From assembly GCA_017412765.1 (NCBI GenBank), contig JAFPWN010000014.1:1-50917 (forward strand): a DNA stretch of 50,917 nt, given 5' to 3'. Position 1 is the stretch's first letter, and every line of letters starts with the position of its first letter. Under the pieces are notes generated by a model. That model saw only the letters and a list, made by a program, of their open reading frames with translations. It was not told the origin of the DNA and did not search any database. The stretch is from Oscillospiraceae bacterium (GTDB lineage Bacteria > Bacillota > Clostridia > Oscillospirales > Oscillospiraceae). Shown one piece after another: positions 1-50,917 of the stretch. The translations under genes were made by a program, and so were the position numbers.

Positions 1-24
1 CGAGTCCCTGAAGGTGTACCAATA

Positions 25-140
<116 letters not shown>

Positions 141-147
141 ATAGAAA

Positions 148-180
148 AAGCAAGCGATTTTCGCTTGCTTTTTTCTTTTT
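148..180 (+). terminator. rRNA operon terminator
   Basis: A 10-bp perfect stem (AAGCAAGCGA / TCGCTTGCTT) with a 3-nt loop runs directly into a T-rich tract. It lies 8 bases after the 5S gene and ends the rRNA operon. Confidence 0.9.
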
Positions 181-211
181 TCCGCTGTATTCTTGTCCTG
201 AGGTGATAACG

Positions 212-928
212 ATGGAAAAAATAGAGATTCTTCAGAATTGGATAGACGAGAGCAGCAATATTGTATTTTTCGGAGGCGCCGGTGTTTCTACGGAGAGCGG
301 TATTCCGGATTTTCGCTCTGTTGACGGCCTCTATAACCAGAAATACGATTATCCGCCTGAGACGATAATATCTCACAGCTTCTTCGAGCGCAATCCCGAA
401 GTGTTTTATCGTTTCTACCGGGATAAGCTCGTAGTAGGTGACGCTGAACCGAATGCTGCGCACAAATATCTCGCTCAACTCGAGAGACAGGGCAAGCTCA
501 AAGCTGTCGTTACGCAGAATATCGACGGTCTTCATCAGAAGGCAGGCAGTAAAACCGTCTACGAGCTTCATGGTACGCTTCTGCGCAATTATTGCGCTAA
601 ATGCGGTAAAGAATACCCCGCTGACGAAATAACGCGTACAGAGGGCGTTACGCGCTGCTCCTGCGGCGGTCTTGTTCGCCCCGATATAGTTTTATATGAG
701 GAAGGACTTGACGAGAAGGTTTTGACCGGCTCGGTTAATGCGATAATGAACGCGGATATGCTGATTGTCGGAGGGACAAGCCTCGTCGTTTATCCTGCTG
801 CCGGTCTTGTTCGTTATTTCAGAGGCAGACACCTCGTCGTTATAAATATGTCGCCCACTGGACTTGATAACGAGGCTGATCTCGTTATTGCCGATAAAAT
901 CGGAAAAGTTTTTTCTCAGCTAAGATAA
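212..928 (+). CDS. Sir2 family NAD-dependent protein deacylase
   Basis: A cytoplasmic class III deacylase that uses NAD+ to remove acyl groups from lysine and releases nicotinamide and O-acyl-ADP-ribose. The Rossmann NAD motif GAGVSTESGIPDFRS is near residue 24, TQNIDGLHQKAGS near 100 and the catalytic His in ELHGTL near 118. Two Cys pairs (CAKC and CSC) form the zinc ribbon, and GTSLVVYPAAGL follows. The length (about 238 aa) is typical of bacterial sirtuins of the CobB/SirTM type. The ATG at 212 is preferred over the GTG at 203 because AGGTGA at 201-206 sits at the right distance. The gene is monocistronic between two terminators. Confidence 0.93.
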   Translation: MEKIEILQNWIDESSNIVFFGGAGVSTESGIPDFRSVDGLYNQKYDYPPETIISHSFFERNPEVFYRFYRDKLVVGDAEPNAAHKYLAQLERQGKLKAVVTQNIDGLHQKAGSKTVYELHGTLLRNYCAKCGKEYPADEITRTEGVTRCSCGGLVRPDIVLYEEGLDEKVLTGSVNAIMNADMLIVGGTSLVVYPAAGLVRYFRGRHLVVINMSPTGLDNEADLVIADKIGKVFSQLR

Positions 929-942
929 CTAAAACATAAGTG

Positions 943-977
943 ACGGTCAGGACCAAAGTGATCCTGACCGTAATTTT
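943..977. terminator. Bidirectional terminator between sir2 and the symporter gene
   Basis: Perfect 10-bp arms ACGGTCAGGA (943-952) and TCCTGACCGT (962-971) are followed by a T-run on the plus strand. The convergent minus-strand gene ends at 978, so the hairpin can serve both. Confidence 0.85.
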
Positions 978-2618
978 TTATCGTATTTCACCTTTTCCGG
1001 CTTTTTTACGGAGCGTGTTAAATTCGCTGAGGAGTTTATCGTCCGGTTTGTCCGGAAGCTCCGTTCCGTTTTGCTGCGCGATGGCGTAGCGGTCGGCTTT
1101 TCCGTACTTTTCGACGCTCATAAAGAGGAACATCGCAAAAATCGCAGCGTAGCCGATCGTTTCGCCGCCGATGAAGATCCACGGCATAGCGGCTCTTATC
1201 GCTTCTGAGGAGATGTTCGACGATGAGTAGCCGACCGCGGCGAGCACACCGTTCATGAGACCGGTCGCAATTCCCGTGCACCCGGAGAAGATAGCGCCGT
1301 AGATCGTCATCGAGAAGCCGTCGGTGCGCTCTCCGAACACCGCCTCCTGGTGGTCGAGCACGTCTGCAAGCAGCGCGAGGAGAAGATACATCGCCGGAGT
1401 CGAGCCGAGCGCCTTGATCACGAACGAGGCAATAACGATAGTGAGATTATCCGGGAACAGCATTCCCAGCACGCCGCCGGCGACCGCAAGGACAGAGCCG
1501 AATAGGATAGCGCGAGCCTTGCCGATCTTGTTTGCGAGGGGGACCGCCAAGAGCATTCCGAGCGCCGTGGGTACGGCGCCGATTATCGAAAGCGTGCCCT
1601 GGATCGCTCCGCCGTTCGCTGTCGTGTAATTGCCCTGCGCGTCGCGGAACATCGCCTGGCAGAAGTATAGCTGAGATGCGTTTTTCAACATTCCGCCGAG
1701 CTGGTAGCACAGAAGAAAGAGCATTATGATAATCCAGTATTTATCACTGAAGCATATTTTTACCTGATCGCGCACCGGAAGCGCGTCCTTCGGCTTTTCT
1801 CCGCCCATTCCCTCCTCGGTAACTCTCTCACGGGTGAAGAAATACTCCGTTATCGCGCCGACGGCGGTTATGATAATGAGGGCGATGACGAAGATCTTCC
1901 AGTGGTTATAGCTCGCAAGCCCGTCGTAGATTGCAGCACCGGACGCGTCAATGTAGTATTCGACAGAGCCGGCGTCGTTATAGACCGGAGTTCCCGCGCC
2001 GGACATATCGTAGACGAACAGCAGACGGAGAAAGAATGGGAGCACCATGCTGACTACGCCCATCGCGGCAAGCGCCGTCGCGTTCGATATCGTCGCAAGC
2101 AGGCTTCTGTCCTTTGGGTCGCGCGTTGAGAGCGAAACGATCGCGGCGTGCGGCGTTGAGTACATCGGATAAGCCACGGCAAAGAGGAGTATGTAGCCTA
2201 TCGAGATAAGCACGAGGCTGATGAGCTGCTTATCCTGCATCGTTTCGTTTACGTAGGGCGAGAGGATAAAGAGAATAATGAGCGCCATCACGTTGATCGG
2301 AATGCTTAGAAGTATGAGCGGACGCGCCTTGCCGGCTTTTGTTTTTATGCTGTCCATAAGTCTGCCGACGAGGATATTTCCGAGAATGACGAAAAATACG
2401 CTCACGACCGGAATGGAGGTGAAAAACCACCCCGCCCATTTGTTTATGTTCAGCACGTTCGACATATAGGCATTGAAGTAGTTTGCCATAATCGAGTTTG
2501 TAAGCATCGCAAGCGTCGGGCCGACGAGATAACCGAGCGCTCCCTCGGGAAACAGCGTTACCTTTTCGGTTTTTATGCGAGAGCCGAGCGCCGGAGAGTC
2601 AAAAAGAGCAAGCTTCAT
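978..2618 (-). CDS. GPH-type MFS sugar:cation symporter
   Basis: An inner-membrane secondary transporter of the glycoside-pentoside-hexuronide:cation symporter family within the major facilitator superfamily. The 546-aa product has about twelve hydrophobic segments and a loop of the type GRLMDSIKTKAGKARPLIL near residue 85, typical of GPH permeases (D..D.....GK.RP). It is longer than melibiose-type GPH proteins (about 460 aa), with an insertion between the middle helices near 205-240. The start is set by GGGAGG just upstream. It is transcribed divergently from a TetR gene and a set of beta-glucan glycosidases, so it probably imports their oligosaccharide or glycoside products. The exact substrate is an inference from this context. 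Confidence 0.85.
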   Translation of the reverse strand: MKLALFDSPALGSRIKTEKVTLFPEGALGYLVGPTLAMLTNSIMANYFNAYMSNVLNINKWAGWFFTSIPVVSVFFVILGNILVGRLMDSIKTKAGKARPLILLSIPINVMALIILFILSPYVNETMQDKQLISLVLISIGYILLFAVAYPMYSTPHAAIVSLSTRDPKDRSLLATISNATALAAMGVVSMVLPFFLRLLFVYDMSGAGTPVYNDAGSVEYYIDASGAAIYDGLASYNHWKIFVIALIIITAVGAITEYFFTRERVTEEGMGGEKPKDALPVRDQVKICFSDKYWIIIMLFLLCYQLGGMLKNASQLYFCQAMFRDAQGNYTTANGGAIQGTLSIIGAVPTALGMLLAVPLANKIGKARAILFGSVLAVAGGVLGMLFPDNLTIVIASFVIKALGSTPAMYLLLALLADVLDHQEAVFGERTDGFSMTIYGAIFSGCTGIATGLMNGVLAAVGYSSSNISSEAIRAAMPWIFIGGETIGYAAIFAMFLFMSVEKYGKADRYAIAQQNGTELPDKPDDKLLSEFNTLRKKAGKGEIR

Positions 2619-2654
2619 TCAGTTACCTCCCAAGTTTACTTGAATTGCAGGTTA

Positions 2655-2763
2655 AGTTTAGCAGTACAGAAAGAAAAAGTCAAATAATATTGTGCATAAT
2701 CACAAAAATATCTTGCTTTTTTGAGCGATGAATAGTATCATATTGTCATACACGATATTATTT
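2655..2763. promoter_or_regulatory. Divergent control region of symporter and TetR genes
   Basis: The minus strand carries TTGACT (2678-2683), a 17-bp spacer and TAAACT (2655-2660) for the symporter gene. AAATAATATTGTG (2682-2694) overlaps that -35 box and recurs inverted as CACGATATTATTT (2751-2763) with 12 of 13 matches, next to the TetR gene. TTGTG-N6-CACAA lies between them. These are plausible TetR operator half-sites, which would allow autoregulation and control of the symporter. Binding is inferred. Confidence 0.55.
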
Positions 2764-2794
2764 AATGAACACAATGTTAATCAGAGGCGCGAAA

Positions 2795-3334
2795 ATGGGA
2801 AATGTTGACACAAGAATACAATTCACGAAAAGCAGGCTCTACGCGGCGATGACGGAGCTTCTCGGCAAAAAAGCCATCGGCTTTATTACGATAAAGGAGC
2901 TGTGCGAGACGGCGGGACTGAACCGCGGCACGTTCTATCTCCACTACTCCGCGCCGATGGACGTTCTGAGGGAAATGCAGGAGGAGCTTTCGGGAGATGG
3001 GATGCTCGACTTTTCCGGCGGGGAGGAGCAGCTTGCCGAAAAGCTAAGAATTATTATGCGGCGCCGCAGGGAGTATGCCGCGGTGATGGGGCGCAACGGC
3101 GACCCTGAGTTTCTGAGAGGCGTGAAAAACAGATCGTTCATAACTATGTTGCCGGAGCTTAAAATGAGATGCCGCGACAAGAGCGAAAAGGAGCTTGCGA
3201 TCGCCTTTGACTACGTTTTTGCCGGCTGCACCGGCGCGATAACGGAATGGCTGCACGCCGAGAAGCCGATAGAACCCGAAAAAATGGCTCAAATGCTGAA
3301 GAAATTCAGCGAAAAAATATACGACAGCATTTAA
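2795..3334 (+). CDS. TetR/AcrR family transcriptional regulator
   Basis: A one-component DNA-binding regulator. The N-terminal helix-turn-helix covers about residues 8-55, with the recognition segment ITIKELCETAGLNRGTFYLHY typical of the TetR family. The C-terminal ligand-binding part (about 60-180) is poorly conserved. The ATG at 2795 is chosen because AGAGG lies 7 bases upstream; ATGs at 2765 and 2774 lack a ribosome binding site. It is 11 bases upstream of the GH3 gene and in the same direction, so it probably heads the glycosidase operon and also controls the divergent symporter. The ligand is unknown, probably a beta-glucoside or similar. Confidence 0.88.
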   Translation: MGNVDTRIQFTKSRLYAAMTELLGKKAIGFITIKELCETAGLNRGTFYLHYSAPMDVLREMQEELSGDGMLDFSGGEEQLAEKLRIIMRRRREYAAVMGRNGDPEFLRGVKNRSFITMLPELKMRCRDKSEKELAIAFDYVFAGCTGAITEWLHAEKPIEPEKMAQMLKKFSEKIYDSI

Positions 3335-3345
3335 GGAGGAGAAAA

Positions 3346-4161
3346 ATGAAAAGAAGTCACGTATTTCGCGGCTTTGCCGGCATCTTCCTCGCGCTGCTCG
3401 TGATGTTCAGCATCGTTTTCGGCGTTGCGAACGCATGGGCGGGCAAGGTAAACGAGCTGCTCGGCACCGAGACCGCGACGATTACGAGGAGTCTTGATCC
3501 CGATGACTATTTCTTCAAGTCCGACTTTGCCTCGGGCTCGGAGCTTATCGCGGCTGAGATAGCCTACTCGACCCGACTTGCCGCCGAGGGCAGCGTCGCC
3601 CTCAAGGGCGAACCGGCGATCAGCGGAACGCGCGTAACGCTCTTCGGTATGCGCAGCGGCGCGAAGATGCAGTTCGGCGGATCTATGGGCGAGCTGATCG
3701 ACGCCGGAAACGTCGTCACTCTCGGCGAGGCTCTCACCGACCGCGGCTTTGCCGTAAATCCTGAGATGACGCAGTTCTATAAGGATATGGAAGCGGATTA
3801 CTCTCCCGTAAAGAGCTCGGGCGGAAACGTGGTTTTCGACTATGAGGAGCAGGGCTCCGAGATAAACGAGGTTCCGGCGAGCCTTCTCGACGCGGGCAAG
3901 ATCGGCGATTACACTGACGCCGCGATCATCGTTCTCGGACGCGACGCCGGTGAGAGCGCCTGCTTCTACCCCGGAGCTAAAGGAATGTTAAAGCCCGAGG
4001 AGTTCACGCAGAGCCCGACTGGTAATATCTTCTCCCTATCCAATGAGGAGTGCGACCTTGTAAACTGGGTCGAGGCTCAGGGCTTCGGCAAGGTAGTAGT
4101 TCTTCTCAACTCCGGGACACTCTATGGAGGTCGAGGAGCTGAAGCGCGACGCTGGCGTTGA
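3346..4161 (+). CDS. Circularly permuted GH3 beta-glucosidase, N-terminal part (frameshifted)
   Basis: First part of a membrane-anchored glycoside hydrolase family 3 enzyme. A strong AAGGAGGAG precedes the ATG. An N-terminal membrane segment covers about residues 7-32 (FAGIFLALLVMFSIVFGVANAWA), followed by the GH3 C-terminal alpha/beta sandwich domain, recognisable by VVLLNSG near codons 250-255. Reading then leaves the family pattern (GTLYGGRGAEARRWR, stop). In the +1 frame, MEVEELKRDAGVDAMLWIGNPG continues the same domain from 4124. The disruption lies in the 7-base stretch ACACTCT (about 4117-4123), where a multiple of three is expected, which suggests one extra base. This is either a real mutation or a sequencing error. 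Confidence 0.85.
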   Translation: MKRSHVFRGFAGIFLALLVMFSIVFGVANAWAGKVNELLGTETATITRSLDPDDYFFKSDFASGSELIAAEIAYSTRLAAEGSVALKGEPAISGTRVTLFGMRSGAKMQFGGSMGELIDAGNVVTLGEALTDRGFAVNPEMTQFYKDMEADYSPVKSSGGNVVFDYEEQGSEINEVPASLLDAGKIGDYTDAAIIVLGRDAGESACFYPGAKGMLKPEEFTQSPTGNIFSLSNEECDLVNWVEAQGFGKVVVLLNSGTLYGGRGAEARRWR

Positions 4162-6319
4162 CGCTATGCTCTGGATCGGCAATCCCGGCGCCTACGGCAC
4201 CTACGGGATAGCGGACCTTCTTAAGGGCAGCGCGCTTCCCTCTGGACACCTGCCCGACACATGGGCTGTAAACTCTGCGCTCAGTCCCGCTGCGCAGAAC
4301 CTCGGCATTTATACCTTTGATAATTACGAGGATATCGAAACGACGAACAACAACGGCCTGCGCTCAAGCTGGTATCTTGTCGAGCTTGAGGGCATCTACA
4401 ACGGCTATAAGTATTATGAGACCCGCTATTTCGACGCTGAAAAGGGTCAGGGCAACGCCTCAAAGGCGGCCGCGGGTCAGTCCACCGCCGGAACGAGCTG
4501 GAATTACGACAGCGAGGTCAGCTTCCCGTTCGGCTTCGGACTTGAGGGCAGCACCTTTACAGAGGAGATAACGGACGCGAATATCGACTGGCTCGGCACC
4601 TCCACAGTAACCGTAAAGGTCACGAACACCGGCGACAAGGCTGCAAAGCACGCCGTTCAGCTCTACGTCTCCGCGCCGTACACCGATTACGATAAGCAGA
4701 ACGGCGTTGAAAAGAGCGCAATTCAGCTCATAGGCTACGCCAAGACCGGCGAGGCTAAGGAAAAAACCTACGCCGATATTATTCTTCTGAATCCGGGCGA
4801 GAGCGAGGACGTCGTTATTTCCTTCAACGCATCTGACTTCTACTCCTACGACCGCACCTATGCCCACGACGGCGTTACGGGCGCGTGGATACTCGAGAAG
4901 GGCGACTATTACTTCGCCACCGGCAACGCGCACGAGGCGGTGAAGAGCGTGCTTGACGGCACGGCGTACAAGGCGTCGAACGATTCCGACGTTTATAAGG
5001 AGAGCGCTAACGGAGTGACGGTTCAGAACGAGCTTTCCGGCGCCGACCTCAATAATCTCGGATTCTCCGTAACCTATCTCTCCAGAAGCGACTGGTTCGG
5101 CACCTTCCCGAAGAGCGTTGACAGCCTCACCGCCACCGCTGAGATGATAACGCTTCTGCGCAACAACACCTATGACATGGAAAAGGCGAAAGCCGCCTAC
5201 ACCGGTCCCGAGAGCTTCACCTACGGCAAGGACAGTGGCGTGAACGCCATAGCGCTAAGGGGTCTTGAGTATGACGATCCGCTCTACGATACCGTTCTCG
5301 ACGAGGTCACGCTTCAGGATTACATCAATCAGTACATAGCCTACATTGAAGAGATCGAGGAGATCGCAATGCCTGTCGAGAGCCGCGCGGATTCCCCGCT
5401 CGGAATCATCGGCTACATCGGTCAGCGCACGAAGGGCACGATCTATGAGGTAAGTCAGGACGATCCCGCCTATAAGCACATGACCGACGTCTATCCCGGC
5501 GGACCCGTCGTCGCAGCCTCGTTCTCGCCGCTGCTTCAGCAGGAGTTCGGCAGACTTGTCGGAAACGACTGTCTCTGGACTGGCTACGACACGTGGTTCG
5601 GCCCCGGTATGAACATCCACAGAACGCCGTACAACCTCAGAAATATCGCCTATTACTCCGAGGATGCGGTGCTCACCGGCAACACCGGCGCCTACGTCCA
5701 TAAGGCGCTCAATAACTACGGCGTCATCACGAACGTCAAGCACTTCGCCTTCAACGATCAGGAAACCAACCGCGACGGTCTTGCGGTTTTCCTCAACGAG
5801 CAGGCGGCGCGTGAAAACGAGCTGCGCGGCTTCGAGATCGGTATCCGCGACGGCGATATCAAGGGCCTTATGAGCGCCTTCAACCGCATCGGCTGCACAC
5901 ACGTCGGCGCAGACGAGGGACTTATGCTCGGCATACTCCGCGGAGAATGGGGCTGGAACGGCTTTATGATGACCGACTCCGTAAAAAGCTCCGCATACTT
6001 CCTGCCGCGCGAGACGGCGATGGCGGGCAACGATCAGATGCTCGGCGGCTCCAATAACGCGGCTGTCTGGAGCCTTACGCCCGCTGAAGTTGAAAAGGAC
6101 GTCGTCCTCCAGGCGAATATCCGTGAGAGCTATCACAGAAAGCTGTACGCCTACGTAAACGCCGCAACGATGAACGGTATCGACGCCGCATCCGCAGCCT
6201 CCGGCGGTCAGGTCTGGTGGGTTGTAATGTTCGAGGTCATCGTCGGCATGAGCGCATTGGGCTTTATCGCATTCACAGCCTTGACCATTGTATTTGACCG
6301 CAAGGAAAGGAGGCAGTAA
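4124..6319 (+). CDS. Circularly permuted GH3 beta-glucosidase, catalytic part (frameshifted)
   Basis: The rest of the GH3 protein after the frameshift. Domains in order: the remainder of the alpha/beta sandwich (LWIGNPGAYGTYGIADLL, SGHLPDTW), a fibronectin III-like domain (about residues 155-280, VKVTNTGDKAAKHAVQLYV), and the TIM-barrel catalytic domain (about 370-690) with GPGMNIHRTP, VKHFAFNDQE and the probable nucleophile Asp in FMMTD (codon at 5975). A C-terminal membrane helix (about 700-722) ends in basic residues. Canonical GH3 enzymes have the catalytic domain first, so this one is domain-swapped like some rumen clostridial beta-glucosidases. With helices at both ends, the catalytic part is probably held on the outer face of the membrane. 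Confidence 0.87.
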   Translation: MEVEELKRDAGVDAMLWIGNPGAYGTYGIADLLKGSALPSGHLPDTWAVNSALSPAAQNLGIYTFDNYEDIETTNNNGLRSSWYLVELEGIYNGYKYYETRYFDAEKGQGNASKAAAGQSTAGTSWNYDSEVSFPFGFGLEGSTFTEEITDANIDWLGTSTVTVKVTNTGDKAAKHAVQLYVSAPYTDYDKQNGVEKSAIQLIGYAKTGEAKEKTYADIILLNPGESEDVVISFNASDFYSYDRTYAHDGVTGAWILEKGDYYFATGNAHEAVKSVLDGTAYKASNDSDVYKESANGVTVQNELSGADLNNLGFSVTYLSRSDWFGTFPKSVDSLTATAEMITLLRNNTYDMEKAKAAYTGPESFTYGKDSGVNAIALRGLEYDDPLYDTVLDEVTLQDYINQYIAYIEEIEEIAMPVESRADSPLGIIGYIGQRTKGTIYEVSQDDPAYKHMTDVYPGGPVVAASFSPLLQQEFGRLVGNDCLWTGYDTWFGPGMNIHRTPYNLRNIAYYSEDAVLTGNTGAYVHKALNNYGVITNVKHFAFNDQETNRDGLAVFLNEQAARENELRGFEIGIRDGDIKGLMSAFNRIGCTHVGADEGLMLGILRGEWGWNGFMMTDSVKSSAYFLPRETAMAGNDQMLGGSNNAAVWSLTPAEVEKDVVLQANIRESYHRKLYAYVNAATMNGIDAASAASGGQVWWVVMFEVIVGMSALGFIAFTALTIVFDRKERRQ

Positions 6320-6321
6320 AA

Positions 6322-8523
6322 ATGGCTGAAACTGAGAAAAAGGGCTTTGGCCTGCACCTGACGATCGCCATAATTGCCGGAGCGTTCGCGCTCATCGGCC
6401 TTGTACTGTTCCTTCTTGGCTTTTCTACTAATTACTACACCTTCGGCGGCATGAACTCCGTGCTGATAACGGTGCTGATCGTTCTTGCGATGGCTGCGAT
6501 AGCCGCCTCCGCAGCTCTTATCCACAAGTTCCCCGATAAGATATGGGCAAAGCTTATGCCTCTTGCCGCAGTCGGACTTCTCGCGGCGGCGAGTATGCTC
6601 ATCGTCGGCGACAGGGTAGAGGGCATCGGCAACTGCATCATCACCGATTACGACTCCGGTCACGGCGGCGAGCAGGCGATCTATATGTCGCTCGTCGGCG
6701 CAGTAAGCCTTATTGTTTCAATAATATATATAATTATCGGACTTTTTCACGAGAATATCACCCAGCCTGCTCCCAGAGCAAAAACCCTCGGCTTCTCGAT
6801 CGCGGGCGGCGTGCTTGCCGTTTCAGCGATTGTTGCGACTCTCGGACTTGTCGGTGTTAATCTTACCGGCGGCACGAGCATCGGCCCCGGCGGCGTTTCT
6901 TCAGGCGAGATGGCGAGCGGCACCTATACCGTCAGCTTCAACGGCAACAGCGGCAACGTCGATCTCGTTCAGGATACTCAGTTCATACCGGCAAACGTCA
7001 AGGGACTGCTGAATGCCGACACCCGCCTCTTCCTCGACTTTACGCTCACGCTCGACGGAGCGGGACGTTACACGCTCTTTGCGGATAATTACGTTGTCGA
7101 GGGCGGCAAACGCGCCGAGATCGGCGACGATACGGGTCTCGGACTTATCCTCACGACCACTGCGGAGGGTACCTACGTCGATAACGGCGACGGAACGGTT
7201 ACGACCGCGCCCGCGACCCACGTCGTCGCGGTCATGGAGACCGATACCTACTCCTCGCAGATGAAATCGCCTGCCAAGATGAAGGTCGGCGACAACGACG
7301 CGGACGGCACCTACGATTCCAATGACTATCCCGAGGTTCTCGAGCTCGTTCCAGAGACTGTCTGGACTCTCTCCGGCAGTGAGATCATCGGCTATTCCGT
7401 ACCGAGCGATGAGGAGCCTGCCGACGAGCAGCCCGCTGAGGATACCCCGGCAGCTCCCGCGCCCGAGGGCGTGACCATCGTATCCGACGACGGCGGCACG
7501 GCGATAACCTTCAACCCGGACGGAACCTTCTCATTCGACTTTGACGCATATTCCGTCCACGAGGAGGGCACCTATACATACGAGGAAGGCGTTTTGACTG
7601 TAACTAATCCGAACGGCGACAGCTTCACAGCCGAGGGTGACCCGATGGCGCTCCACTACGTCACCGCAGTCTCCGAGCAGCTTGCGGGCGATTACACTAT
7701 TCCCGCTGCGGCGTTTGACTTCGCTCCCGCTTCTGAGGGCGGCTTCGACGCGTTCACGGTTGTATCCGACGACGGCGGCACGAAGCTGACTGTCAACCCC
7801 GACGGCACATACGTCTTTGCGTTTGAGTCATACGGCATAGAGGACCCCGGCACTTGGAGCACAATTGACGGCAAGACTGTATTCGTCAACGCGAACGGAC
7901 TTGAAATGCCTCTCGAGGGCGGCAAGCTTCATTACGTCTCCGGCGTATCCGAACAGCTCACCGGCGACTTCACGTTTGAAATGCCCGCCTCCGGCGGCGC
8001 GGCAAGCAGCTTCGACGCGTTCACGGTAGTATCTGATGACGGCGGCACGAAGCTGACTGTCAACCCCGACGGCACATACGTCTTTGCGTTTGAGTCATAC
8101 GGCATAGAGGACCCCGGAACATGGAGCACTGTTGACGGCAAGACTGTATTCGTCAACGCGAACGGACTTGAAATGGCACTCGAGGGCGGCAAGCTGCATT
8201 ACGTCTCCGGCGTATCCGAACAGCTCACGGGCGACTTCACGTTTGAAATGCCCGCCTCCGGCGGCGCGGCGGCGGAGCCGTACACCGTACCCTCCGATGA
8301 CGGCGCGACCACTATCACGTTTAACGGCGACGGAACGTATATGTTCGAATTCGCCTCCTACGGAGTGCAGGACGCCGGAACATACGCCTTTGACGGCGCG
8401 ACTCTCACTGTCATAAACTCCACAGGTCTTGAAATGACAACTTCAGACGGAAAGCTGCACTATATCTCCGGTGTTTCCGAACAGCTAACGGGCGATTTTA
8501 CACTTGACCTCTCGAAGCTTTAA
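6322..8523 (+). CDS. Membrane protein with an extracellular four-repeat array
   Basis: Family not recognised. Five predicted membrane helices lie in the first 185 residues. An exported region of about 150 aa (GTYTVSFNGNSGN...) follows, then an acidic Pro-rich linker near 355-380, then four repeats of about 85-90 aa to the end. Each repeat runs SDDG(G/A)T...(N/G)PDGT(Y/F).F.F..Y.(V/I)...GT..., then ..LHY(V/I)(S/T).VSEQL.GD(F/Y)T, and looks beta-rich. Repeats 2 and 3 are nearly identical in DNA. The start follows AAAGGAGG, 2 bases after the GH3 stop. Sitting in the glycosidase operon it could be a surface glycan-binding or sensing protein, but that is inference from position only. Confidence 0.75.
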   Translation: MAETEKKGFGLHLTIAIIAGAFALIGLVLFLLGFSTNYYTFGGMNSVLITVLIVLAMAAIAASAALIHKFPDKIWAKLMPLAAVGLLAAASMLIVGDRVEGIGNCIITDYDSGHGGEQAIYMSLVGAVSLIVSIIYIIIGLFHENITQPAPRAKTLGFSIAGGVLAVSAIVATLGLVGVNLTGGTSIGPGGVSSGEMASGTYTVSFNGNSGNVDLVQDTQFIPANVKGLLNADTRLFLDFTLTLDGAGRYTLFADNYVVEGGKRAEIGDDTGLGLILTTTAEGTYVDNGDGTVTTAPATHVVAVMETDTYSSQMKSPAKMKVGDNDADGTYDSNDYPEVLELVPETVWTLSGSEIIGYSVPSDEEPADEQPAEDTPAAPAPEGVTIVSDDGGTAITFNPDGTFSFDFDAYSVHEEGTYTYEEGVLTVTNPNGDSFTAEGDPMALHYVTAVSEQLAGDYTIPAAAFDFAPASEGGFDAFTVVSDDGGTKLTVNPDGTYVFAFESYGIEDPGTWSTIDGKTVFVNANGLEMPLEGGKLHYVSGVSEQLTGDFTFEMPASGGAASSFDAFTVVSDDGGTKLTVNPDGTYVFAFESYGIEDPGTWSTVDGKTVFVNANGLEMALEGGKLHYVSGVSEQLTGDFTFEMPASGGAAAEPYTVPSDDGATTITFNGDGTYMFEFASYGVQDAGTYAFDGATLTVINSTGLEMTTSDGKLHYISGVSEQLTGDFTLDLSKL
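7744..8277 (+). repeat. Tandem 267-bp intragenic repeat
   Basis: Two near-identical units (7744-8010 and 8011-8277), each 89 codons, encode repeats 2 and 3 of the membrane protein. The very high nucleotide identity, including third codon positions, points to recent duplication or ongoing homogenisation. More diverged units lie on each side. Confidence 0.85.
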
Positions 8524-8532
8524 GAATAGAAT

Positions 8533-8559
8533 AAGGGCGCGGCGATAAACCGCGCCCTT
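8533..8559 (+). terminator. Terminator-like hairpin, left copy of a 27-bp direct repeat
   Basis: Arms AAGGGCGCGG and CCGCGCCCTT around CGATAAA, 9 bases after the membrane-protein stop codon. The identical 27 bp recurs at 8723-8749 on the other side of the 165-bp element. The T-tract expected after the stem is replaced here by the element. Confidence 0.7.
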
Positions 8560-8723
8560 CAGACTGTAGACAAAAAGAAAAAGCGTTGGATATAGGAGGC
8601 GGGGTTCTGTGAAGGGGCCGGCCAAGAGGCCCCTTCACGTCGCATAAACCGCCCGCAGGCGTCATATTTTGCACTCTGAGAGTGCAAAATATGTTCGATG
8701 CGGAGACTTTGTCGACGCATTGA
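8559..8723 (+). repeat. 165-bp dispersed structured repeat, copy A
   Basis: It begins TCAGACTGTAGACAAA and ends TTTGTCGACGCATTGA, whose reverse complement matches the start at 11 of 16 positions, so the ends are imperfect terminal inverted repeats. Inside are two strong hairpins: 8609-8638 (arms GTGAAGGGGCC / GGCCCCTTCAC) and 8663-8693 (14-bp arms CATATTTTGCACTC / GAGTGCAAAATATG, loop TGA). A second copy of the same length lies inverted at 37640-37804. There is no coding capacity. It looks like a MITE or a large REP-type element. Confidence 0.85.
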
Positions 8724-8749
8724 AGGGCGCGGCGATAAACCGCGCCCTT
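8723..8749 (+). terminator. Terminator-like hairpin, right copy of the 27-bp direct repeat
   Basis: Identical to 8533-8559 and followed by TTTTC. It lies only 18 bases before the GH5 start codon, so it may attenuate transcription entering the GH5-GH30 pair. Confidence 0.65.
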
Positions 8750-8766
8750 TTCAAAAAGGAGAAAAA

Positions 8767-9885
8767 ATGGAAAAAATACACGGAACAAATCTCGGCAACT
8801 GGCTCGTCCTTGAAAAGTGGATGAAGCCCGACCTTTTTGCCTCCACTGAAGCCGAGGACGAGACGTGGCTCAGCCGCAAAATGCAGCCGGATGAGTTCGC
8901 CGCGCTGATACGGGAGCACCGCGATACCTATGTCACCGAGGAGGACTTCGCCTTTATCGCCTCGCAGGGGCTCAACATGGTGCGCCTGCCGGTGCCTTAT
9001 TTCACCTTCGGAGACCGACCTCCGTTCGTTGACGCGACGGAGTGGATAGATAAGGCGTTCGACTGGGCTGAGAAGTATGACCTGAAGATACTTCTCGACC
9101 TGCACACGGTGCCGTACAGTCAGAACGGCTACGATAACGGCGGCATAACCGGCGTGTGCCACTGGTATAAGCATCCGGACGAGGTGAAATTCGCGCTCTC
9201 AGTCCTCGAGCGCCTCGCAAGGCGATACGGAGAGAGGAAGGGGCTCTACGGAATCGAGGTTCTGAACGAGCCGATAAGCTGGATAGTTTACATAACCGCG
9301 CCGAGTACCGGAAAAGCGGTCGACAAGGAGGAGGCTAAGGGCTCCGGCTACGTGCCTCTGCCGTTCCTCAGGGAGTTCTACACGAACGCCTACCTCGCCC
9401 TGCGCGAGATACTTCCGGAGGAGAAGGTAATAGTTTTCCACGACGGCTTCCGCTGCACCTCGTGGAACGGCTTTTTCCGCGAGAGAGGCTTCAAAAACGT
9501 CGCGCTCGACACGCATCCGTATATTTTTGCTATGGAAAACTTCGTGCCTTTTGCCAAACCCTGGGCGTATAAGCTCTATCTTGCTGGCGTGATGAGCCAG
9601 ATTCGCACGGCGCAGAGGGAGACGCCGGTCATCGTCGGCGAGTGGTGCATCTGCAACAAGTACGCGAACAACGTGCAGTACGATAAAGAGGAGTGCCGCC
9701 GGCGCTACAACGAGATCGCGCGGATCCAGCTCGACGCGTGGAAGGAGACGGCGGGGTGGTTTTACTGGAACTATCAGCTCCTGCGCGACCGCGACGTGCC
9801 GACAGACCCTGCCTGGAAGGAGAGCTGGGATCTGTGCCGCAGTATTAAAAACGGCTGGATCACAAAGGAAATGATGGAGAACTGA
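8767..9885 (+). CDS. Glycoside hydrolase family 5 protein (exo-beta-1,3-glucanase-like)
   Basis: A retaining beta-glycosidase with a TIM-barrel fold. The opening GTNLGNWLVLEKWM resembles the start of GH5 exo-beta-1,3-glucanases. The acid/base Glu is in VLNEPISW (near residue 165) and the nucleophile Glu in VIVGEWC (near 295). The length of 372 aa is usual for a single-domain GH5. No signal peptide is seen, so it probably acts in the cytoplasm on imported oligosaccharides. The ATG at 8767 follows AAAGGAG. The GH30 gene begins 2 bases after its stop, so the two are co-transcribed. Glucan specificity is inferred from sequence style, not proven. Confidence 0.85.
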   Translation: MEKIHGTNLGNWLVLEKWMKPDLFASTEAEDETWLSRKMQPDEFAALIREHRDTYVTEEDFAFIASQGLNMVRLPVPYFTFGDRPPFVDATEWIDKAFDWAEKYDLKILLDLHTVPYSQNGYDNGGITGVCHWYKHPDEVKFALSVLERLARRYGERKGLYGIEVLNEPISWIVYITAPSTGKAVDKEEAKGSGYVPLPFLREFYTNAYLALREILPEEKVIVFHDGFRCTSWNGFFRERGFKNVALDTHPYIFAMENFVPFAKPWAYKLYLAGVMSQIRTAQRETPVIVGEWCICNKYANNVQYDKEECRRRYNEIARIQLDAWKETAGWFYWNYQLLRDRDVPTDPAWKESWDLCRSIKNGWITKEMMEN

Positions 9886-9887
9886 CT

Positions 9888-11183
9888 ATGGAAATGCACT
9901 TAAACACTGTTTACGGCTCGGGCGCGTGGGATGAGAAATTCAGCCAGAGCGTGCTTTTTCGCCCGGGCGAGAGTGAAAATCGCGTTGTTAACCTCTATCC
10001 CGAGGCGGAGTATCAGACCTTCGAGGGCTTCGGCGGGGCGATAACAGAGGCGGCGGGATACGTCTACGCTCAGATGAATGATGAGGCAAAAAAGACGCTC
10101 ATGCAGGCGTATTTCAGCCCTGAGGGAATGAATTATCAGTTTGTGCGGATACCGATCGACAGCTGCGACTTCTCACTCGGGCCGTACGAGGGATTTGCGC
10201 GGGTCGAAAAATATATTATCCCGATGCTCCGCGATGCTGAAAAGGCTCACGGCTCTCCGCTCGGCATAATGCTCGCGCCGTGGTCGCCTCCGGCAGAGTG
10301 GAAAACGAACGGCATCCGGCAGTACGGCGGCTCCCTGAAACGCGAAAACTACGCGGACTACGCCGCATATCTCTGCGATCATATTGATTGGTATCGCTCG
10401 CAGGGCTTTTCCGTTACGCGGCTCTCTCTTCAGAACGAAGCTCACGCCGTTCAGACGTGGGACTCCTGCGTATGGACAGCGGGGGAGCAGAAGGAGTTTC
10501 TACGGGACTATATGTATCCGGAGATGATAAAGCGCTCTCTCGCGGATATTGAGATATACCTTTGGGATCACAACAAGGAGCGCGTTTATGAGTGGCTGCG
10601 CGACGTCGTGGACGAAGATACCGACAAGATGGTCGCGGGCATCGCGTTCCACTGGTACTCCGGCGATCACTTCGAGGCGCTCGACCTCTGCCGCGAGAAG
10701 TATCCGGCAAAGAAGCTGATGATCTCGGAGAGCTGCATAGAGTACTACAAGTTCGACGTCTCCGACGCGTTCGGCGCGGCGGAAAAGTTCAGTCACGAGA
10801 TAATCGGCGACCTCAACCACGGCATGGTCGCGTTCGGTGATTGGAACATACTGCTCGACGAGAACGGCGGTCCGAACTACGTCGGAAACTACTGCCTCGC
10901 GCCGTTTATGTACGATACCCGCGCGCACAAACTAACCGAAACGCTGCTCGGAAAGTACGTTGAGGTCATCGCAAAGGCGATACCGGCGGGGGGAGTCAGG
11001 ATAGCCGCGACAAAATACAGCGACAGCGTTGACGTAACAGCGTGGAAGCGCCCTGACGGCAAAACGGCTCTCGTTATGCTCAACAGAAGCAAGAAAAACT
11101 CTCCGGTGTGCGTAAGACTGAACGGCGGCGAGGCCGACGCAGTTCTGTGGCCGGAATCCATTACCTCAGCAATAGTTGAATAA
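9888..11183 (+). CDS. Glycoside hydrolase family 30 protein (glucosylceramidase / beta-1,6-glucanase type)
   Basis: A retaining clan GH-A enzyme. FEGFGGAITEAAG near residue 44 is the family's N-terminal signature. The acid/base Glu is in SLQNEAHA (near 182) and the nucleophile Glu in MISESC (near 283). The C-terminal beta-domain is present (TAWKRPDGKTALVMLNRS), and 431 aa is a normal length. There is no signal peptide. It is translationally close to the GH5 gene. Together with the GH3 enzyme the set could take apart beta-1,3/1,6-linked glucans such as those of yeast walls, or other beta-glucosides. Substrate is inferred. Confidence 0.87.
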   Translation: MEMHLNTVYGSGAWDEKFSQSVLFRPGESENRVVNLYPEAEYQTFEGFGGAITEAAGYVYAQMNDEAKKTLMQAYFSPEGMNYQFVRIPIDSCDFSLGPYEGFARVEKYIIPMLRDAEKAHGSPLGIMLAPWSPPAEWKTNGIRQYGGSLKRENYADYAAYLCDHIDWYRSQGFSVTRLSLQNEAHAVQTWDSCVWTAGEQKEFLRDYMYPEMIKRSLADIEIYLWDHNKERVYEWLRDVVDEDTDKMVAGIAFHWYSGDHFEALDLCREKYPAKKLMISESCIEYYKFDVSDAFGAAEKFSHEIIGDLNHGMVAFGDWNILLDENGGPNYVGNYCLAPFMYDTRAHKLTETLLGKYVEVIAKAIPAGGVRIAATKYSDSVDVTAWKRPDGKTALVMLNRSKKNSPVCVRLNGGEADAVLWPESITSAIVE

Positions 11184-11187
11184 AGGA

Positions 11188-11225
11188 AACCTCCGCTATG
11201 CCCAAAAACATAGCGGAGGTTCTTT
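11188..11225 (+). terminator. Terminator after GH30
   Basis: 13-bp arms AACCTCCGCTATG (11188-11200) and CATAGCGGAGGTT (11209-11221), then TCTTT. It ends the glycosidase operon. Confidence 0.85.
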
Positions 11226-11340
11226 AATCTGCGCTCTGCCGAGCGTATTCAGAGGGGCTGAGCCCGGTCTTTGCCTTGAAAAAGCGGCAGAAATACGCAT
11301 TGTCGTAGTCGTTTACTGTCTCGCGCGCTCTCGAGCCGGG
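11224..11340 (-). pseudogene. AraC family regulator, C-terminal remnant
   Basis: The minus strand reads NDYDNAYFCRFFKAKTGLSP then SEYARQSAD and a stop. This is the second helix-turn-helix of an AraC-type regulator, normally the last 35 or so residues of a protein of about 280 aa. The frame is closed by a stop at 11341-11343 and nothing upstream matches, so only the tail survives. It abuts the GH30 terminator and may be the remains of the locus's former regulator. Confidence 0.75.
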
Positions 11341-11407
11341 TCACACTGACCTTATTCTCGGCGGAGTTCGAGGCGGCGCGGAGGCTGCTCTCGCAAAGTG
11401 AATACTC

Positions 11408-11454
11408 TTGACAAGTGACCGTTCGTTCTCTATAATAGGAGAACGAACGGTCAC
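11408..11454 (+). promoter_or_regulatory. Strong sigma-A promoter inside a perfect palindromic operator
   Basis: TTGACA (11408-11413), a 17-bp spacer and TATAAT (11431-11436) form a consensus promoter. A perfect inverted repeat with 16-bp arms, GTGACCGTTCGTTCTC (11415-11430) and GAGAACGAACGGTCAC (11439-11454), fills the spacer and the start region, with the -10 box in its 8-bp centre. A dimeric TetR-type repressor bound here would block RNA polymerase. No matching repressor gene is adjacent. It drives the nucleotidyltransferase-GNAT gene and the lipoprotein gene. Confidence 0.85.
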
Positions 11455-11530
11455 GCTTTTGCTGAGATGCTTATGGCGCAGGCAGAGGAGTTCGGTCAAT
11501 ACTAAATTATTCTTATGGAGTGAAGCTGCG

Positions 11531-12658
11531 ATGTTTGATATTGACGCGTATCTGAATGATCTCATATCGAGCTGTCTGGCGTCATTCGGTGACCGGCTGC
11601 TGTATGTTGGGCTTCAGGGCAGCTGGCTTCGCGGTGAAGCCGACGAAAACAGCGATATTGACGTTATGGTGATTCTGGATCGGTTTTCCGTAGAGGACAT
11701 GGATAGGTATCGTGAGATCCTGAAAAAGACGGGCTTCTATGAGAAATCCTGCGGATTTATCTGCGGACGCGAGGAAATGAATCACTGGAATCCTTTGGAA
11801 GTCTGCCAGCTGCGCCATACTACGAAAGATCTGCACGGCGTATTGACCGATCATCTTCCGCCTGCGGCGAGAGAGGACGAAATAAACTACGTCAAGCTGA
11901 GCCTGGGTAATCTGTATCACGAGATCTGCCATCGCTATATCCATGCTGACAGAGATAAAAACGCCGCGAAGTTCCGCAGCACCTGCAAAGGCGCGTTTTT
12001 CCTGATACAGAATCTCCATTATCTCGAGAGCGGACGTTTTGTCCTCACAAAAAGTGAGCTCAGAGAAGCTGTCCCGGCGAAAGACCGGAGGGTGCTGGAG
12101 CTGGAGAAGCTGCCGGACGGATTTGATTTTGAGCAGGCTTTCTCTGTCCTGTTTGAATGGTGCCAGTCGGCCTTTGACCGGATAGATAAGCTTTCTCCGG
12201 AGAAATATCAGATCCGACAGCTGCGGCAGGATGAAACGGATACAGCCCTCGCGCTTGCGTGGAGGGTCTTCACTGAATACGAGTCCCCGGACTATGCTCC
12301 TGAGGGTACGGAGGAATTCAAGAAGTGCCTGAATGACGATGACTATCTTGCCGGAATTCGCTACTACGGCGCCTTTGACCAAGACGCGCTGATCGGTGTA
12401 CTGGGTATCCGTGAGGACAGAGCGCACGTCTGCTTTTTCTTCGTGGATGGGGAATACCAGCGGCTCGGTATCGGGACAAAGCTGTTCAGAAGAATGAGAG
12501 AGGACTTTCCGGGACGTAAGATAACGCTCAATTCAGCCCCTTACGGTCTGCCGTTTTACAAGGCGCTCGGCTTCAGAGCAACGGACAGCGAACAGACCGT
12601 TAATGGCATTCGCTTTACGCCGATGGAATTGGCGGAGGACGGAGGACAAGACGGATGA
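11531..12658 (+). CDS. Nucleotidyltransferase-GNAT acetyltransferase fusion
   Basis: A two-domain enzyme. Residues 1 to about 230 form a DNA polymerase beta-type nucleotidyltransferase with GSWLRGEADENSDIDVMV near 31-48, the GS and DxD signature of aminoglycoside and small-molecule nucleotidyltransferases. Residues about 232-370 form a GNAT domain with the acetyl-CoA loop YQRLGIGTKL and the end motif PFYKALGF. The ATG at 11531 is chosen because the Pol-beta fold starts there and GGAGTG precedes it; an open frame upstream runs through the promoter and is not coding. Substrate is unknown. The fold pair recalls antibiotic-modifying enzymes, but no resistance function can be claimed. The next gene overlaps by 4 bases. 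Confidence 0.8.
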   Translation: MFDIDAYLNDLISSCLASFGDRLLYVGLQGSWLRGEADENSDIDVMVILDRFSVEDMDRYREILKKTGFYEKSCGFICGREEMNHWNPLEVCQLRHTTKDLHGVLTDHLPPAAREDEINYVKLSLGNLYHEICHRYIHADRDKNAAKFRSTCKGAFFLIQNLHYLESGRFVLTKSELREAVPAKDRRVLELEKLPDGFDFEQAFSVLFEWCQSAFDRIDKLSPEKYQIRQLRQDETDTALALAWRVFTEYESPDYAPEGTEEFKKCLNDDDYLAGIRYYGAFDQDALIGVLGIREDRAHVCFFFVDGEYQRLGIGTKLFRRMREDFPGRKITLNSAPYGLPFYKALGFRATDSEQTVNGIRFTPMELAEDGGQDG

Positions 12659-13095
12659 AAAGTATGATCGCATTATTTCTGATGACTGCCGCTATACTTA
12701 TCGCGCTGACCGGCTGCGGCGCGCCCGCAGAGAAGTCCGCAGCGACCTCGGAAAACGGGGAAGCAAGCGCTCTTACGGTTCGCATCGTCGATCAGAGCGC
12801 GCTGAAGCTTTACAGTATCGCGGCAAGCTATTCTTTCGACGGCGAAACGCTTGGCAGCAAGGTCTGCGAGCGGATCGAAGGTGCGGGATATGAATTCACC
12901 CTTCTTCCGGAGGAACTGCCCGCAGAGCATATTGGCTCCTTAAGGATAGACCTGTTTGCCGCCGAAAGAGCCGGAGAGGACTTTTTTCCCTGCGGAAGCG
13001 CGACGATAGAGCTCCCGCAGACGGGAGCTGTCTATACGCTGACGTTGAGCGGCGATTCTCTGTATGGCCTTGTCCTGCGCTTTTCAGAGGGCTGA
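12655..13095 (+). CDS. Small putative lipoprotein
   Basis: Begins with a lipoprotein signal peptide: basic start, hydrophobic core and lipobox LTGC, with the lipid-attached Cys at residue 20. The mature part (about 126 aa) is acidic and beta-rich in appearance. No family is recognised. It overlaps the upstream fusion gene by ATGA, so the two are translationally coupled under the palindromic promoter. A convergent terminator follows. Confidence 0.75.
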   Translation: MKSMIALFLMTAAILIALTGCGAPAEKSAATSENGEASALTVRIVDQSALKLYSIAASYSFDGETLGSKVCERIEGAGYEFTLLPEELPAEHIGSLRIDLFAAERAGEDFFPCGSATIELPQTGAVYTLTLSGDSLYGLVLRFSEG

Positions 13096-13111
13096 ATAGT
13101 TAAAAAATGAA

Positions 13112-13156
13112 AAAGGAAGATGATCTGCTCATAAAAAGCAGATCATCTTCTTTTTT
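13112..13156. terminator. Bidirectional terminator
   Basis: 13-bp perfect arms GAAGATGATCTGC (13116-13128) and GCAGATCATCTTC (13138-13150), flanked by A-run and T-run. It serves the lipoprotein gene and the convergent potassium-uptake operon. Confidence 0.9.
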
Positions 13157-13577
13157 ACTGCTCGAATTTTATCCAGCCCGGAAGCAGATCGGGCTTGAAG
13201 CGCTTCAGTGTAAACAGAGCGCCGACGATTATAAGAAGAATGCCGATGCCGACGGGAATGTAAATAGTGTTCACGCTCTCGACGGCCATCGTTATTTCGG
13301 GATTGTTCTTGTCGTAATAAAGTCCGTATTTCGTGCCGATCTCCATATAGTCGGAGTCATCCATCGTCGTTTCGTAGGTCTTGCCGTCAACGACGTATCT
13401 GAGGCGGTAGCCGTAGGCCGGAATGTCCTCACCGAAATTATCCCAGCGGTCGATGACTGTTGCGCCGACCTCGCCGTAGACGTTTGAATTGTTGACCATA
13501 ACGACACTCATGACGATCAGAGCTATTCCGACGATGAGCAGAATAAAACCCGCGTTTTTCTGAAAAAAAGACTGCAT
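13155..13577 (-). CDS. DUF3592-like membrane protein
   Basis: A 140-aa protein with membrane helices near residues 10-30 and 105-125, and an extracytoplasmic stretch between them (GATVIDRWDNFGEDIPAYGYRLRYVVDGKTYETT, read as two pieces; then GTKYGLYYDKNNPE) that fits the DUF3592 pattern. Function is unknown. AAAGGAG precedes the start. It is the last gene of the Trk/Ktr operon, 14 bases downstream of ktrA, so a role alongside the potassium channel proteins is possible but unproven. Confidence 0.65.
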   Translation of the reverse strand: MQSFFQKNAGFILLIVGIALIVMSVVMVNNSNVYGEVGATVIDRWDNFGEDIPAYGYRLRYVVDGKTYETTMDDSDYMEIGTKYGLYYDKNNPEITMAVESVNTIYIPVGIGILLIIVGALFTLKRFKPDLLPGWIKFEQ

Positions 13578-13591
13578 TTATGATAACTCCT

Positions 13592-14233
13592 TTACAGCTT
13601 TGCGATATCAGCTTTATCACCGACTACAACAAGGCGCGAATCCTTCGTGAGCGGCAGCATCGGGTCAATGTGGCTCGACATCTCGTTGTCGGATTTTACG
13701 GCAATGACGTTAATATTGTACTTTTCGCGCAGGTGCAGCTCCTTGAGATTCTTGCCGACCCAATGGGTTTTCGGGTAGAGATCGACGATGGCGAGGTTAT
13801 CGCCGAAATCAAAGTAGTCGAGGAAGTTTTCGCTGAGAAAGCGCCTTGCGGCGCGGTAAGCGGCGTCCTCCTCGATGTTTATTACCTTATCCGCGCCGAC
13901 CTTGTATAAGATAGCCTCCATCTGCTTCGTTGTCGCCTTAGCGATAACGAGCGGCACGCCCATCTCCTTTGCGACCATCGTGCACATAACGCTCGGACCG
14001 AGGGACTGCCCCATGCAGATTATGACGACATCCATGTTCTTGATGCCGAGCGCCTTTATCGCGTCCGGATCGGAGAGATCGGCGGTGACGGCGTAGGTGC
14101 ATTTATCGGCAAACTGGCTGACAAGCTCCTCGTCGAAGTCCGCAATCAGCACGTCCGCGCCGGCATTATACAGGTTTTCGGTCAGATACTTTCCGTAAGA
14201 GCCGAGGCCGAGAATGGCGTAATTTTTTTTCAT
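13592..14233 (-). CDS. ktrA: Potassium uptake regulatory subunit KtrA (single RCK)
   Basis: A cytoplasmic gating ring subunit. The Rossmann RCK_N domain starts YAILGLGSYGKYLTENL, with acidic residues ADFDEE binding the adenosine ribose. A shorter RCK_C domain (about residues 135-213) follows. The length of 213 aa is that of KtrA proteins, half of TrkA. Family knowledge: ATP/ADP and c-di-AMP binding control channel opening. The gene lies 9 bases after ktrB in the same operon. Confidence 0.85.
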   Translation of the reverse strand: MKKNYAILGLGSYGKYLTENLYNAGADVLIADFDEELVSQFADKCTYAVTADLSDPDAIKALGIKNMDVVIICMGQSLGPSVMCTMVAKEMGVPLVIAKATTKQMEAILYKVGADKVINIEEDAAYRAARRFLSENFLDYFDFGDNLAIVDLYPKTHWVGKNLKELHLREKYNINVIAVKSDNEMSSHIDPMLPLTKDSRLVVVGDKADIAKL

Positions 14234-14242
14234 ATTATCACC

Positions 14243-15619
14243 TTAACCTACGATAAATTTTCCGTCTGCATCGCGGACGACGTTTTTAGCCTCGCTTCGG
14301 GTTCGGAAGAAGAGGGCGAGGGAGATCGGGCCGATGCGCCCGAGATACATTGAAACGATTATGAGAAGCCGCCCGAACACGTTGAGCGACGGGGTGAGGT
14401 CGCGCGTAAGGCCGACGGTGCATACGGCGCTTATTACCTCAAAGGCGCTGTCGTTCAAAGTAGTGCCGTTTGTGAGCATGAGAAGGGAGGTAAACACAAG
14501 GGCGACCATAAGGCTCACGAGGGCGATAGCGGTGGCCTCGCGTATAAGACGCGCGGGCACCTTGCGGTTGAAGATAACGGTGTCGTGGCGATTGCGGATG
14601 TAGCTCACGGTGTTCTTGAGAACGATATAGAGCGTGACGGTCTTGACGCCGCCGGCAGTTCCGACAGGCGAGCCGCCGATGAACATAAGAACGCAGCCCA
14701 ACAGCACGCTCGGCTCTGTCAGCGCCTTCTGACTTATTGCGGCGAAGCCCGCCGTGCGGTAGGTCACGGACTGGAAAATCGCGTTCAGCAGCTTGTCCCC
14801 AAAGCTCATTCCGCCGAGAGTCGAGGGGTTTGTGAACTCGAAAACAAGCTCAAGAGCCGCGCCGCCAAAGATCAGAATAAGGCTCAGCGCGAGGACGAGC
14901 TTCGAGTGCTCGTTCAGGCGATGTATGGCAAAGCCTAAGCCGCGCTTATTACCGAAAGCGAGCTTCAGCTTTTCCGCAATATCGAACCAGACGGCGTAGC
15001 CGAGACCGCCGGTGACGATGAGGAGAATAGTGGTGATAAGCACGAGCGGATCGGAGGAGAAGCTCATAAGGCTGTCAGAGCCGAGAATGTCGATGCCTGC
15101 GTTGCAGAAAGCGGAGATCGAGGTGAAAACCGCGTACCACACGCCCCTGATGGCTCCGTAGCGCGGGATAAAGGCGATGGAATAGAGAACCGCGCCGACA
15201 AATTCGATAGAGAACACGCCGCGCATAACCTTTCTGAGAAAGTCATTGATCCCCGAGAGGCGCGAGAGGTTGAAGGACTGCATGAGCAGAACGCGGTCAT
15301 TAAGGCTCATCCTTCGGCGCAGGGCGAAGATCGCCGCGCTCGATACCGAGATTATCCCGATGCCGCCGAGCTGAATGAGCACAAGGATCACGATCTTGCC
15401 GAAAAGCGACCAGTGCGCCGCTGTCTCGACTACTACAAGTCCCGTAACGCATACGCTCGTGGTCGCGGTAAACAGCGCCGTGAGGGGGCCGGTGCGCTCG
15501 CCGGGAGCGGTCGAAAAGGGCAGCCACAGAAGGAGAGCCCCGACCGCGATCATCGCGAGAAAGCTCAGCGGCAGGATCTGAGCCGCGGTGAGCCGTGTTT
15601 TTGCATTGGTCGTCGTCAC
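14243..15619 (-). CDS. ktrB: Potassium channel subunit KtrB (TrkH family)
   Basis: A 458-aa membrane protein of the TrkH/KtrB/HKT superfamily with four M1-P-M2 repeats. Selectivity-filter-like segments include TTSVCVTGL, AFCNAGIDIL, YRTAGFAA and VCTVGLT, each carrying the conserved glycine, and GGSPVGTAGGVKT is typical of the family. The start codon is GTG at 15619, overlapping the trkH stop (GTGA). Its partner is the single-RCK protein just downstream, so this is the Ktr half of the operon. Confidence 0.87.
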   Translation of the reverse strand: MTTTNAKTRLTAAQILPLSFLAMIAVGALLLWLPFSTAPGERTGPLTALFTATTSVCVTGLVVVETAAHWSLFGKIVILVLIQLGGIGIISVSSAAIFALRRRMSLNDRVLLMQSFNLSRLSGINDFLRKVMRGVFSIEFVGAVLYSIAFIPRYGAIRGVWYAVFTSISAFCNAGIDILGSDSLMSFSSDPLVLITTILLIVTGGLGYAVWFDIAEKLKLAFGNKRGLGFAIHRLNEHSKLVLALSLILIFGGAALELVFEFTNPSTLGGMSFGDKLLNAIFQSVTYRTAGFAAISQKALTEPSVLLGCVLMFIGGSPVGTAGGVKTVTLYIVLKNTVSYIRNRHDTVIFNRKVPARLIREATAIALVSLMVALVFTSLLMLTNGTTLNDSAFEVISAVCTVGLTRDLTPSLNVFGRLLIIVSMYLGRIGPISLALFFRTRSEAKNVVRDADGKFIVG

Positions 15620-17079
15620 TCACCCCTTTGGCGTTTTGAAAGCGTGTTTTTCCATACTGCCGGGTAGAACAGAAGTATCATCGGATAAAGCTCGAGCCTT
15701 CCGGCGAGCATATCGAACATGAGAACGAACTTTGAAAAATCGGAGAAAAGCGAGAAATTCTGCGTCGGGCCGACAAGATTGAGTCCGGGACCGATGTTGT
15801 TGAGCGTCGCCGCGACCGCGGTGAAGTTCGTCGTGAGGTCGCGGTTATCGAGCGAAACGAGGCAGACCGAGGCGACGAAAACGAGCAGGAACAGTATAAA
15901 ATAGCCCGAGATCGAGCGCATCGTGTCCGAATCAAGAGTTTTGCCCTCAAGACGCGTCTGACGGACAGACTTCGGGTGAACGTAGAAATACAGCTCGTTG
16001 CCGACCGCCTTAACAACGGCGATGAAGCGAGAGACCTTGATGCCGCCGCCGGTGGAGCCGGCGCAGGCTCCGATAAACATGATTATAACGAGAAGCGTGC
16101 GGGAGAAATTCGGCCAGAGGTCGAAGTCAACGGTCGCAAAGCCGGTAGTGGTGATTATGGAGGCGACCTGAAACGCCGCGTCGCGTATAGATTTTACGGC
16201 GCCGCCGCCGAGTCGGAGAATATTGCCGGTTATCATCGTTACAGCGAAGAGAATTATGATGAAGTACCAGCGCACCTCCTCCATTTTAAGCGCCTGACGC
16301 CACTTTTTGAAGAGGAGGAAGTAGTAGAAGTTGAAATTCACTCCGAAGAGTATCATAAAAATCGTGATTATCCATTGGAGCGAGGGGGAGTAGGAAGCCA
16401 TGCTGTCCGCCTTTATGCCGAAGCCGCCGGTGCCGGCGGTGCCGAAGGCGGTGCAGAGCGCGTCGAATACCGGCATGCGGAATATGACGAGGATAACGAA
16501 CATAATAGCGGTGAGCGCAATATAGATCCGGTAGAGTATGGAGGCGGTGCGCCGCACCTTGGGAACAAGCTTGCCGACCGAGGGGCCGGGCGACTCCGCG
16601 CGCATGAGGTTCATATTGCTGCCGCCGGACATCGAGATTATGGCGAGCAGAAAGACGAGAATGCCCATGCCGCCTATCCAGTGAGTGAAGGAGCGCCAGA
16701 GGAGCATGCAGCGGTCGAGCGCCTCAACGTCCGTGAGTATGCTCGCGCCGGTCGTCGTGAATCCGGAGACAGTTTCAAAGAGAGCGTCGACGTAGCTCGG
16801 TATCTGACCCGAGAGAGTGAAGGGCAGGGCGCCGATGAGGGACATACAAAGCCAGCTCATAGCAGTTGCGATGCAGCCCTCCTTGAGATAGAAAACCGTG
16901 TCCTTCGGCTTTAAGAGCCGCAGAAGCGCGCCGCAGACGAGGCTGACCGCCATAGCCACAAGAAACCACACCACACTTTTTTCGTGGTAGATCAGCCCTG
17001 CCGCGACCGGGATCACCATCAGCGCAGCCTCAATGAGAAGCACTACGCCGAGAATGTAGAAAATCATCCTTCTGTTCAT
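15616..17079 (-). CDS. trkH: Potassium uptake protein TrkH
   Basis: A 487-aa membrane channel subunit. Filter motifs include GFTTTGASIL, GTAGTGGFGIKADS, TTTGFATVDF and NNIGPGLNLVGP. The segment THWIGGMGILVF is characteristic of TrkH. The length matches TrkH rather than KtrB. It lies 10 bases downstream of trkA, the two-RCK partner, so these two genes form a classical Trk pair. It overlaps ktrB by 4 bases. Confidence 0.9.
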   Translation of the reverse strand: MNRRMIFYILGVVLLIEAALMVIPVAAGLIYHEKSVVWFLVAMAVSLVCGALLRLLKPKDTVFYLKEGCIATAMSWLCMSLIGALPFTLSGQIPSYVDALFETVSGFTTTGASILTDVEALDRCMLLWRSFTHWIGGMGILVFLLAIISMSGGSNMNLMRAESPGPSVGKLVPKVRRTASILYRIYIALTAIMFVILVIFRMPVFDALCTAFGTAGTGGFGIKADSMASYSPSLQWIITIFMILFGVNFNFYYFLLFKKWRQALKMEEVRWYFIIILFAVTMITGNILRLGGGAVKSIRDAAFQVASIITTTGFATVDFDLWPNFSRTLLVIIMFIGACAGSTGGGIKVSRFIAVVKAVGNELYFYVHPKSVRQTRLEGKTLDSDTMRSISGYFILFLLVFVASVCLVSLDNRDLTTNFTAVAATLNNIGPGLNLVGPTQNFSLFSDFSKFVLMFDMLAGRLELYPMILLFYPAVWKNTLSKRQRGE

Positions 17080-17089
17080 CGCGGCACCC

Positions 17090-18481
17090 TTATGCGAGAA
17101 TATCGCTTATATCGTGGAAGCCCGTGTGCTTCGTCACGATAACCACGTTGTCGCCCTTTTTTATGAAGTCAAGACCGCCGGGTATTATGCTCTGACCGCC
17201 GCGGTTTATATAGGCAACGATCAGCTCGTCCTTGCTTTTGAGATCCTTGAGCGGCACGTTCGTGAGGTTTTCTATATCCTCGGATACGTTGAACTCGATT
17301 GCCTCAACGCGGTTGTCGAAAAGGTGATAGAGGGTCTCTATACTGCTGCCGAGGGAGTTTTTCTTCGCGCGGACGTATGCGATTATCGCCTCCGCGGTGA
17401 TGTACTTCGGATATACGACGCTTCCGAGATCGAGAGAGCTTATCACGTTTCGGAAGGTGATGCGGTTTATCTTGGTGATGACCTTCGCCTGCGACTGCTC
17501 GCGCGCGTAGAGAGTGAGGAGAATGTTCTCCTCGTCAAGTCCCGTGAGCGGAACGAAGCTCTCGCAGCTGCGGATGCCCTCCTCCTTGAGAAGCTCCTCG
17601 TCGCTTCCGTCGCCGTTTATGATGATCGCCTCGGGCAGCAGACTCTCAAGCTCAAGACAGCGGTCGCGCTCTTTTTCGATTATTTTTACCTCTATGCCCA
17701 TGCTTATGAGCTGCCTGCCGAGGTAATAGGCGCTCTTGCCGCCGCCGATTATTATCGTATCCTTTACTCTGTGGGTCTTCATTCCGCACTTTTCAAAGAA
17801 GTTCGCGGCGTTTCTCGCGGTGGAGATAAACGAAACGGTGTCGCCCGCCTTGAGAATGAAATGGCCGTCGGGAGTGTAGACGTTCTCGCCGCGCTCTATC
17901 GCGCAGAAGCGGATGTTTTTGACGAGCGAGCCCAGATCCATAAGGCGCCTGTCGCAGAGCATATTGTCCGCGGGGAGCTTGAAGCGGATCATCTCGGCTC
18001 TGCCGCGCGCAAAGGGACTTACGGAGAGCGCCGTCGGCAGATACAGTATGCGCGCGATCTCGTTTGCCGCCTCAAGCTCGGGGTTAATAATGATGGAAAG
18101 CCCCAGCTTCTCGCGCAGATAGTCGATCTCCTCGGCATAGTCTGGGTTGCGGACCCGCGCTATCGCGTCGCAGTTCGTGACGCGCTGAGCGACGGTGCAG
18201 CACAGGAGATTCAGCTCGTCCGAATCAGTCACGGCGATTATGAGGTCGGCGTTCTCAACGCCCGCCTCCATCTGAGTCGAGTAGCTCGCGCCGTTGCCGA
18301 CAATGCCCATTATGTCGTAAGCGTCGGTAAGCGCTCCGATCCGAGCGGGGCTTTTGTCTATGACCGTTATGTCGTGCCCCTCAGCGTAAAGGCGCTCGGT
18401 GATGGTCGAGCCGACCTTGCCGCAGCCGACGATTATTATATTAAGACCCTGTTCATCGGGCTTTAAGTCGGATTTGAACAT
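17090..18481 (-). CDS. trkA: Trk system regulatory protein TrkA (two RCK domains)
   Basis: A 463-aa cytoplasmic gating subunit with a duplicated RCK unit. The first Rossmann motif is IIIVGCGKVGSTITERL near residue 15 and the second IIIGGGKSAYYLGRQL near 240. RCK_C domains lie around 140-225 and 375-460. It is the first gene of the five-gene minus-strand operon. The start follows AGGAGG. The region upstream holds a palindromic element and a TATAAT. Confidence 0.9.
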   Translation of the reverse strand: MFKSDLKPDEQGLNIIIVGCGKVGSTITERLYAEGHDITVIDKSPARIGALTDAYDIMGIVGNGASYSTQMEAGVENADLIIAVTDSDELNLLCCTVAQRVTNCDAIARVRNPDYAEEIDYLREKLGLSIIINPELEAANEIARILYLPTALSVSPFARGRAEMIRFKLPADNMLCDRRLMDLGSLVKNIRFCAIERGENVYTPDGHFILKAGDTVSFISTARNAANFFEKCGMKTHRVKDTIIIGGGKSAYYLGRQLISMGIEVKIIEKERDRCLELESLLPEAIIINGDGSDEELLKEEGIRSCESFVPLTGLDEENILLTLYAREQSQAKVITKINRITFRNVISSLDLGSVVYPKYITAEAIIAYVRAKKNSLGSSIETLYHLFDNRVEAIEFNVSEDIENLTNVPLKDLKSKDELIVAYINRGGQSIIPGGLDFIKKGDNVVIVTKHTGFHDISDILA

Positions 18482-18512
18482 TTCTGTCCTCCTGAACGAT
18501 ATTATACTAATA

Positions 18513-18667
18513 CTAATCCCTGATTAAAAGCTTTAACCGAGCGCGCAGGATTTTTTGCGTCATACAAGGCGTCCGGTGCAGACAATACTTTGTGTATTAT
18601 CAATCCGGATAACGAAGTATGACGCGAAAAGGGCAAGCGCGAATTGAAGATTTTGATTAGGGGTTAA
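18513..18667. repeat. MITE-like imperfect palindrome upstream of trkA
   Basis: About 155 bp whose ends are inverted repeats (CTAATCCCTGATTAAAA at 18513-18529 against TTTTGATTAGGGGTTAA at 18651-18667). The two arms stay alignable for about 60 bp each: GCGCGCAGGA with GCAAGCGCG, TGCGTCATAC with GTATGACGCG, and TCCGG with CCGGA. They close on a small central hairpin AATACTT / tgtg / TATT. Nothing here is coding. The right part of the trkA promoter (TATAAT on the minus strand near 18501-18506) lies just outside, and its -35 region would fall in the element end. Confidence 0.7.
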
Positions 18668-18703
18668 TATAAGCTATCATACCATAAAAGTGCTGAGAAT
18701 GCA

Positions 18704-18731
18704 AGAAAAAGGCAGTTCACGCAGAACTGCC
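18704..18731 (-). terminator. Terminator of the aromatic operon
   Basis: 8-bp arms GGCAGTTC (18711-18718) and GAACTGCC (18724-18731) with A's at 18705-18710, that is a U-tract on the minus strand. It directly follows the EamA stop codon. Confidence 0.85.
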
Positions 18732-19583
18732 TCAGATTATTTCGCTTGCGACAGCGGCGCCGATTATGAGCGCGGCGCCGAGCCAGCCGGAAAAGCCCAT
18801 CGGCTCGTTCAGAACGAGCGACGAGGCGAGAACGTTTATAGCCGGCTCAAGGTAGCCGAGTACGGCGAAGGTCGTGACGGGGATCTCCGTGATAGAGCCG
18901 AAGTAGAGGATATACGCGACACCCGTCTGCAAAATGGCGAGCATTACGGTTAAGCCGACGCTTACGGGGTCGAGCGATATTTCGGCGCCGAGGTTGCGCC
19001 ACAGAACGTATGGCAAAACGACAATCGCGGAGACAAAGAGCTGCGTTATCGCGCGGTCGTAGGGCGTTATGCCGTCGAGCTTTTTGTTGAATACAACGAG
19101 GGCGGCAAAGCCGAGCGCCGCGAGAAACGCGTAGAAGATACCGCCGAGCCGGACGCTCTCCCCGCTGAAAAGACCGCTTATGAGCACTACGCCGAGGAGA
19201 GATGCGAAAACGCAGAGAAGCTTTTTGCCGTCAAGGCGCTCCTTGTAGAGTATCGGCGCTGCGGCGACGAGCATAATGGGCGCTGTGTAATTGACGAGGC
19301 TTGCCGCGGCGACTGTGGTATTGAGATATGCGGCAAAGAGGAAGATCCAGTTGAAGCCGAGACACGCGCCGCTGAGCAGCAGCCATTTGAGATTTTTGCG
19401 TATAGCTTTCACGTCGGGCTTCGCGCCGGATAAAAGACGAAAGACGAGGATAAACGCTGAGCCGATAAGCCCTCTGCACATGACTACAATCTCGCTCGGA
19501 AGCTTTATAAATCTCAGACACAGCCCTATCGTGCCGAACAGCACTACTGAAAGCACGTATCGCGTTTTTGCGGAGGATCCCAT
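18732..19583 (-). CDS. EamA/DMT family transporter
   Basis: A 283-aa inner-membrane protein with ten predicted helices formed by two EamA repeats (about residues 5-135 and 145-283); the second repeat ends in LGYLEPAINVLASSLVLNEP, a typical DMT segment. The family exports or imports small metabolites. The start codon lies 3 bases after the aroQ stop, making it the last gene of the aromatic amino acid operon, so an aromatic amino acid or shikimate intermediate is a reasonable guess for the substrate. Confidence 0.82.
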   Translation of the reverse strand: MGSSAKTRYVLSVVLFGTIGLCLRFIKLPSEIVVMCRGLIGSAFILVFRLLSGAKPDVKAIRKNLKWLLLSGACLGFNWIFLFAAYLNTTVAAASLVNYTAPIMLVAAAPILYKERLDGKKLLCVFASLLGVVLISGLFSGESVRLGGIFYAFLAALGFAALVVFNKKLDGITPYDRAITQLFVSAIVVLPYVLWRNLGAEISLDPVSVGLTVMLAILQTGVAYILYFGSITEIPVTTFAVLGYLEPAINVLASSLVLNEPMGFSGWLGAALIIGAAVASEII

Positions 19584-19586
19584 CGA

Positions 19587-20018
19587 CTACTCAGCCGCCT
19601 TTATAAGTATTTCCATCGCCTCGATATAACCGGCAAAGCCCTTGCCCTTGACGGTTGCGAGACAATACGGACGGATGTATGATACCTTTCGGAACTCCTC
19701 GCGCGTATCGGGATCGGATATATGCACCTCAACTGTCGGAATGCCGACGCTCTTGAGCGCGTCGAGAAGGGCGACGGAGGTGTGAGTGTACGCGCCGGGG
19801 TTTATTACGATGCCGTCGATTTTCTGATACGACTCCTGAATTTTATCAACGAGCGCGCCCTCATGATTCGATTGGAAAAAACAGACCTCGACCCCGAGAC
19901 GCTCCGCCTCGCGCGTGATAAGCGAGCAGAGGTCTGCGTAGGTCGCGCTGCCGTAGATCTCCGGCTCGCGTATGCCGAGCATATTCAGATTGGGACCGTT
20001 AATTACGAGGATTTTCAT
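19587..20018 (-). CDS. aroQ: Type II 3-dehydroquinate dehydratase
   Basis: Removes water from 3-dehydroquinate to give 3-dehydroshikimate. The type II pattern is clear: KILVINGPNLNMLG at the start, the catalytic Tyr in REPEIYG, FQSNHEGALVDKI, INPGAYTHTSVALLDAL with the catalytic His later in VEVHISD. The length of 143 aa is normal. The ATG at 20018 is used because GGAGG lies just upstream; the coding region overlaps the end of aroEK by 20 bases. Confidence 0.93.
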   Translation of the reverse strand: MKILVINGPNLNMLGIREPEIYGSATYADLCSLITREAERLGVEVCFFQSNHEGALVDKIQESYQKIDGIVINPGAYTHTSVALLDALKSVGIPTVEVHISDPDTREEFRKVSYIRPYCLATVKGKGFAGYIEAMEILIKAAE

Positions 20019-21231
20019 TAAAATACCTCCAGATATTTTTCGCGGTTTCCTCACTCGACACCATGTTGTAGAAAACAGCGTCGCGGAAGGAGTCGTACAT
20101 CGGGCGGCGAGCTATGAACATCTCGCGCAGCGCGTCCACGCTCTTCGAGAGCGGGCGGCCCTTCATGCTGAGAGAGTCCACCGGCCGCATAAGCTCGATG
20201 ATAACGCCGTTCTGATGGAGAAGCGGGTAATTTCGCGCCTGCGTGACGACACCGCCGCCGCAGGTGATTATTTTTCCGGAGAGGCGGCCGACCTCTGCGA
20301 GCACCTCGGTCTCGATCTCGCGGAAGCGCGATTCACCGTGCTTTTCAAATATCTCCGGTATCGTCATGCCGGATTTTTCAACTATCAGCCTGTCGGTGTC
20401 GAGCACCTCGCGTCCGCTGAGCGAAGCGAGATGCCGTCCGACGGTGGTTTTTCCGACGGCGGGCATACCGATGAGAACGATATTCTCCGTATCGCGGCGC
20501 ATTTTGTTTGCTATGCGCTCGATCTCGCGGTCGTCTATTGCGCTGTCAAAGAAAAGCTCCTCGGCTCTCTTTGCCTGCCCGACGAGCATTTTAAGCCCTC
20601 CGGCGCATTTTATTCCGCGCGACTCCGCGTCGAGCAGGATGCCGGTGCGGGCGGGATTGTACACGACGTCCACAACCCCGGAGAGTCTTGAAAAGCCGCC
20701 GAGCGAGAGCGCCGCGCCGGGGCAGTTCGGATACATTCCGACGGGCGTTGTGTTCACGATAACGTCCGCGTCAAAGTGGCGGGAGATGTTACCGTAGTTA
20801 TCATCGCCTGAGCGGGAGATCATAACGATCTCGCGCGCGCCGAGCTGTCTGAGTGCGGCGCGGGCAGTGCGCGAGGTGCCGCCGGAGCCGAGAACGAGGA
20901 CTTTTTTGCCGGTGATCTCGATCCCGGCGCTTTTTACGGTGTAGATAAAGCCGTCGATGTCCGTATTGTAGCCGTAAAGCCTGCCGCCGCGGTTGACTAC
21001 CGTGTTGACAGAGCCTATCTCGCGCGCGCCATCGGATATTTCGTCGAGAAATGGGATGACGTCGAGTTTGTAGGGAATCGTTACGTTCAGCCCGTCAAAC
21101 CCGCGCGAGAGCATAAAGCGGCGCATTTCCTCCGGCTCGAGCTCGACCAGGGAATAATCGGAGTTTCCGAGCGCGTTGTGTATGGGCTGAGAGAAGCTGT
21201 GACCCAGCTTTCTGCCGACGAGAGCGTACAT
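19999..21231 (-). CDS. aroE-aroK: Shikimate dehydrogenase-shikimate kinase fusion
   Basis: A 410-aa bifunctional enzyme. Residues 1 to about 240 are shikimate dehydrogenase (AroE): LGHSFSQPIHNAL binds shikimate, GLNVTIPYKLDV carries the catalytic Lys, and VLGSGGTSRTARAAL binds NADP. Residues about 250-410 are shikimate kinase (AroK): P-loop GMPAVGKTTVGRHLA, LDTDRLI and ISGG-like ITCGGGVV, RP in GRPL. The enzymes catalyse consecutive steps (dehydroshikimate to shikimate to shikimate 3-phosphate). Shikimate dehydrogenase and kinase are usually separate genes in Clostridia. It begins directly after the pheA stop. Confidence 0.92.
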   Translation of the reverse strand: MYALVGRKLGHSFSQPIHNALGNSDYSLVELEPEEMRRFMLSRGFDGLNVTIPYKLDVIPFLDEISDGAREIGSVNTVVNRGGRLYGYNTDIDGFIYTVKSAGIEITGKKVLVLGSGGTSRTARAALRQLGAREIVMISRSGDDNYGNISRHFDADVIVNTTPVGMYPNCPGAALSLGGFSRLSGVVDVVYNPARTGILLDAESRGIKCAGGLKMLVGQAKRAEELFFDSAIDDREIERIANKMRRDTENIVLIGMPAVGKTTVGRHLASLSGREVLDTDRLIVEKSGMTIPEIFEKHGESRFREIETEVLAEVGRLSGKIITCGGGVVTQARNYPLLHQNGVIIELMRPVDSLSMKGRPLSKSVDALREMFIARRPMYDSFRDAVFYNMVSSEETAKNIWRYFNENPRN

Positions 21232-22371
21232 TTATACCTCCTGATACGCGCCGAGGTAGGTGAAGGAGGGGCAGCTCGTCTCGAGGTCGGAGAGCATTCC
21301 GATTATCTTCGGGTCGGCGGCGGAGGCCTCTATCTCAAAGAAGAAGAGGAACTCAAAATCGTGACCCACCATCGGGCAGCTCTCGAGCTTGAGGAGGTTT
21401 ACCTCGAGCGCGGCGAACTTGCTCAGCACGTCGTAGAGCGCGCCGGGCTTGTGGTCGAGAGCGAGCACGAGGCTGATCTTGTTCGCGCCGGGGTAGACCT
21501 TGGGCTCGCGGGAGATGACGATAAAGCGGGTGTAGTTATTGTCGCTGTTGCGGATATTGACGTCAAGCGACTTTAGCCCGTAGAGCTTCGCGCAGTCGGA
21601 GGAGGAGATGCAGGCGACGTCGCCGCGCTCAGACTCGGCTACGAACTGCGCCGCCATAGCGGTATTCGGGTCGGCGACTATCTTCACCTTGTCACCGAGC
21701 TTTTTGAGGAACTCACTGCACTGGCCGAGCGCCTGCTCGTGGGAGTGGATCTCGGTAATGTCGGATAATTTCGCGCCGGGCTTTGCGAGAAGCTCGTGGC
21801 TTATGCACAGGCGCGTGGAGCGCACGACGGATACCTTTTTCGTCTGCAAAAGGTCGTAGACCGCGCGTACGGAGCCGTTGGAGCTGTTTTCGATAGGCAG
21901 AACGCCGAAGTCGCAGAAGCCCATCTCGACGGCGTCGAAAACGCCCTCGAAATTCTTGAAGAAAACGAGGCTTCCGCGCGGGAAGATGCGGTCGGCCGCC
22001 ATCTGAGAGTAAGCGCCCTCAACGCCCTGGACGGCGACGGCGCCGGACTGCGGAAAGAGCGTTTCACTGCCCTGCAGGCTCTTCTCGATAAGCGCCTTTA
22101 CCTTCGTATCCTTGTCAAGACCGCTCGACTGATAAGCGCGGCTCAGCTCAAAGAGCGTTGTGTACAGTCTGTGCGAGTATGGCGCGAGGTCGCCGGAAGC
22201 CTTCTGCACCTTGTCGAGAATCTCTCGCTCGCGGGCGCGGTTCAGAACGGGCAGACCCTCGACCTTCTTGACCTCGCCTATGTCCCAACAGAGCCTCATG
22301 CGCCTGAGAAAAGCCGCTAAAAGCTCCTCGTCTACCTTGTTTATCTCGTTTCTAAGCTCATTCAGTTCCAT
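21232..22371 (-). CDS. pheA: Chorismate mutase-prephenate dehydratase (P-protein)
   Basis: Converts chorismate to prephenate and then phenylpyruvate, the committed branch to phenylalanine. An AroQ-type chorismate mutase domain covers residues 1 to about 85 (LRNEINKVDEELLAAFLRR), prephenate dehydratase about 105-285 (VEGAYSQMAADRIF, ENSSNGSV and the catalytic Thr in YTRFIVI), and a C-terminal ACT domain about 295-375 (DHKPGALYDVLSKFA). In this ACT domain the usual ESRP is LESCP, which keeps the E-S core; the family uses it to sense phenylalanine. It overlaps aroC by 10 bases. Confidence 0.93.
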   Translation of the reverse strand: MELNELRNEINKVDEELLAAFLRRMRLCWDIGEVKKVEGLPVLNRAREREILDKVQKASGDLAPYSHRLYTTLFELSRAYQSSGLDKDTKVKALIEKSLQGSETLFPQSGAVAVQGVEGAYSQMAADRIFPRGSLVFFKNFEGVFDAVEMGFCDFGVLPIENSSNGSVRAVYDLLQTKKVSVVRSTRLCISHELLAKPGAKLSDITEIHSHEQALGQCSEFLKKLGDKVKIVADPNTAMAAQFVAESERGDVACISSSDCAKLYGLKSLDVNIRNSDNNYTRFIVISREPKVYPGANKISLVLALDHKPGALYDVLSKFAALEVNLLKLESCPMVGHDFEFLFFFEIEASAADPKIIGMLSDLETSCPSFTYLGAYQEV

Positions 22372-23450
22372 TTCTTTTCCTCCAGGAGTAAGTCTAATAT
22401 TGCTGCCGCCGCCGCGGCCTCGATCACCGGCACCGCCCGCAGGGCGACGCAGGGGTCGTGGCGGCCTTTGATCTCTATTTCAGCGCCGGTCATCGCCTCA
22501 AGGTCAACGGTTTTCTGCGCCTTTGCGATCGAGGGCGTGGGCTTTATCGCAGCGCGGAAAACGACCGGCATACCGTTCGTGATCCCGCCGACTATGCCGC
22601 CGGCGTCGTTCTTTTCCGCTGCGATCCTGCCGTCCGCAATCAAATAAGGATCGTTATGCTCGCTGCCTCGCATACGCGCAGCGTTGAAGCCTGCGCCGAA
22701 CTCAACGCCCTTGACCGCCGGAACGCCGAAAACAACAGCGGCGAGGCGGTTTTCAACGCCGTCGAACATCGGGCTTCCGAGACCGCCGGGCAGACCGATT
22801 ATCGCGCACTCGATGCTGCCGCCGATACTGTCGCCGTCGGCGCGCGCATTTTCGATCTCGGCGCGCATACCTTCAGCGGCGCCGTCGTCGATAACGGCAA
22901 GCGGCTTTGCGGCGATGGATTCAAAAAGCTCTCTTGTGGGGTAGAGAGGGAAGCTCACGTCATTGGTATTGCCCACGCTTTTAAGATGCGCGCCGACGTA
23001 AATACCGCGCCGGTTGAGAAGCTCCTTCGCTATCCCTCCGGCAATGCAGAGCGGCGCGGTGAGCCTGCCGGAGAAGTGTCCGCTGCCGCGCATACCTACG
23101 CTCTTTCCGTAGCGCAAAAGCGCGGTGTAATCGGCGTGAGAGGGGCGGGGAGTGCGGAGAAAGCCAGCGTAATCGCCGCTTCTCGTGTCGGAGTTTTCTA
23201 TGATCGCGCAGATGGGAAAGCCGTCAGTAACGCCTTCATGCACGCCGGAGAGAAAAACCGGCCTGTCAGCCTCGTTTCGCGCGGTGCCGAGCCTGCTTCC
23301 GCCGGGGCGGCGCCTGTCCATAAAGGCACAGAGCGCGTCAAGGTCGATCTCTTCGCCTGCGGGAATGCCGTCGATAACACAGCCGATGGCTTTGCCGTGG
23401 CTCTCACCGAAGATCTGCACCTTCAGCGATTTTCCGAATTCAGAGGACAT
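22362..23450 (-). CDS. aroC: Chorismate synthase
   Basis: Converts 5-enolpyruvylshikimate 3-phosphate to chorismate and needs reduced FMN. FGESHGKAIGCVIDGIPAG near residue 13 is the family signature. The conserved MRGSGHFSGR (near 120) and MRGSEHNDPY (near 260) regions are present, as is GGITNGMP. The length of 362 aa is normal. It overlaps aroA by 11 bases and pheA by 10. Confidence 0.95.
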   Translation of the reverse strand: MSSEFGKSLKVQIFGESHGKAIGCVIDGIPAGEEIDLDALCAFMDRRRPGGSRLGTARNEADRPVFLSGVHEGVTDGFPICAIIENSDTRSGDYAGFLRTPRPSHADYTALLRYGKSVGMRGSGHFSGRLTAPLCIAGGIAKELLNRRGIYVGAHLKSVGNTNDVSFPLYPTRELFESIAAKPLAVIDDGAAEGMRAEIENARADGDSIGGSIECAIIGLPGGLGSPMFDGVENRLAAVVFGVPAVKGVEFGAGFNAARMRGSEHNDPYLIADGRIAAEKNDAGGIVGGITNGMPVVFRAAIKPTPSIAKAQKTVDLEAMTGAEIEIKGRHDPCVALRAVPVIEAAAAAAILDLLLEEKKWN

Positions 23451-24603
23451 CGAATCTACCTCCCAGGAGCCTGAAATCTTCCCAAAAGCCGGGATAGGAC
23501 TTATTTACGCACTCACCGCCGCATATAACGCTCGTATGAGTACCAAGCGAAGCGCCGATCGCCGCCGCCATCGCTATGCGGTGGTCGCTTGCGCTGTCGC
23601 ACCTGCCGCCGGTGAGCGGCTGAGGCTCGACGGTGAAGCGCTCGCCGTGATCGCGCGCCGCGCCGCCGAGTGAATTTATCATATTTTTGACCGTCATAAT
23701 GCGGTCGGATTCCTTGATGCGCAGCCGCTCTATGCCGGTAAAGCTTCCGCCCCTGTGCATCGCGGCATAGACCGCGAGCGCGGGGAGCATATCCGGCGTG
23801 TCCGTGAGATCAACGCACTCGCCGCGGTCGAGGCGAGCGAGATTTTCAAAAATCACTCTGTCGCCCTGCGGAGAGGCGGGGTCGAGTCCGGTGACAGACG
23901 CTCCGGCGATTATGAAAAACGCCGCGTTTGACCAGTCGCCCTCGGCGATCACCGCTCCGGGCGAGCGGTATGAGCCGGAAACGGCGAGACCGTTGACGTT
24001 AACGCCGAATTTTCCCATCGCGCGCTTTGTCATCTCGACGTATGAAGCGCTCTGAAGAGGCGTCGTGAGCCGCACCTCGCCGCCGCCGACCGTCGGAAGC
24101 GCGAGGAGAAGCCCCGTTATATACTGGCTCGAGACGTTGCCGGGCAGAGAGAACGCTCCGCCTGAAAGACCACCGGAAACCGCAAAGGGAAGTCTGTCGG
24201 CTGAAAAATGAGCGCCGTGAGCCTCCATAGCGGTCCTGAGGTCGCCTATCGGGCGCTCTGGAAGTCTGCCGCGGCCGATGAAGGACGCGCGCTCGCATAT
24301 CGCCGCCGCGACCGGCAGCATAAAGCGCAGCGTCGAGCCGGATTCGCCGCAGTCGAGAGTGGGGTTTTCCGGAACTTCTCTTATCGGCAAAACCGAGAAA
24401 ACGCCGCCGCTGTACTGAATCTCAGCGCCGAGCGCCGTCAGACACCGCGCGGTCGCCGTTATATCCTCACTGACCGCGGGGCAGAAGATCTCCGTCCGCT
24501 TATCGGACAGCGCGGCGCAGATGAGAAGCCGGTGGACGTCGGATTTTGACGGTATTGCGGCGATAGTGCCGCCGAGCGGAGCGGGGTAGACCTTATAATC
24601 CAT
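23440..24603 (-). CDS. aroA: 3-phosphoshikimate 1-carboxyvinyltransferase (EPSP synthase)
   Basis: Joins shikimate 3-phosphate and phosphoenolpyruvate. SKSDVHRLLICAAL at residue 19 supplies the Lys/Ser/Arg triad. DCGESGSTLRFMLPVAA near 83-99 is the PEP-binding loop and carries the variant GESGSTLR where classical class I enzymes have GNAGTAMR. RLRIKESDR is near 263 and SDHRIAMA near 343. The protein is 387 aa, somewhat short for the family (about 420-430). The gene overlaps aroB by one base. Confidence 0.93.
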   Translation of the reverse strand: MDYKVYPAPLGGTIAAIPSKSDVHRLLICAALSDKRTEIFCPAVSEDITATARCLTALGAEIQYSGGVFSVLPIREVPENPTLDCGESGSTLRFMLPVAAAICERASFIGRGRLPERPIGDLRTAMEAHGAHFSADRLPFAVSGGLSGGAFSLPGNVSSQYITGLLLALPTVGGGEVRLTTPLQSASYVEMTKRAMGKFGVNVNGLAVSGSYRSPGAVIAEGDWSNAAFFIIAGASVTGLDPASPQGDRVIFENLARLDRGECVDLTDTPDMLPALAVYAAMHRGGSFTGIERLRIKESDRIMTVKNMINSLGGAARDHGERFTVEPQPLTGGRCDSASDHRIAMAAAIGASLGTHTSVICGGECVNKSYPGFWEDFRLLGGRFDVL

Positions 24604-25658
24604 TATTCCTTACCTGAAATCGCAATATTTCGCAGCTCCTCGACCGGAATGGTCCTGAGGAAGCATTTGCCGATCCTTTCGATCATGATGACCGTTATCG
24701 TGCCGCCCTCGCGCTTTTTATCGCCGCAGGCGGCGGTATAGAGGCTCTCGGCGTCGTATGGCGAGGCGACGGGGAGGTTGTTCTCCTTGAAAATCCGAAT
24801 GATCTCGTCGGTCGTGCCCTTTTCCGTAACGCCAAGCTTTTCGCCGGCGCGTGAGATCATAACCGTGCCGACCGCGACCGCGTGACCGTGCGGAAAGGTG
24901 TAGCCCGAGAGCTTTTCGATGGCGTGCGCCATCGTGTGACCGAGATTGAGAAACTTTCTGTCGCCGCGGTCAAACTCGTCGCGCTCGACGTAGTCCGCCT
25001 TGTGCTGAACGCAGGAGGCGACTATATCTTCGATATTCTGAACTCTGCCGCCGGAAAAAGCCTCAAATAGCGGCTTATCGTCAAGAATCCCGTACTTTAT
25101 GCTCTCAGCGGCGCCGTCCGCGAAAACCTCTGGCGTGAGGGTCCTGAAGGTGTCGGTGTCACAGCACACCAGAATGGGCTGCGCGAATACTCCGGCGAGA
25201 TTCTTTCCGTGACTGAGGTCAACGGCGGTCTTGCCGCCGACGGAGGAATCCACCGCCGCGAGAAGCGTTGTGGGTATCTGGGCAAAAGGCACGCCGCGCA
25301 GATATATTGAAGCGGCAAAACCCGCCATATCGCCGGTCACGCCGCCGCCGAGCGCGACGACGAGGTCGGAGCGGGTGAGAGAGGCGTCGGCCATCTCCTC
25401 CAGAATAGAGGAGAGAGTTACCATATTCTTACTCTGCTCGCCCGCGGGAAAGACTATCGTAAATGGCGAAAAGCCCGCGCTTTCAAGGCTGTTTCGAACT
25501 GTTTTGCCGTAAAGCGGAGCGACGTTGGAATCGGTGACGACGCAGACCCTGCGCGGCGGCTTTGCGACAAGTGCGAGCATTTGCCCGAACGACGGGAGGA
25601 TGCCGCTTCCGATATTTACGTCGTAGCCCCCGCGGACGTTTACTCTTACGGTTTTCAT
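24603..25658 (-). CDS. aroB: 3-dehydroquinate synthase
   Basis: Cyclises DAHP to 3-dehydroquinate using NAD+ and a divalent metal. ALGGGVTGDMAGFAASIYLRG (read as ALGGGVTGDMAGFAAS) near residue 103 is the NAD-binding signature, and TTLLAAVDSSVGGKTAVD near 128 and LNLGHTMAHAIE near 248 provide substrate and metal ligands. The length of 351 aa is typical. It overlaps tyrA by 4 bases. Confidence 0.95.
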   Translation of the reverse strand: MKTVRVNVRGGYDVNIGSGILPSFGQMLALVAKPPRRVCVVTDSNVAPLYGKTVRNSLESAGFSPFTIVFPAGEQSKNMVTLSSILEEMADASLTRSDLVVALGGGVTGDMAGFAASIYLRGVPFAQIPTTLLAAVDSSVGGKTAVDLSHGKNLAGVFAQPILVCCDTDTFRTLTPEVFADGAAESIKYGILDDKPLFEAFSGGRVQNIEDIVASCVQHKADYVERDEFDRGDRKFLNLGHTMAHAIEKLSGYTFPHGHAVAVGTVMISRAGEKLGVTEKGTTDEIIRIFKENNLPVASPYDAESLYTAACGDKKREGGTITVIMIERIGKCFLRTIPVEELRNIAISGKE

Positions 25659-26491
25659 GCTCTGCCGCTCGACTCCTTTTTCTCGCGCCCGTCTTTCAGA
25701 AGCGCGCGCATCTCATCCCAGTTTTCGCTCTCAAGCGCGTCAAGGTACTCGTTCAAGTGTGCGATAAGCTCCTTGAGCTCGAGAGTCAGATAGTCCCTGT
25801 TGTCGCGGAAAAGCTCTGTCCAGAGGTTTTCGTCGAGCCTTGCGACCCTCGTGAGATCGCGGAACGAGCCGGCGGAGAAGCCGGAGTGAACCTGCGCGGA
25901 GGGGCTTTTTATATAAGCGCTCGAGGCGATGTGCGCGAGCTGAGAGGTGTAGGCGATGACCTTGTCGTGCTCCTCCGGCGTGGCGATGGTGACCCTGCCG
26001 AAGCCGAGGGAGAGGAAAAATATGCGCAGATCGTCAACGATGGCAATGTCCGTTCCGGTGCGCGGGGTGAGTATCATCGAGGCGCCGCGGTAGAGATTTT
26101 CGTCGCTGTTCGGGAAGCCCGCGACTTCTTTTCCCGCCATCGGATGACCGCCGACGTAGGTAAAGCCGTACTTGTCGGCGGCGGCGCTGAGCTTTTCGAC
26201 TATAACGCGCTTCACGCCGACGGCGTCAACGAGAACGCAGGAGCTTTTAAGATATTTGCCATAGCTCTCGACCCATGCGACTGTCGCCTGCGGAGGCAGG
26301 GCGACGATAACTATATCGCACTCGGGGAGATTGTATTCATTCAGCTCAGCCTCGATAGCGCCGCAGAGGAGCGCCTCCTCGAGAGTGTCCTTGTTGCGGT
26401 TGAAGCCGAGAACGCGGTGGGGCGTTTTCTTCGCCGCGGCGAGAGCAAAGGAGCCGCCGATAAGTCCGAGACCCGCTACTCCGACCGTCAT
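25655..26491 (-). CDS. tyrA: Prephenate dehydrogenase
   Basis: Oxidatively decarboxylates prephenate to 4-hydroxyphenylpyruvate, the tyrosine branch. The NAD(P) motif VGVAGLGLIGGSFALAAAK opens the protein. The catalytic His lies in VGGHPMAGKEVAG (near residue 135), and the helical C-terminal dimerisation domain covers about 165-275. The length of 278 aa shows a monofunctional enzyme with neither chorismate mutase nor ACT domain, so feedback by tyrosine, if present, is likely to act elsewhere in the operon. It overlaps aroF by 4 bases. Confidence 0.92.
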   Translation of the reverse strand: MTVGVAGLGLIGGSFALAAAKKTPHRVLGFNRNKDTLEEALLCGAIEAELNEYNLPECDIVIVALPPQATVAWVESYGKYLKSSCVLVDAVGVKRVIVEKLSAAADKYGFTYVGGHPMAGKEVAGFPNSDENLYRGASMILTPRTGTDIAIVDDLRIFFLSLGFGRVTIATPEEHDKVIAYTSQLAHIASSAYIKSPSAQVHSGFSAGSFRDLTRVARLDENLWTELFRDNRDYLTLELKELIAHLNEYLDALESENWDEMRALLKDGREKKESSGRA

Positions 26492-27507
26492 AGCACTTCC
26501 TCCATCGAGCCCATAACGTCGTGGATGGCATAGAGCTTTTTCGCAAGACGGCCGAAAACGTCGGGCTTAAGGCTCTGCGGGCCGTCGGAGAGCGCGTGCT
26601 CCGGGTCGCAGTGAACTTCGATGATAAGTCCGTCCGCTCCGGCGGCTACAGCGGCGCAGGAGAGGGAGGGGACGAGCGCGTACTTGCCCGCGGCATGGCT
26701 CGGGTCAATGATGATCGGCAGGTGACTGAGCTGCTTCATCGAGGGAACGAGCGCGATGTCGAGCGTGTTGCGTGTGTAGGTCTCGAAGGTGCGGATACCG
26801 CGCTCGCAGAGTATGACTTTTTCGTTGCCGCCCGCCATAATGTACTCCGCGCTCATAAGAAATTCCTGATAGGAGTTTGCAAGTCCGCGCTTTAAGAGAA
26901 TGGGCTTGTCCGTCCTGCCGAGGACCTTGAGAAGCTCGAAGTTCTGCATATTTCTCGCGCCGACCTGAATGACGTCTACGTTCTCAAAGCAGTCGAGCTG
27001 GCTCGCGTCCATGATCTCCGTAACGATGGGAAGTCCCGTTTCCTTCTTCGCAAGCTCAAGCAGGCGAATGCCCTCCTCGCGAAGACCCTGGAAGGAGTAG
27101 GGCGAGGTACGCGGCTTGAAGGCTCCGCCGCGAAGCATCGTCGCGCCCGCGGCCTTTACGGCTCTCGCCGCCGAGAGGATCTGCTCCTCGCTCTCAACAG
27201 CGCAGGGACCTGCCATAAGCGTCAGATTTCCGCCGCCGATCTGCGTATTGCCGACCTTGATGACGGTATCCTCGGGGTGGAACTTGCGGTTGCACTTCTT
27301 ATACGGCTCCTGAATTCGCTTCACGTCCTCGACGATGTCGAGCGCGTTCAGAAGGTTTATGTCGATAGTTGTGGTGTCTCCGACAAGACCGAGGATCGTG
27401 CTCTCCACACCGGTGGACTCGTGAATGTCGATGTTCTTCGAGCGAAGCCAGCGCTTTAAGTTGTCGAGCTGGTTCTGGTCGGGATTTTTCTTGAGAATGA
27501 CTATCAT
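26488..27507 (-). CDS. aroF: DAHP synthase, type I beta with N-terminal ferredoxin-like regulatory domain
   Basis: First committed step of the shikimate pathway: erythrose 4-phosphate plus PEP gives DAHP. Residues 1-70 form the ferredoxin-like regulatory domain seen in Thermotoga-type enzymes (LKRWLRSKNIDIHESTGVES), known in that family for feedback control by Tyr/Phe. The barrel follows: LMAGPCAVES near 94, GGAFKPRTSPYSFQG near 124, IQVGARNMQN near 180, ILLKRG near 204 and DPSHAAGK near 274. It is the first enzyme gene of the operon, preceded by a leader peptide and an attenuator that end just before its GGAGG site. Confidence 0.94.
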   Translation of the reverse strand: MIVILKKNPDQNQLDNLKRWLRSKNIDIHESTGVESTILGLVGDTTTIDINLLNALDIVEDVKRIQEPYKKCNRKFHPEDTVIKVGNTQIGGGNLTLMAGPCAVESEEQILSAARAVKAAGATMLRGGAFKPRTSPYSFQGLREEGIRLLELAKKETGLPIVTEIMDASQLDCFENVDVIQVGARNMQNFELLKVLGRTDKPILLKRGLANSYQEFLMSAEYIMAGGNEKVILCERGIRTFETYTRNTLDIALVPSMKQLSHLPIIIDPSHAAGKYALVPSLSCAAVAAGADGLIIEVHCDPEHALSDGPQSLKPDVFGRLAKKLYAIHDVMGSMEEVL

Positions 27508-27522
27508 ATTGGTTTCCTCCGC

Positions 27523-27558
27523 AAAAAAGTAACCCCACCGCGTCCGGCGATGGGGTTT
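27523..27558 (-). terminator. Attenuator hairpin of the aromatic operon
   Basis: On the minus strand AACCCCA ... TGGGGTT with a GC-rich centre (TCGCCGGACGCGG) is followed by ACTTTTTT. It lies between the leader-peptide stop and the aroF ribosome binding site. An intrinsic terminator in this place fits transcription attenuation. Confidence 0.8.
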
Positions 27559-27589
27559 TAAGGCTCAAAAATATGCCGATATACCCGAA

Positions 27590-27676
27590 TTATGCCAAAC
27601 GCGAATCGACCTTACCGAAAAAATAGGTAAAGCTGAAATAATAATAACCGTATTCACGATTGGCAAAACTCTTCAT
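27590..27676 (-). CDS. Tyr/Phe-rich leader peptide of the aromatic operon
   Basis: A 28-codon open frame starting ATG (27676) with AAAGGAGACC upstream. It encodes MKSFANRE, then YGYYYFSFTYFF, then GKVDSRLA and a stop: five Tyr and five Phe, nine of them within a run of twelve residues. This is the hallmark of a ribosome-stalling attenuator peptide. When charged tRNA-Tyr or tRNA-Phe is scarce the ribosome should stall here and prevent formation of the terminator hairpin downstream. It is too short for usual gene callers. The mechanism is inferred by analogy with leaders such as pheL. Confidence 0.88.
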   Translation of the reverse strand: MKSFANREYGYYYFSFTYFFGKVDSRLA

Positions 27677-27704
27677 AATCGGTCTCCTTTAAATAACTAA
27701 CCTT

Positions 27705-27733
27705 AGTTTAACACTTTATTTGCTAAAAGTAAA
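27705..27733 (-). promoter_or_regulatory. Promoter of the aromatic operon
   Basis: On the minus strand TTTACT (27728-27733), 17 bp, TAAACT (27705-27710). It lies about 29 bases ahead of the leader-peptide start codon. Confidence 0.6.
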
Positions 27734-27745
27734 GAGGAAATATCT

Positions 27746-28957
27746 TTATTTCAGCAATTTTCTGATCCTCTCGACCGCCTCGACAGTCGCGTCGCGGCCG
27801 CCAAAGGCGGTAAGACGGATATATCCCTCGCCGCTGGGGCCGAAGCCCGCGCCGGGAGTTGTGACTACGCAGGCGTCGTAGAGGAGCTTGTCGAAGAACT
27901 CCCAGCTGCCGAAGCCTTCAGGCGTGCGGAACCAGATGTACGGCGCGTTTACGCCGCCGTAGACGGTGAGACCCGCGTCCCTCAGCCCCTCGGAGATGAT
28001 GCGCGCGTTTTCATGGTAGAAGTCGATGGTGGACTGTATCTGAGCCTTGCCCTCGGGCGTGAAGCACGCCTCGGCGGCGCGCTGAATGACGTAGGCTACG
28101 CCGTTGAACTTCGTGCCCATTCTGCGGTTCCAAAGCGCGTTGAGGCTCGCGCCGCCGCGCTCGAGCGCCTTCGGAATGACGGTGTAGGCACAGCGGTTGC
28201 CGGTGAAGCCGGCGGTTTTAGAAAAGCTGCGGAACTCGATGGCGCAGGTTTTGGCACCCTCGATTTCAAAGATGGAGTGAGGCTTGTCAGGCTCCTGAAT
28301 GTAAGCTTCGTAGGCTGAGTCATAGAGAATGACGGAGCCGTGAGCGTTCGCGTAATCGACCCAGGTCTTCAGCTGAGCCTTGGTCGCCGCGGTGCCGGTG
28401 GGGTTGTTCGGCGAGCAGATGTAGATTATATCGGGAACTCTCTCGGGGAGAGCGGGGAAGAAATCGTTTTCAGCGGTGCAGGGGAGGTAGACGAGGTTAT
28501 CCCATCTGCCGTCAACGTAGTTTCCGGCTCTGCCCGCCATGGCGTTCGTATCGACGTAGACGGGGTAGACGGGGTCGCATACTGCGACTACGTTGTCAAC
28601 GGAGAAAATATCGCCTATGTTGCCGCAGTCGGATTTCGCGCCGTCGGATACGAAGATCTCATCGTCGGCAATATCCACGCCGCGCGACTTGTAATCGGCG
28701 GCGATAGCGAAGCGGAGCCAGTCGTAGGCGCCGTTCTTCTCCTCACAGTAACCGCGGAAGCCCTCCTTTGTACCCATCTCGGCGCTCGCCTTTTTCATTG
28801 CCTCGACTACTGCGGGCGCGAGAGGCTGCGTGACGTCGCCGATGCCGAGGCGGATAAGCGGCATTTTCGGGCTTGCGTATGCTCTTACGCGGCGGCCGAT
28901 CTCCGGAAAGAGGTATCCGCCGGGGAGCTTTAAGAAATTATCGTTGATTTTAAGCAT
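27746..28957 (-). CDS. dapL: LL-diaminopimelate aminotransferase
   Basis: A PLP enzyme that makes LL-diaminopimelate directly from tetrahydrodipicolinate and glutamate for lysine and cell-wall synthesis. It is a fold-type I aminotransferase of 403 aa with the DapL opening [17 protein letters not shown], the loop [24 protein letters not shown], and the Schiff-base Lys in [12 protein letters not shown] near residue 241. Using DapL rather than the succinylase or acetylase route is common in Clostridia. It has its own promoter and stands apart from the aromatic operon despite the same direction. Confidence 0.94.
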
Positions 28958-28987
28958 ATTTTTTCCTCCTCATAAGGGTCTTATCAG

Positions 28988-29016
28988 ATTATAAAGCCTT
29001 AAATTTCCATTGTCAA
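28988..29016 (-). promoter_or_regulatory. Sigma-A promoter of dapL
   Basis: On the minus strand TTGACA (29011-29016), 17 bp, TATAAT (28988-28993): both boxes match the consensus at every position. Confidence 0.85.
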
Positions 29017-29021
29017 GGGCG

Positions 29022-29051
29022 GTATTATAGCGCGTGAAAGCGGCAATAATT
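29022..29051 (+). promoter_or_regulatory. Candidate forespore (sigma-F/sigma-G) promoter of sigG
   Basis: GTATT (29022-29026), a 15-bp spacer and GGCAATAATT (29042-29051) fit the sigma-F/G consensus GYATA-N15-GGNNANAHTR at all but one position in each box. It lies 17 bases before the sigG start, where a forespore promoter is expected. The predicted transcript start leaves a very short leader. Confidence 0.6.
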
Positions 29052-29068
29052 TCATCGGTGATGAAGTT

Positions 29069-29833
29069 TTGGCAAGAGTTGAAATATGCGGCGTCAGCAC
29101 CTCGCGTCTGCCGCGGCTCACGCAGGAGGAGAACGAGGCGCTCTTAAAGCGCGTTCGCGCGGGTGACGAGCGGGCGCGGGAGGAGATAGTAGAGGGTAAT
29201 CTGCGGCTCGTTTTATCCGTAATTCAGCGCTTTAGCGGGCGCGACGACGCGGACGATCTCTTTCAGGTCGGCTGTATCGGGCTTATGAAGGCGATAGAAA
29301 ACTTCGACTTCGGCTTCGGGGTGATGTTCTCGACCTACGCCGTGCCGCTCATATCGGGCGAGGTGCGGCGCTTCCTGCGCGACAGCGCTCCTATAAGGGT
29401 TTCGCGCTCTCTGAGGGACACCGCGTACAAGGTGCTTCAGGCGAGGGAGCGGCTGACGAGCGAATCAGGGCGGGAACCGACTGTCGAGGAGATAGCGAAA
29501 GAGATCGGAATGCGCCGCGAGGACGTAGTAATCGCGCTCGACGCGGCGCAGGAGCCGGTGAGCCTAAACGAGCCGGTCTATTCCGACGACCGCGAGGAGA
29601 AGAGCGCTATCGACTCGGTGCGCGACGAGCGGCAGACAGACGAGGCGTGGCTCAATGAGATCGCCCTCGCGGACGCGGTAAGAGAGCTCGGCGAGCGCGA
29701 GAAGCGAATACTGAATCTCCGCTTTTTCGACGGGAAAACGCAGACCGAGGTCGCAAAAATCGTCGGTATAAGTCAGGCGCAGGTCTCGAGACTCGAGAAA
29801 AACGCCGTCGAGCGGATAAAAATGAGCTTGTAA
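29069..29833 (+). CDS. sigG: RNA polymerase sporulation sigma factor SigG
   Basis: The late forespore sigma factor. The opening VEICGVSTSRLPRLTQEE is the SigG-specific N-terminus (the region bound by the Gin/CsfB and SpoIIAB-type anti-sigmas). Region 2 has NLRLVLSVIQRF and DDLFQVGCIGLMKAIENFD, region 3 REPTVEEIAKEIGM, and region 4 the helix-turn-helix TQTEVAKIVGISQAQVSRLE. The length of 254 aa is normal. The start is TTG at 29069, with GGTGAT 6 bases upstream. It stands alone here; in many relatives spoIIGA and sigE lie next to it. Its presence argues for an endospore former. Confidence 0.95.
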   Translation: MARVEICGVSTSRLPRLTQEENEALLKRVRAGDERAREEIVEGNLRLVLSVIQRFSGRDDADDLFQVGCIGLMKAIENFDFGFGVMFSTYAVPLISGEVRRFLRDSAPIRVSRSLRDTAYKVLQARERLTSESGREPTVEEIAKEIGMRREDVVIALDAAQEPVSLNEPVYSDDREEKSAIDSVRDERQTDEAWLNEIALADAVRELGEREKRILNLRFFDGKTQTEVAKIVGISQAQVSRLEKNAVERIKMSL

Positions 29834-29834
29834 T

Positions 29835-29879
29835 AAAATTCAGAGGACGCGCGATTAACGGCACGTCCTCTGAATTTTA
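29835..29879. terminator. Bidirectional terminator after sigG
   Basis: AAAATTCAGAGGACG and CGTCCTCTGAATTTT form a 15-bp perfect stem; the A/T ends give U-tracts on both strands. It is shared with the convergent VOC gene. Confidence 0.9.
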
Positions 29880-29890
29880 TTGTTAATTTT

Positions 29891-30268
29891 TCAGTCCTTT
29901 ATGTGCTGGCAGAGATCGAATGCGAATCCGGAGGGCGAAACTATCATAGCGGATCTGTTGGTCCTGGTATCGAGAGTTTCGTCGGTGCCCTTGACGTTCC
30001 TGAAGCCCTTCTCCGTAAGGAAAGCGAGAGCCTCGTCGAAGTTATCGACGTTCATGCGAATGAGGGTGATATCCTTAGGAACGGGAGCCTCTGAAACGTC
30101 TACGGAAAAGCCTTCGGCGTTCCTGAGAGTGACGTTTTTGATCTCGGTGCCGTTGTTTTCAACGGCGCTGAGGGAATGAGCGCGCTTGAAGCCGAGTGCT
30201 TCAAAGAGAGCGACGGCGGCGTCAGCGTCCTTGGTCACGACGAGGGGATTAAAGGAAGTTATTTTCAT
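29891..30268 (-). CDS. VOC (glyoxalase/bleomycin-resistance fold) protein
   Basis: A 125-aa protein with the beta-alpha-beta-beta-beta repeat of the vicinal oxygen chelate superfamily: ITSFNPLVVTKDADAAVALFEALGF opens repeat one (read ITSFNPLVVTKDADAA), and a DEALAFLTEKGF helix opens repeat two. The members do very different jobs (glyoxalase, dioxygenase, antibiotic binding), and no substrate can be assigned. It has its own promoter and is monocistronic. Confidence 0.8.
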   Translation of the reverse strand: MKITSFNPLVVTKDADAAVALFEALGFKRAHSLSAVENNGTEIKNVTLRNAEGFSVDVSEAPVPKDITLIRMNVDNFDEALAFLTEKGFRNVKGTDETLDTRTNRSAMIVSPSGFAFDLCQHIKD

Positions 30269-30320
30269 ATCGGTTCCTCCTGATTTTTTTTACCGGCTGA
30301 AGAAAGGAGCCGGGTATGTA

Positions 30321-30349
30321 ATTATAACATACGCAAATGAATCGGACAA
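30321..30349 (-). promoter_or_regulatory. Promoter of the VOC gene
   Basis: On the minus strand TTGTCC (30344-30349), 17 bp, TATAAT (30321-30326). Confidence 0.7.
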
Positions 30350-30404
30350 GCGTTTTTTGACGCAAAAACGAGAGCCGCCGTTTTGGAAAAATTGCAGGAA
30401 TAGC

Positions 30405-30433
30405 TTGTAATCGCTGATTTAAAGTGATAAAAT
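30405..30433 (+). promoter_or_regulatory. Promoter of ilvE
   Basis: TTGTAA (30405-30410), 17 bp, TAAAAT (30428-30433), with AAAGGAGA before the start codon. The leader of about 35 nt is too short for a T-box. Confidence 0.65.
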
Positions 30434-30471
30434 GACTGTCAGGAATTTTTCGGTAAAGGAGATTTTTACCT

Positions 30472-31542
30472 ATGGATAAAGTAAGAGTAGAGCTGAACCC
30501 GAACCTCAAGCCGAAGCCGACAGTCGATCCGCTGCCCTTCGGCCAGTATTTCACCGACCATATGTTCATGATGAACTATGAGGAGGGAAAGGGCTGGTTT
30601 GATCCGCGTATCGTGCCGTACGGCCCCTTTACGCTCGATCCGAGCTGCATGGTTTTCCACTATGCGCAGGAGATTTTCGAGGGTCTCAAGGCATATCGCC
30701 GCGCCGACGGCTCGATCTGGCTTTTCAGACCGGAGGAGAATTTCAAGCGCATGAACAACTCCGCCAGGAGAATGTGCATACCGGAGATCGACGTCGATTT
30801 CTGCGTTGCCGCGTTAAAGCAGCTCGTTGAGCTTGAGCGCGACTGGGTACCGACGCAGGAGGCGGCAAGTCTCTACATCCGTCCGTTCATAATCGCCACC
30901 GATTACGCCGTCGGAGTTCACGCCTCCAAGACTTATATATTCTGCATTATCCTCTCTCCGAGCGGAAACTACTACCCCGAGGGTCTGAACCCCGTCAAAA
31001 TTGCGATCGAGGACGAGGACGTGCGCGCGGTGCGCGGCGGCACCGGCTTTACAAAGTGCGGAGGCAACTATGCCGGCTCGATCCGCGCGAGCGAGAGAGC
31101 CGCGGAGCGCGGTTACAGCCAGGTGCTGTGGCTTGACGGCGTTCACCGCAAGTACATCGAGGAGGTCGGCTCCATGAACATCATGTTCAAAATCGACGGC
31201 AAGGTCGTCACCCCGATGCTGCAGGGAAGCGTGCTCCCGGGCATTACGCGCAAGAGCATCTTAGAGGTTTGCCGCGACTGGGGCTATGAGGTCGAGGAGC
31301 GCCTCATAAGCGTTGACGAGGTTATCGAGACCGCGAAGGACGGCAGAATGCAGGAGATGTGGGGCACCGGCACAGCGGCCGTGGTTTCTCCCGTCGGTCA
31401 GATCGAATTCGAGGGCGAGAGCCTCAAAATCGGCGGCGGCGGAATCGGCGAGCTGACGCAGAAGCTCTACGACGAGCTGACCGGCATACAGTGGGGTACA
31501 AAACCCGACAATCGCGGCTGGACTCAGAAGGTCTGCGACTAA
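30472..31542 (+). CDS. ilvE: Branched-chain amino acid aminotransferase
   Basis: A PLP fold-type IV enzyme that interconverts Leu, Ile and Val with their 2-oxo acids using glutamate/2-oxoglutarate. It has FHYAQEIFEGLKAYR near residue 63, the Schiff-base Lys in GGNYAGS-preceding TGFTKCGGNYA (near 190), and EVGSMNIMFKIDG with the conserved Glu near 227. The protein is 356 aa, the length of the mitochondrial/Firmicutes-type branch (class II BCAT) rather than the E. coli type. It is monocistronic with its own promoter and terminator. Confidence 0.93.
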   Translation: MDKVRVELNPNLKPKPTVDPLPFGQYFTDHMFMMNYEEGKGWFDPRIVPYGPFTLDPSCMVFHYAQEIFEGLKAYRRADGSIWLFRPEENFKRMNNSARRMCIPEIDVDFCVAALKQLVELERDWVPTQEAASLYIRPFIIATDYAVGVHASKTYIFCIILSPSGNYYPEGLNPVKIAIEDEDVRAVRGGTGFTKCGGNYAGSIRASERAAERGYSQVLWLDGVHRKYIEEVGSMNIMFKIDGKVVTPMLQGSVLPGITRKSILEVCRDWGYEVEERLISVDEVIETAKDGRMQEMWGTGTAAVVSPVGQIEFEGESLKIGGGGIGELTQKLYDELTGIQWGTKPDNRGWTQKVCD

Positions 31543-31546
31543 CATA

Positions 31547-31573
31547 AGGGCGGGCGCTTTGCCCGCCTTTTTT
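31547..31573 (+). terminator. Terminator of ilvE
   Basis: Arms GGCGGGC and GCCCGCC around GCTTT, followed by TTTTTT. It ends directly before the LytTR repeats. Confidence 0.85.
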
Positions 31574-31574
31574 G

Positions 31575-31641
31575 CCGTCTGTCGCCCCAAGCTTACCGTC
31601 TGTCCCGAGAATATTTACACGCCTGATTTTTTATGTATAAT
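31575..31641 (+). promoter_or_regulatory. LytTR-type direct-repeat operator and promoter
   Basis: CCGTCTGTC occurs at 31575-31583 and again at 31596-31604, spaced 21 bp start to start, the two-turn spacing that LytTR dimers recognise. Ten bases further on are TTTACA (31614-31619), 16 bp and TATAAT (31636-31641). Position and spacing fit activation or autoregulation by the gene that follows. Confidence 0.7.
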
Positions 31642-31662
31642 GCAGTCGAGGGGAGGGAGAAA

Positions 31663-32097
31663 ATGAAGGTCGAGTATGTAGAGATCCCCGAGCTTAAAGA
31701 GCCGGAAATAACGATCCGCGCGTCTGAGCTGACGCCGGAAATATCGAAGCTCATCGCCTCACTCACGGCGGACGAGCCGATCCGCGGCTGGCGCGGCGAC
31801 GAGATGGAGATAATTCCGCTTGCCGATATTCTGCGCTTTTACACCGACGGCAAGGGCGTTTCGCTTGAGACCGCAAGCGGAGCCTACTCCGTCCGCGAGC
31901 GTATCTACGAGCTTGAGGAGAAGCTTCCGAAGCGCGAATTCGTGCGCATTTCGAACTCTGAGATCGTGAACATCCGGCACATAACGGCGATCGACCTCTC
32001 ATTTACCGGGACGATACGCCTCACGCTCACCGGAGGGCGGCTCGTTTTCTCCTCGCGCAGGTACATAAAAAAGCTTAAGGAGGCGGTTGGAGTATGA
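31663..32097 (+). CDS. LytTR family DNA-binding regulator
   Basis: A 144-aa protein made of a short N-terminal region and a LytTR DNA-binding domain (about residues 45-142): ILRFYTDGKGVSLETASGAYSVRERIYELEEKLP, cited here by its start, then FVRISNSEIVNIRHI. It has no receiver domain, so it belongs to the stand-alone LytTR regulators paired with a membrane DUF3021 partner, and the next gene is exactly that. The ATG at 31663 follows GGGAGGGAG. A matching direct-repeat operator lies upstream. Confidence 0.88.
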   Translation: MKVEYVEIPELKEPEITIRASELTPEISKLIASLTADEPIRGWRGDEMEIIPLADILRFYTDGKGVSLETASGAYSVRERIYELEEKLPKREFVRISNSEIVNIRHITAIDLSFTGTIRLTLTGGRLVFSSRRYIKKLKEAVGV

Positions 32098-32897
32098 CGG
32101 AGGAAAAATATTCGCTCAGACAGCACATTATTCGCGGGGGCATCGGCGGCGCGCTTGGGCTGTTGATTCTGCCTCGCTACGGAGAGATGCTTAACAGCAT
32201 TATCATAGATGCGGGCGAGGGCGGAACGCCGGCTCTCATTATATCCTGCATATTATATTTTGTTATCGGCGCACTTGCCGGAATAGCTACCATGCCCTTT
32301 GCCGACACGGGCAAAGAGCTTGTAATTCGCTCTGTTATACACTACGCGCTGACATCACTCGCTTTTTCCGCACTCTGCCTTGTGAACGGCTGGAACCGCG
32401 GCAGATGGGATACGCTGTTTTTCTTCATAGGAGTTCTCGCGGTGTTCTATCTGACGATTTGGCTCGCGCGGTGGATAGCCTGGCTCGGCGAGATAAGCGA
32501 TATTCGGGAAAAGCTCGGCATTAAGCCAAAACGCTCGCCGCTCGGAATAGTCGAAGCGCTGCCTTACGCGGTGCTTGTGCTGCTTACCTCGTTTATAGTC
32601 AGCTGCGCGGGCTATGCGCTTGACCGCACCGGCTGGGTCGGGTCGATAATAACGGCGCTTATCATTCCTGCGGGCGTTTTCTGGGCGGGGGTAGTTCTCG
32701 GAAAGCACAACGGCTTCGCGCCGGCGTTTATCGTACTCGCTGAGCTCGCCGCAGCAGCAGGCTTCGGAATCACGATCTTCGCTCTGCATCTCAATCTCGG
32801 CTTCGGCTGGGGTGCGGCGATACCTGCGATAGCTGCACTTATAGGAAACCTCGCGGGTTTTGCGCTCGGAAAAATAAAGGAGAAGAGAGCTGAATAA
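32094..32897 (+). CDS. DUF3021-type membrane protein (LytTR partner)
   Basis: A 267-aa membrane protein. The N-terminal half (four helices, about residues 15-150) fits DUF3021, the membrane partner found next to stand-alone LytTR regulators. The second half adds four helices (about 160-260), so it is longer than the usual DUF3021 protein (about 140 aa). The C-terminus is basic (KIKEKRAE). It overlaps the LytTR gene by ATGA. In the related LytTR regulatory systems the membrane partner inhibits the regulator; whether this holds here is inference. Confidence 0.75.
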   Translation: MTEEKYSLRQHIIRGGIGGALGLLILPRYGEMLNSIIIDAGEGGTPALIISCILYFVIGALAGIATMPFADTGKELVIRSVIHYALTSLAFSALCLVNGWNRGRWDTLFFFIGVLAVFYLTIWLARWIAWLGEISDIREKLGIKPKRSPLGIVEALPYAVLVLLTSFIVSCAGYALDRTGWVGSIITALIIPAGVFWAGVVLGKHNGFAPAFIVLAELAAAAGFGITIFALHLNLGFGWGAAIPAIAALIGNLAGFALGKIKEKRAE

Positions 32898-32920
32898 ACG
32901 GCAAAAAGAATTTATACAAT

Positions 32921-32950
32921 GTAGGGGCGGGCTTTCACACCCGCCCGTTT
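32921..32950 (+). terminator. Terminator after the LytTR/DUF3021 pair
   Basis: GGGCGGGC and GCCCGCCC-like arms around TTTCACAC, with a poor T-tract (GTTTG). The rest of the gap to 33036 shows no clear gene. Confidence 0.6.
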
Positions 32951-33036
32951 GCGTTCGCAGCGATTTACTATTGAGCGGTTGCCAATAACGGCTCTTTTTT
33001 ATCGGCAAAAACTTATTGAAAAACGATAATTAATTC

Positions 33037-33065
33037 TTGACAATCAATTCTCTCCGTGCTATCAT
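33037..33065 (+). promoter_or_regulatory. Promoter of the DUF2975 gene
   Basis: TTGACA (33037-33042), 17 bp, TATCAT (33060-33065). Confidence 0.75.
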
Positions 33066-33089
33066 AGCGCCATGAAAGGGGAGAATGGC

Positions 33090-33530
33090 ATGAATTGGAA
33101 TAAGGATAAGAGCATAATTCTCACTCAGGCGTGTCTGATAGTTTTTGCAGTGTGCCTTCTTGCGCTCGACGTCGGTATGTACTGGGTCGCGCGATGGACT
33201 TCGGAGACGAGGGTGATACATTTCGCGCTGCTTATGGTCTCCGGCTACGGGATAAGCGTTTTCGCGTGGATAGTATTGTGGCGGCTCTGGAGGTTTATGG
33301 CGAACATCAAGCGCGGAGTGATATTTACGAAAGAAAACTATATGCACTGCTTTCACATAAGCTGGTGTATGGTCGGCGCGGCAATAATATGCTTCGTCTG
33401 CGGCTTGTTCTATTTTCCGTTTCTCGTTCTGTTTGCCGCGAGCGGCTTTGTGGCGATAATGATGAGAGTAGTCAAAAACGTGTTCCAGCAGGCGGTCGAG
33501 ATGCGCTCGGAGCTGGATCTGACTATCTGA
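33090..33530 (+). CDS. DUF2975 membrane protein
   Basis: A 146-aa protein with four membrane helices and the DUF2975 pattern (WRLWRFMANIKRGVIFTKENYMHCFHIS, here starting near residue 70). Function is unknown. The ATG at 33090 is preferred over that at 33072, which is only 6 bases after the -10 box; GGGGAG precedes 33090. It lies 9 bases upstream of an XRE gene; this pair (membrane DUF2975 plus small XRE regulator) is a recurrent unit in Bacillota. Confidence 0.8.
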   Translation: MNWNKDKSIILTQACLIVFAVCLLALDVGMYWVARWTSETRVIHFALLMVSGYGISVFAWIVLWRLWRFMANIKRGVIFTKENYMHCFHISWCMVGAAIICFVCGLFYFPFLVLFAASGFVAIMMRVVKNVFQQAVEMRSELDLTI

Positions 33531-33539
33531 GGCGGCGCG

Positions 33540-33743
33540 ATGGAGATAATAGTCAACCTCGACGTTATGATGGCAAAGCGCAAAATATCGTCCACCGAGC
33601 TTTCGGAGCGCATCGGCATAACTCCGGCGAATCTCTCGATTCTCAAGACCGGAAAGGCGAAGGCCATCAGATTTTCGACATTAATGGCGCTGTGCAGGGA
33701 GCTTGACTGTCAGCCCGGCGATATACTCGAGTACAGGGAGTAA
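33540..33743 (+). CDS. Small XRE (YozG-type) transcriptional regulator
   Basis: A 67-aa Cro/C1-type helix-turn-helix protein covering little else than the DNA-binding domain: MMAKRKISSTELSERIGITP then ANLSILKTGKAKAIRFSTL. The C-terminal LDCQPGDILEY is typical of YozG-like regulators. It is coupled with the DUF2975 gene upstream, and its stop overlaps the next start (TAATG). Confidence 0.88.
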   Translation: MEIIVNLDVMMAKRKISSTELSERIGITPANLSILKTGKAKAIRFSTLMALCRELDCQPGDILEYRE

Positions 33744-35029
33744 TGAATATGGATGAAATAAGAGCTCCGGAGGGCGAAGCGCCCGCCGGTGTGATAACTG
33801 CGCCCCGATTTACAGCAAAGCCGATCGAAATAATTGCGGCGTGCCTGTCCTACGTCCTCGCATATATATGGATTGAGTTCGCGTTCGGCTGCAATCTTTT
33901 TGAAAAAATAGCATTTCCACTTGGATTTCTCGGTTGCGTTGAGATCGCAAACCGGGGCAAAAAGCGCAAAGTGGAGGATTATCTGTGGCTTGCGTGCTTT
34001 CTTATGCTGTGGGCGGGGAGTGTTTTCAGCAGACAGAATGCCTTTGAGGATGGGTTTCTGCCGCTCTTTATCTTCCACGGCGAGGCGATATGGTACGCAT
34101 TGAGCCGTTCCGACGCGCTTTTTGAGGGTAAGACCGGGAGATTTCTGCCGACAGACGCGCTTTTCGGCGCCGTCGTCTACCCGTTTAAGTACTTCTTCCT
34201 GCGCATCCGAACGATATGGTACGGTATTTCGAGCATCGGCAGAGAGAAGAAGGATTGGGAAAAGCTCCTCTGGGGGATTGCGGCGGTCGCTTTCGGAGGC
34301 GTGCTGTTCGCCGGCGCCGTCAATATGCTCTCGCTTGCGGATGACGAGTTCGGCGGGATAGTCGGAAGCATAACGGGGTGGTTTACCTTTGAAATCGACG
34401 AGCTGACGGTGTACAGAATACTGTTCAGCATCCCCTGCGGCGCGTATCTCTACGGCGTGATGTGCGGAATGGCAAGAGAGAAGCGCGAGGAGATCGACCG
34501 CAGGCGCAACTTGCTCGACGGCTTTCTTGCCCGGCTCGGCAAGGTACCGACGGCGGCGTGGCTCTGTATAACGGCCGCCTTCTGCGCGGTGTACGCGTTT
34601 TTCTTCGCGCTCCAGTTCAAGTATCTTTTCGGTGCTTTTACGCGCACACTGCCCGAGGGCTTCATCGTCTCGGAATACGCGCGTCAGGGATTTTTCGAGC
34701 TTTGCAAGGTGATGGCGATAAACTTCACGCTCCTTTGGCTCGTTCTCAGAACGTCCGCCGGCAACGCGAGAAAAAATGCGCTGCTCCGGGCAGCGTCCGC
34801 CGCGCTCATAGTCGAGAGCATGGTGTTCGCGGTGATCGCAGCATCGAAGCTCTGGCTCTATATCGACTGCTTCGGCTTCACACCGCTGAGACTGCAGTCC
34901 GCGTGGCTTGTGAGCGTGCTTTTTGCCGGCTGTATCGCGGCGCTCGTGAGCCTGCTCGCTGACAGAAGAACTACCCGCTGGTGGGCGATATACTCCGCTG
35001 TCAGCCTCTGCGCACTGACTTTAATATAG
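33743..35029 (+). CDS. DUF4153-like polytopic membrane protein
   Basis: A 428-aa protein with about ten predicted helices. The architecture and segments such as FALQFKYLFGAFTRTLPEGF and EYARQGFFELCKVMAIN resemble DUF4153/DUF4173 proteins, a family of unknown function often found next to small XRE regulators. A hydrophilic loop near residues 245-270 is basic. It overlaps the XRE gene by one base. Confidence 0.7.
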   Translation: MNMDEIRAPEGEAPAGVITAPRFTAKPIEIIAACLSYVLAYIWIEFAFGCNLFEKIAFPLGFLGCVEIANRGKKRKVEDYLWLACFLMLWAGSVFSRQNAFEDGFLPLFIFHGEAIWYALSRSDALFEGKTGRFLPTDALFGAVVYPFKYFFLRIRTIWYGISSIGREKKDWEKLLWGIAAVAFGGVLFAGAVNMLSLADDEFGGIVGSITGWFTFEIDELTVYRILFSIPCGAYLYGVMCGMAREKREEIDRRRNLLDGFLARLGKVPTAAWLCITAAFCAVYAFFFALQFKYLFGAFTRTLPEGFIVSEYARQGFFELCKVMAINFTLLWLVLRTSAGNARKNALLRAASAALIVESMVFAVIAASKLWLYIDCFGFTPLRLQSAWLVSVLFAGCIAALVSLLADRRTTRWWAIYSAVSLCALTLI

Positions 35030-35035
35030 TATCTG

Positions 35036-35065
35036 ATCGGAGGGAGAAAAACCCTCCGATTTTTC
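35036..35065 (+). terminator. Terminator after the DUF4153-like gene
   Basis: Arms ATCGGAGGG and CCCTCCGAT around AGAAAAA, followed by TTTTTC. Confidence 0.88.
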
Positions 35066-35094
35066 TTGACAAGATGTGCCGTATGTGCTAACAT
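35066..35094 (+). promoter_or_regulatory. Promoter of the SPFH operon
   Basis: TTGACA (35066-35071), 17 bp, TAACAT (35089-35094), directly abutting the preceding terminator. Confidence 0.75.
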
Positions 35095-35128
35095 GATGAT
35101 ATCAAAAAGATATCAGGAGGTAGAACAA

Positions 35129-36178
35129 ATGACAGAAAAAATCATCTACGGCAAGAAAAACGGCATGGCTGTTCTTCTTATCACGATCGGCGCGCATTTC
35201 GCTTCGGTCGCGCTTATCATCCTCGGCGGAATCAACATCGGTATCGGCGAGGATATGGGAATCCGCTTTAATCTCGTGCTCGGCGTTATACTGCTCATAG
35301 TCGGCATCGTCGCCTGCGTCGCGCTCAGCATAGTCTACGGCGGACTCAAGGTTCTGAAGCCGCAGGAGGCGCTTGTGCTGACGCTCTTCGGCAAGTACAT
35401 AGGAACGCTGAAGGGCGAGGGCTTCTACTTTGTAAACCCGTTCTGCTCCTCCATTAACCCCGCGGCAAAGACGAAGCTCAACCAGTCCGGCGACGTGGAC
35501 GGCGGCAAGGGCGCAGGCATCGTTCTGAACGCCTCCGGCGCGAACGTCGAGGTGCAGTCTGTCAACAACAAGATCTCGCTCAAGATCATGACCCTCAACA
35601 ACAACCGCCAGAAGATCAACGACTGCCTCGGCAATCCTATTGAGATCGGCATCGCCGTAATGTGGCGCGTAGTGGATACCGCAAAGGCTGTGTTCAACGT
35701 CGATAACTACAAGGAGTATCTCTCACTCCAGTGCGACTCTGCGCTCAGAAACATCGTGCGCGTATATCCCTATGACGTCGCGCCCAACGTGGACACCACC
35801 GGCGACGGAATCGCGGACGAGGGCTCGCTCCGCGGCTCAAGCGAGGTCGTCGCTCAGCGCATCAGAGACGAGATACAGGAGAAGGTAAAGGAAGCCGGAC
35901 TTGAGATCATCGAGGCCCGCATCACATACCTCGCTTACGCGCCGGAGATCGCCTCGGTAATGCTCCAGCGCCAGCAGGCGAGCGCGATAATCGCCGCCCG
36001 TCAGATGATAGTAGACGGCGCCGTCGGAATGGTCAAGATGGCGATCGACAAGCTCTCCGAGGACGAGATAATCACTCTCGACGAGGAGAGAAAGGCGCAG
36101 ATGGTATCGAATCTTCTCGTAGTTCTCTGCGGCAACAAGGATGCTCAGCCGGTCGTTAACTCCGGCAGCATCTATTAA
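35129..36178 (+). CDS. SPFH/prohibitin-domain membrane protein
   Basis: A 349-aa protein with two N-terminal membrane helices (about residues 12-35 and 45-70) and then an SPFH domain (about 80-300): LKPQEALVLTLFGKYIGTLKGEGFYFVNPF, here only its start, then PIEIGIAVMWRVVDTAKAVFNVDNY. The C-terminal helix QRQQASAIIAARQMIV is the usual oligomerisation region. SPFH proteins build ring or cage assemblies in membrane microdomains. The ATG at 35129 follows CAGGAGG. It leads an operon with two small RHH proteins and a YhfC-type protease. Confidence 0.87.
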   Translation: MTEKIIYGKKNGMAVLLITIGAHFASVALIILGGINIGIGEDMGIRFNLVLGVILLIVGIVACVALSIVYGGLKVLKPQEALVLTLFGKYIGTLKGEGFYFVNPFCSSINPAAKTKLNQSGDVDGGKGAGIVLNASGANVEVQSVNNKISLKIMTLNNNRQKINDCLGNPIEIGIAVMWRVVDTAKAVFNVDNYKEYLSLQCDSALRNIVRVYPYDVAPNVDTTGDGIADEGSLRGSSEVVAQRIRDEIQEKVKEAGLEIIEARITYLAYAPEIASVMLQRQQASAIIAARQMIVDGAVGMVKMAIDKLSEDEIITLDEERKAQMVSNLLVVLCGNKDAQPVVNSGSIY

Positions 36179-36179
36179 A

Positions 36180-36416
36180 ATGGACAGGGAAGAGGCGCTC
36201 CGCGAACGCCTTGAGAGAATAAAGACACTCGAGGAGGAGATCGCGGCGCGCGAAAAGGCTCTCAGGGATAAGGAGAGCGCGCGAAAGCAGATAGTTCTGC
36301 GGCTCTCCCCATCGCTATGGAGCGAAATAGCAAAGTGGGCGGACGAGGATTTCCGCAGCATAAACGGGCAGATAGAGTATATACTGACAGACGCGGTCAG
36401 CAGGAGAAAGAAATGA
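36180..36416 (+). CDS. Small coiled-coil plus ribbon-helix-helix (Arc-like) protein
   Basis: A 78-aa protein. A charged coiled-coil stretch (about residues 1-35, EEALRERLERIKTLEEEIAA) is followed by an Arc-type ribbon-helix-helix segment (KQIVLRLSPSLWSEIAKWAD then FRSINGQIEYILTDAV). The start codon overlaps the run of A's directly after the SPFH stop. It overlaps the next gene by ATGA. Short adaptor proteins of this kind recur after SPFH genes in Bacillota; DNA binding is not proven. Confidence 0.78.
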   Translation: MDREEALRERLERIKTLEEEIAAREKALRDKESARKQIVLRLSPSLWSEIAKWADEDFRSINGQIEYILTDAVSRRKK

Positions 36417-36577
36417 AAAACTTTTCCGTCCGTATCGACGAGGAGCTTCTGAAGAAGCTCCACTACGTCGCGGAAAGCGAGGCGAGAAGCGCAAACTGCG
36501 AGATAAACCGCCTTATCCGCGAGAGAGTTCGAAATTACGAGATCAAAAACGGCAGAATCGAGGTAAAATCGAAATGA
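36413..36577 (+). CDS. Small ribbon-helix-helix (Arc-like) protein
   Basis: A 54-aa protein with the whole RHH pattern: NFSVRIDEELLKKLHYVAES, then SANCEINRLIRERVRNYE. It is coupled by overlap at both ends (ATGA with the gene before and after). Two adjacent RHH genes may form a heterodimer. No toxin-like partner is visible, so it is not called an antitoxin. Confidence 0.8.
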   Translation: MKNFSVRIDEELLKKLHYVAESEARSANCEINRLIRERVRNYEIKNGRIEVKSK

Positions 36578-37290
36578 ATATCCCGGTTATTGTTATATAT
36601 CTTTTATCGGCGCTCATAATACCCGCTGCGGCGTACTTTATTATGAAGGCACGCCCGAAATCATACTTTGTCGGCTGCGGTGTTTTCTTTGTGTTCGCGC
36701 TCATTTTAGAGGGCGCAATAAACGCTGCGCTGAGTACGTTTTTCCCGAAGGCGTTTGAAAACATATGGTTTTACGCCGCCTACGGCGGGCTTATGGCGGG
36801 CGTGTTCGAGGAGGTCGGGCGGTATATCGCGTTCAGAACGCTCCTTAAAAGCGACCTCGGAGACGACAGAACTGCGCTCAGCTACGGCGCGGGTCACGGC
36901 GGAATGGAAGCGTTTCTGGTGCTCATCAGCGTTGCGCTGAACATATTTATCGCTTCGACCGTGACGGGTGAGCAGTACAAGGAGGCAATTGACCAGTATA
37001 TGTCCATCGGCGTTTCCGATTCTCTGCTCGCGGCAGCCGAGAGGATCATGGCGGTCGCTGTTCACATTTCGCTCAGCGTGATAGTTTTCTTCGGCGCAAA
37101 GAAGAAAAAGCCCGCGCTCCTGATCCTTGCCATCGCGCTCCACGCGGCATTTGACGGCTTGCTCGTTGTGATAAACAATTTCTTCGGCATCGTGTGGGCT
37201 GAAGTCGCCGTCGCGGTCTCAGCCGCTCTGCTTGTGTGGCTTTCGTATTCGATATGGAAGGGGATCAATAAACATGCAGATATACGATAA
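36574..37290 (+). CDS. YhfC family intramembrane metalloprotease
   Basis: A 238-aa protein with about seven helices. Motifs of the YhfC branch of the CPBP/PrsW-like intramembrane metalloproteases: FEEVGRYIAFR (Glu-Glu, near residue 77), YGAGHGGMEAFL (His near 108), AERIMAVAVHISLSV (His near 168), and ALHAAFDGLL (His near 190). These residues would bind the zinc inside the membrane. The target is unknown. The position behind an SPFH gene suggests work on membrane proteins held by that assembly (inference). Confidence 0.85.
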   Translation: MNIPVIVIYLLSALIIPAAAYFIMKARPKSYFVGCGVFFVFALILEGAINAALSTFFPKAFENIWFYAAYGGLMAGVFEEVGRYIAFRTLLKSDLGDDRTALSYGAGHGGMEAFLVLISVALNIFIASTVTGEQYKEAIDQYMSIGVSDSLLAAAERIMAVAVHISLSVIVFFGAKKKKPALLILAIALHAAFDGLLVVINNFFGIVWAEVAVAVSAALLVWLSYSIWKGINKHADIR

Positions 37291-37612
37291 ACTGATCGAG
37301 CGCGCAGATAAGCTCCTTGAGGAGAGTCCAGAGGCGCTGTTTGCCATAGCGTTGATCACGAAAAACGGCAGCCTTTACGCTGAGACGAGGGAGGAGAGCC
37401 TATTTTCACGCTGGAGAGCCGACGTTGACCTTGCCGAAAGGCTGACTGCGTGCGGGGACACGGAGGTGACGAATCTCGCGGTCGTATTCAGAGGCGGCGC
37501 GCTTGAAAATCCGGGCTGGCATCTGACCGGCATACTTCGCGCGATAGATGAGAAAAATGCGGATACGAAATATATCCTGCGCGGCGCAGATTACGTTGAA
37601 AGAACGATATAA
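37274..37612 (+). CDS. Hypothetical protein, last gene of the SPFH operon
   Basis: A 112-aa soluble acidic protein, not recognised. It overlaps the protease gene by 17 bases, has GGGGATC as a weak ribosome site, and shows no signal peptide or membrane helix. The predicted pattern is helix at 3-20, then beta-rich (FAIALITKNGSLYAET; TNLAVVFRGG). Confidence 0.65.
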   Translation: MQIYDKLIERADKLLEESPEALFAIALITKNGSLYAETREESLFSRWRADVDLAERLTACGDTEVTNLAVVFRGGALENPGWHLTGILRAIDEKNADTKYILRGADYVERTI

Positions 37613-37616
37613 CAAT

Positions 37617-37640
37617 AGGGCGGCTCGTATGAGCCGCCCT
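37617..37640 (+). terminator. Terminator-like hairpin abutting repeat copy B (left)
   Basis: Arms AGGGCGGCTC and GAGCCGCCCT around GTAT, 4 bases after the preceding stop. Its last base is the first base of the 165-bp element. Confidence 0.7.
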
Positions 37641-37804
37641 CAATGCGTCGACAAAGTCTCCGCATCGAACATATTTTGCGCTCTCTGAGCGCAAAATATG
37701 ACGCCTGCGGGCGGGTGATGCGACGTGAAGTGGCCTCTCGGCCGGCCCCTTCACAGAACCCCGCCACCTTTATCCTACGCTGTTCTTCTTTGTCTACAGT
37801 CTGA
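37640..37804 (-). repeat. 165-bp dispersed structured repeat, copy B
   Basis: An inverted second copy of 8559-8723, the same length to the base and roughly 85-90 percent identical by eye. Hairpins: 37670-37700 (14-bp arms CATATTTTGCGCTC / GAGCGCAAAATATG) and 37725-37754 (one mismatch). Relative to copy A, an A-T pair in the first stem has become G-C with both partners changed. It lies between the convergent ends of the SPFH operon and dinB. Confidence 0.85.
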
Positions 37805-37828
37805 GCCCGGCTCGCAATGAGCCGGGCT
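37804..37828 (-). terminator. Terminator-like hairpin abutting repeat copy B (right)
   Basis: Arms AGCCCGGCTC and GAGCCGGGCT around GCAAT, directly after the dinB stop codon on the minus strand. Confidence 0.7.
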
Positions 37829-39037
37829 TTAGCTATGCCTTCGCATATACTCTATCGTTTTATGAAGCGTGTCAGCCTTATAGATCTTGTCGAGGTTGCC
37901 GGCAAAGTCAAGCCCGTAGCGCGCTCCGAGAGAATCGAGCAGCGCCGAAAGCTCGTTTTCACTCCGGTGGGTCTTCTCCTCAATAAGCTCGTCAATGCTT
38001 ATCTGCGGCTCAGGCTCTGCCGAGAGATTGTATATCGAAACGCCGACAAGCCGCGCCGGGCGGTGCTCGACAGAGCCGAGAAGTCTTGCCGCAGTGCGGT
38101 AGATCTCGAGCGGAGAGTCTGTCGAGAATACGAGCTGCGAGCGCGAAATAGACTTCATATCGGCATAGGTGATCTTAAGCGATACGCCCTTGCCGTGAAG
38201 CCCCACGCGCTTTGCGCGTCTGTCAACGCTGAGCGCGAGCAGGAGAAGAACGTCCGAGAGAAGGGCGTAATTATCTACGTCCTTCTGAAAAGTCACCTCG
38301 CGCCCGATGCTCTTCGCGTCCTCCGGCCGGTAAGGAGTTACGGGGCGGTCGTCGATGCCGGAGGCAAGCGAGACGAGCCACTGACCCTGCTTTCCGAGGA
38401 GAGAAACTACCTCGCCGCTCCGCAGAGTGATGTCGCGGACTGTGCGGATGCCGCTGCGATGAAGCTTCTCCGCAGTCTTTTTTCCGACCGTGTACAGCTC
38501 GCGCACGTCGCGCCCGGACATAAGCGCGGTGAATGCCTCGGGGGTGAGAATTTCAAAGTAGCCGTTCGGCTTCTTTTCTTCGCTCGCGGTCTTGGCGGCG
38601 GTCTTGGAGTAGGCGACCCCGACAGAGCAGCTGAGCCCGAGCTCTTCTCGCGTGCGGCGCTTTATCTCGCGCGCTATCTCACGCGCGCCGTCAAAGTCCT
38701 TTGCCCGCGCGGTGACGTCGAGATATGCCTCGTCGTAGGCGACTGATTCGAGCGCCGCAGCGTAGTCGCTCCAAATAACGTGCAGTGCGTCGGATACCGC
38801 CTTGTACTTATCCATATGCGGGTGCATATAGATGCCGTTCGGGCAGAGGCGGTAGGCGTCCTTTATATTCATCGCCGAGTGAACGCCGTATTTCCGCGCC
38901 TCGTAGCTGCAGGTCGCAACGACGCCCCGCTCGTTCGGCAGAGAGCCGATTATAAGAGGCTTTCCGCGCAGACCGGGGTCGTCGCGTATCTCGACCGCGG
39001 CGAAAAAGGCGTCCATATCGACGTGGATAATTATCAT
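37829..39037 (-). CDS. dinB: DNA polymerase IV (Y family)
   Basis: A low-fidelity translesion polymerase. The catalytic carboxylates are in IIIHVDMDAFFAAVE at the start and SVAYDEAYLDVT near residue 105. A helix-hairpin-helix region (LYTVGKKTAEKLHRSGI) is near 180, and the little-finger domain about 235-345. The C-terminus (about 355-402) is an extension with no clear beta-clamp motif seen. It overlaps the radical SAM gene by 4 bases. No LexA-type box was recognised upstream. Confidence 0.93.
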   Translation of the reverse strand: MIIIHVDMDAFFAAVEIRDDPGLRGKPLIIGSLPNERGVVATCSYEARKYGVHSAMNIKDAYRLCPNGIYMHPHMDKYKAVSDALHVIWSDYAAALESVAYDEAYLDVTARAKDFDGAREIAREIKRRTREELGLSCSVGVAYSKTAAKTASEEKKPNGYFEILTPEAFTALMSGRDVRELYTVGKKTAEKLHRSGIRTVRDITLRSGEVVSLLGKQGQWLVSLASGIDDRPVTPYRPEDAKSIGREVTFQKDVDNYALLSDVLLLLALSVDRRAKRVGLHGKGVSLKITYADMKSISRSQLVFSTDSPLEIYRTAARLLGSVEHRPARLVGVSIYNLSAEPEPQISIDELIEEKTHRSENELSALLDSLGARYGLDFAGNLDKIYKADTLHKTIEYMRRHS

Positions 39038-40122
39038 TTGCCGCCGTTTAAGATAGCCTCGACCTCATCGCGCTTTTCGTAGAGCACACAGCCTCCGGCA
39101 TGGTCGTCGAGAAGAATGCTTCCGTCGCGCAGGGCGGTGAAAAGCGGCGAGCGCATAGCCTCGCGCAGCGATGAATTGCGCACGTTTACGTCTGAGTACG
39201 GCGAGAAGGGACATGGCTCCGCGCCGCCGTGAGAGTTTATGTGGAAGAAGCCGCGGCCCGCCGCAACGCAGCCGCCGGAGCTTTTTTCATCGCCCGGGAA
39301 GGAGATGTAGACCATCTCCGGCGCTTTTTCGCGCAGTCGCTCGATCTCGCGCGCGAGGTACTCGCGCTCGCTGTCGCCGGGAGCAAGCTCCTGACTCTCG
39401 TCCGTCACGGGCACGAATTCGACGTATATGACCGCCTTGCACCCTCTGTCAGACAGCTCCTTCAAGAACTCCGGACTCGTCACCTCTCTGTAATTTTCCG
39501 TCGTGACGGTGACTGACGCGCCGAAGATAAGTCCGCGCGCGTGGAGCTTATCCATATTCTCGATGAGTTTGTCATATATGCCGTTGCCGCGGCGCGAATC
39601 GGTCTTTTCTCTGTCGCCCTCGATACTCATTATGGGCAGGAGGTTGCGGCACTTGTCGAACAGCTCAAAGTAGCGCGCGTCCATATAGGTGCCGTTAGTA
39701 AAGATGGGGAAGAGGATGCCGGGCTTTCTGCCTGCCGCCTCGATAATATCGCGGCGTATCATCGGCTCGCCTCCGGCAAGCAGGATAAAGCTTATGCCGA
39801 GAGAGTCCGCCTCGTCGAAAATGCGGAACCACTCCTCGCTTGTGAGCTGGCTCACCGGCTCTGAATCGACTGTTGCATTGTTGCAGCGAGAGTAGCAGCC
39901 CGCGCAGTGGAGGTTGCAGCGGCTCGTTATGCTCGCAATGAGAAACGGCGGTATGTGCTCGCCACTGTCCTCGGCTATGCGGCGCTTTCTCGAAGCCGCG
40001 GCGCTGGCAGCCGCGAACGAGAGCATAAAAGCGCTCTCGCGCGGGTTCTTAAGAGTGGCTTTCAGCGCGTCCGCAACGACGCGTTCAACGCCGCGCGTCA
40101 TATAATCCTGTATGTCGAACAT
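39034..40122 (-). CDS. Radical SAM protein with SPASM-like C-terminus
   Basis: A 362-aa radical S-adenosylmethionine enzyme. SITSRCNLHCAGCYSRCN (near residue 68) holds the CxxxCxxC ligands of the 4Fe-4S cluster, with further cysteines right after. LLAGGEPMIRRDI follows as the SAM-binding GGE motif. A C-terminal Cys-rich part (GGCVAAGRGFFHINSHGGAE, then PCPFSP and CVLYEK) suggests auxiliary cluster binding. The substrate is unknown and no precursor peptide gene is visible. It is translationally coupled with dinB. Confidence 0.85.
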   Translation of the reverse strand: MFDIQDYMTRGVERVVADALKATLKNPRESAFMLSFAAASAAASRKRRIAEDSGEHIPPFLIASITSRCNLHCAGCYSRCNNATVDSEPVSQLTSEEWFRIFDEADSLGISFILLAGGEPMIRRDIIEAAGRKPGILFPIFTNGTYMDARYFELFDKCRNLLPIMSIEGDREKTDSRRGNGIYDKLIENMDKLHARGLIFGASVTVTTENYREVTSPEFLKELSDRGCKAVIYVEFVPVTDESQELAPGDSEREYLAREIERLREKAPEMVYISFPGDEKSSGGCVAAGRGFFHINSHGGAEPCPFSPYSDVNVRNSSLREAMRSPLFTALRDGSILLDDHAGGCVLYEKRDEVEAILNGGK

Positions 40123-40157
40123 TATCGTTTCTCCTCGGGGTTTATTATTCGTTAATG

Positions 40158-41117
40158 TCAGCAGAATGAGTTAAGCTGCAAAAGATGCGATATATGCTGA
40201 AGCGCGGCGATGCCTCCCGCGCTGTTTCCTTTTTCGTTCAGCGCAGGGCCGTAGGTTCCGATACCACAGCGGTCTTTAACGCTTGCGGTGATCCCGCCGC
40301 CGACGCCGCTTTTCGACGGTATGCCAACAAGCACGCCGTATTCGCCGGATTCATCGTACAGTCCGCAGGTGTACATCAGACTGCGGATGGTTCGTATATA
40401 ACCGGGATGGATCACGTGCTTGCCGGTAAAGGGATTCGTGCCGTTGTTTGCAATCAGCAGGCTCATGTTTGCGAGCGATTCCGCGTTCACGTTAAGAGAG
40501 CACATTCTGAAATACAGATCGAGCGTCTTGTCCGGGTCGCCCTGCAAAACCCCCTTGCTCCTGAGAAGATACGCGATGGCGCGGTTTCTGTCGCCGGTAT
40601 CTCTCTCGGAGCAGTAGACCTCCTCGTTCAGCACAATGCTGTCGTCCATGCAGAAGGCTTTTGCAAAGCTGATGAGATCGTCAAAATCCATAAAGTTCGA
40701 GAGCATACTCATCACCTGTATCGCTCCCGCGTTTATCATGGGATTATAGGGCAGGTCGCTCGCAAGGTCGAGCTTCAGAATGGAGTTGAATGCGTCGCCG
40801 GACGGCTCCATCTTGACGTGAGAAAAAGTCTCCCGGAAGCCGAGAAATTTCAGAGATGCAGCAAGATTTATTACCTTGCTGATGCTCTGAATGGAAAACC
40901 TTTTCTCTGTTTCCCCGAAGGAGATATTATCTCCCGCCATATTCTTGACGCATATACCGAAATCGCCGCCGTCGGCCTTTGCAAGCTCGGGTATATAATC
41001 GGCAACTCTCCCGAGAAAGGCGGCTTCCCTGCCGTTTTCGTACGCCTCCCTGATAACGCGCCTTATCTCGCCGGGATCGTTCTTGTCAAATTCCGGCTGT
41101 TCATATGTGAAATACAT
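40158..41117 (-). CDS. glsA: Glutaminase A
   Basis: Hydrolyses glutamine to glutamate and ammonia; a serine-dependent beta-lactamase-like fold. Motifs: SIQSISKVINLAASL near residue 60 (Ser-x-x-Lys), NPMINAGAI near 113, YLLRSKGVLQGDP near 165, GVLVGIPSKSGVGGGI near 280. The length of 319 aa is normal. The ATG at 41117 follows GGGGGAAAGAG; an in-frame GTG further up reads through att-like sequence and is rejected. Its 5' end and 39 bases upstream recur at 42069-42145. Confidence 0.93.
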   Translation of the reverse strand: MYFTYEQPEFDKNDPGEIRRVIREAYENGREAAFLGRVADYIPELAKADGGDFGICVKNMAGDNISFGETEKRFSIQSISKVINLAASLKFLGFRETFSHVKMEPSGDAFNSILKLDLASDLPYNPMINAGAIQVMSMLSNFMDFDDLISFAKAFCMDDSIVLNEEVYCSERDTGDRNRAIAYLLRSKGVLQGDPDKTLDLYFRMCSLNVNAESLANMSLLIANNGTNPFTGKHVIHPGYIRTIRSLMYTCGLYDESGEYGVLVGIPSKSGVGGGITASVKDRCGIGTYGPALNEKGNSAGGIAALQHISHLLQLNSFC

Positions 41118-41156
41118 ACTCTTTCCCCCTGTAAAAGCTGCTGTTATTCCCACTCG
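41080..41156. repeat. 77-bp direct repeat at the glsA 5' end, copy 1
   Basis: It covers the first 38 bases of glsA and 39 bases upstream, ending in GTTATTCCCACTCG. Copy 2 is at 42069-42145 with one mismatch (T/A). The 912 bp between them carry the methyltransferase gene. Confidence 0.92.
41146..41156. other. att-like core 1 (chromosome junction)
   Basis: ATTCCCACTCG. Read on the minus strand it is CGAGTGGGAAT, continued by AA, so GAG TGG GAA TAA (Glu-Trp-Glu-stop), which is how guaA genes commonly end. The same core recurs at 42135 and 50542. Confidence 0.6.
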
Positions 41157-41212
41157 ACAGAATTATTGTTCGTCCTGTTCATGGTTCCTTCAATTATCCG
41201 ACAAAACCAAAG

Positions 41213-42010
41213 TTATCTCTTCTTGACGCACCAAATCACATTCTTTGCAGATCCTTTTCCGCTTTCTTTGTGGTACCCTCCGAATACATTAACAATCTCG
41301 AATCCTGTCAGCTCCAGAAGATATGTCATTTCCTGACGATACGTCTGCCTCATCTTCAGTGGACGAACTCTTTCTTCAATTACAGTTCCATTCTCATCCA
41401 GCGTTTCAAACTTCCAGTTTCCGCTCATGATCTGAGTATATGGATCATAAGAGATTGCATTATATATCTTTTCGCGCTTTCCCTGCTTATTCGTGTACTC
41501 CAGACGGAAAGAATAATCTGATTCTTTTGTATTCATTTGCTGCGTCTGGAAATACGGATGCGGATCAAATGTATTAAAAGTCAACATGCCTCCATCTACC
41601 AGATTTTCACGGATATTCAAAAGGGCAGCACGCTGAAGTTCCGGTGTCAGAAGATGCATGAATCCGCTTCGAGCAATGATTGCACACGAATACTTCCTGC
41701 CACTCCTGAACTCTGTCATATTGGCAGGAAAGATATTCAGATTGAAGCCGTTCTTCCTGGCTTTTTCATCCGCTACCCGACACATAGCTTCCGAAAGATC
41801 GGTTCCGTCAGCCATGATTCCATGTTCAGCCAGATATAGCAAAACAGCTCCGGTTCCGCAGGCAATATCAATGACACCATCTTTACCATATTCCTTTGCA
41901 AAATCCAAATAGAATTCCTTAAAGCCGGAATGGTTGTCTTCGTTTTTATACATTACATTAAGATATAGATCATAGTTTTCAGCTACATCTTCATAATCAT
42001 GCAAGTCCAT
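41213..42010 (-). CDS. Class I SAM-dependent methyltransferase
   Basis: A 265-aa methyltransferase with a Rossmann fold: motif I GVIDIACGTGAVLLYLAEHG near residue 45, motif II DGTDLSEAMCRVADEKA near 67, and a later IIARSGFMHLLTPE. No substrate can be named. Base composition is clearly lower in GC than the flanking glsA and dinB genes, and the segment is flanked by 77-bp direct repeats, so it was acquired. The DNA between its start and the second repeat holds nothing recognisable. Confidence 0.82.
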   Translation of the reverse strand: MDLHDYEDVAENYDLYLNVMYKNEDNHSGFKEFYLDFAKEYGKDGVIDIACGTGAVLLYLAEHGIMADGTDLSEAMCRVADEKARKNGFNLNIFPANMTEFRSGRKYSCAIIARSGFMHLLTPELQRAALLNIRENLVDGGMLTFNTFDPHPYFQTQQMNTKESDYSFRLEYTNKQGKREKIYNAISYDPYTQIMSGNWKFETLDENGTVIEERVRPLKMRQTYRQEMTYLLELTGFEIVNVFGGYHKESGKGSAKNVIWCVKKR

Positions 42011-42068
42011 TTAACTGCCCTCTATTTGCTCTCATGCGCAAAAACCGAAAAAAGATAACTTCCGAGAA

Positions 42069-42145
42069 TTCTTGTCAAATTCCGGCTGTTCATATGTGAA
42101 ATACATACTCTTTCCCCCTGAAAAAGCTGCTGTTATTCCCACTCG
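42069..42145. repeat. 77-bp direct repeat, copy 2 (truncated glsA 5' end)
   Basis: 76 of 77 bases equal copy 1. It includes the glsA ribosome site and its first 13 codons; then the frame runs into unrelated sequence, so it is a dead fragment. It ends in the att-like core that starts the mobile element. Confidence 0.92.
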
Positions 42146-42146
42146 C
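42135..42146. other. att site, left end of the mobile element
   Basis: ATTCCCACTCGC, repeated exactly at 50542-50553. The first 11 bases are also present at 41146. Confidence 0.72.
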
Positions 42147-42219
42147 TCCTTGAAAGCTTGACCTAAACAGTTTTGTATGGGCGATATGGTACTGAGTGTT
42201 TTGTTTATCTGTATTCTCC

Positions 42220-42245
42220 ATCGGATATGGGCTATCCGATTTTTT
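42220..42245 (+). terminator. Terminator at the left end of the element
   Basis: Arms ATCGGATA and TATCCGAT around TGGGC, then TTTTTT. It faces rightward and could shield element genes from transcription entering from outside. Confidence 0.75.
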
Positions 42246-42263
42246 GTTGCCAATATGTTGCCA
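42246..42263. repeat. Left integrase arm-type direct repeats
   Basis: GTTGCCAATAT then GTTGCCA, an 11-bp period. It begins 99 bases after the left att core. The same pattern lies at 50463-50480 inside the right end. Confidence 0.7.
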
Positions 42264-42351
42264 GGATTGTTTGCAAAGAGCGGTGAAGAATACTCTCACC
42301 GCTGCTTTTCTTTATCTATATTATACTTGAAAAAACAGTTTTTTTCAAGTC

Positions 42352-42380
42352 TTGCTTTTCGGTATTCTCTTTCATATACT
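42352..42380 (+). promoter_or_regulatory. Promoter of the C39-like gene
   Basis: TTGCTT (42352-42357), 17 bp, TATACT (42375-42380). A hairpin TTGAAAAAA / TTTTTTTCAA lies just upstream (about 42328-42348). Confidence 0.6.
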
Positions 42381-42410
42381 AAAGACACTTCTCATGGAAG
42401 GCGGGTCTTT

Positions 42411-43211
42411 ATGAAGTACATGCATTTCAAAGCGTCCTGTTCCTATGCTGCTCTTGCTGCAATCATGGAAATCATCGGGGTAGATACGGAAGACTACAAA
42501 ATTGCGCTTGAAATCAAGCTGCCGTGGTTGTTTTCTAAAGAGGATGGAGCGTATATCTCCGGCCCCATGCTGCAAGGCGCAAAATGGTTTAATTTATGGC
42601 TCCTCCCACGTGGGTATCTAATCGTTGAGAAGGTGGTAAATAATGCGCAGCTAAGTGAATATCTTCGCACCCACAAGCCCGCTATGCTCGGCATCCAAAC
42701 ACCCTATGGAAAACATGCAGTTGTGTTCACAAAATACGATGGGACATACCATTTCATCAACCCTACCCATGAAAACAGCGGTGAGAGTACCGAATTGTTA
42801 TTCTCCGAGGAAGAATTGCTTTCCTTGGTAGATCAAGAAACCATTGTAGGATTCGTCGTCTCCACGGAGGCAGAGCTGCAATCCTTGGCGCAATATATGT
42901 ATGACTCGATTACCATAATACGGGAAAACTGTGCTGACATAGAAGCTTTTTCAGCGGAGAAGCATGATCCAAATGCCTATTTCCCCGTGATGAACAGCCT
43001 GTTCAGGCCCCTGCTCCTTGACGGTATTACCATGCTGGAGCTTGCCGGGGAAACCGATCTTGCACAGAAGTTCACAGCACTGCAGCAGCAGTTTATGGCT
43101 TTTATGCGCGGGCCTCGGGAAGAAGCATTGCAGGAAACGCTTTCTTTGGATCAATTACATGATCTGACAGAGCAATACGCTCACCTGATTGAGAAGCAGA
43201 AATGCCAATAG
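42411..43211 (+). CDS. C39-like cysteine peptidase-fold protein (element cargo)
   Basis: A 266-aa protein. Residues 1 to about 145 resemble the C39-like/papain-like peptidase fold: KASCSYAALAAIMEIIGV places a candidate nucleophile Cys at residue 8, KHAVVFTKYDGTYHFINPTH supplies His near 103 and Asn near 117. The C-terminal half (about 150-266) is helical and not recognised. No GG-leader transporter or precursor peptide is seen. The ATG at 42411 follows GGAAGGCGGG. Whether it cleaves, or only binds, peptides is unknown. Confidence 0.68.
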   Translation: MKYMHFKASCSYAALAAIMEIIGVDTEDYKIALEIKLPWLFSKEDGAYISGPMLQGAKWFNLWLLPRGYLIVEKVVNNAQLSEYLRTHKPAMLGIQTPYGKHAVVFTKYDGTYHFINPTHENSGESTELLFSEEELLSLVDQETIVGFVVSTEAELQSLAQYMYDSITIIRENCADIEAFSAEKHDPNAYFPVMNSLFRPLLLDGITMLELAGETDLAQKFTALQQQFMAFMRGPREEALQETLSLDQLHDLTEQYAHLIEKQKCQ

Positions 43212-43259
43212 CGGCGGGAGTATCTCTGCGACTCAAGAACACTCTCAAGCAACGCTTGA

Positions 43260-43288
43260 TTGACTGTGCATCAGTGTTTGATTATAAT
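43260..43288 (+). promoter_or_regulatory. Promoter of the first XRE gene
   Basis: TTGACT (43260-43265), 17 bp, TATAAT (43283-43288), with AGGAGG before the start at 43330. Confidence 0.8.
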
Positions 43289-43329
43289 AGATTTGCCGGC
43301 AAGAAATATAGTGCTTAGGAGGTTTCACC

Positions 43330-44115
43330 ATGTTTGATGTCAATCAAGTTTCACATATGCTCAAGGAAGCACGGATCAAGAAGAACCTTACGCAAAGTGC
43401 CTTGGCAGAACAACTCGGCGTCACCTATCAGGCTGTTTCTAACTGGGAGCGCGGCGCTTCGCTCCCTGATATCTCAAATCTATCTATGTTGTGCAATCTA
43501 TTGGGGCTTGACCTCTATAAGCTGGTCGGCGCTTCGCAGAACCTGGAGCTTGCAGAAGAGATTCTTTCCAATCCGTGCACTTTAAACGATGCACCGATTG
43601 ATGCTATTGCTGCCGTTGCTCCTATGTTACCGCCTGAACAGCTTATGGAAATGGTTCGGGCGAAAAAAGATAACATTCACAACCTTGCTACGCTCGTTCA
43701 GCTTGCTCCATTTATCGATGCGGATCTGATCGAAGAGCTCGGTGCTGAGCTTACTCCATCCCACATAGGCGAAGTAGTTGAACTTTCACCATTTGTTACA
43801 AATAGACTGTGTGCAAAATGGATTGAAAAGCTGGAGAGTATGGAAGGCTTCGATTTGGATGTGGGCCTGCTGTCAGAATTGGGGCCTCATCTCTCGCAGG
43901 AAAAGATGGACCAGCTTTCCGAACGGGTCATCCCCGACAGCCTGATTGTGCTTGATTCTGTCGCACCATTTCTCTCGTCTGACGCGCTTTGCCGCCTTGC
44001 TAAACGCGTGGAGCATATTACGCTGAATGATTTTATTGTTAGCATGGAGTGCCTGATGCCATTCCTCGGCCGGGCTACCATGGAACAACTACATAAGAAA
44101 GTCGTAGACTGTTGA
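43330..44115 (+). CDS. XRE family regulator with long helical C-terminus
   Basis: A 261-aa protein. Residues 8-62 are a Cro/C1 helix-turn-helix (KNLTQSALAEQLGVTYQAVS then NWERGASLPD). The remainder (about 75-261) is built of alpha-helical repeats of about 30 residues that follow a pattern such as LAPFIDADLIEELGAELTPS, recalling HEAT-like or TPR-like folds. It lies after the C39-like gene and has its own promoter. Its targets are unknown. Confidence 0.82.
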   Translation: MFDVNQVSHMLKEARIKKNLTQSALAEQLGVTYQAVSNWERGASLPDISNLSMLCNLLGLDLYKLVGASQNLELAEEILSNPCTLNDAPIDAIAAVAPMLPPEQLMEMVRAKKDNIHNLATLVQLAPFIDADLIEELGAELTPSHIGEVVELSPFVTNRLCAKWIEKLESMEGFDLDVGLLSELGPHLSQEKMDQLSERVIPDSLIVLDSVAPFLSSDALCRLAKRVEHITLNDFIVSMECLMPFLGRATMEQLHKKVVDC

Positions 44116-44165
44116 TGTATAATTGGATAGAGCAATACCCTCGCCTAATTGAACAGCAGATATAG
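44115..44165 (+). pseudogene. Remnant of a second C39-like gene tail
   Basis: A 16-codon frame (MYNWIEQYPRLIEQQI) starting inside the XRE stop codon. It matches the end of the C39-like protein (EQYAHLIEKQKCQ). The DNA at 44126-44179 aligns with 43166-43219 at about 45 of 54 positions, including the non-coding CAATAGCGGCGGG after the stop. Confidence 0.65.
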
Positions 44166-44170
44166 CAATA

Positions 44171-44195
44171 GCGGCGGGGATTGATCCCCACCGCC
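44171..44195. terminator. Bidirectional terminator between XRE and tnpV
   Basis: GGCGGGGA and TCCCCACCGCC around TTGA. There is no clear T-tract, so it may act weakly or serve as a barrier between convergent genes. Confidence 0.5.
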
Positions 44196-44201
44196 GATAC
44201 C

Positions 44202-44579
44202 TTATACGTAGATCAAGTCGTTGTTCACCACCTCCATAGCCCGATCCCGGATGTTGTTCATCCGCTGTACCCACAGCATTTGATCCTTGGCCTTGAGTTG
44301 TTCTGTGACGTTCTCCCGAACTGCCATTTGCTTTACCAGCTCAAGAAACATGTTTTCCGCCTGCTCGTCCAGGTCGGCAAGATAACCATTCAGCTTGCCT
44401 GTGATCTGCAGCTCTGTGTACAACGCCTTGCGGTGCTGCCGGAGATATCGCAGATGCCTTTGACCCCATACGCCGATAGGATGCTGTTCTTCGGGCGGGG
44501 CCAGGAGGCACGGGAGATAATAGTCTCCGTGCAGCTCGTACCACAGCCCATTCTTTTCGTCGTAGATTTGTTTTTCCAT
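44202..44579 (-). CDS. tnpV: TnpV-like transposon-encoded protein
   Basis: A 125-aa protein of the TnpV family first seen in clostridial Tn4451-type elements: YELHGDYYLPCLLAPPEE then GVWGQRHLRYLRQHRKALYT, and a helical end. The function is unknown. It is the last gene of the minus-strand mobilization operon, 9 bases after the relaxase. Confidence 0.85.
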   Translation of the reverse strand: MEKQIYDEKNGLWYELHGDYYLPCLLAPPEEQHPIGVWGQRHLRYLRQHRKALYTELQITGKLNGYLADLDEQAENMFLELVKQMAVRENVTEQLKAKDQMLWVQRMNNIRDRAMEVVNNDLIYV

Positions 44580-44588
44580 TGTTTTACC

Positions 44589-45764
44589 CTACCTTTCATA
44601 ATCATAGCTTCTCTGACGTTGCAGCCGTTTTGCCTGTTGTGCTTCTCTGGCCTGTGCCACCAGATTATCGACCTGCTTGCTTCCGAACACCTTCCGAATA
44701 AGGGCATAATCCTTGTTCTGCTCCCGCAGGGCGGTGTTTTCCTCTTTGAGCCGGTCGTTACTTGCTATCAGATGTTCGTTTTCCTTATACAGCCTCCCAT
44801 TTCTTTCGTTGATCCGGTGGTAGCTATCCCAAATCTTTGCGCACTGTACAATGAGGTTTTTTATCATCTCTTTTAGCTTTTTGATCAGCGGCTCGGCATA
44901 TTTGGCCTTATAGCTCTTGGCCGTCATAAATGCCTGCGGTTCGGGAAGCTGATACTCGGGATCGGAGGTAAGCTTTTGCTCCATTTCGTAATAGTCATGC
45001 TCTCCGTCCTCCAGATTGTTGATCCGCTTGGCCAGGGTGTTGAATTCTGCCGACTTGTCGGCCAGCTTTTCTTCCACGGCGACGAGCTCCTTCGTGCGCT
45101 CCTGTTTCTTATAGTCGATTACGCTCAAATGCTCCTCGTGGGTGCCTTTCTGCTCCCATTCAAAGCCATGCCGGAACATGGCAATGGCGAGCTCCTTCTT
45201 TTCGGATAGTACCCATTGATTCCATTCCGTCGCTCCACGGGTGCCGCCGTGGAAGCCCTGCGCCGCCAGCGCCTGTTTCAGCGATACTCGTGTATCAAGT
45301 CCCCGCTTGCTACCGGTGGTGAAGGGGACGAAATCGATGTGGATATGAGGCGTGGCCTCGTCCATGTGCAGGTGAGCCGAGAAGACGTACAGATTTGGGT
45401 TCCGTTCCCAGAATCCCTGGTAGTATTCATCGAGCGCTGCTTTGGCCTGCTCTCCGATCTCCGTTCCAGATCCCGTATCATCCCGGTTGCCGATCTGAAT
45501 GATTAGCTCATGAAATGGCTTCTCCTGTTTGCCGGTGCGGATCTTTTCATAGTAATTATCGATCCGTCTGTCCGAACGTGTCTGCTTGGCATTGTATCGT
45601 TCCAGGGCTTCATCGAAGAGCTTGTGATAGACCTGCTTGATCGGCTCGTTACAGTATTCTACATTGAGGTGGGTGCGCTCCGGGTCCACGTTCGCCGCCT
45701 TGAATTTCCGGCTGTTGTGATTGACGGAGCCTTTCCCGACCTCTGCGCTGATCGTTCTTTTCAT
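44589..45764 (-). CDS. MOB_V family relaxase (Pre/Mob)
   Basis: A 391-aa DNA relaxase that nicks at oriT and stays bound to the strand to be transferred. Motif I is VNHNSRKF near residue 14; motif III is HLHMDEATPHIHIDFVPF near 130, the metal-binding His cluster of the Pre/Mob family. The C-terminal third (about 250-391) is coiled coil. The 310 bases upstream are strongly structured and probably hold oriT. Confidence 0.9.
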   Translation of the reverse strand: MKRTISAEVGKGSVNHNSRKFKAANVDPERTHLNVEYCNEPIKQVYHKLFDEALERYNAKQTRSDRRIDNYYEKIRTGKQEKPFHELIIQIGNRDDTGSGTEIGEQAKAALDEYYQGFWERNPNLYVFSAHLHMDEATPHIHIDFVPFTTGSKRGLDTRVSLKQALAAQGFHGGTRGATEWNQWVLSEKKELAIAMFRHGFEWEQKGTHEEHLSVIDYKKQERTKELVAVEEKLADKSAEFNTLAKRINNLEDGEHDYYEMEQKLTSDPEYQLPEPQAFMTAKSYKAKYAEPLIKKLKEMIKNLIVQCAKIWDSYHRINERNGRLYKENEHLIASNDRLKEENTALREQNKDYALIRKVFGSKQVDNLVAQAREAQQAKRLQRQRSYDYER

Positions 45765-45779
45765 TTCAAATCACATCCT

Positions 45780-46017
45780 TCCTTACGCTGCGTCAGCAGC
45801 GGCCTTTGTTACTTTCTGCGAAAGTAACGCAAAAGCACTTTTGACAGCCTGCGGCCATCAAAAGATGCTGTTGCGCTCTCCGAGGGGGATGCCGGAAGCA
45901 TCTTCCCGCCGCTGCGTTCCGATGCTCCCGGAGGGGCGCCGCCCCTGCTATCTGCGGATAGCTCCCCGGCAGGGAGCGCCCTTTGAAAAGGGCTCCCTGC
46001 ACCCTGCGGAAACTCTT
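45780..46017. other. Structured non-coding region, candidate oriT
   Basis: It lies between the relaxase start and the iteron array. Hairpins: GTTACTTTC-TGC-GAAAGTAAC (45808-45828), GATGC..GCATC (45889-45903), CTATC-TGCG-GATAG (45947-45960), GCAGGGAGC...GCTCCCTGC (45969-46000). MOB_V relaxases nick just upstream of their own gene at a hairpin, so 45808-45828 is the best candidate. No nic consensus was confirmed. Confidence 0.5.
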
Positions 46018-46091
46018 TGTGACGGTTGTGACGATAGTGACGGTTATTTTGCGTCCTCAAAAATACCGTCACATCCGTCACCATCGTCACA
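46018..46091. repeat. Inverted array of 9-bp iterons
   Basis: Three tandem 9-mers TGTGACGGT, TGTGACGAT, AGTGACGGT (46018-46044), a 20-bp A/T-flanked centre (TATTTT, GCGTCCTC, AAAAAT), then three in the opposite orientation, ACCGTCACA, TCCGTCACC, ATCGTCACA (46065-46091). The right half overlaps the stop codon of the RepA-like gene. It looks like a replication or control origin. Confidence 0.8.
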
Positions 46092-47226
46092 TGTCCGCAG
46101 GCAAACACTTCAGGCTGATCCGGGAGCCCTCTCGTGTATGCCTGGAACGGTATTCAATGCCGTACTGCTCCTGCAGCGTCCTGGCATTGACGTTGAGCTT
46201 GCGAGTGAGGATGTTCGGGCTGATCTCTGCGCTGAGCTTCTCTGCAAGCTCACTGGCGCTGCCCTCCCATTCCTGCGGCTCTCCTTTCATAAGCTGCCCG
46301 ACCTGCTCCACCAGAGGATCGACCTCGCTTTTCCAAAGCTCACATTCCAAGTGATCCAGATCCCAGCAGAGCTTTTCTTCGTTCCGAAGGAGGTACAGCC
46401 GTTGATCCTGCTGATCCCTGCCGGAGATTTCGAGGGTGGCGGCGTTGGACGTGCGCTTTTCCTTTTGGAGGAGGAAAGCGCCGTCCGCCGCACCCATCAG
46501 ACCGTTCGTGCCGGAGATCATATCAAAAGCGTCGTCGGCTTTTTGCTTCCGTGTATGATGCACCACCATGAGACAGATCCCATAGGCGTCTGCAAAGGTC
46601 TTGAGCCGGGTAATGATCTGATAGTCGTTTGCGTAGCTGTAATTGTCGCCGCCGACCTCCCGGACCTTCTGGAGCGTATCTATGATGATCAGAGAGGTAT
46701 CAGGGTGTTCCCGAAGGAATCGGGTAAGTTGTTCATCCAGACCGCTGCCAAGCTGTTTGGCCGAAACGGAGAAGAACAGGTTTCCGTTTTCAGCCGTTCC
46801 GAACATCCGATACAGGCGTTCTTGTAGGCGTCCGAAGTCATCTTCCAGAGCGAGATAGAGGACGGTGCCCTGTCGCACAGGGAAGCCCCAGAGAGGCGTT
46901 CCCGTGCTGACATGGTAAGCAATCTGCGCCATGAGAAAGCTCTTGCCCAGCTTCGGCGCTCCGACGAACAGATAGATTCCCCGGCAGAGCAGGCCGTCCA
47001 CAATGGGCGGCTTGCTCTGATAAACGCTGTCGAACAGCTCTGTCATAGACACTGTTTTGAGGTATGACGGGTCATATAATTGTCGTAATTCCCGCTGCAT
47101 TTCCTCAAAACTCTTGATTTCTGCGTCTTCATCGGTTATACTATCGTCAGTACATTTTGTGAGTGATCGCCCGTCATCTGCGCCAACAGATGTGTTCAGG
47201 GCGGTCATTCTCGTTTCATCCGTCAT
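46087..47226 (-). CDS. RepA-like AAA/RecA-fold ATPase
   Basis: A 379-aa helicase-type ATPase of the plasmid RepA (hexameric, RecA-fold) group. Walker A is GAPKLGKSFLMAQIA near residue 92; Walker B is SLIIIDTLQKV near 180; then VVHHTRKQKADDAFDMISGT near 225 and a C-terminal winged-helix-like part with WEGSASELAEKL. It probably serves replication or transfer of the circular form. It overlaps the upstream mobilization gene by ATGA. Its stop lies inside an iteron array. Confidence 0.83.
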   Translation of the reverse strand: MTDETRMTALNTSVGADDGRSLTKCTDDSITDEDAEIKSFEEMQRELRQLYDPSYLKTVSMTELFDSVYQSKPPIVDGLLCRGIYLFVGAPKLGKSFLMAQIAYHVSTGTPLWGFPVRQGTVLYLALEDDFGRLQERLYRMFGTAENGNLFFSVSAKQLGSGLDEQLTRFLREHPDTSLIIIDTLQKVREVGGDNYSYANDYQIITRLKTFADAYGICLMVVHHTRKQKADDAFDMISGTNGLMGAADGAFLLQKEKRTSNAATLEISGRDQQDQRLYLLRNEEKLCWDLDHLECELWKSEVDPLVEQVGQLMKGEPQEWEGSASELAEKLSAEISPNILTRKLNVNARTLQEQYGIEYRSRHTREGSRISLKCLPADM

Positions 47227-47549
47227 TCCGATCCCTCCTTCATTCCGTAGAGGGTCAGGGTAATCAGCTCGATGTTGTCCAGCAGCTCGTCCCGAAGCTC
47301 TCCGGCGGCCTCGATGCGTTTGAGTTCATCGAGAACGGCGGCAAGTTGGTTTCTAAGAGCCTTGTACACTCTCGGATTGCCCTGGACCACGATATCCCGG
47401 TTAAGGCACTTCCGATAACAATACTCTTGCTTCGGCAAGCCGGAGAGCGCTACGGCGGCGTTGATCTGCTCGTTTTCTTCGGGCGATACACGGAACCCCA
47501 CCGTGATGTTCCTCCAACGGTTGTGTTCATCTCTGTTTTTAGCTGACAT
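47223..47549 (-). CDS. MobC-like mobilization accessory protein
   Basis: A 108-aa protein. NITVGFRVSPEENEQINAAV then ALSGLPKQEYCYRKCLN fits the ribbon-helix-helix relaxosome proteins that help relaxases melt oriT. A helical tail (about residues 60-100) follows. It overlaps both neighbours: the integrase by 11 bases and the RepA-like gene by 4. Confidence 0.75.
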   Translation of the reverse strand: MSAKNRDEHNRWRNITVGFRVSPEENEQINAAVALSGLPKQEYCYRKCLNRDIVVQGNPRVYKALRNQLAAVLDELKRIEAAGELRDELLDNIELITLTLYGMKEGSE

Positions 47550-48624
47550 TCTCAGATTCTCCTTTCCTCAGATTACTTAGTGATTGGGCCATTTCTCCCT
47601 GCGTCGTCGGGAACAGATGGGCATAACGATAAGTGATCTCAATGCTTTCGTGTCCGACTCGATCTGCAATTGCTACCGCCGAATACCCGAGCTGAATCAG
47701 CAGGGAAATGTGACTGTGCCGCAGATCGTGAATCCTGATGCGTTTCACACCAGCCGCAGCCGATCCCCGATCCATCTCCCGATGCAGATAGCTCTTTGTG
47801 ATCTCAAACAGGCGGTCATTCGGGCCGATCTTGTAAAGGCGCTGCATATAGTCCTTCATTTCCTCTACCAGGAAATCCGGCATCTGCACGACACGGTTGC
47901 TTTTCGGCGTTTTCGGATCGGTGATCACGTCCCGCCCGTTCAGCCGCTGGTACGATTTGTTGATCGTAACCGTTCCTTTGTCAAAATCGAAATCCGACGG
48001 AGTGAGAGCTAACAGCTCACCTTCCCGGATACCGCACCAATACAGCATTTCAAACGCATAGAAGGAACGAGGTTTGTCCATCATTTCATCGGCAAACTTC
48101 ATATACTCCTCCTGCGTCCAGAAAAGCATTTCCCGGTTCTTGGACTTGCCCATGTTTCCGACCTTTGACGCCGGATTCTCATGCAGCCCGTAATACTTCA
48201 CGGCGTGATTGAAAACGGCGCTGAGCTGATTGTGGAGCGTTTTCAGATAAACGGGCGAATATGCTTTCCCGTTCTCGTCCCTGGTGTTGATCATCTCGTT
48301 CTGCCAAGCAATCACATCCTTCGGCTGGATCTCGTTGATCTTTCGGCTCCCAAAATACGGAAGAACCTTTGTCCGCAGGATGTGCTCCTTGGTATGCCAC
48401 GTGTTTTCCTTGATCCGGCTTTTCATATCCTCGGAATAGAGCTCTACGAAGCTACTGAACGTCATATCCAGGTCGGCTTTTGCCTTGTTTAGCTGCTCTC
48501 GTTCCCATGCCTGTGCCTCCCGCTTTGTCGGGAACCCTCTTTTTTGCGTTTGTTTTCTTTGCCCCTGCCAGTCCGTATAGCGATATACGGCCCGCCAGGT
48601 GTTTCCTTCCTTGTAAACAGCCAT
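47539..48624 (-). CDS. Tyrosine integrase
   Basis: A 361-aa site-specific recombinase. An AP2-like arm-binding domain covers residues 1-45 (YKEGNTWRAVYRYTDWQGQR), a SAM-like core-binding domain about 55-150, and the catalytic domain about 165-350 with Arg in WCGIREGELLAL, HxxR in IHDLRHSH and the late His and Tyr in VGHESIEITYRYAH. The ATG at 48624 follows GAGGAG; an upstream ATG at 48666 has none. It should act on the ATTCCCACTCGC cores and the GTTGCCA arm sites at the element ends. Confidence 0.92.
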   Translation of the reverse strand: MAVYKEGNTWRAVYRYTDWQGQRKQTQKRGFPTKREAQAWEREQLNKAKADLDMTFSSFVELYSEDMKSRIKENTWHTKEHILRTKVLPYFGSRKINEIQPKDVIAWQNEMINTRDENGKAYSPVYLKTLHNQLSAVFNHAVKYYGLHENPASKVGNMGKSKNREMLFWTQEEYMKFADEMMDKPRSFYAFEMLYWCGIREGELLALTPSDFDFDKGTVTINKSYQRLNGRDVITDPKTPKSNRVVQMPDFLVEEMKDYMQRLYKIGPNDRLFEITKSYLHREMDRGSAAAGVKRIRIHDLRHSHISLLIQLGYSAVAIADRVGHESIEITYRYAHLFPTTQGEMAQSLSNLRKGESENVS

Positions 48625-48628
48625 AAAA

Positions 48629-48835
48629 TCATCTCCTCTCTGCTGCTTTTGTTCCTGCTGCGCCATAGCACAGCCGTTCCGTGAAATACTGCTTGTTTAC
48701 TCTGCCTGCAATGGTGATAATGCCTTTCTTTTCAAGCTCTGCGTTCAGCTTTCGTATGATCTTGTACGCATAAGAAGTTGAAACACCGAGCTCCTCGGCA
48801 ACATCGTCCACTCGCATAAAACTGTTGCTTGCCAT
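48629..48835 (-). CDS. Xis-like small helix-turn-helix protein
   Basis: A 68-aa protein: MRVDDVAEELGVSTSYAYKI then IRKLNAELEKKGIITIAGRV, and a short tail. It is a winged-helix DNA-binding protein of the kind placed just before integrases and likely to act as excisionase or directionality factor. The start follows AAAGGAGG. It is the first gene of the mobilization operon. Confidence 0.8.
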   Translation of the reverse strand: MASNSFMRVDDVAEELGVSTSYAYKIIRKLNAELEKKGIITIAGRVNKQYFTERLCYGAAGTKAAERR

Positions 48836-49026
48836 AAAAGTCCTCCTTTCCTGTGAATTGTGAGAGCAGTTCTCATATAACCGAGAAACGTTTTCGCCTT
48901 GCCGTTCTACCCTTGCTGTTTCCTGACAGGCAACCCTGTGCGGCGCTGTGCCGTCCCCTTATGGGGCGCTCCCTCTTCCGAGATCGTGGCGGTTTATAAC
49001 AGCTTGGACGGTCATTCAGTTTTCGC
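48836..49026 (-). other. Long untranslated leader of the mobilization operon
   Basis: About 210 nt separate the predicted transcript start (near 49050) from the Xis-like gene. Short hairpins are visible (GCCCC-ATA-AGGGG near 48957-48968; CCTGT...ACAGG near 48919-48936). No reading frame of interest was found. Confidence 0.5.
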
Positions 49027-49050
49027 AGCTTAAGCATATTTGCTTAAGCT
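49027..49050. promoter_or_regulatory. Palindromic operator
   Basis: Perfect 10-bp arms AGCTTAAGCA and TGCTTAAGCT around TATT. It covers the expected start of the minus-strand transcript. The core TGCTTAA recurs inside the divergent promoter (49136). It is likely the site for the XRE repressor at 49191. Confidence 0.8.
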
Positions 49051-49056
49051 ATTGTC

Positions 49057-49085
49057 ATTATACTAAACCAATCTGTTTATGTCAA
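49057..49085 (-). promoter_or_regulatory. Sigma-A promoter of the mobilization/integrase operon
   Basis: On the minus strand TTGACA (49080-49085), 17 bp, TATAAT (49057-49062): full consensus in both boxes, followed at once by the palindromic operator. Confidence 0.88.
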
Positions 49086-49129
49086 GAGGGTTTTCGAGAA
49101 AATATTAAATAAAATTGTTTATACTATTC

Positions 49130-49158
49130 TTGACATGCTTAAACGTATCTGCTATAAT
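49130..49158 (+). promoter_or_regulatory. Sigma-A promoter of the XRE repressor gene
   Basis: TTGACA (49130-49135), 17 bp, TATAAT (49153-49158), with TGCTTAA in the spacer. AGGAGG precedes the start at 49191. Confidence 0.88.
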
Positions 49159-49190
49159 CACTGCAAGTACATATGTAGGAGGTTTTTCCT

Positions 49191-49718
49191 ATGGCAATTG
49201 GCGAAAGAATACGCTTCATCCGCAATCTGCGGGGAATGACACAGAGATATCTTGGAACATTGGTTGGCTTTCCGGAGAAGACTGCCGATATTCGCATGGC
49301 GCAGTATGAAGCTGGATCACGCACCCCGAAGGAGGATCTGACCAAAGCTCTGGCGCATGCGCTCGAAGTGTCGCCGCTGGCGTTGGATATTCCCGATATC
49401 GACAGTTATCTCGGGCTGATGCATACCCTGTTCGCCCTGGAGGATCGCTATGGCCTGACCATCGAGACCAGAGACGGAGAGGTTGTTTTTCGCATTGATC
49501 CCCGGAAGGGGAAGGACGCCGCCCGCATCTCTGAGATGGTTTATGCTTGGGCTCCCGTTGCGGAAAAGTACCGAGCCGGGGACATCAGCAAGGACGAGTA
49601 CGACAAGTGGCGCTATAACTATCCGCAGTACGACGATACGCAGATCTGGGCCAAGGTGCCGTCGCAGGAGTTCAGCGATGCTATGGTCAAGGCGTTCAAG
49701 AACAAACTGAAAGAGTGA
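49191..49718 (+). CDS. XRE family repressor of the mobile element
   Basis: A 175-aa protein. Residues 5-65 form a Cro/C1-type helix-turn-helix (IRFIRNLRGMTQRYLGTLVG then MAQYEAGSRTPKEDL). The rest (about 70-175) has a conserved-looking helical/beta part (YLGLMHTLFALEDRYGLTIE). It is divergent from the mobilization operon with a palindromic operator between, the usual layout for an element repressor that also controls itself. Confidence 0.87.
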   Translation: MAIGERIRFIRNLRGMTQRYLGTLVGFPEKTADIRMAQYEAGSRTPKEDLTKALAHALEVSPLALDIPDIDSYLGLMHTLFALEDRYGLTIETRDGEVVFRIDPRKGKDAARISEMVYAWAPVAEKYRAGDISKDEYDKWRYNYPQYDDTQIWAKVPSQEFSDAMVKAFKNKLKE

Positions 49719-49787
49719 TTACAAACGCTAAATGAAGATACTAAATGGTTAGATCATTCAAAGGCCACGTAAAGAAAGAGGTTTTGT

Positions 49788-50378
49788 ATGGAACAGTTCT
49801 TTTTTGAAGTCCCTGGTATTGCACGGAAAAGCGAAGCAATTGCTTTTATCCATGAATTCCACGAATTTGGATCAGAGATCAATGGTACAGGCGGACTACA
49901 CCGGTATCTCGACAATTATGAGGGGTGGCTTGAAAAGCTAAATAAGGACTATTCAAGGGAACCCAGCGAAGAAAAAGTACCTGCCAGGACCTTTTTCCTT
50001 ATCCGGGCCAACGACAACAAGATAATCGGTATGATCAACATACGACTTGCGCTAAACGAGAGGTTGCGTCATTACGGCGGTCATATTGGGTACTCAATCA
50101 GGCCAACGGAGCGTGGAAAAGGATACAATAAAATCAATCTGTACTTAGCATTAAAGGTCTGTGAACAACACGGAATCGAAAGTGTTTTTATGGATGCTGA
50201 TCTGAATAACCCAGCTTCCTGGAGGACAATGGAATCATTAGGCGGGAAGCGGATTAGAGAATACTACGACGATATAAATGCCCATTGTATTGTTGTTGAT
50301 TATTGCATTGATGTAAAAAAAGCATTGGAGGAGCATTCCGAATTAGAGAGTGTAATCCTCTGTCAAAATGTCAAATAA
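49788..50378 (+). CDS. GNAT family N-acetyltransferase (element cargo)
   Basis: A 196-aa acetyltransferase. The GNAT core is in residues about 60-170: IIGMINIRLALNERLRHYGG then HIGYSIRPTERGKGYNKINL (acetyl-CoA loop RPTERGKGY), and the end motif NPASWRTMESLGGKRI. The acceptor is unknown. The start follows AAAGAGG. It sits between the element repressor and the right att site, a usual place for cargo. Confidence 0.85.
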   Translation: MEQFFFEVPGIARKSEAIAFIHEFHEFGSEINGTGGLHRYLDNYEGWLEKLNKDYSREPSEEKVPARTFFLIRANDNKIIGMINIRLALNERLRHYGGHIGYSIRPTERGKGYNKINLYLALKVCEQHGIESVFMDADLNNPASWRTMESLGGKRIREYYDDINAHCIVVDYCIDVKKALEEHSELESVILCQNVK

Positions 50379-50393
50379 AGGAAAATGCACACA

Positions 50394-50437
50394 AAAAAAG
50401 AGCTGCCTGACTTTCAAAAATCAGATAGCTCTTTTTT
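50394..50437. terminator. Bidirectional terminator at the right end of the element
   Basis: AAAAAAGAGCT and (T)AGCTCTTTTTT form the outer stem with an inner CTGA...TCAG stem. It closes the GNAT gene and shields the right end. Confidence 0.85.
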
Positions 50438-50462
50438 GTTATTCGATGGAGTTATTTCAGAT

Positions 50463-50480
50463 GTTGCCAAAACGTTGCCA
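50463..50480. repeat. Right integrase arm-type direct repeats
   Basis: GTTGCCAAAAC then GTTGCCA, an 11-bp period, ending 61 bases before the right att core. It matches 42246-42263. Confidence 0.7.
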
Positions 50481-50541
50481 AACGCCGTTTTGGGATTCCA
50501 AAAACTCAGTATTTATGCGGGTTTCCGGCGTTTTCGGAATC

Positions 50542-50553
50542 ATTCCCACTCGC
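50542..50553. other. att site, right end of the mobile element
   Basis: ATTCCCACTCGC, identical to 42135-42146. On the minus strand it reads GAG TGG GAA TGA, again Glu-Trp-Glu-stop. Confidence 0.72.
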
Positions 50554-50653
50554 AAAATGAAACTTAATTCTAAACGCTTTTGTTTGGGGGATTTGATACC
50601 ATTTGATTTTTCCTGATACCTATTATCCTTATCCTATGGGCTTGCCGAACTTT

Positions 50654-50687
50654 TGCTATCATTTGGCTATCAAGGAAATGGCTATCA
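50654..50687. repeat. Arm-type repeats of a presumed second element
   Basis: TGCTATCA (50654), GGCTATCA (50665) and GGCTATCA (50680); the first two have an 11-bp period. They begin 100 bases after the right att core, as the GTTGCCA pair begins 99 bases after the left one. The remainder of 50554-50779 shows no gene. Confidence 0.5.
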
Positions 50688-50779
50688 ACGGTAAAATTAG
50701 ATTGGTTTCTCTGGTGGTTTACAACTACATTTTACCACGAAAGACAGGGAAATGCAATAACCTTCCTCGCTGTGGTGTA

Positions 50780-50917
50780 TCAAGTGATCTTACTGAACAT
50801 ATGGCGCACCTTGTCCAGGCGGCTGTTTGGACGGCGGGGCTGGATGACCGGCTCGCCGACAGCGGCCTGATACCCTTTCAGTTCCGTCAGGCATACGCTC
50901 CGCCCGTTGGTGTAAAA
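50780..50917 (-). CDS. C-terminal end of an unrecognised protein (cut by the window edge)
   Basis: 45 codons and a stop on the minus strand, open to the edge: [20 protein letters not shown], then [20 protein letters not shown], then FSKIT. Composition is GC-rich and codon-like. The family was not recognised. Its place beyond the right att site suggests that it belongs to the next element. Confidence 0.5.

What the first reader, a model, noticed from the sequence alone, without database searches (positions are those of the whole stretch)
8559..8723. 165-bp structured repeat in two inverted copies with a compensatory base-pair change
8559-8723 and 37640-37804 are the same length to the base, opposite in orientation and about 85-90 percent identical by eye. 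Both carry imperfect terminal inverted repeats (TCA...GT(A/C)GACAAA) and two strong hairpins. In the 14-bp stem, GCACTC/GAGTGC in copy A is GCGCTC/GAGCGC in copy B: both partners changed and pairing kept. That argues for selection on structure, not just shared descent. It could be a MITE, a REP-type element or an RNA-acting 3' module. No family name comes to mind.
Basis: seen in the sequence. Interest (0 to 1): 0.75.

Follow-up and report, generated by a model that had tools for sequence, protein, structure and literature searches.

The report
Hairpin-duplicating mini-transposon (IS1182-type MITE)
The two repeats are copies of a small mobile DNA element that lands at the foot of hairpins, often gene-ending ones, and leaves a copy of the hairpin on both sides, which may let it spread without removing the stop signals it lands in.

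Summary
Window 8560-8722 (+) and 37641-37803 (-) are two ~163-nt copies of a dispersed family: at least 40 full or nearly full-length places in this genome, also found in 2 of 59 relatives searched. It is a MITE. Its left end, CAGACTGTAGACAAA, equals the end of an IS1182-type element whose broken copies lie in the same genome. Of 76 copies with usable flanks from three genomes, 72 have a stem-loop at one or both feet. In 55 of these the stem-loop is present on both sides as a 20-34 bp repeat (in 6 of the 55 the inverted register fits better), and repeat length equals hairpin length in 46 of 55. Copy A's site in two relatives holds one 27-bp hairpin. Three of four copies without hairpin have 7-8 bp repeats. 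Other elements of the genus, and IS1182 elements in five families of the order, behave alike. I infer a DDE transposase joining at both 5' feet of an extruded stem-loop. The 'compensatory' pair is weak evidence for an RNA role. Known relative IS1272 removes the hairpin instead; IS1182 MITEs are known.

The parts
8560..8722 (+). MITE copy A, core 163-nt element
   Evidence: ends CAGACTGTAGACAAA ... TTTGTCGACGCATTG
8533..8559 (.). left copy of the 27-bp target hairpin
   Evidence: exact 27-bp repeat; -19.1 kcal/mol; terminator-like on the - strand
8723..8749 (.). right copy of the 27-bp target hairpin, followed by TTC; the hairpin is single at the empty site in G026 and G028
   Evidence: not flagged as terminator-like by the scan
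8560..8574 (+). left terminal inverted repeat, identical over 15 nt to ends of the IS1182-type element of the same genome
8708..8722 (-). right terminal inverted repeat (CAATGCGTCGACAAA on the - strand), 10 of 15 positions as in that IS end
8609..8638 (+). internal hairpin 1 (GTGAAGGGGCC...GGCCCCTTCAC)
8663..8693 (+). internal hairpin 2 (CATATTTTGCACTCT/AGAGTGCAAAATATG) with the compensatory pair
37641..37803 (-). MITE copy B, core element, reverse orientation
37617..37640 (-). hairpin on one side of copy B (AGGGCGGCTCATACGAGCCGCCCT), terminator-like
37804..37828 (-). similar-looking but diverged hairpin on the other side of copy B (AGCCCGGCTCATTGCGAGCCGGGCT); scores as no duplication in my tests
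35036..35061 (.). empty site in this genome: one hairpin at the place where G026 and G028 carry the MITE between two hairpin copies

Best explanation
The repeat is a MITE, a short non-coding transposon moved in trans by an IS1182-family DDE transposase. Shown: one end is identical to the ends of an IS1182-type element of the same genome; the family is dispersed; most copies sit at the foot of a stem-loop, often with terminator-like A- and T-rich outer sides; the stem-loop is single at the empty sites found and double at most occupied ones; repeat length follows hairpin length; three of four non-hairpin copies have 7-8 bp repeats. Inferred: mobilisation in trans; recognition of an extruded stem-loop (cruciform or hairpin); joining of the transposon's 3' ends to the 5' foot of the hairpin on each strand, points side by side at the junction but 20-34 bp apart in linear sequence, so that repair copies the whole hairpin. 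Also inferred: because the outer sides stay intact, termination survives in both directions and such insertions are tolerated.
For: Dispersed family; 3 of 60 genomes, own included, hold it. Flanks: of 79 copies, a stem of net score 6 or more on at least one side in 72 and on both in 55, against 17 of 438 positions moved 30-55 nt outward; direct or inverted repeat in 58 of 79, against 5 of 1051 mismatched flank pairs. With the 163-nt borders and 76 non-degenerate copies: hairpin in 72, on both sides in 60, hairpin-length repeat in 55 (20-34 bp; equal to hairpin length in 46 of 55, r = 0.96); 3 of 4 copies without hairpin have exact 7-8 bp repeats. After merging nine groups of shared sites: 68 sites, 64 with hairpin, 49 with the repeat. 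Empty sites: copy A in G026 and G028, one 27-bp hairpin; window 35036-35061 versus G026/G028 and G000 L002 versus G026 L105; G028 L152 versus G026 L108. Partner: six IS ends at contig breaks of G000, five with CAGACTGTAGACAAA and one with one change, carrying transposase pieces; the hairpins at three left ends recur at three right ends. An intact relative in the genus (L058, 529 aa): 436 bits to NCBIfam IS1182 (cut-off 270), Pfam DDE_Tnp_1, DDE_Tnp_1_6 and DUF772, and its own 25-bp hairpin doubled.
Against: No transposition was observed. The IS of G000 is assembled only as ends, so mobilisation in trans is inferred; the MITE's right end agrees with the IS end at 10 of 15 positions. Of the 55 repeats, six fit better inverted (L022_1663, L023, L035, L103 clearly; L041, L050 slightly), and two further copies (L040, L082) are clearly inverted; simple gap repair does not predict this. 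At L023 the orthologous occupied site in G028 (L129) has direct copies, which suggests loop flipping after insertion. Seventeen of 72 hairpin copies, copy B among them, miss the direct-repeat threshold; two of these (L016, L083) have 7- and 6-bp exact repeats and only a one-sided stem, so they may belong to the non-hairpin class. About a third of hairpins lack the A- or T-rich outer side. No PDB chain matched the L058 transposase, so cruciform recognition is untested.
Confidence: 0.85

Rival explanations
1. The element is kept by selection as a structured RNA module (3' UTR stabiliser, sRNA or regulator) and its mobility is secondary.
For: Two strong hairpins, z -5.4 and -3.9; one pair with repeated changes on both sides; median distance to the neighbouring predicted ORFs 36 and 33 nt, 37 of 46 contexts tandem or convergent, so many copies are probably transcribed.
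Against: Only one pair of 52 varies substantially on both sides, with GT and AC states; several other consensus pairs are often broken (44 of 82 paired at 46:83, 64 of 82 at 42:91). Sites differ between related genomes and empty sites exist. No Rfam match.
Confidence: 0.08
2. Hairpin-MITE-hairpin is inherited as one unit, or the hairpins were copied by later recombination, and the element does not target hairpins.
For: Flanking hairpins occur at most copies.
Against: Loci have different hairpins: mismatched flank pairs match in only 5 of 1051 comparisons; empty orthologous sites carry the same hairpin once; other MITEs and IS1182 elements show the same pattern.
Confidence: 0.03
3. Same element, other mechanism: the transposase binds the two arms of a palindrome in linear double-stranded DNA and cuts 20-34 bp apart, without extrusion.
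For: The targets are near-perfect inverted repeats, so a symmetric dimer could be guided by them; nothing here shows extrusion.
Against: No arm sequence shared by the targets was apparent on reading the flanks; the repeat length takes every value from 20 to 34 bp, which a dimer bound to one face of linear DNA would not easily allow (inference).
Confidence: 0.2
4. A REP-type palindromic repeat moved by a RAYT (HUH, Y1) transposase.
For: Internal palindromes, mostly intergenic position.
Against: End identity with a DDE IS1182-type element; target repeats, which single-strand HUH transposition does not make (recalled). No RAYT search was run.
Confidence: 0.02

Closest known systems
IS1272 / TnSha1 (IS1182 family, Staphylococcus): PMC5678879 (outline, abstract and passages), PMC4923244 (passages)
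   Same: Family of the partner transposase; targets stem-loops, several of them terminators, without sequence consensus; ends of about 16 bp.
   Different: There the stem-loop is removed wholly or partly and no target duplication is made. Here it is kept and doubled. PMC5678879 draws whole stem-loop duplication only as an alternative pathway (its 'b') in the model figure legend.
MITEs attributed to ISMac2 (IS1182 family) in Methanosarcina acetivorans: PMC3852290 (passages, one table)
   Same: MITEs of 160 and 169 bp with 25-26 bp inverted repeats, assigned to an IS1182 partner: IS1182 MITEs are therefore already known.
   Different: The table lists direct repeats of 4 and 0 bp; the words hairpin and terminator do not occur in that paper's main text. 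No sequence comparison was made here.
Other IS1182-family IS: ISPse1 (PMC3281130, table passage), ISCaa15 (PMC3196728, table passage)
   Same: IS1182 family, 1653 and 1434 bp, 16- and 18-bp ends.
   Different: Listed with 4-bp direct repeats. That ISfinder gives the family direct repeats of about 0-60 bp is recalled and unchecked; the review sought was not held.
Bacterial MITEs in general, including RUP, BOX, SPRITE (review PMC10969869, passages)
   Same: Short, non-coding, multicopy, structured, inverted ends.
   Different: The term IS1182 does not occur in the review's main text; no sequence comparison was made here.

Membership tests
MITE | short non-coding unit with terminal inverted repeats | tested here: met
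   163-nt core; imperfect 15-nt ends
MITE | dispersed multicopy family | tested here: met
   at least 40 full or nearly full-length places
MITE | target-site duplication and empty sites | tested here: met
MITE | ends shared with an autonomous element | tested here: met
   left end identical over 15 nt to IS ends in G000; right end 10 of 15
MITE | transposition in trans observed | not testable with these tools
   needs an assay
IS1182 family (partner element) | transposase matches the family model | tested here: met
   L058 protein of a same-genus genome: 436 bits to NF033551, cut-off 270
IS1182 family (partner element) | the copy in the window's own genome matches the family model | tested here: inconclusive
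   only terminal pieces assembled; they match the L058 protein (C-terminal 63-64% over about 61 aa, N-terminal 68% over 28 aa)
IS1182 family (partner element) | length about 1.3-1.95 kb, single ORF (recalled) | tested here: met
   L058 and L068: 1648 bp, one long ORF of transposase sequence
IS1272-type stem-loop replacement | target stem-loop lost on insertion, no duplication | tested here: not met
   stem-loop kept and doubled
REP/RAYT | palindromic unit linked to a Y1 transposase | not tested
   no RAYT search was run
Rfam RNA family | score above gathering threshold | tested here: not met
   only 5S rRNA in the window

The most novel reading that the evidence does not exclude
A clade of IS1182 transposases and their MITEs, found in several families of this order, reads DNA structure instead of sequence: it joins at both 5' feet of an extruded stem-loop, so the hairpin sets the length of the target duplication, and it falls back to a 7-8 bp stagger on ordinary DNA. 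Because the structure is copied whole, terminators survive on both strands, a built-in way of inserting without harm.
Probability: 0.55. Interest if true: 0.7.

Novelty: new variant of a known kind. Interest (0 to 1): 0.5.

Why it matters
DDE elements are usually described by a fixed duplication length. Here the length follows the target's own fold, which makes structure-guided target choice directly testable: lengthen, shorten or break the stem and measure the duplication. It gives dozens of natural examples of the outcome that the IS1272 paper drew only as an alternative pathway, and it suggests why such elements can reach high copy number in compact genomes. For annotators, two identical hairpins about 160-340 bp apart with CAG...CTG-like ends inside are a signature of such elements in this group.

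Tried and rejected
RNA-module reading: tested by consensus fold and pair counts; one strongly varying pair. Known RNA family: none in the window but 5S. First guess for the partner, the PF13751 fragment in G000 (L051): no matching end within the locus; the partner was then found through same-genus loci and at contig breaks of G000. Inverted hairpin pairs as proof of the cut: not used, since one orthologous occupied site has direct copies. Viral contigs: 0 matches to an exact 28-nt internal pattern. Literature searches. In their listings and in the passages I opened (PMC5678879, PMC4923244, PMC3281130, PMC3196728, PMC10969869, PMC9782665, PMC3852290) I saw no report of whole-hairpin duplication by an IS1182 element; I did see IS1182 MITEs reported (PMC3852290). 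The library holds open-licence papers only, the listings were capped, and most listed papers were not opened.

Dropped before counts: 14 partial copies at contig or locus ends (leaving 86); copies with under 50 nt of flank (leaving 79); three degenerate copies, L092, L097 and L109 (leaving 76). Only 40 of 83 first-look candidates in G000 were scored and I fetched part of the remaining end matches. The 34 loci of other same-genus genomes were picked by me from 96 end matches, without a displaced-position control. The order-wide scan was given 39 loci; it reports the best-scoring ends only.

Full report
What was checked. The two stretches exist as described: 8559-8723 and 37640-37804, opposite strands, 165 nt, 91.5% identical. 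The inner parts fold better than all 200 shuffles (z -5.4 and -3.9). The A-T versus G-C pair is real. The outermost base on each side belongs to the target; the mobile unit is about 163 nt (8560-8722 and 37641-37803).

Copy number and distribution. In the window's genome (G000, 2.28 Mb, 74 contigs) 40 of 83 first-look candidates were scored, and 40 places of full or nearly full length at 93-100% identity were listed. The degenerate end TCANNNNGTMGACAAA occurs 85 times in G000 against 0 for the reversed pattern. Of 60 genomes searched by DNA similarity (own included), 3 hold the element: G000, G026, G028, all of one genus; diverged relatives would be missed by that search. An exact 28-nt internal pattern finds 46 stretches in the collection of named genomes, all titled Oscillospiraceae metagenome assemblies from goat reticulum or roe deer rumen; contig lengths such as 131357 and 92714 tie these to G026 and G028. 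No viral contig has the pattern.

The target is a stem-loop. Copy A lies between two identical 27-bp hairpins. Over 79 copies of three genomes with at least 50 nt of flank on both sides, 72 have a stem of net score 6 or more at one foot or the other and 55 at both, against 17 of 438 positions displaced 30-55 nt outward. A direct or inverted repeat of the flank is found in 58 of 79, against 5 of 1051 mismatched flank pairs. With the 163-nt borders and 76 non-degenerate copies (39 G000, 19 G026, 18 G028), 72 have a hairpin, 60 on both sides, and 55 of the 72 carry the hairpin on both sides as a 20-34 bp repeat. The repeat length equals the hairpin length in 46 of 55 (r = 0.96). In 49 of the 55 the direct register fits at least as well as the inverted one. 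Of the four copies without hairpin, three have an exact 7-8 bp repeat. Two copies counted as hairpin copies on a one-sided stem (L016, L083) have exact repeats of 7 and 6 bp and may be of that kind too. Merging nine groups of shared sites leaves 68 sites, 64 with hairpin and 49 with the repeat.

Empty sites. In G026 and G028 the copy A locus has one 27-bp hairpin and no element. The reverse case lies inside this window: at 35036-35061 one hairpin stands where G026 and G028 carry the element between two copies. G000 L002 versus G026 L105 and G028 L152 versus G026 L108 agree. At a non-hairpin site (G000 L002 versus G026 L166) the flanks overlap by only a few bases. At the copy B locus G026 and G028 have one hairpin beside another, unrelated repeat; no copy of this element is seen in the stretches printed.

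The partner. Same-genus loci found with PF13751 include two elements of 1648 bp, L058 and L068, with ends CAGACTGTAGACAAAC and CAGTCTGTCGACAAAC and a perfect hairpin repeat of 25 and 23 bp. The L058 protein (529 aa) scores 436 bits to the IS1182 model NF033551 (cut-off 270) and matches DDE_Tnp_1, DDE_Tnp_1_6 and DUF772. G000 has pieces of a relative at contig breaks: four transposase matches and two further ends read directly (C52, C39). Of the six ends, five have CAGACTGTAGACAAA and one has one change. The hairpins at the three left ends (C52, C41, C51) recur at three right ends (C49, C42, C39), so three copies with doubled hairpins are likely. The pieces were not joined.

Generality. Around end matches in seven other genomes of the genus I fetched 34 stretches, picked from 96 matches; 30 of 34 have a stem of net score 6 or more at a foot, and 13 have both ends resolved with a repeat of 22-33 bp (83-100% identical) at a hairpin, in length classes near 181, 204, 225, 234 and 340 nt. 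In 197 genomes of the order, 17 have an IS1182 match at E up to 1e-60 (22 loci). Of these 22, six (L321, L322, L323, L325, L326, L327; five families) show inverted ends matching at 13-15 of 16 and a hairpin repeat of 27-35 bp; one (L320) has a different hairpin on each side; three (L324, L329, L336) have another end type without hairpin repeat; twelve were not resolved by my scan. Of 17 same-genus loci given to the scan, six (L058, L059, L061, L062, L063, L068) show hairpin repeats of 21-31 bp, one (L069) is the same place as L327, and ten were not resolved.

How it most likely works. Shown: hairpin targeting, hairpin doubling, length matching, end identity on one side, empty sites. Inferred: the stem-loop is recognised extruded and the transposon ends join the two 5' feet. 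This is the alternative 'pathway b' in the model figure legend of the IS1272 paper (PMC5678879, passage). A dimer on linear palindromic DNA is the main rival; the spread of repeat lengths and the lack of an apparent shared arm sequence speak against it without excluding it. The outer sides often keep terminator features: 44 of 69 right hairpins are followed by at least 4 T in 8 nt, and 42 of 63 left hairpins are preceded by at least 4 A in 8 nt. Among 46 copies with context, 20 lie between tandem, 17 between convergent and 6 between divergent predicted ORFs, 2 inside a predicted ORF, 1 without a neighbour. That termination is preserved is inference: the simple scan flagged the left hairpin of copy A on the minus strand only and one hairpin of copy B.

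Results that sit badly. Six copies have a clearly inverted second hairpin (L022_1663, L023, L035, L040, L082, L103), two more slightly. Copy B's hairpins look alike but miss my repeat test. At orthologous sites the element can be in opposite orientation (G028 L044 versus G026 L102; G000 L010 versus G026 L108, where G028 is empty), meaning either repeated use of one hairpin or inversion between palindromic flanks.

The structure claim. Over 82 distinct copies, 4115 of 4262 cells of the consensus fold are standard pairs, but most pairs hardly vary. Only pair 114:124 has substantial two-sided change (GC 52, AT 14, GT 11, AC 5). The two columns change 16 and 17 times by parsimony, yet the mutual information is 15th of 231. 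This fits mild selection for a palindrome, as DNA or RNA, or palindrome correction; it does not show an RNA function.

Place among known things. The same-genus partner belongs to the IS1182 family by model. IS1272 of that family also goes for hairpins but removes them (PMC5678879 and PMC4923244, passages). Two other IS1182 members are listed with 4-bp repeats (PMC3281130, PMC3196728, table passages). MITEs of an IS1182 element, 160 and 169 bp, are listed from Methanosarcina with direct repeats of 4 and 0 bp (PMC3852290, table passage). I recall, unchecked, that ISfinder gives a wide range of repeat lengths for the family. Hence 'new variant of a known kind': a new MITE family whose insertions double the whole target hairpin.

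Noticed in passing
L196 about 2005-2175 (G028), L197 about 1-150 (G026), L254 (G000): A second, unrelated repeat with ends like CTAAYCCCTGATTAAAAGC, beside the single hairpin at the copy B locus of G028 and G026 and seen in G000 as well.
   Followed up: no
L014, around 1501-1664 (G000:C40:25938-26101): One copy lies in a tRNA-like sequence by eye: the doubled hairpin ATACGATTGCAGATCGTAT resembles an anticodon arm and is followed by T-arm-like and acceptor-like sequence. No tRNA search was run on it.
   Followed up: no
L044 (G028) versus L102 (G026): Same hairpin site, element in opposite orientation in the two genomes.
   Followed up: partly
L092 and L245 (G000): Element ends fused to another repeat sharing GTTNCGGCTCGG ... 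TTGGGCAACA; nature unknown.
   Followed up: no
   Followed up: no
window 6322-8523: The ORF upstream of copy A matches itself at a shift of about 260 bp, so it holds internal repeats; Pfam gives Lipocalin_4 and a sub-threshold DUF3048_C.
   Followed up: no
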